Source of the DNA: Brumimicrobium oceani
GTDB taxonomy: Bacteria > Bacteroidota > Bacteroidia > Flavobacteriales_D > Crocinitomicaceae
Direction: 5' to 3'
Assembly (NCBI RefSeq): GCF_003143775.1
Contig: NZ_QFRJ01000008.1
Location: 1-64,000, forward strand
Length of the DNA: 64,000 nucleotides
Shown: positions 1-64,000 of the stretch, one piece after another
How the letters are laid out: each line of letters starts with the position of its first letter
Position numbering within the stretch: position 1 is the first letter of the stretch
Translations under genes and position numbers: made by a program
The notes under the pieces: generated by a model
Told to the model about the DNA's origin: nothing
Databases searched by the model: none
Seen by the model: only the letters and a program-made list of their open reading frames with translations

Positions 1-2
1 TT

Positions 3-95
3 AGCCAACTTAATTTTCAAAAATTAGGAGCTGTTTTGTTTTGTGTAGTTTTCATGATTTATGGCTTTTATGAACTTAGAAAGGTAAGGGGTTGA
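3..95 (+). CDS. C-terminal end of a membrane protein cut by the window edge
   Basis: An open frame enters from the left edge and stops with TGA at 93-95. The 30 visible residues contain one hydrophobic stretch (about residues 8-24, rich in L, V, F, I) followed by a basic tail (ELRKVRG), which looks like a last transmembrane helix with a cytoplasmic positive end. The start is outside the window and the family cannot be named. Confidence 0.4.
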   Translation, partial: SQLNFQKLGAVLFCVVFMIYGFYELRKVRG

Positions 96-169
96 AATAA
101 TTTAGTTGAGTTTGTGATGTTTTGGAGGTGGGATTGGTGAGGATTTTTGTTAGATTTGGGTAGAAATAT

Positions 170-212
170 AGGTGGGATATGCACAATTGCGTATAGCCAC
201 CTGTTGTAAACA
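170..212 (+). repeat. Hairpin plus shared 29-bp sequence at the 5' edge of the PLD-like unit
   Basis: AGGTGG (170-175) can pair with CCACCT (197-202), and ATATGC (177-182) with GCGTAT (189-194) except for one wobble. The loop is ACAATT. The right half (180-208) recurs exactly at 12411-12439, upstream of the HNH/ABC system. After it comes GTTGTAAACA (203-212), whose complement is approximated at the far end of the unit (976-991). I read this as the left boundary of a cassette-like unit. Confidence 0.55.
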
Positions 213-243
213 ATTTACGAAAACCGAGAAACTGAAATAAATA

Positions 244-975
244 ATGGCAAAATTTTTAAACACGACAGGTGTTTCATATCATTTAGAAGAACTAATAAAA
301 ACAACAAAAGACCGACTGATTTTGATTAGTCCATATCTTCAATTTCACAAAAGAGTAAAAGACCATTTGGAAAATCTAAACATTCAAAAAAGAGATATCC
401 GAATTATTTACAGAGAGAATAAACTACAAGTTGAGGAAAGTAATTGGCTTGAAAGTCAAATCGGAATTAGAACAAGTCTGTGTAATTCCCTTCACGCAAA
501 ATGTTATCTGAACGAAAATGAGGCAATTGTAACTTCAATGAATTTATATTCATTCTCACAGCAGAATAATGACGAAATGGGAATTCACGTTACGAAAGAA
601 AAAGACGCTGATTTGTATAATGATATTTATGACGAAGTTCAGAGATTATTAGCGATTAGTGAGGAAATAAGAGTTTCTGTCAAAAAAGTTGATAAGGAAA
701 TAGAAAAGAAAACTGAAAGCACAATAAAAAAAGTTCAGGAGAATAAAGACTATTCAAAATCTAAATTATTGACCACTAAAGAATTGTCAAAACTGACTGG
801 ATTGAGCAGTCGGAAAGTTAATAAATGGTTTACCGACAATAAACTGATGTATAAAAAGGAGGACGATTGGATAACAACAAAACGTGGAAAAGAAACTGGC
901 GGAATTGAAAAAAATGGACAATATGGACAGTTTGTTGTTTGGCCAGAAGATATTGCTAAACATATAACCGAATAA
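244..975 (+). CDS. PLD-like nuclease-fold protein with C-terminal HTH-like segment
   Basis: The 243-residue protein begins with a segment typical of phospholipase D superfamily proteins (residues about 10-140). The motif LHAKCYLN with the downstream TSMNLYSFSQQNNDEMG is the usual HxK...(S/N)...E arrangement of this fold. A charged linker (about 145-175) leads to a helix-turn-helix-like stretch (TTKELSKLTGLSSRKVNKWF). Only one HxK motif is visible, so an active enzyme would need a dimer, as in single-domain PLD nucleases. No signal peptide is seen, so it is probably cytoplasmic. It sits alone between a shared 5' repeat and the conserved 3' module. That placement, and the use of PLD nucleases in defence systems, suggests a conflict role, but this is inference. 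Confidence 0.6.
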   Translation: MAKFLNTTGVSYHLEELIKTTKDRLILISPYLQFHKRVKDHLENLNIQKRDIRIIYRENKLQVEESNWLESQIGIRTSLCNSLHAKCYLNENEAIVTSMNLYSFSQQNNDEMGIHVTKEKDADLYNDIYDEVQRLLAISEEIRVSVKKVDKEIEKKTESTIKKVQENKDYSKSKLLTTKELSKLTGLSSRKVNKWFTDNKLMYKKEDDWITTKRGKETGGIEKNGQYGQFVVWPEDIAKHITE

Positions 976-1204
976 AAACTGTTTAAATAACTAAGTATTC
1001 GGCGTGCCGATTACGCCCTACGGTTGTGAGATCGCTTCGCTAAGTTGGCCAACGCTGAACTACGAAGTACTCATGAATACAAATAAAAAAAAACAGACAA
1101 GAATGAATAATACCATGTTGACGGATCCGGATTTCCTTAGCCCTACTGAGCTTGCCGAACGTATGGGGAAAGCGGTTTAATACATTATTTTTGAAAGATT
1201 ATTT
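976..1204 (+). repeat. Conserved 3' module, copy 1
   Basis: AATAACTAAG (986-995) starts a roughly 200-bp block. It is repeated almost exactly after the reverse transcriptase (7684-7886) and in shortened form after the ABC ATPase (15293-15426); a 43-bp part recurs inverted at 21093-21135. The block contains GTATTC ... GAATAC and GGCGTGCC ... GGCCAACGC arms that can fold on each other. The preceding unit-specific sequence (976-985) is complementary to the start of the unit at 203-212. It ends with a 35-codon frame and runs into IS91 sequence. Confidence 0.7.
1073..1180 (+). CDS. 35-residue ORF carried by the 3' module (copy 1)
   Basis: ATG at 1073, stop at 1178-1180. The peptide has a basic N-terminus (NKKKQTR) and ends in PTELAERMGKAV, which resembles the first helices of a helix-turn-helix domain cut short. 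A second copy at 7771-7878 has the same length with three amino-acid changes (E for D, L for P, S for A), and a 5'-deleted third copy lies near 15335. It may be the surviving N-terminus of a decayed gene: reading +1 past the stop gives further protein-like sequence shared between copies. There is no evidence of expression. Confidence 0.3.
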   Translation: MNTNKKKQTRMNNTMLTDPDFLSPTELAERMGKAV

Positions 1205-1662
1205 AGGCAATTATATTCACCCCGTTAGAAATATCTATCAATTTTCTAAACGGGTGAATTATCTTACCATTTCTAACGGGGCAAGTAGAGTGGCGATTTC
1301 TAATCAACGAATTTTAAAGCACACTGATGGCAAAGTTATCTTTGGATATAAAGACTATAAAAATGCTGGTTTAAGAAAAACAATGTCCCTTCCAGAAGAA
1401 GAGTTTATCAGGCGTTTTCTACAGCATATTCTTCCTTCAGGTTTTAGAAAAATACGCTACTTTGGATTTATGTCCTTACGGTTCTTAAAAGAGAATTTAG
1501 ATAAATGTGTTGAAATATTAAACAAAGCGGTGTTTCTTCCTATGTTGGAAGGCTTAAACGCATTAGAAGTTGTCAGTTTTACTCTCAATAAGGACATGAC
1601 TGCATGCAAAAAAGGAAGAATGAGGGCAAAACACAAAATCATTGCCTCACCTACATGAGGCA
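1197..1662 (+). pseudogene. IS91-family transposase fragment
   Basis: The frame at 1152-1658 contains a transposase segment equivalent to the C-terminal third of the IS91-like transposase at 15.6-16.8 kb (shared signatures: YLG.Y.H, VAISN.RI, then FIRRF..HILP.GF.KIRYFG). The first two thirds and the C-terminal zinc-ribbon end are missing. A 62-bp palindromic element sits between YLGNYIH and VAISNQRI and happens to keep the frame open. It lies in plus orientation, opposite to the 15-kb copy. Non-functional. Confidence 0.7.
1220..1281. mobile_element. 62-bp palindromic mini-element inside the IS91 fragment
   Basis: It begins CCCCGTTAGAAA and ends TTTCTAACGGGG, a perfect 12-bp inverted repeat, with a degenerate third arm in the middle (TTTTCTAAACGGG). 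A 63-bp element with identical ends lies at 16017-16079 inside the other IS91 transposase. The internal sequence differs, so these are two family members rather than one duplicated block. Confidence 0.65.
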
Positions 1663-2024
1663 CTTGATTTCATTGAACGTTCTTTTACTTATTGTAATGA
1701 TCTACAAACGCTAAAAAAAGTGTAATGGGATAAATATGTCTTGTTGCAAATGAATTTATATGAAGAGCGTATTATTACATAACGAAATCATTTTATTTCT
1801 TCAATTTACCACTGCAAAAATGAAGGAAATATCTTTCCAAATCAAATCGGCCTTTTAGTTTACCCATAGCGACTACTTTTTAGACTCAACCACAGCGCGG
1901 CATAATTCAACTCCATTTTATCAATTATTTTCTATTCGTCATTTAATCGACTGTCTGGTTGATTTTTAACTTTTTACGTTTATCTTTAGCTATTGAAAGA
2001 AAACAACTGATAAAACGCTTATAA
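1663..2024. other. Intergenic stretch with decayed coding traces
   Basis: After the IS91 fragment a short frame readable as protein (around 1650-1725, ending TLKKV) is followed by multiple stops. I recognise no family. The stretch ends just before the GTTATAGGTA boundary of the next cassette-like unit. Confidence 0.3.
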
Positions 2025-2049
2025 GTTATAGGTAATTAAACCAGAACAA

Positions 2050-2472
2050 ATGAAATATTTAATAATTGCACTTAGTTTGTTAACCATTGTATCAAGTTGT
2101 GATACGAAAAAAATGTCTGAAACTCCAGACTCACAATTTATCGGTAAGTGGAAATTGTCGGAAAGAGGAATGCTCGAAGGAATCGAAATTGAAATATCTA
2201 AAGACAAAAAAGGAAATTTCATTGGATTAGTTACAAAGCTAAATGACGATAAATATGTCAATATGTTCATGGAAAAAGGCGATAAGCTCCTCTCTGCTAT
2301 CAAACGTAATTCGAATTTTGAATTTGTAATAACAGAAAAAAAGATTGCAGCGCCATTGTTTTCTGCTTATGGACAATCTACAACTACTGAATTCAAGGCG
2401 GTATTTAGTGGGACAAACAAAATATTACTTGGAAACAATGGTTCAGATGGAACTTATCTCAAAGTAAAATGA
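2050..2472 (+). CDS. Small lipoprotein of unknown function
   Basis: This 140-residue protein has a lipoprotein signal (hydrophobic residues 4-15, then VSSC with Cys17 as the likely lipidated residue). The mature part begins with a Gly/Trp segment (FIGKWKLSERG) like small beta-barrel lipocalin-type or stress-response lipoproteins of Bacteroidota, but I cannot assign a family. It fills one cassette-like unit: GTTATAGGTA at 2025-2034 and its perfect complement TACCTATAAC at 2473-2482 flank it, the latter overlapping the stop codon. An outer-membrane or periplasmic location is inferred from the signal. Confidence 0.7.
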   Translation: MKYLIIALSLLTIVSSCDTKKMSETPDSQFIGKWKLSERGMLEGIEIEISKDKKGNFIGLVTKLNDDKYVNMFMEKGDKLLSAIKRNSNFEFVITEKKIAAPLFSAYGQSTTTEFKAVFSGTNKILLGNNGSDGTYLKVK

Positions 2473-2559
2473 TACCTATAACAGCACCTACATTTCAAGC
2501 CTTTTTATGCTTATCTTGTGCTAACGGCTCGAAAGTGTAGCCGCAACTCGTTGGCAAAC
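2473..2559 (+). repeat. attC-like recombination site after the lipoprotein unit
   Basis: TACCTATAAC (2473-2482) is the exact reverse complement of the unit's own first ten bases (2025-2034), as expected of R'' and R' boxes of an integron cassette. Between the boxes CTACATTTCAAGCC (2488-2501) pairs imperfectly with GGCTCGAAAGTGTAG (2526-2540), leaving unpaired bases as attC hairpins do. GTTGGCAAA (2550-2558) then begins the next unit. The similarity to attC is structural; no covariance search was possible. Confidence 0.6.
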
Positions 2560-2574
2560 ATTAAAAGATGCTCT

Positions 2575-3345
2575 ATGATAAAACTAACGACTCTTTCAAT
2601 ATTTATATTAATAACTAATCTTGCATGTGGTCAAAACAGTATTTTTAATAATTATGACTTCAATACTGGAGATTATCATGTTCAAGGTATATACCTAAAT
2701 GAACATAATTTCCCGAATATTGCAGATACTATTTCTGATTTTTTTATAGATGATATAAAAACATTAAACATGATGAAATCAAGTTGGCAATTTGCGGACT
2801 TGTCAGATAGATATATCGAATCATATACTTATCGAATAACCATTTTTAAAGATAAACAAGCACTAGAATCAATTTGGATTAATCTTATAAAAGGTGTAAT
2901 TAGAACAAGTAAGGGCACATTTGTATTTGATTATAATTTATTTTTAGAATTGAGAAACAATTTAAATCCTATTACATTTCATGAATACAAATTTTCATCA
3001 GTTAAAGTCGGAAAAGACAGCCTCAATAATATTATCAACAATGACAGCATTCTATCTTATTTTTGTTACTGGGACAAATTTGACGGCACATTTTCGGCTA
3101 AAATACCAATCACTGAAGAACGATTAAGTACTGAAGATGTTAAATTGAAATTAGAAAAAGAGCTCTCTAATCAATTCCCTAATGAAACATTTCAATTAAC
3201 CTATACTACCACTCTAGATTTTGCTGAAGGAGCCGTGCGATTCTTTGAAGTAAAATGCTCAGAGACCATGTATATTAATTTCAGGTGGGACAAATCTGAA
3301 TGGAAAGGTTACGAACCTGTCTTATATCTAAGAATTAAAAATTAG
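2575..3345 (+). CDS. Secreted/lipoprotein of unknown function
   Basis: A frame is open from 2518, but the ATG at 2575 is preferred because it is followed by a signal sequence (MIKLTTLSIFILITNLACG, Cys18 as possible lipidation site) and because upstream codons fall in the attC-like hairpin. The mature protein (about 235 residues) is mostly polar with mixed alpha/beta character and no recognised motif. It occupies one cassette-like unit, bounded by GTTGGCAAA (2550) and TTTGGCAAC (3351), which are complementary at 8 of 9 positions. A periplasmic or surface location is likely. Confidence 0.6.
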   Translation: MIKLTTLSIFILITNLACGQNSIFNNYDFNTGDYHVQGIYLNEHNFPNIADTISDFFIDDIKTLNMMKSSWQFADLSDRYIESYTYRITIFKDKQALESIWINLIKGVIRTSKGTFVFDYNLFLELRNNLNPITFHEYKFSSVKVGKDSLNNIINNDSILSYFCYWDKFDGTFSAKIPITEERLSTEDVKLKLEKELSNQFPNETFQLTYTTTLDFAEGAVRFFEVKCSETMYINFRWDKSEWKGYEPVLYLRIKN

Positions 3346-3350
3346 AACGA

Positions 3351-3408
3351 TTTGGCAACAAAACCTAAACTGCATTAAAACGCAGTTTAGCCAAACACGT
3401 TAGCATTC
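3351..3408 (+). repeat. attC-like site between the secreted-protein unit and the DGR unit
   Basis: TTTGGCAAC (3351-3359) complements the preceding unit's 5' end. CTAAACTGC (3365-3373) pairs perfectly with GCAGTTTAG (3382-3390) as an inner hairpin. GTTAGCATTC (3399-3408) then opens the next unit, the one holding the DGR. The layout (outer box, inner stem, GTT core) matches the site at 2473-2559 although the inner sequences differ. Confidence 0.6.
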
Positions 3409-3492
3409 AGTGGGAGAAAACTCCACAACAAACATGAAACAGTAACAAAAACAGATAAGTAAAAACGAGTATTAACAATTAAAACAAGTAAT

Positions 3493-3984
3493 ATGACAAA
3501 AAACAAATCAAGACCGATAGTACTCCTCGTAGCAGGACTGCTATGGGCAGGCTTGACACAAGCTCAAGAAAGTGCAAACGCCTCAGGTGGTGACGCCACT
3601 GGAAGTGGTGGTACAGTTGCTTACAGCGTAGGACAGGTAGTTTACACCTCCAATACAGGAAGTAGTGGAAGTGTTGCCCAAGGCGTTCAACATGCCTACG
3701 AAATTTTCACCGTTGGAATTAAAGAAACAGCATTAAACATTTCGCTGTCTGTTTTTCCAAACCCAACAACAGAAAATTTAACCTTACAAATAAGCGATTA
3801 CAACAACGAAAAATTGTCGTATCAGTTATTTGATATGCAAGGTAAACAACTAAGCAACGGACAAATAGTAGCACAGCAAACGCAAATTGATATGAACAGT
3901 TTGCCAACAGCTACATACTTCATAATCGTTTTAAACCAAGAAAACAAAAATGTTCAATCATTTAAAGTAATCAAAACTCAATGA
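3493..3984 (+). CDS. Small secreted protein with T9SS type A sorting domain
   Basis: A 163-residue protein with a signal peptide (residues 1-24, ending TQAQ), a Ser/Gly/Thr-rich segment with repeated SGGDATGSGGTVAYSVGQV-like sequence, and a C-terminal Por-secretion sorting domain (about residues 85-163; VFPNPTTENLTLQI ... LPTATYFI ... KVIKTQ). Such domains direct export through the type IX system and anchoring or release at the cell surface. It lies 97 bp upstream of the DGR target and in the same orientation, so both may be co-transcribed. It could be a partner or surface carrier for the diversified protein; that is inference from position. Confidence 0.75.
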   Translation: MTKNKSRPIVLLVAGLLWAGLTQAQESANASGGDATGSGGTVAYSVGQVVYTSNTGSSGSVAQGVQHAYEIFTVGIKETALNISLSVFPNPTTENLTLQISDYNNEKLSYQLFDMQGKQLSNGQIVAQQTQIDMNSLPTATYFIIVLNQENKNVQSFKVIKTQ

Positions 3985-4081
3985 GACAGTATTTTTGAAA
4001 AAATACGTAGTCGAATTAGTCCCGATAGCAAAGCGTATCGGGAACAAATAGTAAGAATATTAAGATTAAAATTAAAAAATT

Positions 4082-5659
4082 ATGAAAAAGATAATTACAA
4101 TTTGTGCAGCATTACTAATGACTGCAAGCGTGTTCGCTCAAGCACCCGAAAAAATGAGCTATCAGGCAGTAATCCGCAATAGCAGCGATGCTTTGGTTAC
4201 AAACACACAAGTAGGCATACAGATTTCTATTTTGCAAGGCTCGGCAAGCGGAACAGCCGTTTATATAGAAACCCAAGCACCAACCTCTAATGCCAATGGT
4301 TTAGTAAGTTTAGAAATTGGAGCAGGTACGGTTGTAAGTGGAGACTTCACCACTATCGATTGGGCAAATGGACCTTATTTCATAAAAACCGAAACCGACC
4401 CAACAGGCGGTACAAGTTACACAATAACAGGTACAAGCCAGTTGTTAAGTGTGCCTTATGCTTTACATGCAAAAACGGCTGAAACAGTTACAGGTGGCAT
4501 TACCGAAACCGACCCTGTTTTTGGTGCATCCGTAGCGAGTGGCATAACAGGAACTGATACTACTAACTGGAATAACAAATTAGACAGTTACACCGAAACC
4601 GACCCTGTTTTTAGTACATCCGTAGCAAGTGGCATAACAGGAACTGATACTACTTATTGGAACAACAAATTAGACAGTTACACCGAAACCGACCCTGTTT
4701 TTAGTACATCCGTAGCAAGTGGCATAACAGGAACTGATACTACTTATTGGAATAACAAATTAGACAGTTACACCGAAACCGACCCTGTTTTTGGTGCATC
4801 CGTAGCGAGTGGTATCACAGGAACTGATACTACTTATTGGAACAACAAATTAGATAGTTACACCGAAACCGACCCTGTTTTTGGTGCATCCGTAGCGAGT
4901 GGTATTACAGGAACTGATACTACTTATTGGAATAACAAATTAGACAGTTACACCGAAACCGACCCTGTTTTTGGTGCATCCGTAGCGAGTGGTATTACAG
5001 GAACTGATACTACTTATTGGAACAACAAATTAGACAGTTACACCGAAACCGACCCTGTTTTTAGTACATCCGTAGCAAGTGGTATCACAGGAACTGATAC
5101 TACTAACTGGAACAACAAACAAGACCAATTAGTAGCGGGCTCAAACATTAGTATAGTAGGGAATACTATAAGTGCAACAGGTGGTTCATCCAACGACTTT
5201 TATTTGGGGCAAGATACCTTAGGTGGCATCGTGTTTTATATCTATTTAGATGCGAATGGAGACCAACGTGGGCTCATTGTAAATAAAAACGAAAGCACAG
5301 CACAATGGCAAAGCAGCGGCACAACAACCAATGCCACACGCAGTTGGGATGGCGTTTACAATACAGGATTAATGACAAGTAGCCCTGCTGCTAATTATGT
5401 AAATGGATTGACTGATGGTGGTTTTACAGACTGGTATTTACCATCAATTGACGAGTTAAGTATATTATGGCACAACCGCTTCCATGCTAATAATTCCTTA
5501 AATGCTGGAGGTTTTACACTGTTATCAAATACTGCCTTCTATTGGAGTAGTACGGAGTACAGTGCTTCAGGCGCGTTCCTCTTCGGCTTCGGCAATGGCT
5601 ACGCAAACATCTACAATAAGTCAATAACTTATAGTGTGCGTGCCGTTCGGGCTTTTTAA
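4082..5659 (+). CDS. DGR target protein: repeat stalk with C-type-lectin-like variable C-terminus
   Basis: This 525-residue protein has a signal peptide (1-19, ending FAQ). A Bacteroidota surface-protein segment follows (about 20-135; KMSYQAVIRN ... LSVPYALHAKTA), then seven 30-residue repeats (141-350). The C-terminal domain (about 365-525) reads GGIVFYI ... WYLPSIDEL ... YWSSTE ... VRAVRAF, as in formylglycine-generating-enzyme/DUF1566-type C-type lectin folds used by DGRs. The last 42 residues (484-525) align without gaps to the template region downstream. It is the first gene of a target-avd-TR-RT set. It probably sits on the surface as a diversified binding protein. No T9SS sorting domain is visible on it, though the neighbour at 3493 has one. 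Confidence 0.9.
   Translation: MKKIITICAALLMTASVFAQAPEKMSYQAVIRNSSDALVTNTQVGIQISILQGSASGTAVYIETQAPTSNANGLVSLEIGAGTVVSGDFTTIDWANGPYFIKTETDPTGGTSYTITGTSQLLSVPYALHAKTAETVTGGITETDPVFGASVASGITGTDTTNWNNKLDSYTETDPVFSTSVASGITGTDTTYWNNKLDSYTETDPVFSTSVASGITGTDTTYWNNKLDSYTETDPVFGASVASGITGTDTTYWNNKLDSYTETDPVFGASVASGITGTDTTYWNNKLDSYTETDPVFGASVASGITGTDTTYWNNKLDSYTETDPVFSTSVASGITGTDTTNWNNKQDQLVAGSNISIVGNTISATGGSSNDFYLGQDTLGGIVFYIYLDANGDQRGLIVNKNESTAQWQSSGTTTNATRSWDGVYNTGLMTSSPAANYVNGLTDGGFTDWYLPSIDELSILWHNRFHANNSLNAGGFTLLSNTAFYWSSTEYSASGAFLFGFGNGYANIYNKSITYSVRAVRAF
4502..5131 (+). repeat. Seven tandem 90-bp repeats in the DGR target gene
   Basis: Units start at 4502, 4592, 4682, 4772, 4862, 4952 and 5042. 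Each encodes 30 residues, beginning TETDPVF(G/S)(A/T)SVASGITGTD and ending NNKLDSY. Unit 1 and the last unit carry TTNWNNK where the others have TTYWNNK. Nucleotide identity between units is very high, which points to recent expansion or homogenisation. The product is probably a fibrous stalk that holds the variable domain away from the cell. Confidence 0.9.
5531..5656 (+). other. DGR variable region (VR)
   Basis: The last 42 sense codons of the target gene align, with no indels, to 6248-6373. I count 43 differing bases: 26 at template adenines (of 48) and 17 at other template bases (of 78). The adenine bias is the mark of DGR mutagenesis. The conserved 3' end (GTTCGGG(C/A)TTTT) is where the initiation of mutagenic homology would lie, and the unchanged YWS.TE start defines the 5' limit. 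Confidence 0.85.
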
Positions 5660-5684
5660 CCATTTAACTATTTATCAATTTAAT

Positions 5685-5697
5685 ACCGCGAAGCGGT
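5685..5697 (+). promoter_or_regulatory. Small hairpin 28 bp downstream of the VR
   Basis: ACCGC GAA GCGGT forms a five-base-pair stem with a three-base loop just after the VR stop codon and just before avd. DGRs of the Bordetella phage type need a hairpin shortly downstream of the VR for efficient retrohoming. This one has the right position, but its stem is shorter. A weak transcription signal is an alternative. Confidence 0.4.
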
Positions 5698-5710
5698 CGA
5701 TTTTAAAAAA

Positions 5711-6052
5711 ATGGCACTATATTACGATTTACCAGTTTTTAAGGATGTTTATAAGCTCGTGTTGAAGATTTTTGATTATACCAAAGATTTTCCACGAGAG
5801 TATAAGCATACCTTGGGGCAAGATATGAAGCGAGACAGTATACAATTGGTAAGGAGTATATATAGAGCCAATAAAGCAAAAGAAAAAAGGGCGTATCTCG
5901 AAACATTTCTTGATGACTTTGAATTGCTAAAATTCGAGATACGCCTTTGTGTTGATATGAAAATTTTAGCAATAAAAAAGCAAGCCGAGCTATCGGGTTT
6001 AATGGACAGCATAGGCAAACAAATTACCGGTTGGCGTAATGCCAATCGGTAA
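5711..6052 (+). CDS. avd: DGR accessory variability determinant (four-helix bundle protein)
   Basis: The 113-residue, all-helical, basic protein (start MALYYDLPVFKDVYKLVLKI; a second helix around FPREYKHTLGQDMKRDSIQLVRSIYRAN) matches the four-helix-bundle family to which Avd belongs. Avd forms a pentameric ring that binds the reverse transcriptase and the template RNA and is required for cDNA synthesis. It lies 51 bp after the target gene and before the template region, the usual place. The ATG follows an A-rich leader. Homologous four-helix proteins also occur as 23S rRNA intervening-sequence proteins, but the DGR context decides. Confidence 0.85.
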   Translation: MALYYDLPVFKDVYKLVLKIFDYTKDFPREYKHTLGQDMKRDSIQLVRSIYRANKAKEKRAYLETFLDDFELLKFEIRLCVDMKILAIKKQAELSGLMDSIGKQITGWRNANR

Positions 6053-6247
6053 ATGCCGGAATTGTATGTGTTAAGGCATATACAAGCGAGCAAGGTTTAG
6101 TTTAAAAGCGATAAAGGGACTGTTCGGTGAGCAGTTAAAACGAGCGTTATTTGATGCTAAGTAATTAGTTTTGAGTAACTCTATAATAAATATGAGATGC
6201 CTTGTATTTATATGAACGCCTTTATTTTTGCGGTTGGCGGTTTTGCT

Positions 6248-6373
6248 AGTGCCTACTATTGGAGTTCTACCGAGAACAATAATAACAACGCTTGGAAACA
6301 GAACTTCGACAATGGCAACCAGAACAACAACAATAAGAACAACACAAATAGGGTTCGTGCTGTTCGGGATTTT
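6248..6373 (+). ncRNA. DGR template region (TR) within the DGR RNA
   Basis: This is an A-rich copy of the VR (48 A in 126 bases). Translated in the VR frame it is packed with Asn codons (AAC/AAT), the codons DGRs use because adenine mutagenesis can turn them into most other residues without making stops. It lies between avd and the reverse transcriptase on the same strand. Open frames crossing it (6197-6508) are by-products of the template, not genes. The functional RNA would run from upstream of avd or TR into the start of the RT gene. Confidence 0.85.
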
Positions 6374-6390
6374 AAACAAGCCATTTTTTC

Positions 6391-6430
6391 AGAAAACCTA
6401 TCAGCGTCAGCAAAGGCGCTGATAGTGTTT
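6391..6430 (+). promoter_or_regulatory. Strong hairpin between TR and RT
   Basis: CTATCAGCG (6398-6406) pairs perfectly with CGCTGATAG (6417-6425). AAAAC and a GTTTT tract extend the stem with one mismatched base. The region downstream of a TR is part of the DGR RNA that folds back for cDNA priming, so this stem may belong to that structure. A T-rich tract after it means a partial terminator is also possible. Confidence 0.55.
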
Positions 6431-6467
6431 TCTTTCTTAAAAAACATTAAACTTTACAAACTGATTT

Positions 6468-7688
6468 GTGCAACTTTCATTATTCGACATACCACAACCC
6501 AAAATTGAACTTGAAGAACTATTCACGGCCTATTTCGAATGTCGCAAAAACAAGCGAAATACTGCCAATGCGTTGGCATTTGAAATTGACTACGAAAATA
6601 GCTTGGTGCAATTAGGTGAAGAAATAAACAGCGGAACATACAAAATAGACAGGTCAATTGCTTTTATCGTAGATAAACCTGTTAAGAGAGAGATTTTTGC
6701 AGCCGATTTTAGAGATAGAGTGGTTCATCATTTAATTATCGGTAAACTAAACCATCTGTTTGAAAAACAGTTTATACACGATAGTTACAGTTGCAGGGTT
6801 GAAAAAGGAACGCATATTGGAATACAACGAGTTGACAGGTTTATTCGTCAATGCTCTGCCAATTACACCAAAGATTGCTACATACTAAAACTCGATTTGC
6901 AGGGCTTTTTTATGAGCATAAACAAAAACATACTTTTTGCAAAACTCGAAAAGTTTATAAAAGAAAAATACCAATCAACAGACAAAGATTTGTTGATAAA
7001 ACTATGCAAGCAAATAATTTTGAACGCCCCCACAAAAAACTGCATTATTAAGGGGTACAAAAGCGACTGGGATAATTTACCACAAACCAAAAGCCTTTTT
7101 CACAGCAAACCTAATTGCGGCTTGCCCATAGGCAACCTTACCAGTCAGGTTTTTGCCAATTTTTATATGGACAGCTTCGACCATTTTGTAAAACACAACT
7201 TGAAAATAAGGTATTATGGCAGATATGTAGACGATTTTGTGATAGTGCATGAAGATAAAGAGTATTTGAAGAAACTTATTCCCATATTGTCTGAATATCT
7301 GCAAACAGAATTACAAACAACCATTCACCCCAAAAAAATATATCTTCAACACTACGGCAAAGGAGTACAATTTTTGGGGACGGTCATAAAACCCAACAGA
7401 ATTTACATTGGCAATCGCACCAAAGGTAATTTTTTCAATGCCATAGAAAAGCAAAATAAGATAGTGCTCGACAACAAACCCACTAAAGAAGAAAAGGCAG
7501 CATTTTTGAGCAGTATGAACTCGTATTTAGGTATAATGAAGCATTATAAAACCTACAATCTGCGAAAAAGAATGATCTTTAAAAGGCTTTCAGGTTATTG
7601 GTTTAACCACGTATATCTCAGCGGAGGAATTGCCAAATTTGTATTGAAAGAAAGACCAGTTAAAAAGAACCAACGAAACGCTAAATAA
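6468..7688 (+). CDS. DGR reverse transcriptase
   Basis: The 406-residue protein is a group-II-intron-like RT. It carries the fingers motif with FRDRVVHHLI (about 84-93), LKLDLQGFFMSI, GLPIGNLTSQVFANFYMD (the (I/V/L)GNxxSQ form typical of DGR and related RTs) and the catalytic YVDD at residues 253-256. There is no maturase, RNase H or endonuclease domain, which fits a DGR. The start is GTG at 6468, right after the TR-downstream hairpin. It synthesises mutagenised cDNA from the TR RNA together with Avd. Its stop codon (7686-7688) lies inside the first bases of the conserved 3' module. Confidence 0.9.
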   Translation: MQLSLFDIPQPKIELEELFTAYFECRKNKRNTANALAFEIDYENSLVQLGEEINSGTYKIDRSIAFIVDKPVKREIFAADFRDRVVHHLIIGKLNHLFEKQFIHDSYSCRVEKGTHIGIQRVDRFIRQCSANYTKDCYILKLDLQGFFMSINKNILFAKLEKFIKEKYQSTDKDLLIKLCKQIILNAPTKNCIIKGYKSDWDNLPQTKSLFHSKPNCGLPIGNLTSQVFANFYMDSFDHFVKHNLKIRYYGRYVDDFVIVHEDKEYLKKLIPILSEYLQTELQTTIHPKKIYLQHYGKGVQFLGTVIKPNRIYIGNRTKGNFFNAIEKQNKIVLDNKPTKEEKAAFLSSMNSYLGIMKHYKTYNLRKRMIFKRLSGYWFNHVYLSGGIAKFVLKERPVKKNQRNAK

Positions 7689-7886
7689 CTAAGTATTCGG
7701 CGTGCCGATTACGCCCTACGGTTGTGAGATCGCTTCGCTAAGTTGGCCAACGCTGAACTACGAAGTACTCATGAATACAAATAAAAAAAAACAGACAAGA
7801 ATGAATAATACCATGTTGACGGATCCGGAGTTCCTTAGCCTTACTGAGCTTGCCGAACGTATGGGGAAATCGGTTTAATACATTAT
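7679..7886 (+). repeat. Conserved 3' module, copy 2
   Basis: AATAACTAAG (7684-7693) and the following block are nearly identical to 986-1190, including the GTATTC/GAATAC and GCGTGCC/GGCCAACGC arms. The unit-specific lead-in AACGCTAA (7679-7686) is complementary to the start of the DGR unit (TTAGCATT, 3400-3407) with one mismatch, as for the other units. Copy 2 lacks about 11 bp near its end relative to copy 3, probably by deletion between short direct repeats, and passes straight into an IS91 end. Confidence 0.7.
7771..7878 (+). CDS. 35-residue ORF carried by the 3' module (copy 2)
   Basis: Same length and reading frame as 1073-1180, with E for D, L for P and S for A near the C-terminal HTH-like sequence. 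All indels are absent, so the frame has been preserved between the copies, but the copies are so similar that this is weak evidence of selection. Confidence 0.3.
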   Translation: MNTNKKKQTRMNNTMLTDPEFLSLTELAERMGKSV

Positions 7887-8124
7887 TTTGGTGTGTTACG
7901 CTTTGATTATGAGCGTGCATTTCGAATTTAATTTGGTTGATTACTATTCAGTGTCACGAAAACCACGCATTTATCAGGACTTTCGCCAGTTTGATGTCGA
8001 TTTTACTAATTCTAAGCCATAACTTCCTCATTACGCGCTAGACGTTGCATTTATTCTGTTGATTTATTGATACTTAAAGTTTCTCTCCAGTTTTCTGGTG
8101 GACCTCTACCGTCAAAAAGTAAAA
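7887..8124 (-). mobile_element. Terminal remnant of an IS91-like element
   Basis: This stretch is nearly identical to 15426-15664, the end of the larger IS91-like element. It includes, on the minus strand, the last codons of the transposase (GRGPPENWRETLSINKSTE, stop near 8058). Homology stops near 8124, where a truncated unrelated gene begins. The rest of the element is deleted. Confidence 0.7.
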
Positions 8125-8125
8125 C

Positions 8126-8491
8126 AGTAATGATAGAACCAACTTACACATCGTAAGTAAGCCTTCTCCTTGCTTGACAGATGTTGCAGTGTACTTAACA
8201 GGAGGACGATACCAATTCAACACCTTTTATGTAGACACAGATTTTCAAGGACTTTACATCATCCAACGAATTGATGATCTAAAAACTGTTTCTGTTTCAC
8301 TAAATAATGGAGTTAAACCCACAACAATCGATAGTTTAGGATACGTTGCTATTCAGCAAAATCTTTCACCTTGCGACATTGACCACTTACAGCAACTGGA
8401 AGACAATTTTACTGAAACCTTAATCCAATCAAACCCGACAAAACTATTTACGGTTAAAGAAAATCATATTTTAAATGGAATCCTAATGTAA
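8126..8491 (+). pseudogene. 5'-truncated gene next to the IS91 remnant
   Basis: The frame is open from about 8123 (the IS junction) to a stop at 8489-8491. A TTG at 8174 is the only start-like codon before the conserved-looking part (VAVYLTGGRYQFNTFYVDTDFQG). There is no ribosome-binding context or signal peptide, and the left end coincides with the IS91 break, so I take it as the C-terminal half of a disrupted gene. The family is not recognised. Confidence 0.45.
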
Positions 8492-8713
8492 AAAACGATT
8501 ACTTAAAAACAGATATAATAAACAAAAATATTCCCAAATGTAAAGAGCCATAATAATACCTTAGTAAGGTAGATCAATTAAATCTCAAGGCTTGCGCTAA
8601 CTCACTATTTTTATTATTGTTACATGAAATCAAATTGAAAACCGCGTATGTAACTAATGTTACACGGTATATGAATTACAGCCCATACTTTTGAGGTAAA
8701 ACATTTTCAATAA

Positions 8714-9205
8714 ATGAAAAAAATAATTCTACTCTTAACTTCTAGTATTTTATTGTTCCTTAGTTGCAATGGAAAGCCGGAGAACACAAGTAAAGTATTA
8801 GGCACTGAAGAAATACCAGAAATTCAGAGCATCAATACACTGCACAAAAGCGAAGGTTTAAGTCTGCTTAAAAACAATTGTTTTTCTTGTCATAATCCGA
8901 ACTCTGAATCGCACGACAATATGATTGCACCACCACTTGCAGGAATAAAACACAAGTACAAGCAACTGTACAAGACCGAAGAGTTATTTATAGCCCAAAT
9001 GTCTGATTTTGTAAACAATCCTACAAAAGAAAATGCAATAATGAAAGGACCTGTTAAAAGGTTTGGTTTAATGCCAAAAACACCTCTCAAAAAATCTGAA
9101 ATTCAGGAAATTGTTAAATTTATTTACAAAACAGAACTTCCAAAACCAAAATGGTTTAAGGAACACTTTGAAGAAAAACATAATATAGAATGGGAAAAAA
9201 GATAA
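8714..9205 (+). CDS. Monohaem cytochrome c lipoprotein
   Basis: The 163-residue protein has a lipoprotein signal (hydrophobic 4-16, LFLSC with Cys18) and one haem-binding CFSCH motif (residues 56-60). A later FGLMPKTP could supply the distal Met ligand. This is the layout of small class I cytochromes c anchored to a membrane by a lipid. It would carry electrons in the periplasm. The gene overlaps the next one by 16 bp, so the two are probably translated from one mRNA. It lies outside the cassette-like units. Confidence 0.8.
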   Translation: MKKIILLLTSSILLFLSCNGKPENTSKVLGTEEIPEIQSINTLHKSEGLSLLKNNCFSCHNPNSESHDNMIAPPLAGIKHKYKQLYKTEELFIAQMSDFVNNPTKENAIMKGPVKRFGLMPKTPLKKSEIQEIVKFIYKTELPKPKWFKEHFEEKHNIEWEKR

Positions 9206-10416
9206 TCTTTCTAGTGCTGTTTTTAGGTCATACTGTTGTGTACGCCCAAAAATTAGAAAACAACCTCAAAAAACATATAGAAATATTAGCTTCAGACTCT
9301 CTACAAGGAAGATTAACAGGTACTATTGGAGAAGAGATGGCGAGTGAATATATTCAAAACCAATTTAAAGAGCTGAACCTTTCTCCACTGCCTAATTTTA
9401 ACTTTATTCATAGCTTTTCTTTTACTTATAACCTAAATCCACATTCCAATCCTACAAATACAGATACTATTATCGGAAAAAACGTGGTTGCTTTTTTGGA
9501 TAATGGTGCGACAAATACCTTTGTAATTGGCGGTCATTATGACCACTTAGGTCATAATGAATATAAGCTTTCTAGAGATACAAATTCCACAGGATTAATT
9601 CATAATGGAGCTGATGACAATGCTTCTGGGGTTTCAATGGTACTGGAACTCGCAAGAAATTATAGTCAAAATAATACAATAGAACCTGTTAATTTCATTT
9701 TTGCGTGTTTCTCAGGCGAAGAACTTGGATTGATGGGGTCAAAAGAAATTTCTAAAATTATTAAACAAGAATATCCAAATACTAGTTTAATGGTCAATTT
9801 TGATATGGTTGGTAGAATGGATGCGAGTAATAATTTAAGCATTGGAGGTGTAGGAACTTCACCAAGTTTTGCTTCCGTTTTAAATAAAAATAAGCCAAAT
9901 GAAATAAATACAAAACTAGATTCTAGTGGTGTTGGTCCGTCTGACCATAGTTCGTTTTATTACCAAGATATTCCTGTTTTATTTTTCTTTACTGGGTTAC
10001 ATAGCGATTATCATAAACCAACAGATGATACTGAAAAAATCAATTTAAGTAAAATGGGAATGATTTTTTCCTATACAAAATCAGTAATTGATTCATTGGC
10101 TATAAATCCAAATTTAACTTTCACACCTACTAAATTAAAGAAAGAAACAAAAACACCTAGTTTCAAAGTTACTCTAGGAATTTTTCCAGATTATAAAGAC
10201 TATGGGGATGGTTTGCACATTCAGGATGTGATAGAAGGTAAGGTTGCTCAAAAAAACGGTTTACAAAAAGGAGACATCATTACTAAAATAGGGAATGTTG
10301 AAATAACTGATATTTATACCTACATGGAAGCTTTATCAAAACTAAAAAAGAATAAAAAGTATAAAACAATTTACATAAGAAACGGTATTAGGAAAACCAT
10401 AACAATAAAATTATAA
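9190..10416 (+). CDS. Secreted M28 zinc aminopeptidase with C-terminal PDZ domain
   Basis: The 408-residue protein has a signal peptide (about 1-19, ending YAQ). An M28 family peptidase domain with the expected co-catalytic zinc ligands follows (GGHYDHLG, GADDNASG, SGEELGLMGS with the catalytic Glu, NFDMVGRM, DYHKPTDD). The last about 85 residues form a PDZ-like domain (GLHIQDVIEGKVAQKNGLQKGDIITKIG). It would remove N-terminal residues from extracellular peptides. It overlaps the cytochrome gene by 16 bp and precedes a T9SS protein by 4 bp, consistent with an operon. Confidence 0.85.
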   Translation: MGKKIIFLVLFLGHTVVYAQKLENNLKKHIEILASDSLQGRLTGTIGEEMASEYIQNQFKELNLSPLPNFNFIHSFSFTYNLNPHSNPTNTDTIIGKNVVAFLDNGATNTFVIGGHYDHLGHNEYKLSRDTNSTGLIHNGADDNASGVSMVLELARNYSQNNTIEPVNFIFACFSGEELGLMGSKEISKIIKQEYPNTSLMVNFDMVGRMDASNNLSIGGVGTSPSFASVLNKNKPNEINTKLDSSGVGPSDHSSFYYQDIPVLFFFTGLHSDYHKPTDDTEKINLSKMGMIFSYTKSVIDSLAINPNLTFTPTKLKKETKTPSFKVTLGIFPDYKDYGDGLHIQDVIEGKVAQKNGLQKGDIITKIGNVEITDIYTYMEALSKLKKNKKYKTIYIRNGIRKTITIKL

Positions 10417-10420
10417 GAAC

Positions 10421-12043
10421 ATGAAATTTATTAAGAACTACATTATTATCAGCTGTATTACATTGGTGTCATTGCCTTTATTTTCTCAAACAGCACCTTT
10501 CGAAATTAGTATCGAACCGATTAACATATCCGGCTTAGGTGGTATTCAATCCTATGCATATGGACAAGCAAATGGAAAGTGGCTTATCATTGGAGGAAGA
10601 CTTGACGGACTTCATAGAAGACAACCATGGGCCTCATTTGACGTTGCCGGACACAACAATCAATTACTTGTTGTTGACCCGGTTTCACTTCAAAAATGGA
10701 GTGCACCATTAACATCATTACCTACTTCAATTCAAGAACAATTAAGTTCTACAAATATGGAGTTTTATCAGGAAGGAGACTATTTATATTGTATCGGTGG
10801 TTATGGATTTAGCCCAACAGAAAACGATCATACTACATTTGATAAACTAACAGCAATTAAGGTTTCTGATGTTGTGAATGGAATTATCAATAACACTACG
10901 ATTTCTACTTTTTTTAGACAAATTACAGATACTCAATTTCAAGTTACCGGGGGTAGGTTAAAAAAAATAAATAATACATATTTCCTGCTAGGTGGTCAAA
11001 AATTCATTGGAAAATACAATCCAATGGGCCCAAATAACGGACCAGGCTTTGTACAAGAATATACCAATGCTATTAGAAAATTTAATCTTCTTGATGATGG
11101 GACAAATATTAGCATAACTCATTTACCTTCTCACTTGGATCCTACCAATTTACACCGTAGAGATTACAATGCTGAACAACAAATTTTACCAAATGGAAAT
11201 GAAGGAATTACAATGTTTTCAGGTGTTTTTCAGCAAAATGTAGATTTACCTTTCTTAAATTCTGTAACTGTAGATGATAATAATTACACTGTGAATAATA
11301 CTTTTCAACAATACTACAATCATTATCATTGTCCGGTATTGCCAATATATTCAGAACAAGAAAATGAAATGCATTCTGTTTTCTTCGGAGGTATTGCTCA
11401 GTTTTATGATAATGCCGGAACTTTAGTTCAAGATGATAATGTCCCATTTGTAAATACAATTGCTAGAGTTACTAGAGATAATTCTGGTAATATGGCTGAG
11501 TATAAATTACCTGTAGAAATGCCCTCACTTCTTGGTGCAGGAGCAGAATTTATTCCTAATTTAAACTTTCCTCATTTTAATAATGAAGTTTTTAAATTAG
11601 ATAGTGTTTCCACAGATAATGTTCTAATTGGTTATATATATGGAGGAATAAGCAGTTCCCAACCTAATATATTCTTTATTAATGATGGAACACAAAGTAG
11701 TGCCAACAATCAAATATTTAAAGTTTTAATCAAGAAACCCACCGTTTTATCTGTTGATGATTTAAATGAATCAAGTACAAATAACTTAAATCTAAAAATA
11801 TATCCTAATCCAAATGATGGTATATTAAAAGTTGCATTTAATTTAAAGGAAGTTGAGGATGTTAAATTAATTATTTACGATTTAAATGGTAAAATTATTG
11901 ATCAAACGACATTGACTAATTTGTCAATTGGGAGTAATTTTTATGAAAAGGAGATTACCAAACTAATTAACGGTAGTGTATATTTCATTTCAATAGAAAC
12001 ATCGAATACAAAAACGACTCACAAATTAGTAGTAAAAAGGTAA
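10421..12043 (+). CDS. T9SS-secreted beta-propeller-like (kelch-type) protein
   Basis: A 540-residue protein with a signal peptide (1-22, ending LFSQ). Kelch-like segments recur (LIIGGRLDGLHRRQPWASF, YCIGGYGF, FLLGGQKFIG, FFGGIAQFYD, IYGGISSS), suggesting a beta-propeller of about 400 residues. The C-terminal sorting domain (about 460-540; IYPNPNDGILKV ... GSVYFISIET ... KLVVKR) marks type IX secretion. It is the last gene of the three-gene run starting at 8714. The ligand is unknown. Confidence 0.75.
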   Translation: MKFIKNYIIISCITLVSLPLFSQTAPFEISIEPINISGLGGIQSYAYGQANGKWLIIGGRLDGLHRRQPWASFDVAGHNNQLLVVDPVSLQKWSAPLTSLPTSIQEQLSSTNMEFYQEGDYLYCIGGYGFSPTENDHTTFDKLTAIKVSDVVNGIINNTTISTFFRQITDTQFQVTGGRLKKINNTYFLLGGQKFIGKYNPMGPNNGPGFVQEYTNAIRKFNLLDDGTNISITHLPSHLDPTNLHRRDYNAEQQILPNGNEGITMFSGVFQQNVDLPFLNSVTVDDNNYTVNNTFQQYYNHYHCPVLPIYSEQENEMHSVFFGGIAQFYDNAGTLVQDDNVPFVNTIARVTRDNSGNMAEYKLPVEMPSLLGAGAEFIPNLNFPHFNNEVFKLDSVSTDNVLIGYIYGGISSSQPNIFFINDGTQSSANNQIFKVLIKKPTVLSVDDLNESSTNNLNLKIYPNPNDGILKVAFNLKEVEDVKLIIYDLNGKIIDQTTLTNLSIGSNFYEKEITKLINGSVYFISIETSNTKTTHKLVVKR

Positions 12044-12410
12044 AGAATCAGAATATACTATAAGCAATTGTACTGAAGTACGTTTGGTTGATGAGTTTGG
12101 AAATACAGACGATAAAAAAATATTTACTTGGATTTGCGATGGCGAGCAATTGTAAATATTTCATCCTCATTTGAAGGTAGAAGTTGAAAGTGAAATTATG
12201 TTTGTAGAATTAGGGTAATACTGATCGTCAAACGGTAACTGGGCTAGTTACATCTCTGTGTTAAATTCACGCGACAAAATGAGTACGAGTTGGGAATTAT
12301 CATTAAGGATAAGACACATTAATCAACTTTTTATTAACTTTGAACAAAGAATTGAACCTGAAAAATAAATGGGGGTTTTTCAGCTAAAACACAAAATTTT
12401 GGAAAGTCTC
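12044..12410. other. Gene-poor stretch with decayed coding traces
   Basis: Short frames read as protein (for example a piece ending IFTWICDGEQL near 12155 and another ending FEQRIEPEK near 12368) but are broken by stops and have no start signals. They look like remnants of one or two lost genes between the T9SS protein and the 5' boundary repeat of the HNH/ABC unit. No promoter or RNA was recognised. Confidence 0.35.
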
Positions 12411-12446
12411 TGCACAATTGCGTATAGCCACCTGTTGTATGCCATT
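12411..12446 (+). repeat. Shared 29-bp sequence and 5' boundary of the HNH/ABC unit
   Basis: Positions 12411-12439 match 180-208 exactly. The following GTTGTATGCCATT (12434-12446) is mirrored at the end of the unit by AACGGCATACAATAAC (15283-15298), complementary over 11 of 12 bases apart from an extra TA next to the AAC. This is the same end-complementarity seen at the other units. Confidence 0.6.
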
Positions 12447-12506
12447 AGAAAGATAGCTAAAACTTAAATAATTAAACTAAATTTGTAACTACTCACAAAT
12501 TGATTT

Positions 12507-13352
12507 ATGACATCAAAAAAACAGAAAGATAAAGCAAGACAATACAAACCATCTACTGTTAGACGTTTGGATACTCTTTCTGGAAACGAATGCGCCAACC
12601 CAAATTGTCAAAAAAAATTAATTGCAGAAGATAATATCTCTATTGTTAGTAAAATCTGTCATATTGCTGCAGCAAGCAAAGAAGGACCTAGATATGATAT
12701 TAACATGAATGATGATGAACGAAGAGGATTTGACAATCTAATTTTACTTTGTGATGAACATCATGTAATAATTGACAATAAAGAAAATGAATCTCTATAT
12801 CCGACTAGTCTTCTGAAAAAATGGAAAAGTGATCACGAAAAAAAGATTTTAGAATTAATATCAAGTAAAAATTTATTATCTAAACATCCTTTATCGTTAA
12901 ACAAAGTGATTAATGCCATTGGAAATAAAATGGATGAAATCCTTAATTTAACTGAAGCTGTAAATGCTCCAAACACTGATTTGAAAATATCTTTTAATAA
13001 TATTAATAGGTATGAGTCTATTATAAGAGAGTTTGCACCATATCAAGGAAAATTAAACAAGATTTACGAAGAAATAGAAAAAGAAGGTTCAACAAAGAAA
13101 GAATTAGTATTACATAACATTAAAAGAGTATACCTTAATATTAAAGCGGATTACAAAAATATAGATGAAATTAGAATAAATGCTGACATAATTTTTGATA
13201 GAGTAATCGAAAAAATATGGAATAACATTGATAAGGCTCCAAATAAACTTGATGAATATGACCAAGAAACAATAGACTTTAGTTTGATGATTGTAATTGT
13301 TGATGCTTTTATGCGTTGCAATATTTTAGAAGAACCTCCTAAAACTGTTTGA
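12507..13352 (+). CDS. HNH endonuclease-type effector of an ABC three-component system
   Basis: The 281-residue protein carries an HNH motif region at residues about 25-110. It shows zinc-ligand pairs (NECANPNCQKKL), ISIVSKICHIAA, FDNLILLCDEHH, DNKE and YPTSLLKKWKSDHE, the layout of HNH proteins of conflict systems. The C-terminal half (about 150-281) is helical and probably the docking domain shared by effectors of ABC-3C systems. It is followed after one base by a small gene and then an SMC-like ABC ATPase, all on the same strand. It would cleave DNA when licensed by the ATPase; that activity is inferred. It has no signal peptide. Confidence 0.75.
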   Translation: MTSKKQKDKARQYKPSTVRRLDTLSGNECANPNCQKKLIAEDNISIVSKICHIAAASKEGPRYDINMNDDERRGFDNLILLCDEHHVIIDNKENESLYPTSLLKKWKSDHEKKILELISSKNLLSKHPLSLNKVINAIGNKMDEILNLTEAVNAPNTDLKISFNNINRYESIIREFAPYQGKLNKIYEEIEKEGSTKKELVLHNIKRVYLNIKADYKNIDEIRINADIIFDRVIEKIWNNIDKAPNKLDEYDQETIDFSLMIVIVDAFMRCNILEEPPKTV

Positions 13353-13353
13353 G

Positions 13354-13587
13354 ATGATAGTAGATAAAAATACTAATCCAGAAAGAGATTTATACTATTT
13401 AGGAGGGATTTTAATTGATGTTATTGCAAACAAGAATAGCAGCGAAATTGATTATATGGATTTATACAAATTATTCAATCAAAAACAAGAAATAACTATA
13501 AATCTATATTCTTTAACTTTAGATTGGTTATTTATACTAGGACTCGTTACTAAAGGAGAAAATGGAAAAATAAAAAAATGTTTTTAA
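13354..13587 (+). CDS. Small middle component of the ABC three-component system
   Basis: A 77-residue protein starting one base after the effector's stop and overlapping the ATPase start by 10 bp, so translation is likely coupled across all three genes. The sequence (RDLYYLGGILIDVI ... YKLFNQKQEITINLYSLTLDWLFILGLVTKGENGKIKKC) resembles a compact winged-helix-like adaptor. That is the expected 'middle component' of ABC-3C systems. The assignment rests mainly on position and size. Confidence 0.65.
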   Translation: MIVDKNTNPERDLYYLGGILIDVIANKNSSEIDYMDLYKLFNQKQEITINLYSLTLDWLFILGLVTKGENGKIKKCF

Positions 13588-15275
13588 AAAATCTTAAAAT
13601 AGAAAATAAGCTTGCTGTAATCCGTGAAATTGATTTTCATAAAGGACTCAATTTAATAGTGGATGAAACTCCTATAACCAACAAAAAAACTACGGGTAAT
13701 AATGTTGGTAAAACAACATTATTAAGACTTGTTGATTTTTGTTTAGGCTCAAGTGGAAAAAACATTTATCAAGATTCTGAGTTTAAAGAACAAGAAAATA
13801 GTACAATTAAAGATTTCTTGATTAACACAGAAGTTGTTGTCACATTAAACATTGTTGACGACTTAGATTTTACTTCTGAATCTGTTCTTATAAAAAGAAA
13901 TTTTTTAAAGTATAGTAAAAAAATTCAATCAATAAATGGGGAGACCATCTTAAATGATAAAGAATTTGATGCAAGACTTAAAGAATTAATATTTAATTCT
14001 GAAGCTGAAAAACCTACATTTAAACAAATTATTTCTAAAAATATTCGAGACGAAAAAAATAAGTTAGCGAATATTGTAAAAGTTTTAAATCCCTATACTA
14101 AAACTGAAGAGTATGAAGCTTTGTTTTTATTTTGGCTAGGTATAAATACAGATACACACAATCAAAAGGAACTCTTAGGGAAAGAAAAAACTAGAGAAGA
14201 AAGCTTTCAGAAAAGGCTAAAAAAAGAAGGAGAATTATCTTTAATTGAGCAACAACTTGAACTTGTAAATTCAAAAATTTCAGAGTTACAACAAGTAAAG
14301 TCCAACTTTAGTTTTAATGAAAAATTTGAAGCTCAAATTAAAGAGTTAAATGATGTAAAACTTAATCTATCAAAACTTTCTACTGAACTTAGTAGATTAA
14401 ATATGAGACGAGAATTAGTTCTCGAAAGCAAGGGGGACTTAACAAAGGAAAGAACAAATATTGATGTAAGTCAAATAGAATCTCTTTATAATAAAGCATC
14501 AAAGTTAGTTCCTAATTTACAAGTAACATTTCAAGAAACAGTAAGTTTTCATAATGATTTAATTGATGAAAAAATCAAGTACATTGATAAAGAATTGCCT
14601 TCTTTAACAGAGAATTTAGTATCAATTTCAAAAAACATTTCATCCTTAAGAAGGAAAGAAAAAGAATTGTCGGAGTTTATAAGTGCTTCTGAATACAGTG
14701 ACGATTATGATAAAATATTGATCGATTTAAACTCTTTATTTGAAAGAAAAGGAAATTTAGAAGAAAAGAAAAAATATTGGATTAATTCTAATGAAAAACT
14801 AAGTAGAATAAGCGAAGAGTTAAAAACAATAAATTCCGAAATCAACTCAAAAGATAGCATAATTCAAAACCGAATAACTCTTTTTAATAAGTTCTTCACA
14901 AAAATATCAAACGATTTATATGGTGAAGAATATTTGCTAAGCACGCAAAAAAATGAAAAGGGTTACGACTTGATTGTTACAAATATTGAAGGTAATCCGA
15001 GTACTGGAAAGAAGAAAGGTCAGATTGCAGCGTTTGACTTTGCATATATTTTATTTGCTGAAGAAATTGAAATGAAATATGTTCATTTTATTTTACACGA
15101 TCAGTTAGAAAATATGCACGACAATCAATTAAGTACAATCTTAATTGACTTAGCAAACTCTATCAATTGCCAATTTATTTTACCGATAGTGACAGATAAA
15201 ATTCCTGCTGACTTAGATATTGATAAGTACGTAATTTTAAGCTTGGCAGAAAACAACAAGTTATTCAAAGTATAA
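13578..15275 (+). CDS. SMC/Rad50-like ABC ATPase with DUF2326 C-terminus
   Basis: This 565-residue protein begins with an ABC head (FLKNLKIENKLAVIREIDFHKGLNLIVDE) and a Walker A motif GNNVGKTTLLRL at about residues 40-52. A long coiled coil follows (about 195-450, heptad-rich Leu/Lys/Glu) and then the second half of the head with GQIAAFDFAYILFAEE and a Walker-B-like VHFILHDQLENMHDNQ. This order matches DUF2326 ATPases of ABC three-component conflict systems. It would sense altered DNA or nucleoprotein and switch on the HNH effector. The gene ends eight bases before the boundary repeat of the unit. Confidence 0.8.
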   Translation: MFLKNLKIENKLAVIREIDFHKGLNLIVDETPITNKKTTGNNVGKTTLLRLVDFCLGSSGKNIYQDSEFKEQENSTIKDFLINTEVVVTLNIVDDLDFTSESVLIKRNFLKYSKKIQSINGETILNDKEFDARLKELIFNSEAEKPTFKQIISKNIRDEKNKLANIVKVLNPYTKTEEYEALFLFWLGINTDTHNQKELLGKEKTREESFQKRLKKEGELSLIEQQLELVNSKISELQQVKSNFSFNEKFEAQIKELNDVKLNLSKLSTELSRLNMRRELVLESKGDLTKERTNIDVSQIESLYNKASKLVPNLQVTFQETVSFHNDLIDEKIKYIDKELPSLTENLVSISKNISSLRRKEKELSEFISASEYSDDYDKILIDLNSLFERKGNLEEKKKYWINSNEKLSRISEELKTINSEINSKDSIIQNRITLFNKFFTKISNDLYGEEYLLSTQKNEKGYDLIVTNIEGNPSTGKKKGQIAAFDFAYILFAEEIEMKYVHFILHDQLENMHDNQLSTILIDLANSINCQFILPIVTDKIPADLDIDKYVILSLAENNKLFKV

Positions 15276-15282
15276 ATAAGAA

Positions 15283-15426
15283 AACGGCATACAATAACTA
15301 AGTATTCGGCGTGCCGATAGGCCAACGCTGAATACCATGTTGACGGATCCGGATTTCCTTAGCCCTACTGAGCTTGCCGAACGTATGGGGAAAACGTTTT
15401 AATACATTATTTTTGAAAGATTATTT
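15283..15426 (+). repeat. Conserved 3' module, copy 3 (shortened)
   Basis: It starts AATAACTAAG (15293-15302). Relative to copies 1 and 2 two internal blocks are missing, leaving a compact hairpin: GTATTCGGCGTGCC faces GGCCAACGCTGAATAC over 15303-15335. It then rejoins the other copies at ACCATGTTGACGGATCC and continues into the IS91-like element. The lead-in 15283-15292 is complementary to the 5' end of the unit. Confidence 0.65.
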
Positions 15427-15588
15427 TGGTGTGTTACGCTTTGATTATGAGCGTGCATTTCGAATTTAATTTGGTTGATTACTATTCAGTGTCACGAAAA
15501 CCACGCATTTATCAGGACTTTCGCCAGTTTGATGTCGATTTTACTAATTCTAAGCCATAACTTCCTCATTACGCGCTAGACGTTACAT

Positions 15589-16786
15589 TTATTCTGTTGA
15601 TTTATTGATACTTAAAGTTTCTCTCCAGTTTTCTGGTGGACCTCTTCCATCAAAAAGTAAAACTGTGATTAATTTTCCTTTTTTACACCTTGGACATCGC
15701 CTGTGATGTGTTGGGTTTTCCTTAATAATTTCGGACGTTTTCTTTTCATTCAATAACTTTTGAAGTTGGGGTAGCTTTATCTTTTTCCAACTGCTGCTTA
15801 ATATTCCAAAATGTCGTATTCGAGTAAAGCCTTTAGGTAAAATATGTAAAGAAAACCGTTTAATAAAGTCGGAAGTTTTAAGTGTTATATCGTGTTTTTG
15901 TCCACCTTTTCTATAATTTTTAGCAGAAAATGTGACTGTTTTCTTAGTATAATCAATGTTCTTTATTCTGTGATTAGAAATAGCGATTTTGTGAGTGTAT
16001 CTTCCAAGATACTGCACCCCGTTAGAAACCTAGAATTTGCCCCACCTTAGAAAATCTGTAAAATATTTTTCTAACGGGGCAAGCAAGTTCAGGTTTAAAG
16101 AAAGATTGTTTTGCATAAACGACCCATTTTTTAGAAAACACTTTATCGTAAATACCTTGTGGTATTTTTAATTTGCTTTTTCTAAGCAAAGCAATATACT
16201 TTGCCCGAAAAACGGTACTCATTGACTTCACATTGAACAAGTATTTTCCTTTACTTCGTGAAGACTTCCACTTGTTGTCTTTTGTCACGCCACCGCCAGG
16301 AACTATACAATGTAAATGAGGATGAAGTGACATATTTTGACCCCAGGTGTGCAATATGCTTATCATTCCCATTTTCCCTCCAAGATGCTTTGGATTATCA
16401 CCAAACTGCTGCAAAGTCTGCCAAGCAGCTTTAAATAATGAACCATAAATGATTTTGCCTTCTCTTAAAGCATATTCATTAAATTCTGATGGAAGGGTGA
16501 ACACAACATGAAAATACGGAACTTCTAAAAGTTCATTTTCTCGTGCATTAATCCACTCTTCTCGCTTGTGACCTTGGCAAGTTGGGCAATGTCTATTCCT
16601 GCAGCTGTTGTAACTGATGTGTAGTTTATTACAACAATCACACTGATCAATGTGTCCGCCCATTGATTGTGTTCTGCATCTTCGAATGGCGTGTAATGTA
16701 CGTAAATGCCAAGTTGTGGGAGCTAATTTGAAAAGTTGATTTTGCTCTAATTCAAGAACATCGGCAACTTTATATTTACTCTTCAA
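15589..16786 (-). pseudogene. IS91-family transposase interrupted by a mini-element
   Basis: The first part (16786 down to about 16080) has the N-terminal zinc-binding region (CRTQSMGGHIDQCDCC, CRNRHCPTCQG) and the rolling-circle replicase region (WGQNMSLHPHLHCIVPGGG with the HxH metal motif). The 63-bp insert then adds about 19 foreign codons and a stop. Coding resumes at 16017 with QYLGRYTHKIAIS and runs to ENWRETLSINKSTE, including a second Cys pair (CPRCKKGK). The IS91-type tyrosine region would lie around YLGRYTHK, close to the insertion. Without the insert the protein would be about 390 residues, normal for the family. Confidence 0.8.
16017..16079. mobile_element. 63-bp palindromic mini-element inside the IS91 transposase
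   Basis: The ends CCCCGTTAGAAA and TTTCTAACGGGG are identical to those of the 62-bp element at 1220-1281. The middle contains a third degenerate arm (CCCCACCTTAGAAAA). Its site in the transposase is about eight codons upstream of the site hit in the other copy, so it is an independent insertion. It introduces an in-frame stop. Confidence 0.65.
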
Positions 16787-17649
16787 GTATTGTAAATCAG
16801 GTCTAGCGGACTGTATTTTTTTGAAGAACCTGAGTTTGAAACATGTAGATAAACCAGCGTTGTTTCTATTCTAGCATGACCAAGTAGTTCTTTTAAGGCA
16901 AGTAAATTCAAACCACTTTCTAGTAAATGCGTAGCGTAAGAATGGCGAAGTGTATGTGCTGTTATCTTCTTTGAAGTCCCGATTTTACTTCGATTTTCTT
17001 TGAATACCCATTGTATTGCTCGAACTGTGATGGGTAGAGGTTTTCCATTATCAGTTACTTGACTGTTAAACAAATAAATACACGGATTCTCTGTTTTAAT
17101 ATACTTTTTCAGACCTCTCGATAAATGCGCACTCAGTGGAACATATCTATCTTGTTTCCCTTTTTGTTTTTTTATAAAAACAGTGTTTCGATCAAAGTCA
17201 ACATCAGATAATTTCAAAGCACAAAGTTCATAACTTCTCAGTCCGCAACCGTAAAGCGTTGCAATTATAAGTCTGTGCTTTAAATATTTTGGCGCATTGA
17301 TTAATTTTTTCACCTCCTCTAAACTCATCACCACAGGAAGATCGTTTTGTCTTTTTATTTCAGGAAGTTGAACTTTATGACCATCCATTCCAAGCAATTT
17401 GTAGATCGCCCTTAGTCCATAAATCGTGTGTTTGAAAAAACTATCCGAGGGAGTATTATGTTGGTTTTTACAGTGAAAAAGATAGTCATCAATGGCTTCT
17501 TTATCTAGATGTTCTGGACTTTTCTTGTAATGCAAAGCCAAGTGCGCAAGGCATCTGGAGTAGTTATTTAGGGTGCTTTCTGACTTTCCATTAATCGAGA
17601 AGCTTTTGGTTAGTTTCTCGTGCAAGTCTTCAAAACCTGCAACCTCCAA
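16783..17649 (-). CDS. Tyrosine-type site-specific recombinase of the IS91-like element
   Basis: The 288-residue protein has an N-terminal SAM-like core-binding domain (about 10-95; SESTLNNYSRCLAHLALHY) and a catalytic domain with the tetrad residues: Arg in GCGLRSYELCAL, Lys/His region around KKQKGKQDRYVPL, HTLRHSYATHLLESG, LGHARIETTLVYLHVS with the Tyr nucleophile. It overlaps the transposase start (ATGA-type junction). I do not see the extra helix insertion that defines integron IntI, so it is a Xer/phage-type enzyme. Whether it acts on the nearby cassette ends is open. Confidence 0.85.
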   Translation of the reverse strand: MEVAGFEDLHEKLTKSFSINGKSESTLNNYSRCLAHLALHYKKSPEHLDKEAIDDYLFHCKNQHNTPSDSFFKHTIYGLRAIYKLLGMDGHKVQLPEIKRQNDLPVVMSLEEVKKLINAPKYLKHRLIIATLYGCGLRSYELCALKLSDVDFDRNTVFIKKQKGKQDRYVPLSAHLSRGLKKYIKTENPCIYLFNSQVTDNGKPLPITVRAIQWVFKENRSKIGTSKKITAHTLRHSYATHLLESGLNLLALKELLGHARIETTLVYLHVSNSGSSKKYSPLDLIYNT

Positions 17650-17830
17650 AATTGCAATTTCAACGAGGGTTTTACTTTTTTTTATACATAATATTTGATT
17701 TAATTTGTATTCAAATATAGTAAATTGCTAATTTAGAGGGTGAGAGAAGCTTCCGACGTTAGGAGGATTCGTTCAACTCTGTGTAATAAAAAAAAGCACC
17801 ACCGGTGCTAAAGAAACAAAAGCATAACCC

Positions 17831-18211
17831 ATGCAACTATTTGAAAAACTAGAATATTTCACAACCCAAATCGATACGACAATCATCGATGAAGAACGTG
17901 AAAAAACCCTTCAACCTTTAATTGAATTTATTCAAGAAAAAGTGGATAAAAACGATGAGGTCAAACTCAATTTCATTTGTACACACAATTCTAGAAGAAG
18001 TCATTTAGCTCAAATTTGGGCGCAAACGGCTGCGCATTACTTTAGTGTTCCAAACGTGCTTTGTTATTCTGGGATATGTATCCTATTAATTATTATAAGT
18101 GGCTTTTCTCCATCACATCTAGCTTTTAAAAATTCAATCCTACCTCTAGGTTTTGATCAAATCCAATTTGTTCGTTTAAATGTATTTTTTGCATTTTGGG
18201 AAATATCATAG
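17831..18211 (+). pseudogene. Truncated second copy of arsC
   Basis: Codons 1-81 match the N-terminus of the arsC product at 24402 (FEK...[34 protein letters not shown]). After 18072 the frame continues into unrelated sequence and stops. The part lost includes most of the fold. The last 89 bases before the break (17984-18072) match 24555-24643 at 88 of 89 positions, whereas the upstream part is clearly more diverged. The plausible start context (ATG 17831) remains, but the product would be non-functional. Confidence 0.75.
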
Positions 18212-18488
18212 TTTACTACAAACATTTAGATAAACGTACTGTGTCTAGCCAATCCTTCCCATCAAATATAACAATATTCTTATTTGAAAAGCCAAGGAAT
18301 TCAAGCATTTTCAATGGCTTATATGGGAGATTCAAGACAACGGAATTATTAAGCGAATGTTCTAATCGCATAACTATTGATTTATAACATTGCTCAAAAA
18401 AACTTCACAAGTTATTGATTAGAAGCATGTGCGAATGTTAAATCCATAAAATATGCATATTTTTAGGGCCTAAATTAAAATTCTTAGC

Positions 18489-21017
18489 ATGCATAAATTC
18501 ATAGGCTCATTATTCTTTATTTTTGTTTGTATTATTTCGTTTGGACAAGAGATAAAATATAAAGGTTACATTGATTGGAATTCTAAAAATCAGTTTTGGG
18601 GACTGATCAAATTTGAAGAAGGAAAAGAGTCTGATACTGTTCTTAGAGATGTTTTTGAATACATCGATATTCGCAAGAACTCCATTGTCACTATTGAGCA
18701 TTTAAATAAAAAAACGCAACAAGTTGCCACAAACATTAATATATATGATTACGATTTAAACTTATTAAAAAAATTCTCCGGTAAGCATGAGTATTATTAC
18801 CACCAGATTTATATAAAGAAAGGAAATAAGACAAGTGTTTATGATGTTGACGCTAATAACTATATTTTAAAGGATGTTGTGAACATTCAAAAAATTGATA
18901 ATGTTGGATTTATCAGCAATCATAAACAAGAAGCCATTCTTTACGATTTGGATGGAAACATTTTAGTAAGAACTCAAGGTAAAGGAAGCTTTGAATTTGA
19001 TAAAGAGTACAACTGGTTTGTTTTAAAGAGAAATAAGAAATATGATATTTATTCACAAAACGGAAAGCCAATTGCAGCAAACGTAAAAAAGGTTACGCCT
19101 ATTGAAAACAATAAAGAATTCAACTACAACAATCCCAATAACAATCTATTAATCAGTTTAACTCACGCTAATCTCACAGAAACAATTCTATTAAACACAG
19201 TTCACCAAGAAAAAGATGGCTATGGAAATTTACCTTATGATAACACTACCTTATCTTACCGAGTATTAATTAAGAAATTTCCAGGGACGTTTATTAAACA
19301 AACTAATCACTATGATAAACTTATTGTAAAAAAAGGAGAGGTTATGATGTTGGTAGACTCGAGTGGTAACCAAATATTCAAAGAAAGCTTTCAAAAAATA
19401 TATCCACAATCTTCTGACACAAAAGATGTTTATTTAGTAAAAAATAATGACCAATATCACTTCTTTTCTGGGAATAATAACCTCGTCACAAATAAAGATT
19501 CTATTGAATATTTTGACGAAGTAAAAGTGGTTAATGGAAATTACAATACTTACATGTACTTAATGAGACAAAAAGATGTTGAAAAATACTATTTATACAA
19601 TTCATCTGGTAAAAGATTAATTGAAAATCCAATTGAAGATGCCTTTTTTGGAGAAGAAAACCTTTTTCTAATAGCAAAGAATAATGGAATGTTTGCCTTT
19701 TCAGGTTTTAGTGATAGATTCACTTCATTTAAATATACGGGATACAATACCATCAATTATTTTGATTATGCTTTGGTGGAAGTTCTTGAAGGTGACAAAG
19801 CTAGTTTGTTTGTCTCAGACTTGGATTCTGTTATTCTTGCAGAATATAATTTCTCTCGAATCAAAGGAATTGAGGGAGATTCCGATATGATAAGTAAAAC
19901 AGTAAGAGCTTTTAAAAAAGGATCTAACGAATTTGTGTTAGTTAGTATATTATTTTACAATTACGAAAACGATATTCAACTTCCATTCAAGATCATGGAA
20001 AACATTAGTTTTGAAGACTACATTTTTGATGCTAATCTCGTTGAAGAATATTTCTATGAATATGCTCCCTTGCTCGTGAAAAGTAATAGTAAATGGGGAA
20101 TTATCAATATGAATACATGGAAAATGATTCTAAACCCAGAGTACGACAAATTAATATATAACGATTATAAATCATTGAATAAAGGTAGTATTGTGCTCAA
20201 AAAGGAGGGGAAATACGGACTGTTTAACATGTCGGGAAACCTTTCAATTTTTTCTAATAAAACAGTCAACAAAGATTCTTTAGGAAATGAAGATCGTGGC
20301 GTTTTAGAGCCAATATTTGAAGAAATTGAATTTCTTGATGAAGAATTTATGGTGACTAAAAAGGATGGCTTGTACGGGATTTGTTCATTAAGTTCAAACA
20401 CAGTATGGTTCAATACTATTTTAAAAGATAAACCAAATAATATATATGAACTTATTGATTTGGATGATATTATCAATGCTCCTAACGCAGTAGTAGAAGG
20501 AAAAGAAATGCAGTGCTATTCTCAGTATGGTACAGTAACATGTTATGACAAGATTTACGCACCGGAATGGGGAAAGGAAGAGCAAATCAGAATAGCGCAT
20601 AAAGAAGACTCCTTATTTGTGCTGAATTACTCTGGGGGGATAATAGTGAAAGGAATAATTGAAAATGTAAAAAGACATCCGAACCAAGATTACTGGATCA
20701 CCAAAACAAATGGTAAATGGGGAATAAGAGGATATGACCTATCAGAAATCATAATTGAAGAAAAATATGATGAATTAATTAGTCAGAATGATGATAATGT
20801 AGATTTTCTTATGGCTCGCATAAATAAAAAGTATGGTGTAATACAAGGAGGTAAAGAAGTTATTCCTGTAGAATTCGATGAAGTAAAATTTGATGAGGAT
20901 TATATATTTTTTCGAAAGGAAAAATTATGGGGTGGTAAAAAAGTATGGGGAGGAAAATCAATTCCCGCAGAACAATCATCAATTGATTCTGTGCGAGAGA
21001 TACTTGAAAATCAATAA
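18489..21017 (+). CDS. Large secreted WG-repeat protein
   Basis: An 842-residue protein with a signal peptide (1-20, MHKFIGSLFFIFVCIISFGQ). The rest contains scattered WG-repeat-like units (KWGIINMNTWKMILNPEYDKL, KYGLFNMSG, LYGICSL, KWGIRGYDLSEIIIEEKYDEL, KYGVIQGGKEVIPVEFDEV). Each is a beta-structured repeat of about 30-40 residues found in many Bacteroidota surface or periplasmic proteins of unknown ligand. There is no sorting domain at the C-terminus, so it is probably periplasmic or outer-membrane associated. It stands alone, without an operon partner. Confidence 0.7.
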   Translation: MHKFIGSLFFIFVCIISFGQEIKYKGYIDWNSKNQFWGLIKFEEGKESDTVLRDVFEYIDIRKNSIVTIEHLNKKTQQVATNINIYDYDLNLLKKFSGKHEYYYHQIYIKKGNKTSVYDVDANNYILKDVVNIQKIDNVGFISNHKQEAILYDLDGNILVRTQGKGSFEFDKEYNWFVLKRNKKYDIYSQNGKPIAANVKKVTPIENNKEFNYNNPNNNLLISLTHANLTETILLNTVHQEKDGYGNLPYDNTTLSYRVLIKKFPGTFIKQTNHYDKLIVKKGEVMMLVDSSGNQIFKESFQKIYPQSSDTKDVYLVKNNDQYHFFSGNNNLVTNKDSIEYFDEVKVVNGNYNTYMYLMRQKDVEKYYLYNSSGKRLIENPIEDAFFGEENLFLIAKNNGMFAFSGFSDRFTSFKYTGYNTINYFDYALVEVLEGDKASLFVSDLDSVILAEYNFSRIKGIEGDSDMISKTVRAFKKGSNEFVLVSILFYNYENDIQLPFKIMENISFEDYIFDANLVEEYFYEYAPLLVKSNSKWGIINMNTWKMILNPEYDKLIYNDYKSLNKGSIVLKKEGKYGLFNMSGNLSIFSNKTVNKDSLGNEDRGVLEPIFEEIEFLDEEFMVTKKDGLYGICSLSSNTVWFNTILKDKPNNIYELIDLDDIINAPNAVVEGKEMQCYSQYGTVTCYDKIYAPEWGKEEQIRIAHKEDSLFVLNYSGGIIVKGIIENVKRHPNQDYWITKTNGKWGIRGYDLSEIIIEEKYDELISQNDDNVDFLMARINKKYGVIQGGKEVIPVEFDEVKFDEDYIFFRKEKLWGGKKVWGGKSIPAEQSSIDSVREILENQ

Positions 21018-21092
21018 TAGAATTTAAGGTATTTAAATTAAAGTGCTAATTTAATAGCTTGCCGAAATGGTCTCCATTGAGCCAGCCGAAAT

Positions 21093-21135
21093 GTTGGCCA
21101 ACTTGGCGAAGCGATCTCACAACCGAAGGGCGTAA
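21093..21135 (-). repeat. Inverted partial copy of the 3' module
   Basis: This 43-bp stretch is the reverse complement of 1011-1053 at 41 of 43 positions (core ...GCGAAGCGATCTCACAACC...). The surrounding 21018-21363 contains no gene that I can support. It lies just upstream of the truncated YdeI-like gene and probably marks the right limit of the rearranged accessory region. Confidence 0.6.
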
Positions 21136-21375
21136 AACCACCAATTTACCCCTTAAAAACAGAAAAAATCGAAGGTTTACAGTATTTACAGCCTAAAAAC
21201 ACATGAATAGTGAGAATGAAACTTAAAAAGTTCTAGAGCGGTTTTGGGTAAAAAGAACAGCTATTGTCAAAATCAATACTTAAAAACGCATTATCTCAGC
21301 AAATCAGAAGCTTAAAAGTGTTTCTGTTTGACAAAACAGCTTGTTTTTAAAAATAGAAAGTCCAATTTTTAGAAG

Positions 21376-21831
21376 TATAATTTGGGTTGGAGTGAATCAG
21401 TAGATGAAGCACTATGTTTTGGGTGGATTGACAGCACGAAAAAGACGATTGACAAAGAAAGTTTTATACAATGTTTTAGCAAGCGAAAAGCTAAAAGTAA
21501 CTGGTCTCGTGTAAACAAAGAGAAAGTAAAGGCCTTAATTGACCAAGGACTGATGCGGGATGCAGGATTTAAAAGCATTGAAGTTGCGAAAGAAAATGGT
21601 TCTTGGACATTTTTGGATAGTGTTGAAGCATTGATTCTTCCAGAAGATTTAGCCGAAGAATTTTCAAATTTCGAAGGAGCACAGGAATTTTATGATGGTT
21701 TAAGCAATTCAGCCAAGAAGATATTATTGTACTGGGTTATTTCAGCTAAAAAGAAAGAAACTCGGCAGAAGAGAGTTATGGAAATCGCTGAAAATGCTGG
21801 CAATAATTTGAAACCAAAACAGTTTAGGTAA
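21376..21831 (+). pseudogene. N-terminally truncated YdeI/OmpD-associated family gene
   Basis: The reading frame begins with ESVDEALCFGWIDS, a signature that normally lies about 50 residues into YdeI/OmpD-associated ('bacteriocin-protection') proteins of roughly 190 residues. The remaining 149 residues continue through the rest of the family to KPKQFR. An upstream in-frame TAG (21370) and only TTG as a possible start show that the 5' part is lost. The breakpoint is near the inverted module piece, suggesting that the same rearrangement removed it. Confidence 0.6.
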
Positions 21832-21855
21832 GTAGTAAACCAATTTTACCCCAGA

Positions 21856-22335
21856 ATGACCATAAGAAATAAAGAGCTTTTCAGATTAAACATCATTTTA
21901 GGAATCGTTTTATTGATCCTAATATTATTGTTTTCTTTAGGATTCAGTGCATGGTTTTCCATTGGATTTGTTTTTGTGTCCATAATCTGGGGGAAATCAA
22001 AAGGAGTGGAATTTGATTTCAAAAACAGAAAATACCGTAAGTATAGCCAATTATTTATATGGAAAACTGGAGATTGGAAAGAAATTACTGACAAAATTGA
22101 TCTGGTTATTTTAGTAAAACATGGAGTGAAATCAACTTCAGGGACGATGCTTACCTCAAGTTTAAAAATCAAAGGAGGATTTAGTGAATTATATTTCATG
22201 GATGAAAGTCACACCCAGAGATTTTACATAGCCTCATCAGAAAACCATGAATACATTGAATCGTTAGCTGATGATTTGAGTTCGAGATTGATGATTCCAA
22301 TTGCAGCGTATAAACCGAGGACTTATTCAATTTGA
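21856..22335 (+). CDS. Small membrane protein of unknown function
   Basis: The 159-residue protein starts with a basic leader and two adjoining hydrophobic segments (about residues 11-30 and 31-46), followed by a soluble domain of about 110 residues rich in beta-forming residues (VEFDFKNRKYRKYSQLFIWKTGDWKEI). This resembles PH-like membrane-anchored domains, but I cannot name the family. It starts 25 bp after the YdeI-like remnant and probably has its own promoter. Confidence 0.6.
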   Translation: MTIRNKELFRLNIILGIVLLILILLFSLGFSAWFSIGFVFVSIIWGKSKGVEFDFKNRKYRKYSQLFIWKTGDWKEITDKIDLVILVKHGVKSTSGTMLTSSLKIKGGFSELYFMDESHTQRFYIASSENHEYIESLADDLSSRLMIPIAAYKPRTYSI

Positions 22336-22413
22336 TTTCGTTATTTCCAAACATCTATTTTCTCTATTTCCCATTTCTTATCATACATCAATGCACAGGC
22401 TTTATGTTGTCCT

Positions 22414-22421
22414 TATCTTTG
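22414..22421 (+). promoter_or_regulatory. Predicted -7 element of the yceI promoter
   Basis: TATCTTTG fits the Bacteroidota -7 consensus TAnnTTTG and lies 39 bp upstream of the yceI ATG, leaving an A-rich leader. I see no clear TTG -33 box at the usual distance. Confidence 0.45.
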
Positions 22422-22459
22422 TATCAAAATAAAAACATAATTAACTAAAACATAAAAAA

Positions 22460-22984
22460 ATGGGAACAACAGAAAAAGCAAAATGGAACATTGATTTAAC
22501 TCACTCTGAAATCAACTTTAAAGTAAAACACATGATGATTTCTACTGTAACAGGTAGCTTCGGAAAATTTGATGCTAGCGTTGAAGCAGCTGACGATACT
22601 TTCAAAGATGCATCATTCAAATTTAATGCAGAGATTGACTCAATTAACACAAACAACAAAGACAGAGATGCGCACTTGAAGTCTGATGACTTTTTTAACG
22701 CAGAGGAATTTCCAAAATTAACTTTCGAATCAACATCTTTTGATGGAGAAAAAATGAAAGGAAATTTAACAATCAGAGACGTAACCAAAGAAATTACAAT
22801 GGACGTAGATTTCAACGGAGTAGCTGTAGATCCTTACGGTCAAACAAAAGCTGGTTTCGATATGGAAGCAACAATCAACAGAAAAGACTTTAACTTAACT
22901 TGGAGTGCTGTTACTGAAGCGGGAAGTATTGTTGTAAGTGATAAAGTGAAATTGATTGCCAACGTTCAGTTTGTAAAACAATAG
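22460..22984 (+). CDS. YceI family lipid-binding protein
   Basis: The 174-residue protein spans the whole YceI domain: KWNIDLTHSEINFKVKHMMISTVTGSFGKFD at the start, DRDAHLKSDDFFNAEEFPKLTFES in the middle, and a C-terminal NRKDFNLTWSAV ... DKVKLIANVQF. The family forms a lipocalin-like barrel that binds isoprenoid-type lipids. Unlike E. coli YceI it has no signal peptide, so this version should be cytoplasmic. It is monocistronic, with its own -7 element and a terminator at 23016-23050. Confidence 0.9.
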   Translation: MGTTEKAKWNIDLTHSEINFKVKHMMISTVTGSFGKFDASVEAADDTFKDASFKFNAEIDSINTNNKDRDAHLKSDDFFNAEEFPKLTFESTSFDGEKMKGNLTIRDVTKEITMDVDFNGVAVDPYGQTKAGFDMEATINRKDFNLTWSAVTEAGSIVVSDKVKLIANVQFVKQ

Positions 22985-23015
22985 TACAATAGATTAGTAC
23001 ATATATTTTTTAAGA

Positions 23016-23050
23016 AAGGTGGGTTTGTCTTAGACGAATCCACCTTTTTT
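23016..23050 (+). terminator. Rho-independent terminator after yceI
   Basis: GGTGGGTTTGTC and GACGAATCCACC form a 12-bp stem (two G-U pairs) with a TTA loop, followed by a run of six or more T. Confidence 0.85.
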
Positions 23051-23151
23051 GGTTTAATGAGATCTATTACCTTATTTTAACCCCGAGAGAATAACTATAA
23101 TAGATTGGCTAAAAGCTTTTTTTTTAATAGTAAATAATTGATTATTAACGT

Positions 23152-23184
23152 CTCCCCCTTTGGAGGGGGCTGGGGGGAGGATTT
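23152..23184. repeat. REP-like palindrome upstream of arsR
   Basis: CTCCCCCTTTGGAGGGGG followed by CTGGGGGGAGGATTT. A related but shorter version lies at 24319-24351 (CTCTCCCTTTGGAGGGAG ... AGAGGGAGGAT). Sequences of this type are dispersed repeats in many Bacteroidota genomes. It is not part of the arsR reading frame if translation starts at 23252. Confidence 0.6.
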
Positions 23185-23230
23185 GATGAAATATACTTTT
23201 ATTAAAAAGTACATTGCCAATCAAATCATT

Positions 23231-23248
23231 AATCGTAATTTTGCGATT
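23231..23248 (+). promoter_or_regulatory. Predicted ArsR operator overlapping the arsR promoter
   Basis: AATCG TAATTTTG CGATT is an inverted repeat right before the arsR start codon. It contains TAATTTTG (23236-23243), a match to the TAnnTTTG -7 element. A second, similar palindrome precedes the next gene (23649-23668). The two share ATCGTAA ... CGAT, supporting a common regulator, most simply ArsR acting on its own promoter. Confidence 0.55.
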
Positions 23249-23251
23249 GAT

Positions 23252-23617
23252 ATGGAGGTAAAGACAACAGCAACGAAAGAAAATAGATTCACCGAAGAGC
23301 AAAATCAGATTGCTTTGTTTGCAAAAGCACTCGGTCATCCGGCGAGAGTGAAAATATTACAGTATTTATTTGAAACGAAATCTTGTGTTTGTGGTGATAT
23401 CGTCGATGAAATCGGTTTAGCACAATCTACAATTTCTCAACACCTCAAAGAATTAAAGAAAATTGGTCTTATTCAAGGTTCCGTGGAAGGAACTAGCGTT
23501 TGCTATTGTATCAATAATGAGAATTGGACTAAAATGAAACAGTTGTTAGGAGAATTTTTTAATCAAGACCAAGAGTTACAAGCTCGCGATAGCTTGATAA
23601 AAACTGATTGTTGTTAG
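23252..23617 (+). CDS. arsR: ArsR-family metalloregulatory repressor
   Basis: I start at ATG 23252 (MEVKTTATKENRF); the longer open frame from 23138 crosses a REP element and the operator. The 121-residue protein is a winged helix: ALGHPARVKILQYL, then the metal-site helix with KSCVCGDIV (the Cys-Val-Cys arsenite motif), recognition helix AQSTISQHLKELKKIGLI, wing VEGTSVCYCINNE, and a Cys-Cys tail. It would leave DNA when As(III) binds. It heads the arsR-DUF6428-arsC-acr3 run. The predicted -7 element lies only 9 bp upstream, so the mRNA may be nearly leaderless. Confidence 0.9.
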   Translation: MEVKTTATKENRFTEEQNQIALFAKALGHPARVKILQYLFETKSCVCGDIVDEIGLAQSTISQHLKELKKIGLIQGSVEGTSVCYCINNENWTKMKQLLGEFFNQDQELQARDSLIKTDCC

Positions 23618-23648
23618 TATAAACGAAAAGAAAAAAATTTGAAACAAT

Positions 23649-23668
23649 TCATCGTAAAATCACGATGA
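23649..23668 (+). promoter_or_regulatory. Second predicted ArsR operator
   Basis: TCATCGT AAAATC ACGATGA is a perfect 7-bp inverted repeat, 26 bp upstream of the next gene's ATG. Its half-site ATCGT is shared with the palindrome at 23231-23248. It suggests that ArsR also controls the downstream genes directly. Confidence 0.55.
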
Positions 23669-23694
23669 AGTAAATGTAACTAAAAATTAATAAA

Positions 23695-24168
23695 ATGAAA
23701 TTATCAGAAGTAAAAACAGCTTTAACAAACTTGAAAACAATTGCATTTCAATTGCCAAATGGAGAATTAGTTCCTAATCATTTTCACGTTACAGAAGTAG
23801 GGAAAATCACCAAAAACTTTATCGATTGTGGTGGAACAGTGAGAAACGAAGAAGTAATTAATTTCCAATTGTGGAATGCCGATGATTACGATCACAGATT
23901 GCATCCAGGGAAATTGTTGAACATTATAGAATTGTCAGAAAAAGTATTGGAATTAAAAGACCAAGAAATCGAAGTAGAATATCAAGGTCAAACTATCGAG
24001 AAATTTGCTTTAGAATTTGATGGGAAAAACTTCTTGTTGACGACAAAACAAACAGATTGTCTAGCTCCAGATAAATGTGGTATTCCTGAAGAAAAATCAA
24101 AATTACAAATGATGGATTTAGGGAAAAATGAAGCTGAAGTTTGTACTCCAGGTAGAGGATGCTGCTAG
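23695..24168 (+). CDS. DUF6428 family protein of the arsenic operon
   Basis: A 157-residue soluble protein (KLSEVKTALTNLKTIAFQLPNGELVPNHFHVTEVGKI ... DCGGTVRNEEVINFQLW) of a family that in Bacteroidota is found beside arsR and arsC. It ends in a Cys-rich tail (CLAPDKCG ... CTPGRGCC). The conserved His residues in NHFHVTEVG and the paired Cys at the end could bind metalloid, but the function is unknown. It is preceded by a palindrome like the arsR operator. Confidence 0.75.
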   Translation: MKLSEVKTALTNLKTIAFQLPNGELVPNHFHVTEVGKITKNFIDCGGTVRNEEVINFQLWNADDYDHRLHPGKLLNIIELSEKVLELKDQEIEVEYQGQTIEKFALEFDGKNFLLTTKQTDCLAPDKCGIPEEKSKLQMMDLGKNEAEVCTPGRGCC

Positions 24169-24318
24169 AAATCAGTTTTGAGTAGGGAATTTTGAGTAGT
24201 GAGGCTAGATCAATTGATGATTGCTTTTATCTTGAAACCCCCATTAATTTTTTTTAGCTAGAAATACTCAAAAAAAATATATAATCATAGTTTCTCGGAA
24301 AAAGATGGTTCGGAGCAC

Positions 24319-24351
24319 CTCTCCCTTTGGAGGGAGACACAGAGGGAGGAT
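24319..24351. repeat. REP-like palindrome upstream of arsC
   Basis: CTCTCCCTTTGGAGGGAG with a following AGAGGGAGGAT arm, related to 23152-23184. The gap between DUF6428 and arsC (24169-24401) holds nothing else that I can identify. Confidence 0.55.
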
Positions 24352-24401
24352 AATACATCAGAAATTAAAATCAAGTGAATTAGAATTTTATAGCAAGTAA
24401 A

Positions 24402-25025
24402 ATGAAACTATTTGAAAAAATAACGGATTTCGTGACACAATTAGATGTGTCCACCGTAAACGAAGAAAGAAAACAAATTCTTCAACCACTTATTGACTTC
24501 ATTCAAATGAAGCAGAATAAAAATGAAGTGATAAACCTCAACTTTATCTGCACGCACAATTCTAGAAGAAGTCATTTAGCTCAAATTTGGGCGCAAACGG
24601 CTGGGCATTACTTTAGTGTTCCAAACGTGCTTTGTTATTCTGGAGGAACAGAAGCAACTGCTGTATTTCCTGCTGTGATTGAAACTTTGAAGAATTCTGG
24701 ATTTAATATTTGCACGATGACTTCCTCGGAAAATCCAAAGTATGCTATAAAATACTCTGAAAGTCAATCTTCAATTATTGGTTTTTCAAAGCGATGGGAT
24801 GATACTTCAAACCCAAAAGATTCATTTTGTGCCGTGATGACATGCTCTGAGGCAGATGGCGATTGCCCGGTAGTTTTTGGTGCCGAAAAACGTGTTCCAA
24901 TTCATTATTTAGATCCAAAAGCATTTGATAATTCTCCAGAAAAAATGGAGGAATACAATAAAACAAGTGTACAAATTGCAACCGAAATGAAATATGTATT
25001 CGGTCAAATCAAACAAACGAAGTAA
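24402..25025 (+). CDS. arsC: Arsenate reductase, LMW-phosphatase type
   Basis: The 207-residue protein has the P-loop CTHNSRRS (C-x5-R type) near residues 52-59 and later Cys residues ([20 protein letters not shown]). The arrangement matches low-molecular-weight-phosphatase-like arsenate reductases of Bacteroidota, about 200 residues. It would reduce As(V) to As(III) through a Cys relay for export by Acr3. The acr3 ATG follows the stop by one base, so the two are co-translated. A truncated second copy lies at 17831. The 89-bp block 24555-24643 is almost identical in both. Confidence 0.85.
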
Positions 25026-25026
25026 G

Positions 25027-26064
25027 ATGAAAAGCATGAGTTTTTTAGACAGAAATCTAACACTATGGATTTTTGTAGCAATGGCAATTGGAGTTGGAAT
25101 CGGTTATTTCGTACCTACATTTCCAGATTTTGTAAATTCTCTAAGTAGCGGTACAACCAATATTCCTATTGCAATCGGATTAATTGTGATGATGTATCCA
25201 CCTTTAGCGAAAGTGAATTATAGACTTCTTCCAAAAGTATTTCGGAACACCAAGATTCTTTCTATTTCCCTTTTTTTAAATTGGATTGTCGGACCCATTT
25301 TGATGTTCACTCTGGCAATTATATTCTTGAGAGATTATCCAGAATATATGGTCGGAATTATCTTGATTGGACTCGCAAGATGTATTGCAATGGTCATGGT
25401 TTGGAACGATCTTGCAGAAGGGAGCAGCGAATATGGTGCTGGATTAGTTGCACTAAACAGCATTTTCCAAGTATTTGCTTACAGCTTTTATGCATGGCTT
25501 TTTATTACAATCCTTCCTCCATATTTCGGATTCGAAGGTGCAATTATTGACATTTCAATTGCTACAATCGCTGAAAGTGTTGCCATTTACTTAGGAATTC
25601 CATTCTTAATGGGGATTTTAAGTCGACAAATTCTCATCAAGCAAAAAGGAGAGAAGTGGTTTACAGAGAAATTTATTCCTGCAATTTCACCTTTAACTTT
25701 GATTGCTTTATTGTTTACAATCGTCATCATGTTTTCCCTCAAAGGAGAACTAATCGTTGAAATACCAATGGATGTTGTGATCATCGCTGTTCCATTATTA
25801 TTGTATTTTACCTTGATGTTTTTCATTAGCTTTTTCTTCACAAAAGCCATGGGTACTTCCTACGATAAAACCGCTTCCGTGGCATTTACCGCAGCAGGAA
25901 ATAACTTTGAATTAGCAATAGCAGTTTCCATCGCAGTGTTTGGACTCAATTCAGGTCAAGCTTTCGCAGGAGTTATTGGTCCGCTGGTGGAAGTTCCAGT
26001 ATTGATATTATTGGTAAAAGTTTCCTTGTGGATGAAGAAGAGGTTTAAAGTAATTCAAGCCTAG
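25027..26064 (+). CDS. acr3: ACR3-family arsenite efflux transporter
   Basis: I use ATG 25027; the upstream codons overlap arsC. The 345-residue protein has about ten membrane segments and the family signatures: [36 protein letters not shown], the conserved Cys in [20 protein letters not shown] (needed for As(III) transport in characterised Acr3), and [19 protein letters not shown]. It exports arsenite across the inner membrane using the proton gradient, finishing the detoxification begun by ArsC. Confidence 0.95.
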
Positions 26065-26345
26065 GAACTTGGTTTTAGCTATACAATCTATGCGGATCCT
26101 CAACTTGTTTTAACTTTTCTTTTTCGCGGTGAACCTTTATGTCAGCAAGCACAGCATAAGTGTGAAAGCTCTGCTTTTTTCTCTGTGAAATAAAATCAAG
26201 TGCCGAAGGTGCTCTCTTCGAACCTCTAAGCAGTTTTCCTTTCGTTCTTTCTTCTTATTTCCCTTCTTTTTCTCTGCGAATCTCCGCTCCTCCGCGTAAC
26301 TCTGCGTAATTTTCTATCTTTACCCCAAAACGAAAACTCCCAAAC

Positions 26346-27758
26346 ATGAAACGTCGCGACTTCTTTCGAAACTCCTCTTTAACTGCAGCAGGCTTAGCAT
26401 TGTCTCCACTGTTATTTTCTTCGGACGATAACACTTCTTTATTGCTCGAAGACCTTAACGATGAAGCCAAAAACATTATCTTTTTAGTGTCCGACGGAAT
26501 GAGTATCGGAACGTTAACCATGGCGGATATGCATTTGATGTCAACCACAGGAAAACACACGACTTGGATTGAGAATTACAAAAACGGCCGATTCAAAAGA
26601 GCCATGATGGACACCGCTTCTGCGGATTCTTTGGTTACAGATTCGGCAGCAGGAGGTTCAGCTTGGGGAGGTGGAGTTCGTGTTCCAAATGGTGCTTTGA
26701 ACATGGGAGCAAATGGAGAAAAGTACACACCAATTTTACAGAAGTTTAAAAACGAGGGTAAAAAGGTAGGTTGCGTAACAACGGTTCCAATTACTCATGC
26801 AACACCAGCTTCTTTTTGTGTGAATAACAAAAGCAGAAGGAATCAACCAGAAATCGCAGAACAATATTTGGACTTAAAATTTGATGTCATGATGGGAGGT
26901 GGAGATCAATATTTCTCAGCCGACAAGCGAAAAGATAAAAAGGATGTTTACGGAGGTTTCGCTTCGGCAGGTTATGATGTAGTGAAATCAAAATCTCAGT
27001 TGAATGCAGTTTCAAATTCAGAATCTCCACTTTTAGGCGTTTTTTCTGATGATCCTTTGCCATATACAATTGACCAGAAAAATGATAAAGAATTACAAAA
27101 TACTGTTCCAACTTTAGCCGAAATGACTTCTGTTGCCATCAACAAAATGAAAGATAATTCTCAAGGATTTGTATTGCAAGTCGAAGGAGGAAAAGTGGAT
27201 TGGGCAGCGCATGCGAATGATGCTCCAGGACTAATTTACGATCAAATCGCATTTGACGAAGCACTAAAAGTTGCTTTAGATTTCGCAATTGAAGACAAGA
27301 ATACTTTAATAATCGTAACCACAGATCATGGAAATGCGAATCCGGGTTTGTTTAAAGGAAGAAAAGCCGATGAGAATTTTGCGCGCTACCAAACGATGAA
27401 GAAAAGTAATACTTGGGTAATGCAAAATCTTCATGCAAACTTAAAACCAAATCAACTGAAAGAATTAATTGAATTTGGTCAGGGTTTTGCCATTTCTGAT
27501 GATGAGGTGAAAATTATTTTGAATCACGTGGAAGGATTAAACGAGGAAGAACTCCAAGACTACAACAAAATGCCCTATGAGAAATATGGTTTGATTCATA
27601 AAAAATACACCAATGTAGGCTTTGGAGATATGAGTCACTCCGCTGATTTTGTAGAATGTGCTGCTTTTGGACCAGGAAGTGAATTGTTAACGCCTTTTAT
27701 AAAGAATACATTTTTACATAATATGATGTTGAAATCTGTCGGAATTACGTTCCGATAA
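26346..27758 (+). CDS. Tat-exported alkaline phosphatase
   Basis: The 470-residue protein has a twin-arginine signal (MKRRDFFRNSSLTAAGLALS) and then the PhoA-type alkaline phosphatase fold. VSDGMSIG (first metal Asp), TDSAAGGSAWGGG with the Ser nucleophile, HATPASF, VEGGKVDWAAHANDA, TTDHGNANPGLF and MSHSADF supply the two zinc and one magnesium sites. It would release phosphate from esters in the periplasm or at the surface. The gene is single and follows an AT-rich leader with a TATCTTTA element (near 26312). The region 26065-26345 otherwise holds only low-complexity sequence. Confidence 0.9.
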   Translation: MKRRDFFRNSSLTAAGLALSPLLFSSDDNTSLLLEDLNDEAKNIIFLVSDGMSIGTLTMADMHLMSTTGKHTTWIENYKNGRFKRAMMDTASADSLVTDSAAGGSAWGGGVRVPNGALNMGANGEKYTPILQKFKNEGKKVGCVTTVPITHATPASFCVNNKSRRNQPEIAEQYLDLKFDVMMGGGDQYFSADKRKDKKDVYGGFASAGYDVVKSKSQLNAVSNSESPLLGVFSDDPLPYTIDQKNDKELQNTVPTLAEMTSVAINKMKDNSQGFVLQVEGGKVDWAAHANDAPGLIYDQIAFDEALKVALDFAIEDKNTLIIVTTDHGNANPGLFKGRKADENFARYQTMKKSNTWVMQNLHANLKPNQLKELIEFGQGFAISDDEVKIILNHVEGLNEEELQDYNKMPYEKYGLIHKKYTNVGFGDMSHSADFVECAAFGPGSELLTPFIKNTFLHNMMLKSVGITFR

Positions 27759-27864
27759 TTATCGGAATACGAATGAGAGAATTACGAACGGCGAAGCCCT
27801 CAACGAAGTTAATTGTGTGCTTCCCTAAATAGCGATATGCATTCTGATTAAAAATACTATGGAA

Positions 27865-27992
27865 AAATCCGTGTTAAATCCGCGTTCGAAGATCAGCGTC
27901 ATCCGCGTGCCAATAATGCGTGTGGTTTGTTGTGGCTCATGACGGAACGCAGATGACACGGATGCCAGGGCAGCGCGGATAATCACGGATTT
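27865..27992. repeat. REP-like imperfect palindrome pair
   Basis: AAATCCGTG...GATCAGCGTCATCCGCG (27865-27912) is followed by GACGGAACGC.GATGACACGGAT ... CACGGATTT (27941-27992), roughly its inverted copy. The same two arms in the opposite order lie at 29908-30032, and a single arm at 62822-62872. The rest of 27759-28140 shows no gene. Confidence 0.65.
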
Positions 27993-28140
27993 ATTAGGGT
28001 CTTAATTCTATCAACTCTTTTGAGTAAACCAATTGCATATTCTGAATTTTCGCTGTTCATCATTTTCTCACTGTAAACATCAAATATTTCTTTTTGATCC
28101 TATTCATTTAATCTCTTTTCCTCCGCTGTCACATTCTTTC

Positions 28141-29349
28141 TCACTCTGAAATTCCATCCACCGTCCAATGAAAAAGCGGTTGCATTAAAGGCAATTCTCG
28201 CCAATTGAGTTCTTTACCATGAATCGTCCAGCCAAGTTCTTTTGATTTAATTTCTAATGTTTTTGAAGCATCAGAATAACTGTATTCTAATTCAATTTCT
28301 TCTTCATCATAATTGGTCAAAATGAGTTTGTTTTGTTGAATTTCTAAATGAAAATCCTCCATGGAATCGTCTTCATATTGAAAAATAAAATAGCCTTGTC
28401 GGTGAATAAAAAATCTTTTAATATTTAAGTTTTCTAGAATTCCATCGGGTTGACTTTTTAATATTTCATAAGCTCCGTGCATTGAAATTCTTGGCACTTT
28501 ATCATCGTTATAATTTCCAGTTTGAATATAAGGAAAAAGCGATTCACTGATGATAAACAAAACAATAATTCCTTTTATCGAGAATCGTATAACTTTAGAA
28601 TTGATAAGATTCTCTTTAGTAAAATAGGGAAGAGAAATCATTTTATTCAAGACAAAAAACTGAATGACGTTTTTTAAAGATGGCACCAATAAAATCAAGG
28701 TGATCAACAGTAAAAAAGTAGAAAATAATTTGACCGAAATGTCGAATCCGAGATTAACAAAAAGCACATTGAGTAAAACACCTGAAAGAATAAAAAGTCC
28801 AAGAATTCTCGTTTTTTTGAAGAGCAACATGAATGCAGGAATAACTTCTAATAATCCAATAAACACGTTGTAGGAATGTGAAGAACCAATTGTGCTCCAA
28901 TACAAAATGTCTTTGTCTAACATTCCAAGCGGAGTAAATAAGGTATTGGGTTCTGGAAGATAAAACTGGGCTTTAAAAATCTTATCGAAACCGTATTTCA
29001 ACATGATTAAAGCGAGATAATAAGCTAAAACCAATTGAAAAACAGTGATGATTTTTTGCTGATTATTCTTCCATAATCTTAAAAATTGTAGAATAGAATT
29101 TAGAAATACCGCCAATAAAATCAACACCAGAAACAACATATAAAAGGTCGTAGAATCTGATGATATTTCTGGATTGCTGACTTTAATTCCATCAAAGGAA
29201 TTAGCTACTTCTAGAATTATATCTTCAAATAAAAATCGAGTTATATCGGATTGAAAACTCCAATTTCTGAATGAAAAAGGAATGAAAACGACTCCTAAAA
29301 CTCCGAATATTAAGAGGGAAGAATAAAGAAAAGCAATCGATTTTCTCAT
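28141..29349 (-). CDS. Multi-pass membrane protein, DoxX-like
   Basis: The 402-residue protein has eight or so hydrophobic segments. The central part (LIMLKYGFDKIFKAQFYLPEPNTLFTPLGML ... LGLFILSGVLLNVLFVNLGFDISVKL) resembles the DoxX/quinol-oxidase-subunit-like membrane family. The C-terminal about 120 residues form a soluble beta-rich domain (YFIFQYEDDSMEDFHLEIQQNKL). It is probably co-transcribed with the small secreted protein encoded six bases upstream of it (29356-29799). The function is unknown; a redox-linked role is only suggested by the DoxX resemblance. Confidence 0.55.
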   Translation of the reverse strand: MRKSIAFLYSSLLIFGVLGVVFIPFSFRNWSFQSDITRFLFEDIILEVANSFDGIKVSNPEISSDSTTFYMLFLVLILLAVFLNSILQFLRLWKNNQQKIITVFQLVLAYYLALIMLKYGFDKIFKAQFYLPEPNTLFTPLGMLDKDILYWSTIGSSHSYNVFIGLLEVIPAFMLLFKKTRILGLFILSGVLLNVLFVNLGFDISVKLFSTFLLLITLILLVPSLKNVIQFFVLNKMISLPYFTKENLINSKVIRFSIKGIIVLFIISESLFPYIQTGNYNDDKVPRISMHGAYEILKSQPDGILENLNIKRFFIHRQGYFIFQYEDDSMEDFHLEIQQNKLILTNYDEEEIELEYSYSDASKTLEIKSKELGWTIHGKELNWRELPLMQPLFHWTVDGISE

Positions 29350-29355
29350 TCTTGA

Positions 29356-29799
29356 TTACTTTTTAAAACCAATAAATTCAACTTCATTTACCTTATTGGA
29401 AAAGTGAATTGGATATTCATTTTTGTGTATAGATTTTATAAATTTTAAGGAATTCTCTCTGTTCAAAAAGCTGTGATTATATAAAGTGTCTCTCTTTAAA
29501 GTGTAACTAGATTCATCTAAATCTTCAAAATTTACCCGTCGGGTAGCAAGACAAAAATTTGCAGTTCTGTGTACTAAAATGGTTGTTGAATCATTTATTG
29601 AAATTACAGAATCCAACATTACCGTTGGCGGAATATATGGATTCCCAAAATTTGAATTGTTGATTGTAAAAAGATTGTTTTTGTAAGCTTTTGAAAAGGA
29701 TTTTACTGATCCGCTGTGACTTTTATGTGCGATGATTTTGGTTTGAGATTGCGCTAATAATCCAAAAAATAAAAAGGGAATTAAAATGTATTTCTTCAT
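29356..29799 (-). CDS. Small secreted protein of unknown function
   Basis: 147 residues with a signal peptide (MKKYILIPFLFFGLLAQSQ). The mature part contains HRTANFCLATRRVNFEDLDES and has no recognised domain. It stands immediately upstream of, and six bases from, the DoxX-like membrane gene, so the two may act together. Confidence 0.55.
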   Translation of the reverse strand: MKKYILIPFLFFGLLAQSQTKIIAHKSHSGSVKSFSKAYKNNLFTINNSNFGNPYIPPTVMLDSVISINDSTTILVHRTANFCLATRRVNFEDLDESSYTLKRDTLYNHSFLNRENSLKFIKSIHKNEYPIHFSNKVNEVEFIGFKK

Positions 29800-29907
29800 G
29801 ATAAAATGTTTTTGTTTTCTCGATGTACATTTCAGAATGGAAATGGTTCATAATCAATTATGAATCGGGGAGCCAATGTGCGGTTAAGTCGCTCGGTGGT
29901 GCTCATG

Positions 29908-30032
29908 ACGGAACGCGAATGACACGGATGCGAAGGCAACGCAGATAATCACGGATATTTTTAGCAATGCTATAAAGTAAAATAAATCCGTGTAAATCCG
30001 CGTTCGAAGATCAGCGTCATCCGCGTCCCAAT
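29908..30032. repeat. REP-like palindrome pair, inverted relative to 27865-27992
   Basis: Arms GACGGAACGC.AATGACACGGAT ... CACGGAT (29908-29955) and AAATCCGTG ... GATCAGCGTCATCCGCG (29983-30027). Same family as 27865-27992 and 62822-62872. Confidence 0.65.
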
Positions 30033-30061
30033 ACAGCGCAAGGTTTTGCCAGAATACGAAC

Positions 30062-30157
30062 ATGCTTAAATTGGAACAATACATTCAATTATGCGATGCG
30101 ATTGATAATAATAAAAAGGAAGAATTATCAAGACGGCTAATGACAAAAGCGTTATAA
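30062..30157 (+). CDS. Possible 31-residue peptide ORF or gene remnant
   Basis: ATG at 30062, stop at 30155-30157, encoding a charged amphipathic helix (EQYIQLCDAIDNNKKEELSRRL). The reading looks protein-like but is very short, has no clear ribosome-binding site and converges with the racemase-like gene. It may be the tail of a lost gene. Confidence 0.2.
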   Translation: MLKLEQYIQLCDAIDNNKKEELSRRLMTKAL

Positions 30158-30817
30158 TTACAAATTCACCGCACTTTCTATCTGTATTCTCGCCATATCA
30201 AAGACATTTTTACCTTGTTTTGATAATGCAACAGACAATTCCGTACAGGCAATTACAACTGCATTTTCTTTCGAATATTTAGCAACAATTTGATTAAACT
30301 CAAGAAGCATTTCTTCTGTTTCTAAATTTTGATAAACTTGTTTTCTCACATGGTCGATAAAGATGATTTCTTCAATTGATGGGGTCAGTATTTCAATATG
30401 GTTTTCTTCTAATTTTGACTTTATATAATCCGATTCCATTGTGAATTTTGTTCCAAATATCATCGCTTTTTTGTGCTGAGATTTTTGAATTTCAGTTAAT
30501 GTCAAATCAATAGGATGAATGATTTTGATTGCTAATTCTAAGCTGTCTATCGTTTCATGTAAAGTAATATTGGGAACTAAAATAGAACTGACTCCCAAAG
30601 CAATTAACTCCTCCAAATAGGTCTTTACAATTTTATCTAACTCGTCGGAAGTATTAGGCAATAAATTATTGATTTCATCAAAATTGGCATTCAACATTTT
30701 AAACGGAAAAGTGCTAAATCCACCATGTTTTTTATTGTAAAGCGCATTCAATTCTTTAATGTAAAAAAGAGTAGAATAACTTCCTAATCCTAAAATCCCA
30801 AGTTTATTTGACGCCAT
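30158..30817 (-). CDS. Aspartate/glutamate racemase-like protein lacking one catalytic Cys
   Basis: The 219-residue protein follows the Asp/Glu racemase fold (KLGILGLGSYSTLFYIKEL at the start, VVIACTELSVAL near the end). Racemases use two cysteines. The second (IACTE) is present, but the position of the first, normally in a CNTAH motif, reads VPNITLHE. A standard two-base racemase mechanism is therefore unlikely. It lies three bases downstream of egtB on the same strand, so it is co-expressed with it. It could be a lyase/isomerase-like or binding protein linked to thiol metabolism; this is inference. Confidence 0.7.
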   Translation of the reverse strand: MASNKLGILGLGSYSTLFYIKELNALYNKKHGGFSTFPFKMLNANFDEINNLLPNTSDELDKIVKTYLEELIALGVSSILVPNITLHETIDSLELAIKIIHPIDLTLTEIQKSQHKKAMIFGTKFTMESDYIKSKLEENHIEILTPSIEEIIFIDHVRKQVYQNLETEEMLLEFNQIVAKYSKENAVVIACTELSVALSKQGKNVFDMARIQIESAVNL

Positions 30818-30820
30818 ATT

Positions 30821-32038
30821 TTAATTGCGATTTAAAATGTAATTAGCGAAATAGTCTTTGCTATCTGTGAGTTTTGAAATAACAGAAAAATTAGTTTTCT
30901 CAATTAAATTTTGAATAATTTTATCATTGTATTTTCTTGAAATTTCTGTTGCGATTTTTTCACCTTTTTTAAAATGAAATGTCTTGTCAAGTTTTTCAAT
31001 ATAAACAACTTGCTCAGTTTGACTCACGATAAAACTTTTTGCAATTCCTTCTGATTTCTTGAAATTTGGATAAGCTAAATAGGAACTGTTTGTCCATTCC
31101 CATCGTTTTCCCCAATCAAATTTTTCTGATGCAATTTCCCATTCAAATTCATTTGGTAAACGCATGTTTTTCCATTCTGCATAAGCATAGGCTTCGTAAT
31201 AACTGATGTGCGTTAAAAGAGAATCAGGATTAACTTTTTGCAAACCCGAAAGTGTGAAATGATGCCATTCACCGTCTATTTTTTTCCAGTATAATGGAGA
31301 ATTAACTTCCTTTTTGGCCTTCCAATGTAATCCTTCTTCTAGCCATAAATTAAAATCTTCATATCCACCTGCTTCTATAAATTCAATGAACTCTCCGTTG
31401 GTGACGAGAGATTTACTGATTTCAAAATCGTTGAGATAAACTTTGTGTCGTCCCAATTCATTGTCATAACAGAAATCATCTCCTTGATGTCCAATTTCGT
31501 ACACTCCTTCTTTAATAGCAGCAAAGCCTGAATCAGTATTTTGACTATTTATAATATTGAAATTAGCATCATAAACGGGATAGAGTGGGTTGCTGGCAAA
31601 CATGAATTTCAAATCAGTAATCAATAATTCTTGGTGTTGCTCTTCGTGATTAATTCCTAACTCTAACAATTCCAAAACCTTTTCACTTGGATTTTGAGAT
31701 AAGAATTCAACCATTTGTTCTGTCACATAGTTCCGGTATTCAAAAACCCTTTTTACAGTCGGACGCGTTAAATAGCCACGATTTGCTCTGCTGATTCGTT
31801 TCCCGGAATTATTATAATAACTGTTGAAAATAAAATTGAAATGCTCATCAAACAATTGATATTCTTCTTTAAATTGTTTCAAAATAAACTCTTCAAAAAA
31901 CCATGTTGTATGAGCAATATGCCACTTAGTTGGACTTGTGAATGTTGCAATTTGAGCTACGTAATCTTCCGTTTCTAAGGGTTCGCATAATTTTTCTGTG
32001 TGTTTTCTAGTTGCTTTAAATTTGTCTGTGATGTTCAT
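30821..32038 (-). CDS. egtB: Ergothioneine biosynthesis sulfoxide synthase EgtB
   Basis: The 405-residue protein has an N-terminal DinB-like domain with the iron ligands WHIAHTTWFFEEF and NHEEQHQELL (the HX3HXE type pattern), and a C-terminal formylglycine-generating-enzyme/C-type-lectin domain (GVYEIGHQGDDFCYDNELGRHKVYL ... MRLPNEFEWEIASE ... WEWTNSSYL). EgtB joins hercynine to a thiol donor (gamma-glutamylcysteine or cysteine) using O2. The usual partner EgtD (histidine methyltransferase) is not in this window. The downstream neighbour is instead a racemase-like protein. Confidence 0.85.
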   Translation of the reverse strand: MNITDKFKATRKHTEKLCEPLETEDYVAQIATFTSPTKWHIAHTTWFFEEFILKQFKEEYQLFDEHFNFIFNSYYNNSGKRISRANRGYLTRPTVKRVFEYRNYVTEQMVEFLSQNPSEKVLELLELGINHEEQHQELLITDLKFMFASNPLYPVYDANFNIINSQNTDSGFAAIKEGVYEIGHQGDDFCYDNELGRHKVYLNDFEISKSLVTNGEFIEFIEAGGYEDFNLWLEEGLHWKAKKEVNSPLYWKKIDGEWHHFTLSGLQKVNPDSLLTHISYYEAYAYAEWKNMRLPNEFEWEIASEKFDWGKRWEWTNSSYLAYPNFKKSEGIAKSFIVSQTEQVVYIEKLDKTFHFKKGEKIATEISRKYNDKIIQNLIEKTNFSVISKLTDSKDYFANYILNRN

Positions 32039-32077
32039 GGTAATTCTGTGTTTTAAGGATCAACTTTCGGTGAATTA

Positions 32078-32314
32078 GTGCTTTCTATAGCCGTTGGCAC
32101 ATGTCGAGATAAGATGGGATTTACTATTAAATTATCGTTTCCATCTTCTAGTTTTAACTCACTGCTTTATTCAAGATTCTTAAAAGTAACTGAAAATCAC
32201 CACCTATCAAAGTTCAAAATGGTTAATAAAATAGAAAAGGAGAAATTCTCGCTGCTCTTTTTCATGCTGAAAAATGCTTTAGAAAACGAAATCGAATGGT
32301 GGCAGAGAGAGTAA
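32078..32314 (+). CDS. Doubtful small ORF between two minus-strand genes
   Basis: A GTG-initiated frame of 78 codons. An ATG at 32219 would give a 31-residue charged peptide (MVNKIEKEKFSLLFFMLKNA...). No family is recognised. It fills the gap between egtB and comF, both on the other strand. Nothing else was found in 32039-32351. Confidence 0.2.
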   Translation: MLSIAVGTCRDKMGFTIKLSFPSSSFNSLLYSRFLKVTENHHLSKFKMVNKIEKEKFSLLFFMLKNALENEIEWWQRE

Positions 32315-32351
32315 AACTGTTGCTGGTGCTAGAGATGCTGGTTCAAAATCA

Positions 32352-33125
32352 TCAATGTGCTACAGCTAAAGTGCCCAAGCTTACTTTAACATTTTTGTCA
32401 TCTTCAAATACGGCCCTTGCAGCAAATTCTAGAGTTGCTCCTGTTGTTAAAACATCATCAATGATCATGACATGTTTTACCCCTAGAAGTGCACCTTTTT
32501 TCAAGGCGAATTTATCTTTTACATTCTCGTACCTTTCTTCCTTGCTTTTTCGGGTTTGAGATTTATCATGCCTTTTTCTGTACAAAACATCCAAAATAGG
32601 AATGCCTAACTCTTCACTAACGCCTTTTGCAATTAATAAACTCTGATTGTAACCTCGCGAAAATTTCTTTTTCGAATGAATGGGAACAGGAAGTAGCACT
32701 TCAATATCAGCAAATTTAGGATTGTTTTTTAATTTTCTTGCCAGCATTTTGCCCATGAAGTGAGCTAAATCAACCCCTTCGCTGTATTTTATGTGATGGA
32801 GAATCTTTTTTGTTGAGGTTCCTGCTTCATAATAGAGTAAAGCAAAAACATTTTCAATATTCAGCCTGCCCCAAAATACTTGGTCGGCTATTGAATAATC
32901 CTCATATTTTTCGAAGTAAGTGTAGTGCAATTCCTCCTCGCACGAGAAACATAAGTGCTCGGTTTTTTGATTTAATTCAGATCCACAAACAACACAAAAG
33001 TGTGGGAATATCAAGGAAGTAATTCCTTCAAAATATTGTTTTCCTATTTTTAGAAGTTTGGATTTCATTAGTAAATATGCTTTTAAGTACATATCAAGGT
33101 CCGGCTTTTCAGTGCAAGAAAACAA
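32352..33125 (-). CDS. ComF-family phosphoribosyltransferase-like protein
   Basis: 257 residues; the true start may be the Met at residue 20. An N-terminal zinc finger (FPHFCVVCGSEL ... HLCFSCEEEL) precedes a PRTase fold with the ComF signature VLLPVPIHSKKKFSRGYNQSLLIAKGVSEELG and the PRPP loop VMIIDDVLTTGATL. ComF proteins assist natural DNA uptake in competent species, where they are thought to act on incoming single strands in the cytoplasm. Many non-competent bacteria also keep it. Confidence 0.9.
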   Translation of the reverse strand: MFSCTEKPDLDMYLKAYLLMKSKLLKIGKQYFEGITSLIFPHFCVVCGSELNQKTEHLCFSCEEELHYTYFEKYEDYSIADQVFWGRLNIENVFALLYYEAGTSTKKILHHIKYSEGVDLAHFMGKMLARKLKNNPKFADIEVLLPVPIHSKKKFSRGYNQSLLIAKGVSEELGIPILDVLYRKRHDKSQTRKSKEERYENVKDKFALKKGALLGVKHVMIIDDVLTTGATLEFAARAVFEDDKNVKVSLGTLAVAH

Positions 33126-33315
33126 GTTTGAAATGTGTTTAAAGAACTAAAAATAAGAACATTTTATTTAAAAAATAGCTTAAAACTCATGAATTATAAA
33201 TAAATACCTATCTCATTTCGTCAAAATCCTCTAACAATTCACAATTATCACCTATAAATCATCAATTGTAAAGACAATTCTTTAATTTTGGAAATCAAAT
33301 TTAAATGAGAAAGAA

Positions 33316-34095
33316 ATGAGCACAACAGACGCGATAAATAAGGGAGATGTAAAATATTCAATCAATGACAAAGGAATTGCAACAGTGGTTTTTAATCACC
33401 CGTTGAGTAATTCTTTACCGGGTCGTGTTTTGAAAAAATTAGCAGATACAATTACAGAGTTAGGTGAAAAAGACGAAGCAAAAGTTATCGTATTAAAATC
33501 TGAAGGTGATCGTGCTTTTTGTGCTGGAGCGAGTTTTGATGAATTAATTTCAATTAAGGATTTAGAGACGGGAAAGAAATTTTTTATGGGCTTTGCCAAC
33601 GTGATTAACGCTTGTCGTAAATGTCCTAAATTAATTATCGGTCGCGTGCAAGGAAAAACTGTTGGAGGTGGAGTAGGACTTGCTTCGGCAGTGGATTATT
33701 GTTATGCTACAAAGTTTTCATCTGTGAAATTATCAGAATTAGCAATAGGAATTGGACCTTTTGTGGTAGGACCAGCAGTGGCAAGAAAAGTAGGTGTTTC
33801 TGCTATGAGTCAGTTGGCTACAAATGCTACAGAATGGCAAACAGCAGATTGGGCAAGAGAGAAAGGATTGTACGCAGAGCTTTTTGATACCGTGGAAGAA
33901 ATGGATGCTGAAATTGATGTTTTGGCCCATAAATTAGCTTCTTCCAACCCAGAAGCAATGAAATTATTGAAAGGGATTTTCTGGGAAGGAACTGAAAATT
34001 GGGATACATTACTACAAGAAAGAGCTGCAATGAGTGGCGAACTTGTGCTTTCAGATTTTACCATCAACGCAATTAATGCATTCAAAAAGAAGTAA
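33316..34095 (+). CDS. Enoyl-CoA hydratase/isomerase (crotonase) family protein
   Basis: The 259-residue protein has the crotonase oxyanion-hole motifs (RAFCAGASFDEL and GKTVGGGVGLASAVDYCYA) and the second catalytic Glu position (KLSELAIGIGPFVVGP). The first catalytic Glu of classical hydratases (GGGCE) is Gly here (GGGVG). That form is seen in methylglutaconyl-CoA-hydratase-like and isomerase-like members, so the exact acyl-CoA substrate is uncertain. A TAATTTTG -7-like element lies at 33283-33290. The MscS gene begins eight bases downstream. Confidence 0.8.
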   Translation: MSTTDAINKGDVKYSINDKGIATVVFNHPLSNSLPGRVLKKLADTITELGEKDEAKVIVLKSEGDRAFCAGASFDELISIKDLETGKKFFMGFANVINACRKCPKLIIGRVQGKTVGGGVGLASAVDYCYATKFSSVKLSELAIGIGPFVVGPAVARKVGVSAMSQLATNATEWQTADWAREKGLYAELFDTVEEMDAEIDVLAHKLASSNPEAMKLLKGIFWEGTENWDTLLQERAAMSGELVLSDFTINAINAFKKK

Positions 34096-34102
34096 TCACT
34101 AA

Positions 34103-34942
34103 ATGAACGAACAGTTTTTTTTAGAATTGAAAGATAAACTCTTAGATTTTCTTTGGAGCATAGGGCCTACTTTTTTGAAGGCCCTTGTAGCTTTGGTTCT
34201 TGGTGTTTTCATTATTAGAATTTTAAAAAAAGTACTGAAGCGTTTTCTAAAAAGAACAAAAACAGAGCTCTCCTTAAAGACATTTGTTGAAAGCTTGACA
34301 ACTTTCGTGTTGTACGGTGTCCTTTTCGCCACGGTGGGTATTATTTTAGGAATAGAAACAACATCTTTCATTGCTATGTTTGGAGGTGCAGCAATTGCTG
34401 TGGGGCTCGCATTGCAAGGAAGTCTGGCGAATTTTGCTGGAGGAGTTTTGATTCTTGCTTTTAAACCTTTTCGTGTGGGAGATCTCATCTACGTAAATAA
34501 AACGCTGGGGGTTGTCGAGCAAGTAGATATTCTCTATACCCGCATCAAAACGCACGATGGAAGAATGGTAACAATGCCGAATGGAAACGTTGCCAATAGC
34601 GATGTGGATAACCGAACCATGAATAATACACGAAGAGTAGATTTGAATTTTCGTGTTGCTTTAAACGAGGATGTCGATAAAATAAAAGCAATCGTAATGG
34701 AGGCTTTGTTAGTCCATCCTGATGTTTTAAAATATCCAGAACCTGATATCTGGTTAGACAATATTGAAGAATACAATTTAAAAATCACCGCACGATCTTG
34801 GGTTAAATCAGAAGAATATTGGCCTATGTATTGGATTCAATTGGAGAATGTCAAAAAAGCATTAGACGCTCACGGAATTAAAATTCCTGTTCCAAAGAGA
34901 GAAATATCTTATGCAACACCAGCGGAAGAACCAAAACTCTAA
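34103..34942 (+). CDS. MscS-family mechanosensitive channel
   Basis: 279 residues with three N-terminal membrane helices and the MscS pore helix TM3 (TSFIAMFGGAAIAVGLALQGSLANFAGGVLIL). The beta-domain follows (FRVGDLIYVNKTLGVVEQVDILYTRI, VTMPNGNVANSDVDN) and then the alpha/beta C-terminal part. This is about the size of E. coli MscS (286). It releases ions and osmolytes on hypo-osmotic shock through the inner membrane. It lies close behind the crotonase gene. A second, unrelated MscS paralogue is at 46481. Confidence 0.92.
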   Translation: MNEQFFLELKDKLLDFLWSIGPTFLKALVALVLGVFIIRILKKVLKRFLKRTKTELSLKTFVESLTTFVLYGVLFATVGIILGIETTSFIAMFGGAAIAVGLALQGSLANFAGGVLILAFKPFRVGDLIYVNKTLGVVEQVDILYTRIKTHDGRMVTMPNGNVANSDVDNRTMNNTRRVDLNFRVALNEDVDKIKAIVMEALLVHPDVLKYPEPDIWLDNIEEYNLKITARSWVKSEEYWPMYWIQLENVKKALDAHGIKIPVPKREISYATPAEEPKL

Positions 34943-34973
34943 TTGTTTGTCTATTATATTAAGTTGTTAAGTC

Positions 34974-35270
34974 ATGAGTAAAAAGAAAGCGCTTTGTATG
35001 CAATGTAGACAATGGTCATATGACACAAATGTATGCGAGCATTGTGGTTATATTATTAGTCAAGAGAAGAAGGACGAAATTGAGCAGAAGGAATATGATA
35101 AATTAAATCCGCCAAAACCACCTTCCAAGTTAAAGAAGGCAATGGAGTATTTGCGCACCTCTAAGAATCCTTTGCTAAAAGTGCTTTACTATATTTTAAT
35201 GGGGATTTGGATGTTTTATGTGGGGATTGTGATGATTGTAATGTATATCGCCTCGATGGCTGCAGGATAA
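34974..35270 (+). CDS. Small zinc-ribbon membrane protein
   Basis: 98 residues. Two Cys pairs at the N-terminus (CMQCRQW ... CEHCGYI) suggest a zinc ribbon. A charged linker and one or two C-terminal membrane helices follow (LLKVLYYILMGIWMFYVGIVMIVMYIASM). The next gene's ATG overlaps its stop (TAATG), so the two are coupled. No family is known to me. Confidence 0.65.
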   Translation: MSKKKALCMQCRQWSYDTNVCEHCGYIISQEKKDEIEQKEYDKLNPPKPPSKLKKAMEYLRTSKNPLLKVLYYILMGIWMFYVGIVMIVMYIASMAAG

Positions 35271-35617
35271 TGAAAACGATTGCTCATCCTCTTTTTATTG
35301 TATTGGCATTAATTTATGCCTCATATTACAGCTTAAAACAAACGGACTTAGTGTTTCCAGTTTTAATTTCTAGCTACCTTGCCGATTTACTCAGTATATT
35401 TTTGGTGAATACTTTCACACTCTGGTGCATCAGAAAAATCAAAAACAGACCAAGTTTAGAGCTTCCTCCAATCTTGGTACTGTTCAGTGTTGTAATGTTC
35501 TCAGTGTTTTTTGAATTTATTCTACCTCAAAAAAGTTCGCTTTACATCTACGATCCTTGGGATATTCTTTGCTACGCAATAAGCGGAGTTGCTTATATAT
35601 TTTGGCGAAGAAAATAA
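35270..35617 (+). CDS. Small integral membrane protein
   Basis: I start at ATG 35270, which overlaps the preceding stop; the longer frame from 35207 lies inside that gene. The 115-residue protein has four hydrophobic segments and resembles small VanZ-like or unnamed membrane proteins of Bacteroidota (FLVNTFTLWCIRKIKNRPSLELPP). The function is unknown. A symmetric terminator follows. Confidence 0.6.
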   Translation: MKTIAHPLFIVLALIYASYYSLKQTDLVFPVLISSYLADLLSIFLVNTFTLWCIRKIKNRPSLELPPILVLFSVVMFSVFFEFILPQKSSLYIYDPWDILCYAISGVAYIFWRRK

Positions 35618-35639
35618 TTGGAAATTATTAATATGAGCA

Positions 35640-35667
35640 GTATGGACGATTTGCGAATCGTCCATAC
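35640..35667. terminator. Bidirectional terminator between convergent genes
   Basis: GTATGGACGATT TGCG AATCGTCCATAC is a perfect 12-bp stem with a 4-base loop. It lies between the plus-strand membrane gene (ends 35617) and the minus-strand decarboxylase (ends 35703). T/A-rich flanks on both sides allow use in either direction. Confidence 0.75.
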
Positions 35668-35702
35668 GTTATTCAAATTACTAAAATTTCAACAATCAAT
35701 TA

Positions 35703-36926
35703 TTATTTCAACTCTTCAATCAATTCACTCAATCTTTCAATGGTAACGTGATCCATTATTACAATTTTATTCCATTTTGGAGCAGCATGATTATCAGGAA
35801 CCAATCCATATTTTTTAGCAATCTCGGGCGAAATAAATTCACTTCTAATGGTAATAATGTTTGAAGAAGGGTGACGATAATACTTAATTTTTAGCTTGTC
35901 TAGCTGTTCGCACATCCAGGCGGTTCTTTTTTGTAGAATGAAGACTTTTTCCATCCATCCAAAAGGGCCATATTTAGATAAAATCATCCAAACGGCTACT
36001 GCATTAGCTCCAGATCGACTACCAATTAGAGTAGAATCTTCTCCTTCAACATAACTAGCTTCTTTAGTATTTGCATATTTTATCAAATTTTTACGAATCA
36101 CAAAAATACCTGTTCCATAAGGTGCTTGCGCCATTTTGTGAGCATCAAGTGTTACGGATGTGATTTTTGAGTTTCTGAAGTCTAAATGGTGTTCTTTTTG
36201 TGCAAAAGGGAAGTAAAAACCGCCATAAGCTCCATCAACATGAATAAAGTAATCAAGACTTTCTTTTTCTAAAACTGTAGCATAGAATTCTGGTTCATCT
36301 ACAGAGCCAAACATCGTTGTCATCATGTTGGCCACAACAATAAAAGCTTTCACCCCCTTAGCTTTCTGTATATCTACGGCCGCTTGAACGCTTTCCTCCG
36401 AAATAAACCGACCATTATCCGAAACTCCTGCGTGTTGAACGGATATGCAGAAAATGTTTCCTGCTTTATCCATAGAGTAATGATTATCGTCGGAAGTTAA
36501 AATACAAATCTCCTCGTTTTTTAAACCTTTTACCTGGTTAAAGTAATTGCGATAAATCCAAATGGCTTGCATATTTGCTTCCGTACCACCAGAGGCTACA
36601 TATCCATCATATTCATCATCCTCACCACTTAAAATGTCGTGAGCGCAAATCTTAATTAAGTCTTTCTCAATTTCTTGAGTACCTGCAAAAAAAGATTCAG
36701 AAGCCCCCAAAGTATGACAACCTATATGGTTTGGGTTTTTAATCATTGTGGAAAGAAATGGAGCATCTTTTAAAAATGCAGCATCATGATTAAATACATT
36801 CCTGTCTAAATAAGAGGCTGGAAGACCCAAAACATTTTGTTCATCGTAATTCACGTTTTTGGCCAAAGAACTAAATACAATTTCTTTGATTTCCTCTTCT
36901 GACTTTTTATCCCAATATTTATACAT
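35703..36926 (-). CDS. PLP-dependent group II amino-acid decarboxylase family protein
   Basis: 407 residues. The PLP lysine is in TLDAHKMAQAPYGTG, with the preceding DYFIHVDGAYGGFYFPF Asp that binds the pyridinium nitrogen and the YVASGGTEANMQAIW phosphate-binding segment. These are typical of group II decarboxylases (aspartate, glutamate, histidine and aromatic type). The substrate cannot be fixed from sequence. Monocistronic. Confidence 0.8.
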   Translation of the reverse strand: MYKYWDKKSEEEIKEIVFSSLAKNVNYDEQNVLGLPASYLDRNVFNHDAAFLKDAPFLSTMIKNPNHIGCHTLGASESFFAGTQEIEKDLIKICAHDILSGEDDEYDGYVASGGTEANMQAIWIYRNYFNQVKGLKNEEICILTSDDNHYSMDKAGNIFCISVQHAGVSDNGRFISEESVQAAVDIQKAKGVKAFIVVANMMTTMFGSVDEPEFYATVLEKESLDYFIHVDGAYGGFYFPFAQKEHHLDFRNSKITSVTLDAHKMAQAPYGTGIFVIRKNLIKYANTKEASYVEGEDSTLIGSRSGANAVAVWMILSKYGPFGWMEKVFILQKRTAWMCEQLDKLKIKYYRHPSSNIITIRSEFISPEIAKKYGLVPDNHAAPKWNKIVIMDHVTIERLSELIEELK

Positions 36927-37114
36927 GATGTTTTCTTATTTTTTTGCAAATTTAAAATAAACTATAGATAGTAGATGAGGAAAGTATATGACCTTAATCA
37001 GTATTTTTTGGTCTATATTACAGCAAACGATTTAAAGCTGCTGCCCTCCGTTTAATATCTTAATCAATGATTACACGTAAAGTGCAACTTATCATAATAG
37101 TTCAATACTATTCA

Positions 37115-39169
37115 TTACTTCTCAATTCTTACCCGAATATCTACTGCTTTAACGCTGTTTTTGGTCGCTAATAATGGGTTCAAATCTAACTCTAGAATTT
37201 CTGGAGCAATGTGAACCAAAGCACCTACACGTACAATAATATCTATAAATCTTTCCTCGTCTAATGGTGGGTTTCCTCGGTAGCCTTCAATAATTGGGTA
37301 GCCTTTTAATGAACGAATCATGTTTTTCACCTCGTGTTTTTCCAATGGAGCTAAGGCATAAACCGTGTCATTTAGAAGCTCTAGGAAAATACCTCCAAAA
37401 CCAAAAATCACCAAGTGACCAAACTCTCCTTGTTTTATAGATCCCACAAATAGCTCTTCCCCCTTTATCATTTCTTGTACTAGAACACTTGTCGCCTTTG
37501 GAATTGCCATTAGCTCCTCAAAAGCGGTTTCCATCTCTGCGGGTGAGCTTATATTTAAACGAACTCCCTTAACCTCTGTTTTATGAACAGGACCCACGAC
37601 TTTCATTACCAATGGGAATTGAATGCTTTTTTGAATTGTCTTTAATTCTTGACTGCTTTTACAAGTGAATTGCTGGGCGATAGGCACTCCTGCTGCTTTC
37701 ATTAAGTCAGCGGCGTCGTTGGCGTTTAAGAAGCCATTTTTGGATGCGTTTATAATTCCACGAATACTTACAATGTCCATTTTGGGCAGCTCCACATCAA
37801 AGTAATCCGATTTGGGCATGGAGTAAACATGGGCTAAGGCATTGCCTAAAACCACCTCGTCTGCAAAATTCACCCTGCCGTTTTTTAAAAAGGATTGAAT
37901 TTCGTTTTTGGCGTTCATGACTGATGGCAATACTGGATAAATAGGATGCTTGCAGCTTTTCATCTTTTCCTCTAAAACTTCATAAACGTCTTTTACATTA
38001 AACAAGCCGGGACTTCCAAAAACAACGACCATTCCATCAATTTGTGGATGTTGATCACAGAAATCAATAATTAGTCCCAATTGCTTGGCATTTCCTGTAG
38101 CCAAAAAATCTATGGGATTATCTACGGAAGAGCCAGGGTGTAGTTGTTTTAATAATTCTGCCGTGTCTTTGGCGTCCAACTGTGGAATTTGCATACCTTT
38201 TGAAGAAAGTGCGTCGGTAAGCATAACTGCGGATCCTCCGGCGTGGGTAATGATGGCTATGTTTTTTCCTTTTAAAGGTTTGGTTTGGAAAACACTTGCA
38301 ACGGCAATTAATTCTTCCCTCGAACTGCAATAAACAATTCCTGCTTTTTGGAATAAAGCGCGCACCACTGTGTCAGAAGTAGCTAAAGCTCCTGTGTGTG
38401 AAGAGGCGGCTCTTCCTCCGGCTTCAGAGTATCCAGATTTTATGGCGGCGATTTTACATCCCTTTTTGATGAGCGAAGTGGCGTGTTTTAAAAATTTGAA
38501 AGGATGTTTAATTTGTTCCAAATAAAGTAGTTTTACTTTTGGACTCGTTTCAGGATCAAAATTTTGATCCATGTGTTCCAATACTTCCTCCACTCCAATA
38601 TGAGAAGCGTTTCCTATTGAATAAATGTTGGAAAAACGCAAGCCATTTAAAATTGCTGCCTCCATAAAGAACACTGCTGTTGCTCCTGAGCTAGAAATTA
38701 ACTCGCAACCCTGAGGGTCATATTCCGGGATAGGAGAAGTGAAAACTCCTTTGTAGTTTTCATTGATTACACCAATGCAATTGGGTCCAATCAGTGAAGC
38801 ATTTGCATTCTCAATGAGAGCTAATAATTCCTTTTCTAACTGAATTCCTTCTTCGCCAGCTTCCGAAAAGCCTGCTGAATAAATTATAAATGCTTTTGTA
38901 CCCGTTTCAATAAGTTCTTTTATGATTTTCACACACACTTTGGCGGGCACAGCTAAAATGGCTAAATCAACTGTTTCGGTCAAATTTTGAACTTCTTCAA
39001 CATGAGTTACACCTTGAATGTCGATTGGTTTTTTATTCAGCGCATAAATCTCACCTGTAAATCCACCCTCTAGCAGGTTGAGAATTACTTTACCTCCTGG
39101 TTTTTGTTCGTTCATTGATGCGCCAACAACAATAATATTACGCGGTGATATAAGTTGGGAATTAATCAT
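37115..39169 (-). CDS. ADP-forming acyl-CoA synthetase (acetate--CoA ligase type), fused alpha-beta
   Basis: The 684-residue protein joins a CoA-binding Rossmann domain (NIIVVGASMNEQKPGGKVI), a succinyl-CoA-synthetase-like ligase domain with the phospho-His region AASSHTGALATSD, and a C-terminal ATP-grasp domain (about 460-684; FPLVMKVVGPVHKTEVKGVRL, LVQEMIKGEELFVGSI, LDLNPLLA). The fused form is like Pat/ACD enzymes. It links acyl-CoA hydrolysis to ATP synthesis or works in reverse. There is no acetyltransferase domain, so it is not the Pat fusion. Confidence 0.88.
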   Translation of the reverse strand: MINSQLISPRNIIVVGASMNEQKPGGKVILNLLEGGFTGEIYALNKKPIDIQGVTHVEEVQNLTETVDLAILAVPAKVCVKIIKELIETGTKAFIIYSAGFSEAGEEGIQLEKELLALIENANASLIGPNCIGVINENYKGVFTSPIPEYDPQGCELISSSGATAVFFMEAAILNGLRFSNIYSIGNASHIGVEEVLEHMDQNFDPETSPKVKLLYLEQIKHPFKFLKHATSLIKKGCKIAAIKSGYSEAGGRAASSHTGALATSDTVVRALFQKAGIVYCSSREELIAVASVFQTKPLKGKNIAIITHAGGSAVMLTDALSSKGMQIPQLDAKDTAELLKQLHPGSSVDNPIDFLATGNAKQLGLIIDFCDQHPQIDGMVVVFGSPGLFNVKDVYEVLEEKMKSCKHPIYPVLPSVMNAKNEIQSFLKNGRVNFADEVVLGNALAHVYSMPKSDYFDVELPKMDIVSIRGIINASKNGFLNANDAADLMKAAGVPIAQQFTCKSSQELKTIQKSIQFPLVMKVVGPVHKTEVKGVRLNISSPAEMETAFEELMAIPKATSVLVQEMIKGEELFVGSIKQGEFGHLVIFGFGGIFLELLNDTVYALAPLEKHEVKNMIRSLKGYPIIEGYRGNPPLDEERFIDIIVRVGALVHIAPEILELDLNPLLATKNSVKAVDIRVRIEK

Positions 39170-39424
39170 TTTAGTATAAATTTTAGCTTGAATATAAAGT
39201 CTGTTTAACCCTTTTCAGCTTTGTAAAATTGTTTGAGGTCAAAAGATAACCGTATTCTTTTTTAGATGAAAATATATTTTTCCGTTCATAAAAAACAAGA
39301 GCCTAAATTATGTTTATCTGTTGAATAAAAGATAAAATCATCCAGTTTAAAGCTTTTTACTGAGAAAAATCATTTATTTCGGCTCATTTCGGATTCAAAA
39401 GATTACAATTGTCAGTTAATTCAC

Positions 39425-39432
39425 TAATTTTG
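39425..39432 (+). promoter_or_regulatory. Predicted -7 element upstream of ctaB
   Basis: TAATTTTG matches TAnnTTTG, 15 bp before the first ATG (39447) and 39 bp before the second (39471). The second start would leave a more normal leader. Confidence 0.4.
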
Positions 39433-39446
39433 TCGCACAATTTTAA

Positions 39447-40334
39447 ATGAAAACCTGTTTTAAGGTTATGGCTAAGAATTCAAAAATTAAAGATTACGGA
39501 CTATTTACCAAATTTAGGTTATCATTTTCTGTGATTATTTCTGCCTTGTCGGGATTTCTATTTGCTGGTGGCGGAACATGGATGGAAGCTTTTTACCTTT
39601 TAGTGGGTGGACTTCTTGTAACGGCGGCAAGTAACGGGAGTAATCAAATATGGGAAAAGGAACTCGACAAAAAAATGTTGCGTACCGAAAAACGTCCGCT
39701 TCCACGCGGTTCCATGAGTCTTGCAGAAGCCTACACAGTTGTTGTTGTTTCCTTAGCAGTGGGTTCCTGGATGCTATTTCAGCTCAATCTCAACGCCATG
39801 ATTTTGGGATTAGTCGCCTATGTTTCCTATTCTTTTATCTATACACCACTAAAACAAGTTACACCTTGGGCGGTAATTGTGGGTGCATTTCCTGGTGCAA
39901 TTCCACCAATGTTGGGAGCTATTGCGGTAACAAATGAATTTTCAGCTATGCCAGGCGCATTGTTTTTTGTTCAATTTGTATGGCAGTTACCTCACTTTTG
40001 GGCCATTGCTTGGGTTGCACATGAGGATTATCAGAAAGCTAATTTTTATTTGTTGCCTTCAATGTCGGGGAAATCAAAAACCTCTGCATTTAGAATTGCG
40101 CTTTCTGCACTTTTATTAATCCCTTTTTCGCTTTTTCCTTGGGTTCTTGATTTTGTAGGTCCTTTTAGCGTTATGGCGGCTTCAATTTTAGGATTAATTT
40201 TCTTCCTGTATGCCTATAAATTGTATTTGACATTAGATGACAAAGACGCTAAAAAATTAATGTTTGCATCATTCATTTATTTACCTTTGATCCAGTTTGT
40301 CTATGTCATTGATAAATATTTCTTTTTTACATAG
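39447..40334 (+). CDS. ctaB: Protohaem IX farnesyltransferase
   Basis: 295 residues from ATG 39447; an ATG at 39471 (MAKNSKIKDYGLF) is equally possible. The prenyl-substrate motif NGSNQIWEKELDKKMLRTEKRPLPRG (the NxxxD/E...D type) and a second conserved loop VAHEDYQKANFYLLP, with about eight membrane helices, identify the UbiA-family haem O synthase. It makes haem O from haem B for the terminal oxidase. It heads a plus-strand cluster of oxidase genes extending to 44841; subunits I and II are not in the window. Confidence 0.93.
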   Translation: MKTCFKVMAKNSKIKDYGLFTKFRLSFSVIISALSGFLFAGGGTWMEAFYLLVGGLLVTAASNGSNQIWEKELDKKMLRTEKRPLPRGSMSLAEAYTVVVVSLAVGSWMLFQLNLNAMILGLVAYVSYSFIYTPLKQVTPWAVIVGAFPGAIPPMLGAIAVTNEFSAMPGALFFVQFVWQLPHFWAIAWVAHEDYQKANFYLLPSMSGKSKTSAFRIALSALLLIPFSLFPWVLDFVGPFSVMAASILGLIFFLYAYKLYLTLDDKDAKKLMFASFIYLPLIQFVYVIDKYFFFT

Positions 40335-40377
40335 TTCGAATTATACGTTTAAGAAGGAAGAAAATAAATAATAAGTC

Positions 40378-41436
40378 ATGAAAAAGAATTTCGACGATTC
40401 ATATCCAAGAGAAGTACAAGCGAAAGTTAAAAGAAACTTAGTTTGGATCGTTTGTGTTAGTATTAGTATGATGTTTGCTGGTTTTACATCAGCTTACATT
40501 GTATCCATGGGTGGAAGCTTTTGGGTAAAAGTAGACCTACCAACAGCATTTTTTATAAGCACAGCACTCATCGTGTTAAGTAGTATTGTTCTGTTTGGAG
40601 CCACAAGAGCAGCCAAGGCGGGAAATGTTTCTCGTGCCAGAATGCTGGTTGTTCTGACGTTGATGTTAGGTATAGGCTTTGGAGTTTTTCAATTTCAAGG
40701 ATACAAAGCACTGGTTAAGAGTGGAGCGCATTGGGTAACCAATATTATAGTAGATGATGGACGTTACGGAGATTATTTTGAAATCAAGAAAGATGGAGAA
40801 TATCTAACGGTAGATAATAATCAGTATTACTTTAATGATGAACAGTTGGAAGGTGAGGACAAAAAACGTTTACAAGCTTTTGCAGATCAATTCACAGTTC
40901 CAACTTTAAACGATTTAAAGGGTAAAAACATCGACTATGGTGAATTTACACTTTTATACAAAAGTGAGCCGTTAACATTTTTAGATGGAGAATTTATTCG
41001 TCCAAATGGAGAAAGATTAGAAGAGCTAGATTTTGGGAGATTAAGAGATTTAGCACAGAATATTAGGGATGATAGAGCAGATTTTTTCATGCAGGGAGAG
41101 ATGGGGAAAGATTTCAAATTATTCTATAATGGAAATGAGCTCGACTATAAAGAGCGTACCTTAATGTATAAAGGAAAGCCGCTTAGTGCAAACCTTCAGA
41201 ACAAACTATTACGAGGGAATAAAGATATGAGTACTGCTTATTTCTATGTAATTACTATATTGCACCTTTTACATGTGGTGGCCGGATTAATCATGCTCAT
41301 TGTGATGTCAGTTCGTTCATACACAGCAGAAAATGCTTATAAAATGGCCATGTCCCTAGGCGCTGGATCTATCTTCTGGCACTTTTTAGGCGTTTTATGG
41401 TTATATTTATTACTATTTTTACTTTTTATTCATTAA
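40378..41436 (+). CDS. Cytochrome c oxidase subunit III-like protein with large inserted domain
   Basis: 352 residues. Helices 1-3 (about 18-115; MMFAGFTSAYIVSMGGSFW, VLSSIVLFGATRAAKAGN, MLGIGFGVFQFQGYKALVKSG) and the last two helices (AYFYVITILHLLHVVAGLIML, SIFWHFLGVLWLYLLLFLLF) follow the CoxC fold with the conserved His/Trp pattern. Between them is a hydrophilic insert of about 165 residues (about 120-285) with repeated short beta-like motifs ending YKGKPL or LYKSEPL. It is one of two adjacent subunit-III-type genes. Confidence 0.8.
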   Translation: MKKNFDDSYPREVQAKVKRNLVWIVCVSISMMFAGFTSAYIVSMGGSFWVKVDLPTAFFISTALIVLSSIVLFGATRAAKAGNVSRARMLVVLTLMLGIGFGVFQFQGYKALVKSGAHWVTNIIVDDGRYGDYFEIKKDGEYLTVDNNQYYFNDEQLEGEDKKRLQAFADQFTVPTLNDLKGKNIDYGEFTLLYKSEPLTFLDGEFIRPNGERLEELDFGRLRDLAQNIRDDRADFFMQGEMGKDFKLFYNGNELDYKERTLMYKGKPLSANLQNKLLRGNKDMSTAYFYVITILHLLHVVAGLIMLIVMSVRSYTAENAYKMAMSLGAGSIFWHFLGVLWLYLLLFLLFIH

Positions 41437-41462
41437 ATTCGCACACAATAAATAATTGAGAG

Positions 41463-42539
41463 ATGGCAGGACACGCTTCAAATGAAATTAATGCTAATGT
41501 CGGTTGGGACGGAAATGGTTCCCCGTTTAGCGTAGGTTACGGTAAGTTAATGATGTGGTTTTTTCTTGTTTCGGATGCATTAACATTCGGAGGATTCCTA
41601 ATCGCTTATGGTTTTACAAGGTACTCTTACGGAGGGGCTTGGCCAATTGGTGAAGAAACTTTTGATGCTTTACCATTTTTACAAGGTAGTTATCCATTGG
41701 CCTATGTGGCGTTGATGACTTTTATATTAATTATTAGTTCGGTAACTATGGTGCTTGCAGTTGAAGCAGGTCACAGAATGGACAGAAAAGGAGTAACGAA
41801 ATGGATGCTTGCAACTGTTTTAGGTGGACTTATTTTCGTTGGTTCTCAAGCTTGGGAATGGTCACACTTCATTCACGGAACAAAATTCGGTAGAGTAGAG
41901 TTGAGCGATGGTTCCATTGCCACAGCTAAGGGTGATTTTGGTAAAATTCAAAGTTTCGAAATTGTGAAGCCTGGTGCTCATTATGCTGGAATTGGAGAAT
42001 TAATCACCAACGATAACATCACTAAGGAAGACGGAGATTTAATGCACGCATTTCAGCATGCTGCAGCAAAAAGAAACTTGTCTGGAACTGCAGGTGCAAT
42101 GCTGATTACCTTGCACGATGGAACTGTGGCTAAAGTAAATAAGGAAGCAGACAAAAATTTAGAGCTAATCGTTAAAGTAGCTGGAAATAACCATGCAGTT
42201 TCTGTTGCAGCAGACGAGAGTACACGCATTAATGAAGAAGAAGGTTCCGTTGCACTTTATTACGAGGCACTTTCCAAAGGGAATGTTGTTTATGGAGCTA
42301 ACCTTGATGAAAATGAATATGGGCCACAAACTTATGGTCACTTCTTTTTCTTCGTAACAGGGTTCCACGGTTTCCACGTTACCATAGGGATTATTCTTAA
42401 TATCGTTATCTTTATTAACGTATTAAAAGGTACTTACCACAGAAGAGGTCATTATGAAATGGTCGAAAAAGGTGGACTTTATTGGCACTTTGTCGATTTA
42501 GTTTGGGTGTTTGTATTTACATTCTTCTACTTAATTTGA
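41463..42539 (+). CDS. Cytochrome c oxidase subunit III with inserted domain
   Basis: 358 residues. The core is canonical: KLMMWFFLVSDALTFGGFLIAYG, TFILIISSVTMVLAVEAGHRMDRKG, GLIFVGSQAWEWSHFI, then FFFFVTGFHGFHVTIGIILNIV and YWHFVDLVWVFVFTFFYLI. A soluble insert of about 145 residues lies between helices 3 and 4 (about 145-285). It is 26 bp downstream of the other subunit-III-like gene. Two subunit III genes in a row are usual for Bacteroidota caa3/cbb-like clusters, but the inserts here are large. Confidence 0.88.
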   Translation: MAGHASNEINANVGWDGNGSPFSVGYGKLMMWFFLVSDALTFGGFLIAYGFTRYSYGGAWPIGEETFDALPFLQGSYPLAYVALMTFILIISSVTMVLAVEAGHRMDRKGVTKWMLATVLGGLIFVGSQAWEWSHFIHGTKFGRVELSDGSIATAKGDFGKIQSFEIVKPGAHYAGIGELITNDNITKEDGDLMHAFQHAAAKRNLSGTAGAMLITLHDGTVAKVNKEADKNLELIVKVAGNNHAVSVAADESTRINEEEGSVALYYEALSKGNVVYGANLDENEYGPQTYGHFFFFVTGFHGFHVTIGIILNIVIFINVLKGTYHRRGHYEMVEKGGLYWHFVDLVWVFVFTFFYLI

Positions 42540-42586
42540 TATAACTTTTATTGTATCAACAGTTATTCACTTGTATATATTATAAA

Positions 42587-42943
42587 ATGGAACAAAGAGA
42601 CGACATTATAGAATATTCTTTATATAACCATCACTCAGAAGAGGAAGGGAAGAAATTAAGAAAAAAGATTTGGAAAGTTACACTTATTCTTTCAGTTGTT
42701 ACTGCTGTAGAAGTACTCTTGGGTGCTCTAGTAAAACAAGGTAGTGATATGTGGCTGACAGTAAAAGTTCTTTTCATTGTATTGACAGTTTTAAAAGCAG
42801 CCTACATCGTAATGACCTTTATGCACTTAGGTGACGAAAAAAAGGCCTTGAAATGGATTGTACTTCTGCCTTACCTTATTTTTATGGCTTACCTTATTTT
42901 TATAGGGTTAACTGAAGGTGCTGCAGTTGCTGCAAAAATGTAG
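42587..42943 (+). CDS. Cytochrome c oxidase subunit IV family protein
   Basis: I start at ATG 42587 (MEQRDDIIEYSLYNHHSEEEGKK); the frame opens 12 codons earlier without a start context. The 118-residue protein has three membrane helices, with KAAYIVMTFMHLGDEKKALKW typical of the prokaryotic subunit IV family. It stabilises the oxidase in the inner membrane. It sits between subunit III and the SCO-like genes. Confidence 0.85.
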   Translation: MEQRDDIIEYSLYNHHSEEEGKKLRKKIWKVTLILSVVTAVEVLLGALVKQGSDMWLTVKVLFIVLTVLKAAYIVMTFMHLGDEKKALKWIVLLPYLIFMAYLIFIGLTEGAAVAAKM

Positions 42944-42967
42944 TTACTCCCATAAAAACATATTGTT

Positions 42968-43657
42968 TTGACAAATAAAAAAAAGAGAGGCGGTTTTTTT
43001 AAGCCGCTTCTTATGATGGTAGTGGTTTTTGGTCCGGCGGTAATCCTAATCACGATTACAATGGGGAAGTGTGAACACAATTTCCAAACATTGCCGGTTT
43101 ATTCCGAAATGCCAGACTATGAGTTTATTGGCGCTAATGGTGAAGTGGTCAACAACAAAACGCAAGAAGGAAAAGTTACATTGTTTACTACTCTTCAAAC
43201 CACTTGTCCTCAAAACTGTGCGATTGATATTTTTAAATTCAATCTTCAGATATATCAAGATTACAGAAAAAACCAAAAGAGTCTGGGCCATGTGAAAATC
43301 GTTTCTGTGGTTACCGATGAAAATGGTAACCCCGTGGACAATATAGACGAGTTACTTTACACCATGAATGATATGATTGAAGGTTACGATTCAACAATCT
43401 GGAATCTTGTAACAGGCGATCCTAAGCAAATCTATGACATCGAAAACAATGGTGTTAATCTATACTCTACAACTTCTGATAGTACTTTTGCAGGAAAGTC
43501 TTTCCTTGAAACAATGTTGATTGTAGATAAACAAAACCAATTACGACTTGTTAGAAGAGGAAATCAAGAAGGATTAATTCGAGATTTTAAGCAACACGTT
43601 GCACTTTTACAGAAGCAGTATGATAAAGATGCCAGAAATTCAAACGAGGAAAAGTAG
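42968..43657 (+). CDS. Membrane-anchored SCO/thioredoxin-fold protein
   Basis: 229 residues from TTG 42968; ATG codons at residues 16-17 could be used instead. One N-terminal helix (LLMMVVVFGPAVILITI) anchors a thioredoxin-fold domain with a CPQNC motif (CxxxC, the copper site of SCO proteins) in TTLQTTCPQNCAIDIF. The conserved His of SCO1 is not obvious near the C-terminus, so copper transfer is uncertain. It overlaps the next SCO gene by 29 bp. Confidence 0.7.
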   Translation: MTNKKKRGGFFKPLLMMVVVFGPAVILITITMGKCEHNFQTLPVYSEMPDYEFIGANGEVVNNKTQEGKVTLFTTLQTTCPQNCAIDIFKFNLQIYQDYRKNQKSLGHVKIVSVVTDENGNPVDNIDELLYTMNDMIEGYDSTIWNLVTGDPKQIYDIENNGVNLYSTTSDSTFAGKSFLETMLIVDKQNQLRLVRRGNQEGLIRDFKQHVALLQKQYDKDARNSNEEK

Positions 43658-44306
43658 AAATTTAATTTTTACTACACTTTTCTTGTTCTCCCTATTTACA
43701 GCCTGTTCAAACGACAAAGCAGGACAAAACTCAGTAAATCTCCCCTATATTGGACATCATGATGTGGTCTATGAGGCTGTAGAAGGCTATGAAATTGGAG
43801 ATACAATTTTCCACAAAGTTCCAAAATGGGAATACCTAACCCAAGATTCTACGGTCTTAAGTTCGCAGGACATCGATAACAAAGTTTGGATAGTGGATTT
43901 CTTTTTTAGTTATTGCCCAACTATTTGTCCACCTATGACCAAAGCTATGCGTGGAATAAGTGATAGCTTATCAGACTACAGTGAAGACTTTAATATTCTT
44001 TCGTTTTCTATAGATCCAGACAGAGATACTCCGGCAAGGTTGCGTTTATATAGAAAAAGGCATGAGGTTACTTCAGAAAATTGGTTTTTCTTAACCGGAG
44101 ACGAGGAGGAAACTCATACATTGGGGATTGAAGGTTTTCAAATTCACGCCAATGCCGATGAGCAAGCGCCAGGTGGTTTTGCTCACAGCTCTAACTTTGT
44201 TTTGATAGATAAAAACCAACATATCCGTGGAGTTTATGATGGCTTAGAGCCAGAGAGTAGAGAACAACTTATTATTGACGCTAAAAAATTACTAAATGCA
44301 AACTAA
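43629..44306 (+). CDS. SCO1/SenC copper chaperone for cytochrome oxidase
   Basis: I choose ATG 43629 (MPEIQTRKSRNLIFTTLFLFSLFTAC), which gives a lipoprotein signal with lipid-Cys at about 26. The 225-residue protein has FFFSYCPTICPPMTKAM (CxxxC), SFSIDPDRDTPARLRLYRKRH and the copper-binding His in GGFAHSSNFVLID. It delivers copper to the CuA site of subunit II. The start lies inside the previous gene and the end overlaps the DUF420 gene by 11 bp, so the three are translationally coupled. Confidence 0.9.
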   Translation: MPEIQTRKSRNLIFTTLFLFSLFTACSNDKAGQNSVNLPYIGHHDVVYEAVEGYEIGDTIFHKVPKWEYLTQDSTVLSSQDIDNKVWIVDFFFSYCPTICPPMTKAMRGISDSLSDYSEDFNILSFSIDPDRDTPARLRLYRKRHEVTSENWFFLTGDEEETHTLGIEGFQIHANADEQAPGGFAHSSNFVLIDKNQHIRGVYDGLEPESREQLIIDAKKLLNAN

Positions 44307-44841
44307 AGAGAGAACACCTGCGCAAATCAAATCCTTTAAGAAATTGATTTTGGCCCTTTCAATTATTATTCCTTTGGCAGTTGCCTTACTTTTTGAAATT
44401 AAGATAAAGCCAGAAGGAATGGATTTTTCTTTTTTGCCTTCGGTTTATGCAACTATTAATGGAATTACGGCGGTTTTGTTGGTGAGTGCATTACTAGCTG
44501 TTACCAACAAGAAGTATAAGTTGCACGAAAATTTAATGAAAACATCCCTTGGTTTTTCTTTATTGTTTTTAGTGCTTTATATCATTTATCACATTACGTC
44601 GGATAGTACGAGCTACGGAGGACAATTTCCAATTATCTATTACACAATTTTAATTTCCCACATAGTACTGAGTGTAGGAGTAGTTCCCTTGGTGCTTTTC
44701 ACTTATTTCTATGCATGGCAAGGTGATTTTGTAAAACATAAAAAATGGACGCGTTTCTCCTTTCCAATCTGGCTGTATGTTGCCGTAACTGGTGTTGTGG
44801 TTTATATCATGATTTCGCCTTTTTATGGTTTGGAAGGGTAG
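44296..44841 (+). CDS. DUF420 membrane protein of the oxidase cluster
   Basis: 181 residues with five membrane segments and the family motifs NGITAVLLVSALLAVTNKKYKLHENLMKTSLGFSLLFL, YYTILISHIVLSVGVVPLVLFTYFYA and KHKKWTRFSFPIWLYVAVTGVVVYIM. His residues at the membrane borders (HENLM, SHIVLS, KHKKW) are conserved in DUF420 and could bind haem or metal. The family is regularly found beside SCO genes. It ends the cluster. Confidence 0.85.
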   Translation: MQTKERTPAQIKSFKKLILALSIIIPLAVALLFEIKIKPEGMDFSFLPSVYATINGITAVLLVSALLAVTNKKYKLHENLMKTSLGFSLLFLVLYIIYHITSDSTSYGGQFPIIYYTILISHIVLSVGVVPLVLFTYFYAWQGDFVKHKKWTRFSFPIWLYVAVTGVVVYIMISPFYGLEG

Positions 44842-45093
44842 TTATTCTGGTTCCTTCGGCAATCTATCTAAATTTTTTACGTAGCGCTCAAGATTAAAGG
44901 TATTCTTGTTTTTTATTACATCGTAAAATTCTAAGCTTAAACAGTGGGCGATCATGTTTTTAGCATTAAAATCATCATAACCTTCCTTCTTTAGCCTTTC
45001 CAAAGTTTTTTTTGTTTGAGGTGGGTCATTTTGACGGATCTGATTCTCAATTGTATCAAAGATTGCATTTTTCATGTATTCATTCTCTTCCAT
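44842..45093 (-). CDS. Small conserved-type protein of unknown function
   Basis: 83 residues, acidic/basic and helical (NAIFDTIENQIRQNDPPQTKKTLERLKKEGYDDFNAKNMIAHCLSLEFYDVI). The motif LKKEGY..xxAKxxIAxxLSxEFxDVI occurs in short Bacteroidota proteins similar to DUF1841, but I am not certain of the family. It converges with the DUF420 gene with no gap (stops abut at 44841/44842). Confidence 0.6.
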   Translation of the reverse strand: MEENEYMKNAIFDTIENQIRQNDPPQTKKTLERLKKEGYDDFNAKNMIAHCLSLEFYDVIKNKNTFNLERYVKNLDRLPKEPE

Positions 45094-45161
45094 ATTCTTT
45101 GTTGTTTTAGGGAGTTTATGTCTATATCGGAAATTAATTTGATTTTTTATCTACACAGTAC

Positions 45162-45944
45162 TTAAACATCCTGCATCTTTCCTACTTGTTTCAATAACGC
45201 TTTTTTGGGGAGTAATGGAATTAGCTTAAACATTAGTTTTTGTCCTAAACTTAAACCTCCCAAAACATCCAACTGTCCTTTAAGCATCCCATTGTATCCG
45301 TCTTCGGCTACTTTCCTAGCACTCACGGGGTTGTTGAACATTTGTGTTTTATCCATCCCTGAAAGCTTTCCAAACTCAGAAGCGGTAGGGCCGGGCATTA
45401 AATTAGAAATGGTGATGTTTGTTTCTTTTAATTCCTCTGCAATTGCATTACTAAAAGAGGTGACATAAGCTTTTGTTGCATAATAAACCGCTTGATAAGG
45501 ACCGGCCATAAGACTAGCGGTGGAGGAAACGTTGAGAATCTTTCCCTTATTCTTTTGGATAAAATCTTGTAAGAAGTGATGTGTTAATGCCGTTAAAGAA
45601 GTAATGTTTAAATTAATCATGGCGATGTCATTTGCCAAATCTCGCTGGTTGAATTGGCCTAATCCACCAAATCCTGCATTATTGATTAGATAATCTACCT
45701 GTTTCCCTATACTTTTTACTTCATCGTAAACTTCTTGGGCTGCGCTAGCACTATCTAAATCTTTTTGGATGACCATTACGCTGATTTTATGTTTTGTCTC
45801 CAGTTCTTTTTTAAGCTCGTTTAATTTATCGATGCTTCTGGCGACAACGATTAAATCTCCTCCTTTCTCTGCATGTATATGGGCAAATTCTTTTCCTATT
45901 CCGCTGCTCGCTCCTGTTATTAGTGCAGTTTTTTTCTGTGACAT
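45162..45944 (-). CDS. Short-chain dehydrogenase/reductase
   Basis: 260 residues with the NAD(P) motif ALITGASSGIGKEFA, NNAGFGG, ISNLMPGPTASEF and the catalytic YYATKAYV (Tyr-x-x-x-Lys) preceded by the Ser in LNVSSTASL. Arg/Lys residues after the second strand (VVARSIDKL) favour NADP(H). It resembles DltE/YqjQ-type SDRs of unknown substrate. It is alone in its transcription unit. Confidence 0.85.
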   Translation of the reverse strand: MSQKKTALITGASSGIGKEFAHIHAEKGGDLIVVARSIDKLNELKKELETKHKISVMVIQKDLDSASAAQEVYDEVKSIGKQVDYLINNAGFGGLGQFNQRDLANDIAMINLNITSLTALTHHFLQDFIQKNKGKILNVSSTASLMAGPYQAVYYATKAYVTSFSNAIAEELKETNITISNLMPGPTASEFGKLSGMDKTQMFNNPVSARKVAEDGYNGMLKGQLDVLGGLSLGQKLMFKLIPLLPKKALLKQVGKMQDV

Positions 45945-46041
45945 TATTCCTTCTTTTTAATAAAATAATAGGAAACCATCTATGGAATTCCTAATCATCT
46001 ACAATAGTTCTTTATTAGTAATCAATGTTTTATGCTTACAC

Positions 46042-46224
46042 TTATTGGTTTACGTAAAAGGCATAAATTACTCCTGGTACCCACCCTACCAATGTAAGGA
46101 GAAGGCTAATTAAAAACTTTCCACTTAATCCATGGTTTAAAAATACCGCCAATGGTGGCAGCAATACACTCAAAATTATCATAAGTAAAGACATAATAGT
46201 TGTTTTTGGTTTAAGCACCTGCAA
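46042..46224 (-). CDS. YqaE/Pmp3-family small membrane protein
   Basis: 60 residues with two membrane helices (MSLLMIILSVLLPPLAVFLNHGL and FLISLLLTLVGWVPGVIYAFYV) and the family hallmark PPLAVFLNHG ... GWVPGVIYA. Members respond to membrane or salt stress in many organisms. The ATG could also be one of the two Mets at residues 11 and 15. Confidence 0.88.
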   Translation of the reverse strand: MQVLKPKTTIMSLLMIILSVLLPPLAVFLNHGLSGKFLISLLLTLVGWVPGVIYAFYVNQ

Positions 46225-46480
46225 ATAAGAAAAAAATCCAAATGGCGCTGTGCTTAGGTTATTTCTGTAAATGTTGTTTTCAAGATTTTGTGAGTGATCA
46301 TAAATTTATAGTCTCCCGTCTTTATTGGTGTTTGCTAGAATAACTGTGTGTGTTGCTCATGATGAGTCGAATTCTAGTGAGGTTAATATTTCTAAAATCT
46401 TAACATTATCAGAAATGAATCAATAAAATTTTGATATTTTGAAGTAATTATTGAGCAATTTATTTTCAAACGCAATTATT

Positions 46481-47416
46481 ATGGCCAAACAAATTATCCA
46501 GAATCAAGCAACGGTATCTACTATTGAACAATCATTTTTAGAATTCTTTAATCGGTTTATCCACTCGCTACCTGGGGTTGGATTAGGACTCCTAATCATA
46601 ATTTTGGGCGTATTAATAGCAACGGTAATTGGAAATTTTGCTACAAAACGGATTTCTAAAAGAACGCAAGACCCTTTGATGAGTAAGTTCCTGGGAAAAG
46701 CAATTAAAATAACTTTTGTTTTAATTGCGACTATGATTGGACTGCAAGCTGCTGGTTTAGGATATATCGCCTCAGGAATTTTAACCGCAGCAGGAGCAAG
46801 TGCATTGGTTCTAGGATTTGCATTTAGAGATATTGGAGAAAACTTTATTGCAGGTGTAATTCTAGCTTTTAGCCGACCGTATGATGTAGATGACACGGTG
46901 CAAATAGGAGAAAACTTTGGAAAAATAAAATCATTAGAATTTCGCTATACAAAAATAAAAACCTTCGATGGTAAAGATGTTTACATTCCAAATAGTGATG
47001 TGTTAACAAAGCCAGTGACTAATTTCACTGAAGATGGTTTTTATCGTTGGGATTTTATTGTAGGAATAGCTTATGAGAATAATATTAACGAAGCCAAAAA
47101 CGTAATTTTAAAGGCGCTTAGAGCAGAACCCAATGTCATGGAAGATGAAGAACATGAAAACTTTGTTACTGAAGACGAATTAGCTACAAGTACCGTAAAT
47201 CTGAAAGTGTATTTTTGGGTAGATACTAAAGACTTCAGGAAAAGCGCCATTATAACAAAAGGTAACGTGGTGCGAAATGTGAAAGAAGCACTTGAGAATG
47301 CAGGATTCTATATGCCGGCAGATATTCAAGAAGTTAAATTGTATGGTGCCGAAAAAGACTTTAAAATTCGTTTTGCTAAAGACGATGATGAAGAGGTGGA
47401 TAAAATTGAAGATTAA
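46481..47416 (+). CDS. MscS-family mechanosensitive channel (second paralogue)
   Basis: ATG 46481 (MAKQIIQNQATVS) is preferred over 46451. 311 residues with three helices, TM3-like GYIASGILTAAGASALVLGFAFRDIGENFIAGVIL, the beta-domain (YDVDDTVQIGENFGKIKSLEFRYTKIKTFDGKDVYIPNSDV) and an acidic C-terminal tail (DDDEEVDKIED). It belongs to the YnaI/small-conductance group rather than being a duplicate of 34103. Confidence 0.9.
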   Translation: MAKQIIQNQATVSTIEQSFLEFFNRFIHSLPGVGLGLLIIILGVLIATVIGNFATKRISKRTQDPLMSKFLGKAIKITFVLIATMIGLQAAGLGYIASGILTAAGASALVLGFAFRDIGENFIAGVILAFSRPYDVDDTVQIGENFGKIKSLEFRYTKIKTFDGKDVYIPNSDVLTKPVTNFTEDGFYRWDFIVGIAYENNINEAKNVILKALRAEPNVMEDEEHENFVTEDELATSTVNLKVYFWVDTKDFRKSAIITKGNVVRNVKEALENAGFYMPADIQEVKLYGAEKDFKIRFAKDDDEEVDKIED

Positions 47417-47536
47417 ATGCCTATCCGATACTTTACCAGTAAATATGTCTAAGCCAACCATAATTTGATTCAGCGGTAAACTAACAAGATCCTTCGCAAA
47501 TTTCTATTTCCAACCAGTTGAAAAAAGAAATCCGCT

Positions 47537-47619
47537 TCAGGATGACATTAAGCTAGGGTCATATTTTAAGTGAGAGGGGAAAAGCAAAAGCGCTAGAGCG
47601 CCTACAACTGTCATCCTGA
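47537..47619. repeat. Inverted repeat in the gap before the SRPBCC gene
   Basis: TCAGGATGACA (47537-47547) and TGTCATCCTGA (47609-47619) are exact complements, 61 bp apart. 'TGTCATCCTGA'-type arms are common intergenic repeats in Bacteroidota. The rest of 47417-47780 holds no gene. Confidence 0.55.
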
Positions 47620-47780
47620 TCAGGGTTGAAAATTAAGATTTTTAACCCTGGAAGGATCTGGCCTGATTAATAGAGAGTACTTTTTATTGTAGTATATTAA
47701 ATAGCTGGTAAAGTTACCGATAAGCATTAAAGATTAAACAAATTCCTGATCTATCTGTTCTATTCCCAAAGAAAACACAA

Positions 47781-48233
47781 ATGTATCAACTAAGACATAA
47801 GAAGTTCATCGCTACAGATATAGAAACATGTTGGGATTTTTTTTCATCGCCGAATAATTTGAAGAAAATTACACCTCCATACATGGGGTTTCTGGTGAAA
47901 AATGAAATTCCGGAGAAAATGTATGAAGGTTTAATGATAGAATATACTGTGACTCCAATCATGAAAATTCCCATGAATTGGATTACCGAAATTACTCATG
48001 TCGAAGATTTAAAGTACTTCGTGGATGAACAAAGAAAAGGTCCCTACAAAATTTGGCACCATGAACATCATTTCAAAGTCGTTGAAGGCGGAGTAGAAAT
48101 GGAAGACATTTTAACCTATGTTTTACCGCTCGGCTTTCTTGGGAAAATTGCTCACGCTTTATTCGTTAAAAATAAAGTGAAAGAGATATTTGAATTCAGA
48201 AATAAAAAGGTGGAGGAGATATTCAGAGTCTAA
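47781..48233 (+). CDS. SRPBCC (START-like) ligand-binding protein
   Basis: 150 residues covering one SRPBCC fold: FIATDIETCWDFFSSPNNLKKITPPYMGF at the start and MEDILTYVLPLGFLGKIAHALFVKNKVKEIFEFRNKKVEEIF at the end. This type is often annotated as a cell-division inhibitor or cyclase/dehydrase in Bacteroidota. The hydrophobic ligand is unknown. Alone in its unit. Confidence 0.8.
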   Translation: MYQLRHKKFIATDIETCWDFFSSPNNLKKITPPYMGFLVKNEIPEKMYEGLMIEYTVTPIMKIPMNWITEITHVEDLKYFVDEQRKGPYKIWHHEHHFKVVEGGVEMEDILTYVLPLGFLGKIAHALFVKNKVKEIFEFRNKKVEEIFRV

Positions 48234-48311
48234 TTCTTTTTCAAAATACATCGTCGTATTTTAGGATTTCAATTTTTCATTTTTTAATTCTTCACTTTTC
48301 ATTTTTAATCC

Positions 48312-48319
48312 TACCTTTG
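48312..48319 (+). promoter_or_regulatory. Predicted -7 element driving the TPP riboswitch transcript
   Basis: TACCTTTG matches TAnnTTTG exactly, 3 bp before the riboswitch begins. The mRNA would start about where the aptamer starts. Confidence 0.6.
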
Positions 48320-48321
48320 CG

Positions 48322-48417
48322 GCGTCTCTAAGGGGTGTCCAGGCGATAAATGTCTAGACTGAGATTATACCCATTGAACCGGATCAGGTTAGTACCTGCG
48401 GCGGGAAGATGACTAAG
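48322..48417 (+). ncRNA. TPP riboswitch (THI element)
   Basis: The conserved thi-box sequence is present: GGGGTGTC near 48332, then CTGAGATTATACCC, GAACCGGATCAGGTTAGTACC and GCGGCGGGAAGATGAC. This is the thiamine-pyrophosphate aptamer, with P2/P3 formed by the CTGAGA arm and P4/P5 by the ATCAGGTTAGTACC arm. It lies 62 bp upstream of the TonB receptor and would lower its expression when TPP is plentiful. Confidence 0.95.
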
Positions 48418-48479
48418 AAACAATAGTGTTAATTCGAATTTTTTATTAAATCCAAGAATTAGCCCCTGATTCTTGTTAA

Positions 48480-50960
48480 ATGTTTAAAAGCATGAAAGCA
48501 AGAAATGTTATGAAAGCCTTGACAGCGGCCTTGTTGTTGTCATCAAGTGCAATCGCACAACTTCAAATCTCTGGTAAAGTCCAAAATGATTATGGTGAAG
48601 CCCTCCAAGGTGTAACTGTAAGTATAAAAGGAAAAAACACCGGAACTATTTCCAAATCAGGTGGTCAGTATACCATCAAAAATCTAAAAAGTGGTACCTA
48701 TGATGTAAGAGCAAGTTTCTTCGGTTATGAAACTCTAACGAAGACAATTGTTTTAGAGGAAAATCAAGTGATTAATTTCTCTTTAAATTCAACTTTCTTC
48801 ATGCAGGAAGGAATTGATGTAAGGGCCGTTCGTGCGAACAAGAAAACACCTACGACTTATACCAACATTAGCGCAGAGGACATTGAAAAACAAAATTATG
48901 GTCAGGACCTACCGTATTTGCTAGAATCAATGCCTGCAACGGTTGTAACGTCAGATGCCGGAGCGGGAATCGGATATACATCGTTTAGAATCAGAGGGGT
49001 TGATCCAACAAGAACCAACGTTACCGTAGACGGAATCCCTATGAATGATGGTGAATCTCAAGGCGTGTTTTGGGTAAATATGCCAGACTTCTCTTCATCG
49101 GTAGAAAGTATGCAAGTACAACGTGGTGTTGGGACTTCTTCAAATGGAGGTGGTGCTTTTGGAGCAAGTATCAATATTGCCACTAATAAACTCCAACAAA
49201 AGCCGTACGCTGTAATTGACAATTCTGGTGGTTCTTTTAATTCAATCAGAAATTCTGTGAATGTAGGAACAGGAATGATCAATAATAAATTTACTGTAGA
49301 TGCGCGTCTGTCTCGTATAAAATCTGATGGTTATATCGATCGTGCAAGTGCAGATTTGAAATCTTATTTTCTCTCGGGAGCTTATCATGGTAAGAAATCA
49401 ACTTTGAGATTAAACATTTTTAGTGGGAAAGAAAAAACGTACCAAGCTTGGTATGGAACTCCGGAAAGTAGAGTAAATGGAGACGAACAAGAAATGATAG
49501 CCTACGCCGGCAGAAATGGATTGTCGGATTCAGATGTAGAAAACCTCTTGAACTCAGGAAGAACTTACAACGCATATACCTATGAAAACGAAACTGACAA
49601 TTATCAACAAGATCATTATCAATTACACTATGCTTATCAATTGAGCAAAAACTGGAACATGAAGGCAGCAGCGCATTACACGAGAGGTTTAGGTTATTAT
49701 GAAAATTATGAAACAGATGATAAATTCTCAAAATATGGATACGCGCCAATCGTTGTGAATGGGGATTCAATTGACAGGATGGATTTAATTCGTAGAAGAT
49801 GGTTAGATAATCATTTTGGTGGAGGAATTTTCAACTTTAATTACAAAGGTAATAAAGGATTAGAGCTCGTTTTGGGTGGAGGAATTAACAAATATGTTGG
49901 TGACCATTTTGGTGATGTTATTTGGGCAGAGTATATGCCAGACAATCAAAAGGGGGATAAATATTATGACAATACTTCTACAAAATATGACGGAAACTTA
50001 TATGCAAAAGCAACTTACCAATGGAAAAAGTTTACCTTCTTCGCTGATGCACAATACCGCCACATCGATTATCAATTTGAAGGTATCGACGAAGTAAGTG
50101 GACAAATAATTAATCTAGACCAAAGAGTGTTTTACAATTTTATGAATCCAAAAGCAGGTTTGTCTTATCGTTTCAACGGAAATCATTCTGTTTATGCTTC
50201 CTATGCAATTGCAAACAGAGAACCAGTTCGAAAAGATTTCAGGGAAAAGACCATTGCCAACAGACCAGAGCATGAAGTTTTATATAATCTTGAAGCCGGT
50301 TATCGTTTAACACACAAAAAAGCATTCTTAAATGCAAACATTTACCACATGTTATATGAAAACCAGTTGGTGTTAACAGGCGAAATCAATGATGTTGGTG
50401 GATATACAAGAACAAACGTTGATGAAAGTTACCGTTTGGGATTAGAAATAGAAGGAGGTTACCAAGTTTATGAAAAATTGGGGATAACAGGAAATCTTGC
50501 ATTAAGTCAAAATAAAATTGAAAATTTCACGGAATATGTGGATAGCTATGATGCTTCTTTCAACACTATTCCACAGGAGGTTATAGAATATGGAACTACT
50601 GATTTGGCATTTTCTCCATCTATAATTGCAGGTTTGTCATTAAACTATGCTCCTGTAAAAGGTGTAAGAGTGAGTTTGATTAATAAGTATGTTGGAAAAC
50701 AATATTTAGACAATACTTCTGAAGATTCAAGAGCGCTAGATGCTTATTTTGTGAGTCATTTAGATCTTTCTTATTCTTTCAAATCATTAGGGTTTGAAGA
50801 AATTACAGTCGGAGGCCGAATTAATAACCTATTCAACGAAATGTATGAAAACAATGGTTATACTTTCTCTTATATTGTAGGAGGAGACCGTACACAAGAA
50901 AATTTCTATTATCCTCAAGCTGGAACCAATTTTATGGTGAGATTGTTGTTGAAATTATAA
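48480..50960 (+). CDS. TonB-dependent receptor, probably for thiamine
   Basis: 826 residues with a signal peptide (ending SSSAIAQ at about 27). A carboxypeptidase-D-like domain follows (about 30-110; GKVQNDYGEALQGVTVSIKGKNTGTISKSGGQYTI), then the plug (LPYLLESMPATVVTSDAGAGIGYTSFRIRGVDPTRTNVTVDGIPMNDGE) and a 22-strand barrel ending in FMVRLLLKL (terminal hydrophobic/aromatic pattern). The TPP riboswitch directly upstream points to a thiamine or thiamine-precursor substrate, as predicted for TPP-regulated outer-membrane receptors of Bacteroidota. No thiamine biosynthesis gene follows; a terminator does. Confidence 0.9.
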   Translation: MFKSMKARNVMKALTAALLLSSSAIAQLQISGKVQNDYGEALQGVTVSIKGKNTGTISKSGGQYTIKNLKSGTYDVRASFFGYETLTKTIVLEENQVINFSLNSTFFMQEGIDVRAVRANKKTPTTYTNISAEDIEKQNYGQDLPYLLESMPATVVTSDAGAGIGYTSFRIRGVDPTRTNVTVDGIPMNDGESQGVFWVNMPDFSSSVESMQVQRGVGTSSNGGGAFGASINIATNKLQQKPYAVIDNSGGSFNSIRNSVNVGTGMINNKFTVDARLSRIKSDGYIDRASADLKSYFLSGAYHGKKSTLRLNIFSGKEKTYQAWYGTPESRVNGDEQEMIAYAGRNGLSDSDVENLLNSGRTYNAYTYENETDNYQQDHYQLHYAYQLSKNWNMKAAAHYTRGLGYYENYETDDKFSKYGYAPIVVNGDSIDRMDLIRRRWLDNHFGGGIFNFNYKGNKGLELVLGGGINKYVGDHFGDVIWAEYMPDNQKGDKYYDNTSTKYDGNLYAKATYQWKKFTFFADAQYRHIDYQFEGIDEVSGQIINLDQRVFYNFMNPKAGLSYRFNGNHSVYASYAIANREPVRKDFREKTIANRPEHEVLYNLEAGYRLTHKKAFLNANIYHMLYENQLVLTGEINDVGGYTRTNVDESYRLGLEIEGGYQVYEKLGITGNLALSQNKIENFTEYVDSYDASFNTIPQEVIEYGTTDLAFSPSIIAGLSLNYAPVKGVRVSLINKYVGKQYLDNTSEDSRALDAYFVSHLDLSYSFKSLGFEEITVGGRINNLFNEMYENNGYTFSYIVGGDRTQENFYYPQAGTNFMVRLLLKL

Positions 50961-51007
50961 AAATCGGCTTTTCAAATCAGATATTAAAGTTAACTATTTG
51001 AACGAGT

Positions 51008-51035
51008 AAGGGAGTTTCTTCGGGAACTCCCTTTT
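51008..51035 (+). terminator. Terminator after the TonB-dependent receptor
   Basis: AAGGGAGTT TCTTCGGG AACTCCCTTTT forms a 9-bp stem with a UUCG-like loop and ends in T-rich sequence. The rest of 50961-51317 is AT-rich leader for the next gene. Confidence 0.9.
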
Positions 51036-51317
51036 CTATTTTTAATAATAGGGTGTTTAGAGCTAAAGTTTTAAATTTTTATTGCTTTCACCATACCGTT
51101 TTAAAACGTTTTTACACCCTACTAGTCATGTGCTCAAATAGTTACTGGTTTGAATGCGTTTTTGTGTGATAAAAAACCTACTAAAAAGCTCTGTAATCCA
51201 AGCTATACTTAACATTTAGAAGTGTAAATCTTTTTCAAATCTTTAACAATTTTACAGTCTTAAAACATGGATTTAAAGCTATGTTTGGATCCAATTATAA
51301 ACTATATACAAAAATAC

Positions 51318-54110
51318 ATGAAGAAAAATTTACTTAAAGGTTTGATGCTTTTCAGTGCTTTTGCATTTGGCTCAAATCTTAATGCACAAACGTATTGTGA
51401 TTACACCATAACATCAAGCTCTCCTAAACACATTAATAACTTTGTAACAACGGGAGCTATTGCCAATATTAATAACGTAGCATCAGGTCCAGGAACTACA
51501 ACACCTGGTTATTCTGATTTTACTTCAACTGTTTTACAGTCTTATGAGACGCAAACAGTTGATTTCACAATAGAAGCGAGTAACACTTCTACTTATGGAG
51601 TGTCAATTTTTATTGATTGGAACAATGACTTTACTTTTGACCCGGCTGAAAAAGTTTACGGAACAACAGGTTACACATCATTGCCATTGTCTAATTCCTT
51701 CACGGTTCCAGCAGGAACGGCAATGGGGCAATATCGAATGAGAGTTATTGCAGCATATTTAGGAGGAGGAACTCCTGGACCATGTGGACAATCAGATGCT
51801 GAAGCAGAAGATTATACTATTGAAATAGTTGCTGCTCCATCTTGTTTGCCTCCACAAAACATTTATACTTCAAGTTTATCTGCTACTTCAGCAGAGATTG
51901 GTTGGACAGAAATTAATACAGCTACATCTTGGAACGTGGAGTATGGAGCTGCTGGATTTGTGCCTGGAAATGGAACTATAGTAAATGGAGTTACGAGTAA
52001 TCCTTACACTTTTACAGTAACACCAATGTCAGATTTTGAATTTTACGTTCAGTCTGATTGCGGAAACGGTGATTTAAGTGGATGGGCTGGTCCTTTCTTC
52101 TTCTCTAATAATTATTGTGATTTTACAATATCAAGTTCTTCTCCTCAACACATCAATTCTTTCACAACAACGGGTGCAGTTCAGGACATTAGTAACTTGA
52201 ACTCTGGAGCTGGAACAACTACTGCAGGTTATTCTGATTTCTCAGCGATTGTTTTACAAGCTTATGAAACTCAAATTATTGACTTCACAATCGAAGCGAG
52301 TAATACTTCAACCTATGGGACTTCTATTTTTGTTGACCTAAACAATGATTTTGTTTTTAGTCCAGCAGAAAAAGTTTACACATCTTCAGGGTACACTTCA
52401 ATGCCTACTTCTGGCTCGGTAATGATTCCTGCAGGAACACCAGTTGGACAATACAGAATGAGAGTAGTTTCTGATTACTTAGGAAGTACGCCTAGTGCTT
52501 GTTCAGGAAGTAGTGCAGAAGCTGAAGATTATACTTTAGAAATAGTTTCTCCTCCATCTTGTCTACCTGTATTGGATATCGATACAGTGAGCACAACTAC
52601 AAACGCTGTTGAGTTAACATGGAATGAATTAAACAGTTCTACTTCATGGAATATTGAGTATGGTATCAGCGGATTTACTCCTGGTACGGGGACAATGGTA
52701 ACGGCTACGAGTAATCCATTTACAGTTACAGGTTTAAATCCAAGTATGCAGTATGATTTCTATGTGCAATCTGATTGTGGAAATGGAGACTTAAGTACTT
52801 TTAGAGGTCCATTCTCTGTTTATACTGCATGTGGAATTGCTATTGCGCCTTTCTATGAAGGCTTTAATAATGCTGCTCAACCACAATGTTGGGACAACAC
52901 TTCATCAACAGTGAGTACAAGTGCAAATAACACGTGGAACTTTAATGACCAAGGAGATTATGGTGCAGCTAATAACGGAAGAAACGCAGGTGAATTCACG
53001 AAAGTTGATGGGAACTCTCCTTACGCTGATAGTGTGATGTTGGTTACTCCACAAATTGATATTGCTCAATTGAATAATCCATTTTTATCATTTGAGTGGT
53101 TCAGTAACAACACTAACAATCCTGGAGATAATGTTCCTTTGATCATTGAACTGTTTGATGGTAATAGCTGGAACTTTATTGATACACTAAAAGGCGATAG
53201 CCCAAATTGGGAATTTGTAAACTACGACTTGAGTGCATATTCTAATAATATTATTCAAATTCGTTTCATGGTAAATAAATCGGTGACTACGAGCTATTCT
53301 TATTACAACGATATTCTTTTAGATGAAGTGAGAATTGATGATTGTAGTGATCTTGGTGGAGTTGATGGTGTGTTAAACGTTTGTAGATTAGACAATACGG
53401 TTAATTTGAATGATAACATTATTGTTAAACCAAACGGTGGCGGAGAATGGTCATTCCTAGGAGAGCCAAGCTACCTAACACAGGATTCAATTTTAACAGT
53501 GACCTATTTACCAACAGGTTCATACGAAGTTTTCTATGTTGAAAGAACAGTTTGTTATGATACAACTTTCGCTACAATCAATGTATTCGGAAAATCTTCT
53601 GCAGGTAATGATGGAACAATTTCAGTATGTAAAAATGCGCCAATTAATCTTTTCGAAGCGTTATCTGGTAATGTAGATATGGGTGGTCAGTGGTTTAATT
53701 ACACGAATACTTTACTTCCAAATTCTCAGCCTAAAGCAGAAAACCTTCCAGGTCAATATAATTATACATATGTTGCAAACAACGGGGTTTGTCCTGCCGA
53801 TACAGCAATTGTTGAAGTAGATGTAAAAGCAGATTGTGATTTCTTGTCGGTTGCAGAAGAAATGTTTACTGATATTTCAGTTTACCCTAACCCAACTACA
53901 AGTATAATAAACATTACTAATCCAGCTAACACAGCTTCTCTGAAGGTTGAAATGCTAGATATGAATGGACGTATAGTGTTGGTTGAAAACAAAGCACTAA
54001 ATAATGCATCAAATGCTACATTAGCAATCGGTCACCTTGAAAAAGGGGTGTATACCTTGCGAGTGTACAATAATGAAGGTCAAAAAACTTTCAAAGTGGT
54101 GAAGCAGTAA
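51318..54110 (+). CDS. Giant T9SS secreted protein A: GEVED, fibronectin III and sorting domains
   Basis: I use ATG 51318, which begins a signal peptide (MKKNLLKGLMLFSAFAFGSNLNAQ); the 17 upstream codons have no such feature. The 930-residue protein has two GEVED-type beta-sandwich domains (about 25-175 and 265-415; FTFDPAEKVY ... AEAEDYTIEIV), each followed by a fibronectin-III-like domain (ATSWNVEYG ... YVQSDCGNGDLS). A MAM/jellyroll-like domain comes next (APFYEGFNNAAQPQCWD) and then an Ig-like segment. The C-terminus is a type A sorting domain (DISVYPNPTTSIINI ... LEKGVYTLRVYN). It would be exported by the type IX system as an adhesin or surface protein. First of three paralogues. Confidence 0.85.
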   Translation: MKKNLLKGLMLFSAFAFGSNLNAQTYCDYTITSSSPKHINNFVTTGAIANINNVASGPGTTTPGYSDFTSTVLQSYETQTVDFTIEASNTSTYGVSIFIDWNNDFTFDPAEKVYGTTGYTSLPLSNSFTVPAGTAMGQYRMRVIAAYLGGGTPGPCGQSDAEAEDYTIEIVAAPSCLPPQNIYTSSLSATSAEIGWTEINTATSWNVEYGAAGFVPGNGTIVNGVTSNPYTFTVTPMSDFEFYVQSDCGNGDLSGWAGPFFFSNNYCDFTISSSSPQHINSFTTTGAVQDISNLNSGAGTTTAGYSDFSAIVLQAYETQIIDFTIEASNTSTYGTSIFVDLNNDFVFSPAEKVYTSSGYTSMPTSGSVMIPAGTPVGQYRMRVVSDYLGSTPSACSGSSAEAEDYTLEIVSPPSCLPVLDIDTVSTTTNAVELTWNELNSSTSWNIEYGISGFTPGTGTMVTATSNPFTVTGLNPSMQYDFYVQSDCGNGDLSTFRGPFSVYTACGIAIAPFYEGFNNAAQPQCWDNTSSTVSTSANNTWNFNDQGDYGAANNGRNAGEFTKVDGNSPYADSVMLVTPQIDIAQLNNPFLSFEWFSNNTNNPGDNVPLIIELFDGNSWNFIDTLKGDSPNWEFVNYDLSAYSNNIIQIRFMVNKSVTTSYSYYNDILLDEVRIDDCSDLGGVDGVLNVCRLDNTVNLNDNIIVKPNGGGEWSFLGEPSYLTQDSILTVTYLPTGSYEVFYVERTVCYDTTFATINVFGKSSAGNDGTISVCKNAPINLFEALSGNVDMGGQWFNYTNTLLPNSQPKAENLPGQYNYTYVANNGVCPADTAIVEVDVKADCDFLSVAEEMFTDISVYPNPTTSIINITNPANTASLKVEMLDMNGRIVLVENKALNNASNATLAIGHLEKGVYTLRVYNNEGQKTFKVVKQ

Positions 54111-54132
54111 AACACTCATAAAAAGGTGAAAT

Positions 54133-54168
54133 AAAAAAGGAGATGCATTGATTTGCATCTCCTTTTTT
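54133..54168 (+). terminator. Terminator after protein A
   Basis: GGAGATGCA TTGATT TGCATCTCC with A-run before and T-run after; usable in both directions. Confidence 0.9.
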
Positions 54169-54325
54169 GTTTGGATTATTGTGGCATAAATCAACTGTTT
54201 TTAAAAGTTTATTCGCTAATTGAAAGAAATTACCAGTCAAATCTTCTGAAATTTAACGTTCTACATTCTTGTTTAGAATAATAATAATTTATATTCGTAG
54301 CATTAAATGACTAAAACAAAAACTT

Positions 54326-57300
54326 ATGAAAAAAACTTTACTCAAAGGAATGCTATTATTTGCATCCTTAACATTTGGGATAAACTCGAATGCTCAATGT
54401 CCACAAACACCGAACGATCCGATAGCGAATCCTTCCGTGTTTAACTTTTGTAGTGGAGTTTCCTCCGCTATGATTACCGCTGAAACCACAACAGGAGGTC
54501 CAGGTTCATTAGCAACTACAAACCAAAATGGAGGAAATGGTTGTGGTGGTGGAGTAATGTTTGATGTTACTAACAATAGTGCATACGACATTTCAATCAC
54601 ATCGCTTGATGTATTATTAAACACAACTGTTAATCCAACTGCTTCAGTTTATTACAAAACTGGTACTTATCTTGGTTCTGAAACAGTAGCTGCTAACTGG
54701 ACACTTTCTGGAACTTATCCAGTTACTGGCGCAGGTGGTACATTTGAAAATATTGATGTGATTGATTTTGTCATTCCACCAGGAGTGACTTTCGGTATTT
54801 TTATCAACTACTATGGTAGCTATACAACTATATCAGCTCCAGATGTTGTTACTAACGGAGACATCACTATAACTTCAGGAGCCGGTTTATGCTCCCCTTT
54901 TGGTGGTTTAAATGCTAATCGAGGTTATAATGGTACAGTTAACTATACCTCAGCTATTCCAACAGCTGCGATTTGGTATGATGCCCCAACAGGAGGTAAC
55001 GTTCTAGGAACAACTAATCCTTTTGAAACTGTTGGGACTAGTGTTATGCCAACTGCTACATTTGGAACTTATGACTTTTATGTTTCTTCTGGTGTTCCAG
55101 GCTGTGAAAGTGTAAATAGAACTTTGGTTACTGTATCTATTGACCCAGTATCTGTAGTTTTAGATGGAATTGATGTTTCTTGCAATAACGGTAGCGATGG
55201 ATCTTTTGCTTTAACAACTACAAATTGTGGATCAAGTCCGTTTACTTACTCTGTTGATGGTGGTGCTTTTGGACCAATACCAACTAATTTAGCAGTAGGA
55301 ACTTATGATGTAGTTGCGAAAGATGCAAATGGTGATGACAGTCCTTCTTATGTAATTGTTGTTGGAAATGCCGATGCACCAAGTAACCTAGGTGTGGCAA
55401 ATATCACTTCAACTTCAGCAGATTTATCTTGGACGGCAAACGGAAGTGAAACATCATGGGATATTGAGTTCGGAGCACCAGGATTTGCTCCTGGAACTGG
55501 AAATTCATTAGGCGCAGCGAATACTTCAAATAACCCTTACACTGCCACCCTTACGCCAAACACAAATTATGAATACTATGTAAGGGCTGATTGTGGAGGT
55601 TCTACTCAAGGTACTTGGTCTGGTCCATATGTGTTCTCAAATGCTTATTGTTTACCAGTATATACAAGTACATCAGAGTATCTTTCTTTAATTGAAACTG
55701 TAGGAGCCATTGCAGATGTTTCGCATACAGCAACATCATTCCCTTCGCCTAATGGGTACACGGATGAAACAGCACAGACTATGCAGGTTTATGAAACGAT
55801 GACTTTTGATTTGAGTACCGCTTATAGTCCAACAAATTACTCTTATGTTACAAGAATGTGGGTAGATTGGAATGGCGATTTCGTATTCGATCACGCTACA
55901 GAATTAGTGTCCTCTGCTTCAGGTGGCCCTGGTTCATATACACAGCAGGTTACAATTCCAGCGGGAACACCAGTAGGAACTTACCGCGTAAGAGTGCGAG
56001 GTGAATATGGTTCAAGTTCAAACCCATTACCATGTAGTAGTGAAACTTGGGGATCGGCTGCAGACTTCATGATGGAAGTAATTACTCCTCCAACTTGTCT
56101 TCCAGTAATGGATATCGATACCGTAAATGTTTCAACAACTTCTATTGAATTGGACTGGGTTGAATTAAACACAGCTACATCATGGATTATTGAATATGGT
56201 CCTGCTGGATTTACACCAGGTACAGGTACATTTGATACTGTTACCACTAACCCATATACGATTACAGGATTAAGCCCTAGTTCTCAGTATGACTTTTACA
56301 TTCAAGCAGATTGTGGCGGTGGAGACTATGCTGCATGGAGAGGTCCATTCTCAATGTATACGGATTGTGGTATAGCTGTGGCACCATTCTATGAAGGGTT
56401 CAATAATGCAACTCAACCACAATGTTGGGAGAATATCTCTTCAAACACGAGTACAAGCACAAACAACTTCTGGAATTTTAATGATCAAGGAGATTATGGT
56501 GCAGCAAATAATGGAAGAAATGCGGGAGAGTTCACAAAAGTAGATGGAAACTCACCTTATGGAGATAGTGTTATGCTCATTACGCCTCAAATTGATATCT
56601 CTCAATTAACAATTCCATATTTGTCATTCGAATGGTTCAGTAACAATACAAACAACCCTGGTGATAATGTTCCATTAATCGTTGAGTTATTTGATGGTAC
56701 TTCTTGGAACTTACTTGATACTTTAATGGGAGATAGTCCAGAATGGGAGTTTGTAAATTATGACCTTAGTGCATACTCAAACAACATTATTCAAGTACGA
56801 TTCATGGTAAATAAGTCAGTAGCGAATACGGCTTTCTATAACGACATTCTTTTGGATGAAGTAAGAATTGATGATTGTAGCGACTTAGGCGGAATTGATG
56901 GATCATTTGATGTTTGTAGATTAGACAGCATGGTTAATCTAGATGATAACATTATTGTAAAACCAAATGGTACAGGAGAATGGTCCTTCCCAGATCAGCC
57001 TAACTTCTTGGATGATTCAACATTCTATGTTTCTCTGCTACCAGCTGGTTCTTATGATGTGTTCTATGTTGAAAGAGCTGTGTGTTATGACACTACATTC
57101 GCAACAATCAACGTATTTAGACCTTCATCAGCAGGGTTTGATGGAGCCGATACACTTTGTATGAATGCACCAATCGATTTGTTTGGAGCGTTAAGCGGAA
57201 ATGTTGATAATGGTGGACAGTGGTTCGATTTCTCAAACACTGCACTTCCAAACTCACAACCAAAAGCACAAGCAATTCCAGGTAATTACAATTACTTCTA

Positions 57301-57640
57301 TGTTGCTGATAATGGCGTTTGTCCAGCAGATACATCAATTGTTACGATTACAGTGGATGGAACATGTGATGAATTGTCCATAGGTCAAGAATTGTTTACT
57401 GATATTTCAGTATATCCAAACCCTACAACAAGTCAATTAAATATCGTAAATCCTTCTAATGCCTCTGATTTAAAAATAGAGATGTTAGATGTAAATGGTA
57501 GAGTTGTACTCGTTGAAAATAAAGAGTTAAACAACGCTTCTGAAGCTTCATTAACAATTACACACCTTGAGAAAGGAGTTTATACGTTAAGAGTTTACAA
57601 TGGAGAAGGTCAGAGGACTTTCAAAGTAGTGAAGCAATAA
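54326..57640 (+). CDS. Giant T9SS secreted protein B
   Basis: 1104 residues. The signal peptide (ending NSNAQ) is followed by N-terminal Ig/HYR-like and SprB-type segments (about 25-345; VLDGIDVSCNNGSDGSFALTTTNCGSSPFTYSVDGG is a SprB repeat signature). A fibronectin-III domain, one GEVED domain (VTRMWVDWNGDFVFDHATELV) and a second fibronectin III follow. The MAM-like APFYEGFNNATQPQCWE domain and the same C-terminal module and sorting domain as proteins A and C complete it. It is probably a surface adhesin. Nucleotide identity with protein C over the last about 1.2 kb is very high. Confidence 0.85.
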   Translation: MKKTLLKGMLLFASLTFGINSNAQCPQTPNDPIANPSVFNFCSGVSSAMITAETTTGGPGSLATTNQNGGNGCGGGVMFDVTNNSAYDISITSLDVLLNTTVNPTASVYYKTGTYLGSETVAANWTLSGTYPVTGAGGTFENIDVIDFVIPPGVTFGIFINYYGSYTTISAPDVVTNGDITITSGAGLCSPFGGLNANRGYNGTVNYTSAIPTAAIWYDAPTGGNVLGTTNPFETVGTSVMPTATFGTYDFYVSSGVPGCESVNRTLVTVSIDPVSVVLDGIDVSCNNGSDGSFALTTTNCGSSPFTYSVDGGAFGPIPTNLAVGTYDVVAKDANGDDSPSYVIVVGNADAPSNLGVANITSTSADLSWTANGSETSWDIEFGAPGFAPGTGNSLGAANTSNNPYTATLTPNTNYEYYVRADCGGSTQGTWSGPYVFSNAYCLPVYTSTSEYLSLIETVGAIADVSHTATSFPSPNGYTDETAQTMQVYETMTFDLSTAYSPTNYSYVTRMWVDWNGDFVFDHATELVSSASGGPGSYTQQVTIPAGTPVGTYRVRVRGEYGSSSNPLPCSSETWGSAADFMMEVITPPTCLPVMDIDTVNVSTTSIELDWVELNTATSWIIEYGPAGFTPGTGTFDTVTTNPYTITGLSPSSQYDFYIQADCGGGDYAAWRGPFSMYTDCGIAVAPFYEGFNNATQPQCWENISSNTSTSTNNFWNFNDQGDYGAANNGRNAGEFTKVDGNSPYGDSVMLITPQIDISQLTIPYLSFEWFSNNTNNPGDNVPLIVELFDGTSWNLLDTLMGDSPEWEFVNYDLSAYSNNIIQVRFMVNKSVANTAFYNDILLDEVRIDDCSDLGGIDGSFDVCRLDSMVNLDDNIIVKPNGTGEWSFPDQPNFLDDSTFYVSLLPAGSYDVFYVERAVCYDTTFATINVFRPSSAGFDGADTLCMNAPIDLFGALSGNVDNGGQWFDFSNTALPNSQPKAQAIPGNYNYFYVADNGVCPADTSIVTITVDGTCDELSIGQELFTDISVYPNPTTSQLNIVNPSNASDLKIEMLDVNGRVVLVENKELNNASEASLTITHLEKGVYTLRVYNGEGQRTFKVVKQ

Positions 57641-57682
57641 TTATAAAAACTGATGATTGTTCAATCATCAATCAAAAAACAC

Positions 57683-57713
57683 AAAAGCGCTCCTCATTAG
57701 AGGGGCGCTTTTT
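57683..57713 (+). terminator. Terminator after protein B
   Basis: AAAAGCGCTCCTCATTAGAGGGGCGCTTTTTG; 8-10 bp stem with T-run. Nearly identical to the terminator after protein C (60048-60079), so the duplication includes the terminator. Confidence 0.9.
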
Positions 57714-57877
57714 GCTTTACTTTGTTTTCCGCAGACAGTTTTAGGGATAAATCAAAAAAAATTCATAATTTTGGGTTGTTGAAATAATTTAGGTCATCAA
57801 AGATTCTATGTAGCCTCTAATCTTTGTTTTATGGCCCAATTAACTTAGAAGCTACTTACTTACAACACTATTTATTT

Positions 57878-60007
57878 ATGAAAACTTTACCCAATTGTTT
57901 AAAAACACATAGTAAAAGCTACACTGTCTGGCGCTATCTACTGGTATCACTCCTTGTTTTAGTAAGCTATGCGCAAAGTACGGCACAGACCATGATGCCA
58001 TTACCCAGCCATAGTAATAACTACTCAGGGAATGTGAGGGGATACTGGTTCACAGCACCTACTTCTTTTATTATTACAGGTGTTAGGGTTCCTGCCGATG
58101 CTGGTACAGGTCCACAAAATATCCACATTATGAAAATTAACGATCCTACACCGGTAATTTTTGGAACTACTTCTACAAACTTTACTACGCTAGAATATAT
58201 TCAAGGTGCACCCAACAATGTAATCCAAAGTGTAAATATTCTGGTGAACCAGGGAGATATTATTGGTATTCTAGGTCAAGCAGGTAGTACGAATAGTTAT
58301 TCATCGTCTGGTGGTCCTCATGCAACGACCATTTTGGGACAGCCAGTAACACTAGATAGACTCCTTCATCAAGGTCAAATTGGCTCTGGTGCCGCTCCAA
58401 ACTATTCTACTGAGCCAGGCGGTTCAATTAGTAGGGTTGAAATGTACTATGTTTCTCCTACTCCATGTGCTGGGACTCCAACAGCAGGGACTGCAAACGC
58501 TCCTTCTTTGGCATGTGGACCTTTTGGTCTTTCACTTTCTGGAAGTAGCTCAGCAGCTAATATAGATTACAAATGGCTTTCTGCGCCAACAGCGAATGGG
58601 CCTTGGACAGCTGTTGCTGGGGCAACAACTCCTAGCGCAACAGTAACACAAACTAGTGACAGTTATTATGCGTGTGAGGTAACATGTACCAATAGTAATC
58701 AGGTAGACACTTCTTCTGTGGCTTTTGTACAATCACCTCCTATGGTTGCTCCATTTTATGAAGGGTTTAACAACGCTTCACAACCTCAATGTTGGGATAA
58801 TATTTCTTCGAATACAAGCACAAGTGTGAATAACTTTTGGAATTTCAATGATCAGGGAGATTATGGTGCAGCAAATAATGGAAGAAATGCTGGGGAATTT
58901 GTAAAGGTTGATGGAAACTCACCTTATGGAGATAGTGTTATGCTCATTACGCCTCAAATTGATATTTCTCAATTAACTCTTCCTTACTTGTCATTCGAAT
59001 GGTTTAGTGACAATACCAATAACCCCGGAGATAATAATCCTTTGATTATAGAGGTTTTTGATGGAACTTCATGGAACTACCTCGATACTTTAATTGGAGA
59101 TAGTCCAGAATGGGAGTTTGTAAATTATAACCTAAGTGCTTACTCCAATAATATCATACAAGTGCGATTTATGGTAAATAAAGACGTGGCAACTACAGCA
59201 TTCTACAATGATATTTTGTTGGATGAAGTGGTTATTGATGATTGTAGTGATCTTGGAGGTGTCGATGGATCATTTGATGTTTGTAGATTAGACAGCATGG
59301 TTAATCTAGATGATAACATTATTGTAAAACCAAATGGTACAGGAGAATGGTCTTTCCCTAGTCAGCCAAATTTCTTGGACGATTCTACATTCTATGTTTC
59401 ATTGCTGCCTGTTGGAGCTTATGAAGTGTTTTATGTTGAGAGAGCGGCATGTTATGATACAACTTTTGCAACAATCAATGTATTTAGACCTTCTTCTGCA
59501 GGGATGGATGGAGCAGATACCCTTTGTATGAATGCACCGATTGATTTAATTGGAGCTTTAAGTGGAAATATTGATAACGGTGGACAGTGGTTCGATTTCT
59601 CAAACACTGCACTTCCAAACTCACAACCAAAAGCACAGGCAATTCCAGGTAATTACAACTACATTTATGTTGCTGATAATGGAGTTTGTCCAGCAGATAC
59701 ATCAATTGTTACGATAACAGTGGATGGAACATGTGATGAATTGTCCGTAGGGCAAGAATTGTTTACTGACATTTCAATTTATCCAAACCCTACAACAAGT
59801 CAATTAAATATCGTAAATCCTTCTAATGCCTCTGATTTGAAAATAGAGATGTTAGATGTAAATGGAAGAGTTGTACTCGTTGAAAACAAGGAGTTAAACA
59901 ACGCTACTGAAGCCTCAATTGCGATTGAACACCTTGAAAAAGGAGTTTATACGTTGAGAGTATACAACGGCGAAGGTCAGAAGACTTTCAGAGTGGTGAA
60001 ACAATAA
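57878..60007 (+). CDS. Giant T9SS secreted protein C
   Basis: I use ATG 57878 (MKTLPNCLKTHSKSYTVWRYLLVSLLVLVSYAQS); upstream codons are outside any signal. 709 residues. A unique N-terminal domain (about 35-200; GYWFTAPTSFIITGVRVP ... VNQGDIIGILGQAGSTNS) is followed by an Ig-like segment with paired Cys (YYACEVTC). The APFYEGFNNASQPQCWD domain and the C-terminal module shared with A and B follow, ending in the sorting domain (DISIYPNPTTSQLNI ... VYTLRVYNGEGQKTFRVVKQ). T9SS export is expected. It is the shortest of the three paralogues. Confidence 0.85.
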   Translation: MKTLPNCLKTHSKSYTVWRYLLVSLLVLVSYAQSTAQTMMPLPSHSNNYSGNVRGYWFTAPTSFIITGVRVPADAGTGPQNIHIMKINDPTPVIFGTTSTNFTTLEYIQGAPNNVIQSVNILVNQGDIIGILGQAGSTNSYSSSGGPHATTILGQPVTLDRLLHQGQIGSGAAPNYSTEPGGSISRVEMYYVSPTPCAGTPTAGTANAPSLACGPFGLSLSGSSSAANIDYKWLSAPTANGPWTAVAGATTPSATVTQTSDSYYACEVTCTNSNQVDTSSVAFVQSPPMVAPFYEGFNNASQPQCWDNISSNTSTSVNNFWNFNDQGDYGAANNGRNAGEFVKVDGNSPYGDSVMLITPQIDISQLTLPYLSFEWFSDNTNNPGDNNPLIIEVFDGTSWNYLDTLIGDSPEWEFVNYNLSAYSNNIIQVRFMVNKDVATTAFYNDILLDEVVIDDCSDLGGVDGSFDVCRLDSMVNLDDNIIVKPNGTGEWSFPSQPNFLDDSTFYVSLLPVGAYEVFYVERAACYDTTFATINVFRPSSAGMDGADTLCMNAPIDLIGALSGNIDNGGQWFDFSNTALPNSQPKAQAIPGNYNYIYVADNGVCPADTSIVTITVDGTCDELSVGQELFTDISIYPNPTTSQLNIVNPSNASDLKIEMLDVNGRVVLVENKELNNATEASIAIEHLEKGVYTLRVYNGEGQKTFRVVKQ

Positions 60008-60047
60008 TATGAATTGATTGGTGAGTGAATCATCAATTGGAAAACAC

Positions 60048-60079
60048 AAAAAGCGCTTCTCATTTGAGGGGCGCTTTTT
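60048..60079 (+). terminator. Terminator after protein C
   Basis: AAAAAGCGCTTCTCATTTGAGGGGCGCTTTTTG. The stretch 60080-60329 that follows shows no other feature. Confidence 0.9.
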
Positions 60080-60329
60080 GCTTCTTGTAAGCTTCTAATA
60101 AAAATCACATATGCCATAGCTGGATTCTTAGTCAGTAGTTTTTACTTTTCCTATTTTTATCTTACGGGGATGAAATTATAATGCCGATACTTTAGCTGGA
60201 ATTAAGGTTCCCGACAAGCATTGGAATTAATTGCGGGAAAGGAACAAACTACTTTCAATAATTATTTCTTAACTTAGAATACAAAATATTTAGGCGTCTA
60301 TTTTAATCTCAAATCTTTTAATCGTTCTA

Positions 60330-61250
60330 ATGAGAACTCACTTGTTGTTTATTTGTCTTTTTCTTTTTCCCATTTTGGTATTCTCCCAAAAGTCAGTTTC
60401 ATTTGTTTCATTGGTGGATCAGTTAAACAAAGAATTAATACACTATTCTAAGCTTTCGCCTTTTGGGGAGGAATACATTTCAATAAGTGAATTCGACTTA
60501 TCACGAAAACAAAGAAAAGAACTACTGAAAGAAGCCGATTATGATGCGGTTTTATCCATAAAGAAAGATTCTATTCAACAGTTTCACATGATTTTCTATT
60601 ATCAAGATCGAATTTTAGCTCAACTGGACCAATTATTAGAGCATCAAGATTTTGAAAAATATGACATTATAAAAATGATTTCAGGTGATGAACTTGCTAT
60701 TGTAAAATCAGCAGATAACAAGTTATATAATTTCTCTATTGATGAAAAAACTGGTGGGTCCTATCGTTCGCGCTTTTCAATTATGCATTATACCGATTTA
60801 GAAATTAGAGACTCAATTGATGTTGATTCATACTCTATTTTCGAAGGTGATGGCTACAATGAAATATTTACCCTGAATACAGAGGAAGGAGTTAAGTATG
60901 TTTTAACAGGAAGTGTACGCGGTTGTTCCTATTGTTTTCAAACTTTTGTTCAATTGGTGAGCTTTCAAAATAATGCTTTTTATATGGACTTTGAGTATGA
61001 GGTAAACAACCGAGATTGGAACGATGGCGCATATTACGACCATGAATCAAAAACCATCAATGTGAGTTACCACATTGATGATTTAACGGAGTTTTGTGGA
61101 TGTGAAGAGGACAATGAAAGATATTTTGATTATGATAAGTATAACAGGAATCAAGCTGCTATTTTATGTCAATGTAAATTCGTTTTCAATGGTGCTAATT
61201 TTGAAATGGTGAAAGACAGTTGGGAGAAGTTGATGCCTGAAGAAGAATAA
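60330..61250 (+). CDS. Secreted protein of unknown function
   Basis: 306 residues with a signal peptide (MRTHLLFICLFLFPILVFSQ). The mature protein is acidic, with a Cys-rich part near the middle (RGCSYCFQTF) and near the end (FCGCEEDN ... CQCKF). No family is recognised. The gene converges with the photolyase homologue, with only 5 bp between stops. Confidence 0.6.
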   Translation: MRTHLLFICLFLFPILVFSQKSVSFVSLVDQLNKELIHYSKLSPFGEEYISISEFDLSRKQRKELLKEADYDAVLSIKKDSIQQFHMIFYYQDRILAQLDQLLEHQDFEKYDIIKMISGDELAIVKSADNKLYNFSIDEKTGGSYRSRFSIMHYTDLEIRDSIDVDSYSIFEGDGYNEIFTLNTEEGVKYVLTGSVRGCSYCFQTFVQLVSFQNNAFYMDFEYEVNNRDWNDGAYYDHESKTINVSYHIDDLTEFCGCEEDNERYFDYDKYNRNQAAILCQCKFVFNGANFEMVKDSWEKLMPEEE

Positions 61251-61255
61251 AATTT

Positions 61256-62731
61256 TCACATCTTCTCCAAAAACCCCTCTGCATTCCCCAAATGTATTTC
61301 TTTCTTCTCCTCCGACATTTTATTCCAAGTATTTACCATCATTCCAGTCCTCGGATTCTTTTTAAAGAAATCTTGGTGTTCGGAAATGAAACGCCAAAAT
61401 AATCCATCCCATATGGGTTCCCAATCTCCCTTAGAATAATCGCTCATTTTTTTGATGTAATTGGAACCGCCAACATAAGGTTTTGTCGCGAAAGTTCCTC
61501 CATCTGCAAATTGCGTCATGCCGTAAACATTGGGAACCATTACCCAATCGTAGGCATCGATGAATAATTCCATAAACCAGCGGTAGACTTCTTTTGGGTC
61601 AAATTCGCAGAGTAGCATAAAGTTTCCCACCACCATTAATCTTTCGATGTGGTGACAATAACCCGTCTTTAAAACCTTTTTAATGGTTTGGTCAATTGGC
61701 TCAATTCCTGTTGTGCCGTCGTAGAAACTTTTCGGTATTTTTCTATCGAAATTCCAGTAGTTTTTTGTTCTAGAGTAAGTTCCTTTGCATTCGTACATTC
61801 CGCGTATAAATTCTCTCCAGCCGATAATTTGTCTCACAAATCCTTCTGTTGAATTTATCGGAATATCATTTTCCTTTGCGAATTTCAAAGATTGGTCAAT
61901 CACTTTTGTTGGAATTAATAGTCCATTATTTAAAAGTGGCGAAATGACACTGTGATTCAAAATCGAATTTTCTTTTACAATGGCATCTTCATAAATTCCA
62001 AAGTCGTAGAATCTAAACTCAAAGAACTGTTCCAACCATTCTTGAGCGCTTTTAAAATCTATAGGATAATATGGGTTTTCACTCAATTCACCAGGGTAAT
62101 CCTCAAAATGCTTTGCTGTATATGCTATTGCTTCTTTCCAATATTCGTTTGTAGAAGGAAATTGAACACTTGGCGGAGTTTTGCCTTTGGGATATTTTTT
62201 TCGATTTTCTGTGTCGTAAGTCCATTTCCCTCCTTCTGGCTCACCTTCTTTATCCACCATGATGTCCAAATTCTTTCTTTGTTGTTTGTAGAAAGTAGTC
62301 TGGAAAAATGACTTCTTATCGGGCTTAAAAAAATGAGATAAATCGCCTTTTGTGTTGATAAATTGAGGAGAATCTAGCAACTCCAATTCAACGCTTTTGC
62401 AAACGGCTTGCAATCGCTTTTCTAGGTAATTATCTACTGGGTCTATAACTGTAACACTTTCAATCCCTTCCTCTTTTAGGAGTTTCTCTAAATTTCGAAT
62501 GTCCGCCAATTCATCATTGGCCTCGATGTATTTTACAGTATGCCCTTTCTCTTCCAAAAAGGCCTGATACATTTTCATGGTCGCCCGATGAAAAGCGATT
62601 TTTTGCTTGTGGAATTTGTATTGTTTAAAGAACAAATGTTCCTCAATAATGTAAAAATCATTCTTGTTAGAAAGCAATTCACTTTCTTCAAAAAGTTGAT
62701 GTGGGAAAATTATATTTATCGCTTTTTTCAT
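61256..62731 (-). CDS. PhrB-type cryptochrome/photolyase homologue lacking the Fe-S cysteines
   Basis: 491 residues. An N-terminal DPRP-like Rossmann domain (AINIIFPHQLFEES ... VTVIDPVDNYLEKRL) precedes a helical FAD-binding domain (GWREFIRGMYECKG, TGYCHHIERLMVVGNFMLL, DAYDWVMVPNVYGMTQFADGG, ATKPYVGGSNYIKKMSDY). This is the bacterial (6-4) photolyase/FeS-BCP family. In PhrB the [4Fe-4S] cluster is held by four Cys. Here the equivalents of the YCKGC pair read YSKGD, and the one in the helix before TGYCHHI reads GIEPID. The cluster is therefore probably absent. Confidence 0.85.
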   Translation of the reverse strand: MKKAINIIFPHQLFEESELLSNKNDFYIIEEHLFFKQYKFHKQKIAFHRATMKMYQAFLEEKGHTVKYIEANDELADIRNLEKLLKEEGIESVTVIDPVDNYLEKRLQAVCKSVELELLDSPQFINTKGDLSHFFKPDKKSFFQTTFYKQQRKNLDIMVDKEGEPEGGKWTYDTENRKKYPKGKTPPSVQFPSTNEYWKEAIAYTAKHFEDYPGELSENPYYPIDFKSAQEWLEQFFEFRFYDFGIYEDAIVKENSILNHSVISPLLNNGLLIPTKVIDQSLKFAKENDIPINSTEGFVRQIIGWREFIRGMYECKGTYSRTKNYWNFDRKIPKSFYDGTTGIEPIDQTIKKVLKTGYCHHIERLMVVGNFMLLCEFDPKEVYRWFMELFIDAYDWVMVPNVYGMTQFADGGTFATKPYVGGSNYIKKMSDYSKGDWEPIWDGLFWRFISEHQDFFKKNPRTGMMVNTWNKMSEEKKEIHLGNAEGFLEKM

Positions 62732-62821
62732 TTTTAGTCTTGTTTTTAATGTTTAGTTACAGAAAGAGCTTATCGGGATTTTCGCTATTAAAGTAATATT
62801 CTTTCCTCGTGGTTTTGCGCT

Positions 62822-62872
62822 GTATTGGAACGCGGATGACACGGATGCAAGCAACGCGGATTCTCGCAGATT
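62822..62872. repeat. REP-like single arm
   Basis: GGAACGCGGATGACACGGATGC ... AACGCGGATTCTCGCAGATTT: one arm of the family seen at 27865-27992 and 29908-30032. The rest of 62732-63030 holds nothing that I can name. Confidence 0.55.
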
Positions 62873-63030
62873 TCTTGTATTTTAAATAGTCTCAAATCAT
62901 AAATTAAATATCTTCAATTCTTCGGTAAGAAAATTTCAAAGACAAGGCTTGTGAAGTTTATTATTGTAGGAGTTTATTTTTATAAATGACTGCAATAATA
63001 AACGAGCATAACGCAGGATTTTACATTTTC

Positions 63031-63168
63031 TTACGAAGAATTTTTGTTTCTTCTGCAACGCTCAGAACAATACTTAACTTCCTCCCAATTCTTCTCCCAT
63101 TTCTTCCGCCAAGTGAAAGGAAGTCCGCAAAGTGGGCAGGTTTTCGTGGGTAAATGTTGTTTTTTCAT
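63031..63168 (-). CDS. DUF2256 small Cys-rich protein
   Basis: A 45-residue protein (start [18 protein letters not shown], end [13 protein letters not shown]). It has the DUF2256 hallmarks: a CPLCG pair, [14 protein letters not shown], and a second YCSERCR pair, which together look like a zinc site. Its ATG overlaps the stop of the upstream flavin-binding gene (ATGA), giving translational coupling. DUF2256 genes are commonly found beside photolyase/cryptochrome genes. The function is unknown. Confidence 0.9.
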
Positions 63169-63794
63169 TCAAAATCTGGAATTTCGTTCGTTTTTACATG
63201 CGGATAAGAGGTAATCTTATTCAAATGATAATAAGTCCCCAATCCCGATAAAGCTGCGCATTCGTATTTCTCCAAATCTATTTGACCAATATCATCAATA
63301 CTTTCTTCGGGAACTTCAATCAATACTACTTCTCCAATAACCAAGGTACACCCATTGGGAAGAAGAATGTTATCGACATGTTTTAACCCTATTTTCACTG
63401 CGCTTTCTTTTACAAAAGGAGCATGAAAATCTGCAATCATTTCCTGGGCTATATTCATTCGCTCAAATTCAGATTCTGCTATGTCCAAATTGGCAGAAGT
63501 GTAGTGTGCTTTTTGAATAAAAGATGCCGAAATATGATTTATCGTGTAATACCCTGTTTCATTGATATTTTGTAAGGTGTCTCTCGGGTTTTCGCCTGCC
63601 GGACGAACGATAAATCCAATTTGTGCAGGTTGAGAACCCAAATGCACAACGGAGGAGAAAATCGCTACATTATCTTCTCCCTTTTTTGAGCGTGTTCCAA
63701 TAAGATTAGCCGGTTTCACTCCTGTAATGGAATTGATCAAGTTCAAACGATAAACACGGTCTAGTATCTTAATTGTTTTTTCTTCTAAAAGCAT
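63165..63794 (-). CDS. Flavin-reductase-like FMN-binding protein
   Basis: 209 residues with the flavin-reductase-domain pattern: [65 protein letters not shown]. It binds FMN or FAD and may supply reduced flavin or act as an oxidoreductase. It lies between a photolyase-like gene upstream (26-bp overlap at 63769-63794) and DUF2256 downstream. The three form one coupled minus-strand unit. Confidence 0.85.
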
Positions 63795-64000
63795 TGTCTC
63801 GTGTATGTTTTTTAATTATTCTTTTACTTTCATGCTGCACCATCGGGTCTTTTCGGTGTCCCCAAATCTTGTCTCTTGCCACTCTTGCAGATTCTGAAAT
63901 GTCTACCACAGGTTCCGGATAACTCAAATCTATATCGTTAAACACCTTATCCATTTGTGTCATTTTCCATGGCTCATGAACGAATTCTGTAGGGACATTT
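63769..64000 (-). CDS. C-terminus of a second photolyase/FAD-binding protein, cut by the window edge
   Basis: The frame continues past the right edge. The visible 76 residues read VPTEFVHEPWKM, then SYPEPVVDISESARVARDKIWGHRKD. Both the EPW(K)M and the YP.P(V/I)VD(I/L)..SR..A motifs are the normal C-terminal end of class I/DASH-like photolyases and cryptochromes. The apparent start at 63963 is an internal Met. With the gene at 61256 this makes two photolyase-type genes in one cluster. Confidence 0.75.
   Translation of the reverse strand, partial: NVPTEFVHEPWKMTQMDKVFNDIDLSYPEPVVDISESARVARDKIWGHRKDPMVQHESKRIIKKHTRDNAFRRKNN

Follow-up and report, generated by a model that had tools for sequence, protein, structure and literature searches.

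Does the template repeat of this diversity-generating retroelement (DGR) belong to the target gene that it adjoins? DGRs are already known, and the notable part of this locus is a mismatch between template and target. All parts lie on the + strand of the window (the whole stretch of 64,000 nucleotides from Brumimicrobium oceani that was analysed), where the ORF list and profile searches place, from 5' to 3', a small T9SS protein, the target, avd, the template repeat (TR) and a DGR-type reverse transcriptase (RT). The order target-avd-TR-RT on one strand, proposed in an initial annotation made from the sequence alone, is borne out by the ORFs and by matches to Lcl_C, bAvd and RVT_1. The ORFs of the target, avd and the RT are all intact. 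The features are as follows; L numbers denote related loci sampled for comparison.

3493..3984, + strand: small predicted T9SS type-A sorted protein (Por_Secre_tail 47.4 bits; TIGR04183)
4082..5659, + strand: DGR target, predicted surface fibre protein, 525 aa (ORF; Lcl_C 48.8 bits)
4142..4500, + strand: fibre N-domain, MAT-N-like, predicted beta-rich (NF053851 45 bits, below the 60-bit cut-off; model)
4502..5131, + strand: stalk of seven 30-residue repeats, phage tail-fibre type (90-nt period; PHROG 9729)
5177..5656, + strand: predicted C-type-lectin tip, Lcl-like, of L019/L020 type (model; fold matches; amino acid identity to L019)
5531..5656, + strand: variable repeat (VR) (TR/VR alignments)
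5685..5697, + strand: hairpin after VR, ACCGC-GAA-GCGGT, candidate homing cis-site (compared across related VRs)
5711..6052, + strand: avd, apparently chimeric, 5' half L019-like and 3' half L015-like (bAvd; PHROG 3206; identity matrix)
5854..5962, no strand: interval with the inferred crossover (max-chi2)
6053..6247, + strand: avd-TR spacer (identity matrix)
about 6248..6374, + strand: TR, apparently non-cognate to the adjoining VR (identity matrix)
6468..7688, + strand: DGR reverse transcriptase, GTG start (RVT_1 69 bits; PHROG 1423; 8ub7)

Components of the retroelement and its fibre target

The RT matches RVT_1 and PHROG 1423 (6e-96), a family named only 'Reverse transcriptase'. Its closest solved structure is 8ub7 (3e-30), which we take to be the 328-aa RT of BPP-1 (bRT), and BPP-1 brt itself matches it at 1e-27 with 29.7% identity over 73%. 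The motifs GLPIGNLTSQ and YVDD, presumably of DGR type, can be read in its translation. PHROG 1423, 8ub7 and brt together place the enzyme in the DGR group, as the profile search suggested in the initial annotation was meant to establish. The avd product scores 78 bits against bAvd (cut-off 40) and 1.6e-24 against PHROG 3206, 'Avd protein of DGR'; its score against NCBIfam NF033474, 66.9 bits, is below the cut-off of 80. An Rfam scan of the window gave no match at gathering scores.

The target begins with a signal-peptide-like start (judged by eye), followed by the N-domain, whose match to NF053851 covers residues 11-85 and the first half of the family model. The predicted structure of the N-domain has a mean pLDDT of 75.5 and eight strands of at least three residues; a fold search with it against PDB gave no match at E <= 0.001, an absence that proves nothing. 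Eight of ten related targets likewise match NF053851, all under the cut-off, and those of L042 and L023 do not. PHROG 9729, 'tail fiber protein', matches the stalk in seven stretches (1.5e-38), and with the 90-nt period this confirms the seven repeats said to carry a C-type-lectin-like domain. Lcl_C lies at residues 400-523 (PF07603, cut-off 34.9 bits). The structure prediction advised for the tip, a monomer model with a pLDDT of 90.4, has a C-type-lectin fold, with Z scores of 16.1 to 8q4e (Lcl), 15.4 to 4eps and 10.6 to 8oks (Bd2740); the tip is 73% identical in amino acids to that of L019. Alignment, tip model and fold search agree in putting this fold at the VR and the VR at the C-terminus of the target. 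The annotated DGR with a C-type-lectin surface target on a repeat stalk is thus backed by its RT and Avd, by the order of the genes and by the fold of the tip.

According to excerpts of PMC11162425, mutations of K369, K380, K385 and K391 in Lcl lower GAG binding, and these residues fall in the stretch equivalent to the VR. Three of the four correspond to Asn codons in the resident TR (p = 0.15), or five of six when S371 and A372 are added (p = 0.02); for the L019 TR the counts are three of four (p = 0.08) and three of six (p = 0.26). On these p values an overlap of the VR with the ligand site is too weak to claim.

The T9SS protein exceeds both type-A cut-offs (27 bits for Por_Secre_tail; 23 for TIGR04183, where it scores 43.1). 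Its presence beside the target had been called unusual; it turns out to be ordinary for such fibres. Of 11 other sampled RT loci with this fibre N-domain and with upstream sequence, 10 have a homologue upstream; in a sample of 29 fibre loci, 25 have one directly before the fibre gene, and a single locus of this sample showed a DGR in the fetched stretch. Within the order, the fibre N-domain occurs in 198 of the 299 genomes sampled (E <= 1e-10). The rare element is the DGR: its RT was found in 5/199 genomes (E <= 1e-30) and in 9/395 and 12/395 (E <= 1e-60), own genome included each time.

Template fit and the change of kinship within avd

VR (5531-5656) and TR (6248-6373) align without gaps at 83/126 matches, the runner-up among the ungapped offsets tried giving 46/126. 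Of the 43 differences, 26 affect template adenines (48 in all) and 17 the remaining 78 bases (Fisher p = 2e-4). The gapless alignment and the 26 of 43 differences at adenines quoted in the initial annotation therefore stand, but the working pair does not: with 17 non-adenine differences the two repeats appear non-cognate. These 17, of which the annotation made no use, are the most informative part of the comparison. They make up 40% of the differences; 37 of the 38 other sampled TR/VR pairs have 0-6 non-adenine mismatches, and the VRs of L015/L017 and L019/L020 have 0-1 against their own TRs. An excerpt of PMC6642488 gives a published mean of about 1.5 per pair. DGRscan, as described in part of PMC4159848, accepts less than 30% non-adenine differences, and a detector so limited would reject the window pair.

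A foreign template fits better. Over the span 5530-5651 the VR differs from its own TR at 25/47 adenines and 17/75 other bases, and from the L019 TR at 23/48 adenines and 4/74 other bases (A-enrichment p = 4e-8), which lowers the non-adenine share to 15%; two of these four mismatches agree with the L020 TR. At the 17 non-adenine sites the L019 TR carries the VR base at 11 and the resident-TR base at one. When 39 VRs were set against 39 TRs, the own TR came first, alone or level with a duplicate, for all but two, the window and L027. Left out of this set are L120, where the match fell on an internal repeat, L039, whose VR runs off the contig, L115, which scored below the limit, and the loci lacking a convincing pair (L032, L033, L036, L040, L047, L048, L116-L119, L121 and L132); L019 and L112 look like one DGR counted twice, and L044/L045, which repeat L029/L028, were not recounted. 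Because the pair finder penalises non-adenine mismatches and skips loci where it finds no pair, it is more likely to miss poorly matched pairs, which tilts the base rate towards good ones. The hairpin beyond the VR follows many related VRs, not all, with varying stems (for such hairpins as homing cis-sites, compare an excerpt of PMC3240598).

Kinship changes inside avd. Identity to L019 and L015, respectively, is 91% and 76% in 5' avd, 76% and 92% in 3' avd, 37% and 90% in the avd-TR spacer, 74% and 97% in TR, 42% and 96% in the post-TR spacer, and 78% and 89%, 83% and 89%, and 76% and 77% in the successive thirds of the RT. The first two RT thirds are 89% identical to L015 as against 78-83% to L019 and L020; the 3' third is 65-77% identical to the 14 relatives compared. 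Kinship lies with L019 for the tip, the VR and 5' avd, and with L015 for 3' avd, the TR and a large part of the RT. The avd-TR spacer is 90-97% identical to those of L015, L016, L017, L022 and L042, and the TR 93-97% identical to theirs, on contigs named Chitinophagaceae, Marinilabiliaceae and Flavobacteriaceae, among others. Among these five loci the block from 3' avd through spacer to TR is 85-100% alike, and the RT thirds 72-92%. With 66-91% identity to the window from the tip to 5' avd, L019 is related to the donor but is not the donor itself.

Max-chi2 comparisons of L015, L017, L042 and L016 with L019, on sites from 5650 onwards, put breakpoints between 5854 and 5962 (0/2000 permutations each); one of the six, L022 with L019, put it at 6504, outside avd. 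All six gave 0/2000, in permutations that take sites as independent and comparisons that share sequences. A tip tree built without the VR joins the window with L019 and L020 (support 100/99), and forcing the window together with L015, L016, L017 and L042 is rejected (p = 7e-8). The RT protein tree, with BPP-1 as sole outgroup and covering no wider RT classes, is poorly resolved (1/20 branches starred); it pairs the window RT with that of L020 (80/89) and does not reject a grouping of window, L019 and L020 (p = 0.055). The origin of the RT is therefore less certain than that of the TR, and RT phylogeny was dropped as proof of a hybrid.

The assembly (99.97% complete, 35 contigs, contamination estimate 2) was searched with the TR and the L019 TR as DNA, the target as protein, the Lcl_C family and an adenine-tolerant TR pattern allowing three mismatches. 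No second DGR RT, TR, VR or over-cut-off Lcl_C gene was found in the assembly; the weak matches were one more sub-cut-off Lcl_C match (E 0.47) and three short ones to the L019 TR (E 0.04-0.83). The other RT of the genome is Drt2. A viral origin was considered and dropped: no relative was confirmed among viral contigs, with patterns that reach close relatives only, and the closest phage RT is 47% identical and every plasmid match below 60%.

Explanations of the mismatch

The layout is of the BPP-1 type (mtd-avd-TR-RT) and would here serve a fibre on the cell surface of a Bacteroidota bacterium. This fibre would be exported and seated on the surface through its N-domain, projecting the lectin tip on the repeat stalk, and an RT/Avd complex would copy TR RNA with adenine errors into the final ~40 codons of the tip. 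We consider it probable that a single crossover in avd joined an L019-type target, VR and 5' avd to an L015-type 3' avd, TR and RT. The present variation of the VR would then have been written by an earlier L019-type template; because the resident template appears to have left no visible mark on the VR, homing would be incomplete since the crossover, with the target yet to be rewritten.

The cassette might instead be what the initial annotation took it for, a normal, active DGR with a cognate TR and VR that merely differ more than most. The open ORFs, the significant adenine bias with the own TR and the retained hairpin suit that view, but it is improbable in the face of a non-adenine share above the DGRscan limit (PMC4159848, in part), far from the 0-6 such differences of nearly all other pairs, and of a foreign TR that fits the VR better. 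Drift by point mutation in a decaying DGR whose homing stopped long ago is also a poor prospect: a TR so close to those of several families has not drifted, the L019 TR restores the VR base at 11 of the 17 sites, and avd and RT are intact, although homing is evidently not recent and the 3' third of the RT falls below the 89% of the first two thirds to L015. Repeats and variable sites make a locus difficult to assemble, and with 35 contigs and a contamination estimate of 2 two DGRs of one sample might have been fused at the conserved avd. The single DGR RT, TR and over-cut-off Lcl_C gene in the assembly, where the other RT is Drt2, leave little chance of such an artefact.

A variant of the hybrid, whose odds overlap those of the crossover, is gene conversion of 3' avd to TR (about 5900-6500) into an L019/L020-type DGR that kept its RT. 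The pairing with L020 in the RT tree, the L022 breakpoint at 6504 and a block more alike than the RT thirds, as if spread as a block or constrained as RNA, speak for it; the first two RT thirds and the post-TR spacer, both closest to L015, speak against it, and we regard it as rather unlikely. Beyond the preferred crossover, we can only tentatively suggest that Bacteroidota surface fibres and DGRs behave in evolution as interchangeable halves: crossovers within avd would give a resident template a foreign lectin tip, and later homing would overwrite the captured VR and so erase the trace; the window would then be caught before overwriting, still able to home through short homologies at the VR ends.

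Template and target match closely in 37 of the 38 other sampled pairs, and a change of DGR target therefore normally goes unseen. A VR stamped by another template would show the exchange itself, with homing uncompleted since, and would make the window cassette a natural construct with which to ask what degree of TR/VR homology is required for homing. Intragenic recombination making chimeric targets has been suggested earlier (in an excerpt of PMC8144416). No description of a TR/VR mismatch caused by an avd crossover came up in a search of the open-licence literature.

Comparison with known systems

The order VR-avd-TR-RT is common to the window and the DGR of BPP-1 (mtd - avd/bbp7 - TR - brt), whose bbp7 we take to be avd and whose RT is related to that of the window. 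The BPP-1 target Mtd is likewise of the C-type-lectin class (PMC10769870, in excerpt). Unlike that of BPP-1, the window DGR does not lie in a recognised phage, its target is a fibre, its TR appears non-cognate to the VR and its avd chimeric. The Bacteroidota DGRs L015/L017 and L019/L020 share its layout, with RTs 80-86% identical to its own in amino acids; their VRs match their own TRs, whereas that of the window does not.

The tip is closest in fold to the Legionella collagen-like adhesin Lcl (DUF1566/Lcl_C), with 123 residues aligned at 31% identity, and the final 39 residues align one to one with the window VR, 18 being identical. Lcl differs in its collagen stalk and its N-terminus, and its paper (PMC11162425) mentions no DGR, the word 'retroelement' occurring 0 times. 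The MAT fibres of Bdellovibrio, as described in excerpts of PMC10769870, have a signal peptide, a beta-rich N-domain of about 130 aa, a stalk and varied C-terminal tips including a C-type lectin; in fold the window tip resembles Bd2740 (Z 10.6). The surface element that holds MAT fibres is called unidentified there. The T9SS protein of the window perhaps holds the fibre at the surface via the N-domain, and the conserved pair of T9SS-protein and fibre genes is a candidate for the element holding MAT-like fibres. The window fibre is unlike MAT fibres in an N-domain score under the family cut-off, in a tip predicted to be diversified by a DGR and in its T9SS partner gene.

Layout of the cassette

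The DGR and its neighbouring T9SS gene are laid out as follows.

3493-3984, + strand, small T9SS-sorted protein
4082-5659, + strand, fibre protein of 525 residues (the target)
5685-5697, hairpin after the VR, stem of 5 bp and loop of 3 nt
5711-6052, + strand, avd
about 6248-6374, + strand, template repeat (TR)
6468-7688, + strand, reverse transcriptase (RT)

The initial annotation was right that target, avd, TR and RT follow one another on one strand (all +, 4082-7688), and that the VR aligns to the TR without gaps, with 26 of the 43 differences at template adenines (p = 2e-4). The layout VR-avd-TR-RT is shared by the related loci that reach far enough and yield a pair, and the BPP-1 element has it too, as mtd (which holds the VR)-bbp7-TR-brt, where we take bbp7 to be avd. 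The best solved-structure match of the RT is 8ub7 (3e-30); BPP-1 brt is also a match (29.7% identity).

Template, variable repeat and the change of kinship

Between 5530 and 5651, mismatches of the VR to its own TR affect 25 of 47 adenines and 17 of 75 bases other than A (non-A mismatches), which puts 60% of them at adenines. Among 38 other TR/VR pairs, 37 have 0 to 6 non-A mismatches, the exception being locus L027. A published set averages about 1.5 non-A substitutions per pair (excerpt of PMC6642488), and at least 75% of mismatches lie at adenines in the overwhelming share of TR/VR alignments (excerpt of PMC8144416). The TR of L019, a related Bacteroidota DGR, gives mismatches at 23 of 48 adenines and only 4 of 74 other bases (p = 4e-8). 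At the 17 non-A sites it carries the VR base 11 times and the resident TR base once, and no VR stretch copied from the resident TR is seen there. In a ranking of 39 TRs, 37 of 39 VRs had their own TR in first place, alone or level with a duplicate; for the window VR the own TR ranks sixth.

The window was compared segment by segment with L019 and with L015, from a second group of related DGRs; sliding windows were also run.

Identity (%) of window segments to L019 and L015
Segment; L019; L015
Tip (nucleotides); 66; 38
VR; 78; 62
Post-VR segment; 84; 72
5' avd; 91; 76
3' avd; 76; 92
avd-TR spacer; 37; 90
TR; 74; 97
Post-TR spacer; 42; 96
RT, first third; 78; 89
RT, second third; 83; 89
RT, last third (near neither); 76; 77

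Max-chi2 analysis of sites from 5650 onward placed breakpoints against L019 within avd (5854-5962) for L015, L017, L042 and L016, and at 6504 for L022; L015 against L020 gave 5848. The observed value was reached by 0 of 2000 permutations in each of the six comparisons. In the tip tree, with the VR left out, the window falls with L019 and L020 (100/99), and a clade with L015, L016, L017 and L042 is rejected (p = 7e-8). The RT protein tree is unresolved, places the window with L020 at 80/89 and does not reject a grouping of window, L019 and L020 (p = 0.055). The kinship switch at avd-TR is therefore firm, whereas the share of the RT that moved with it is less certain.

The 6053-6374 block (avd-TR spacer and TR) is 90-97% identical to L015, L016, L017, L022 and L042, loci with 72-89% identity to the window in their RT thirds. 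The likeness of this block may reflect either RNA constraint or spread of the block.

We read the cassette as two DGRs that would have recombined inside avd, its VR still keeping variation written by a lost L019-type template. No second TR, no second VR and no further Lcl_C gene over the cut-off came out of DNA, protein, family and pattern searches of the genome. Besides the window RT, RVT_1 matches only a Drt2-type antiviral RT gene (C12:107059, - strand; 8724-10295 of locus L075; 470 bits). In nine congeners searched, the window RT had no match at E <= 1e-30.

In DGRs, TR RNA is copied with adenine errors and the cDNA replaces the VR, at a site formed by the VR end and the hairpin behind it. 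The hairpin recurs, with altered stems, after many but not all related VRs. An excerpt of PMC3240598 describes phage DGR hairpins with 7-10 bp stems and 4-nt GRNA loops, larger than that of the window, and states that identity of 8 bp or more suffices at the 5' end. Since a hairpin is present and VR and TR share a 10-bp run (CTATTGGAGT), the resident template could in principle home into the foreign VR; no trace of such homing is left in the window VR.

A poor fit between a VR and its own TR is also seen at L027 (743-859, 1465-1581), with 17 non-A mismatches in an ungapped comparison and a 3-nt indel; a gapped fit is still poor by eye. No sampled TR fits this VR well, the best two giving 12 and 10 non-A mismatches. 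It may be another hybrid.

The fibre, its T9SS partner and flanking repeats

The order was sampled with 299 genomes, and 198 of them contain the fibre's N-domain. The initial annotation had considered a target with this stalk and a T9SS partner unusual, which did not hold up for the T9SS partner: 29 fibre loci, the top-scoring ones of the N-domain search of the order's genomes, were fetched, and 25 have a homologue of the T9SS protein directly upstream. In the other four, the contig is too short (L088, L093) or room is present (L107, L109). The fetched stretches, about 3.4 kb or less and not always extending past the fibre gene, showed Avd and RT at one locus (L108); the L087 genome has a truncated RT some 4.6 kb from its fibre locus. 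The T9SS and fibre genes thus form a common module that now and then carries a DGR. Among 11 other sampled RT loci having the N-domain and upstream sequence, all except L030 have the T9SS gene (the L024 match is weak); L042 and L023, whose targets have a different N-terminus, are without it. The T9SS protein may anchor the fibre.

Upstream of the cassette and beyond it lie the following genes.

244-975, PLD-like protein, helix-turn-helix at the C-terminus; weak DrmC matches and a match to candidate defence family PDC-S69
1152-1658, truncated IS91-family transposase between the first copy of the repeat and the DGR (Y2_Tnp; NF033538 under cut-off)
15589-17649, IS91-like transposase (two ORFs) and a tyrosine-recombinase-like ORF (labelled by eye), beside another repeat copy

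A 208-nt direct repeat (99%; 984-1191 and 7682-7889) flanks the DGR segment, its second copy beginning at the RT gene end, and could allow the segment to be lost or moved. It belongs to a dispersed repeat of about 450 nt that is found several times in the genome, with some copies adjoining IS91-like transposase ORFs.

Comparison with known systems

No description of a cassette with template and target from different DGRs, joined within avd, was found in the open-licence papers searched. DGRs, Lcl_C targets and fibre tips are already known kinds. The tip model (pLDDT 90.4) best matches Legionella Lcl (Z 16.1), and also a Bacteroides ovatus fimbrial protein (Z 15.4) and the Bdellovibrio MAT tip Bd2740 (Z 10.6; following row 8.8). 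Against the MAT N model (cut-off 60) the N-domain reaches 45 bits; 8 of 10 related targets also match the model below cut-off, L042 and L023 being without a match. The fibre might function in the manner of MAT fibres. For the stalk repeats, the match is a phage tail-fibre family. Relatives' stalks differ (partly by eye), being collagen-like in L028, of other repeats in L020, and slight or absent in L026, L029 and L031. The L028 target (4631-6226), with its collagen-like stalk and Lcl_C-type tip, is much like Legionella Lcl but has a MAT-like N-domain and a DGR.
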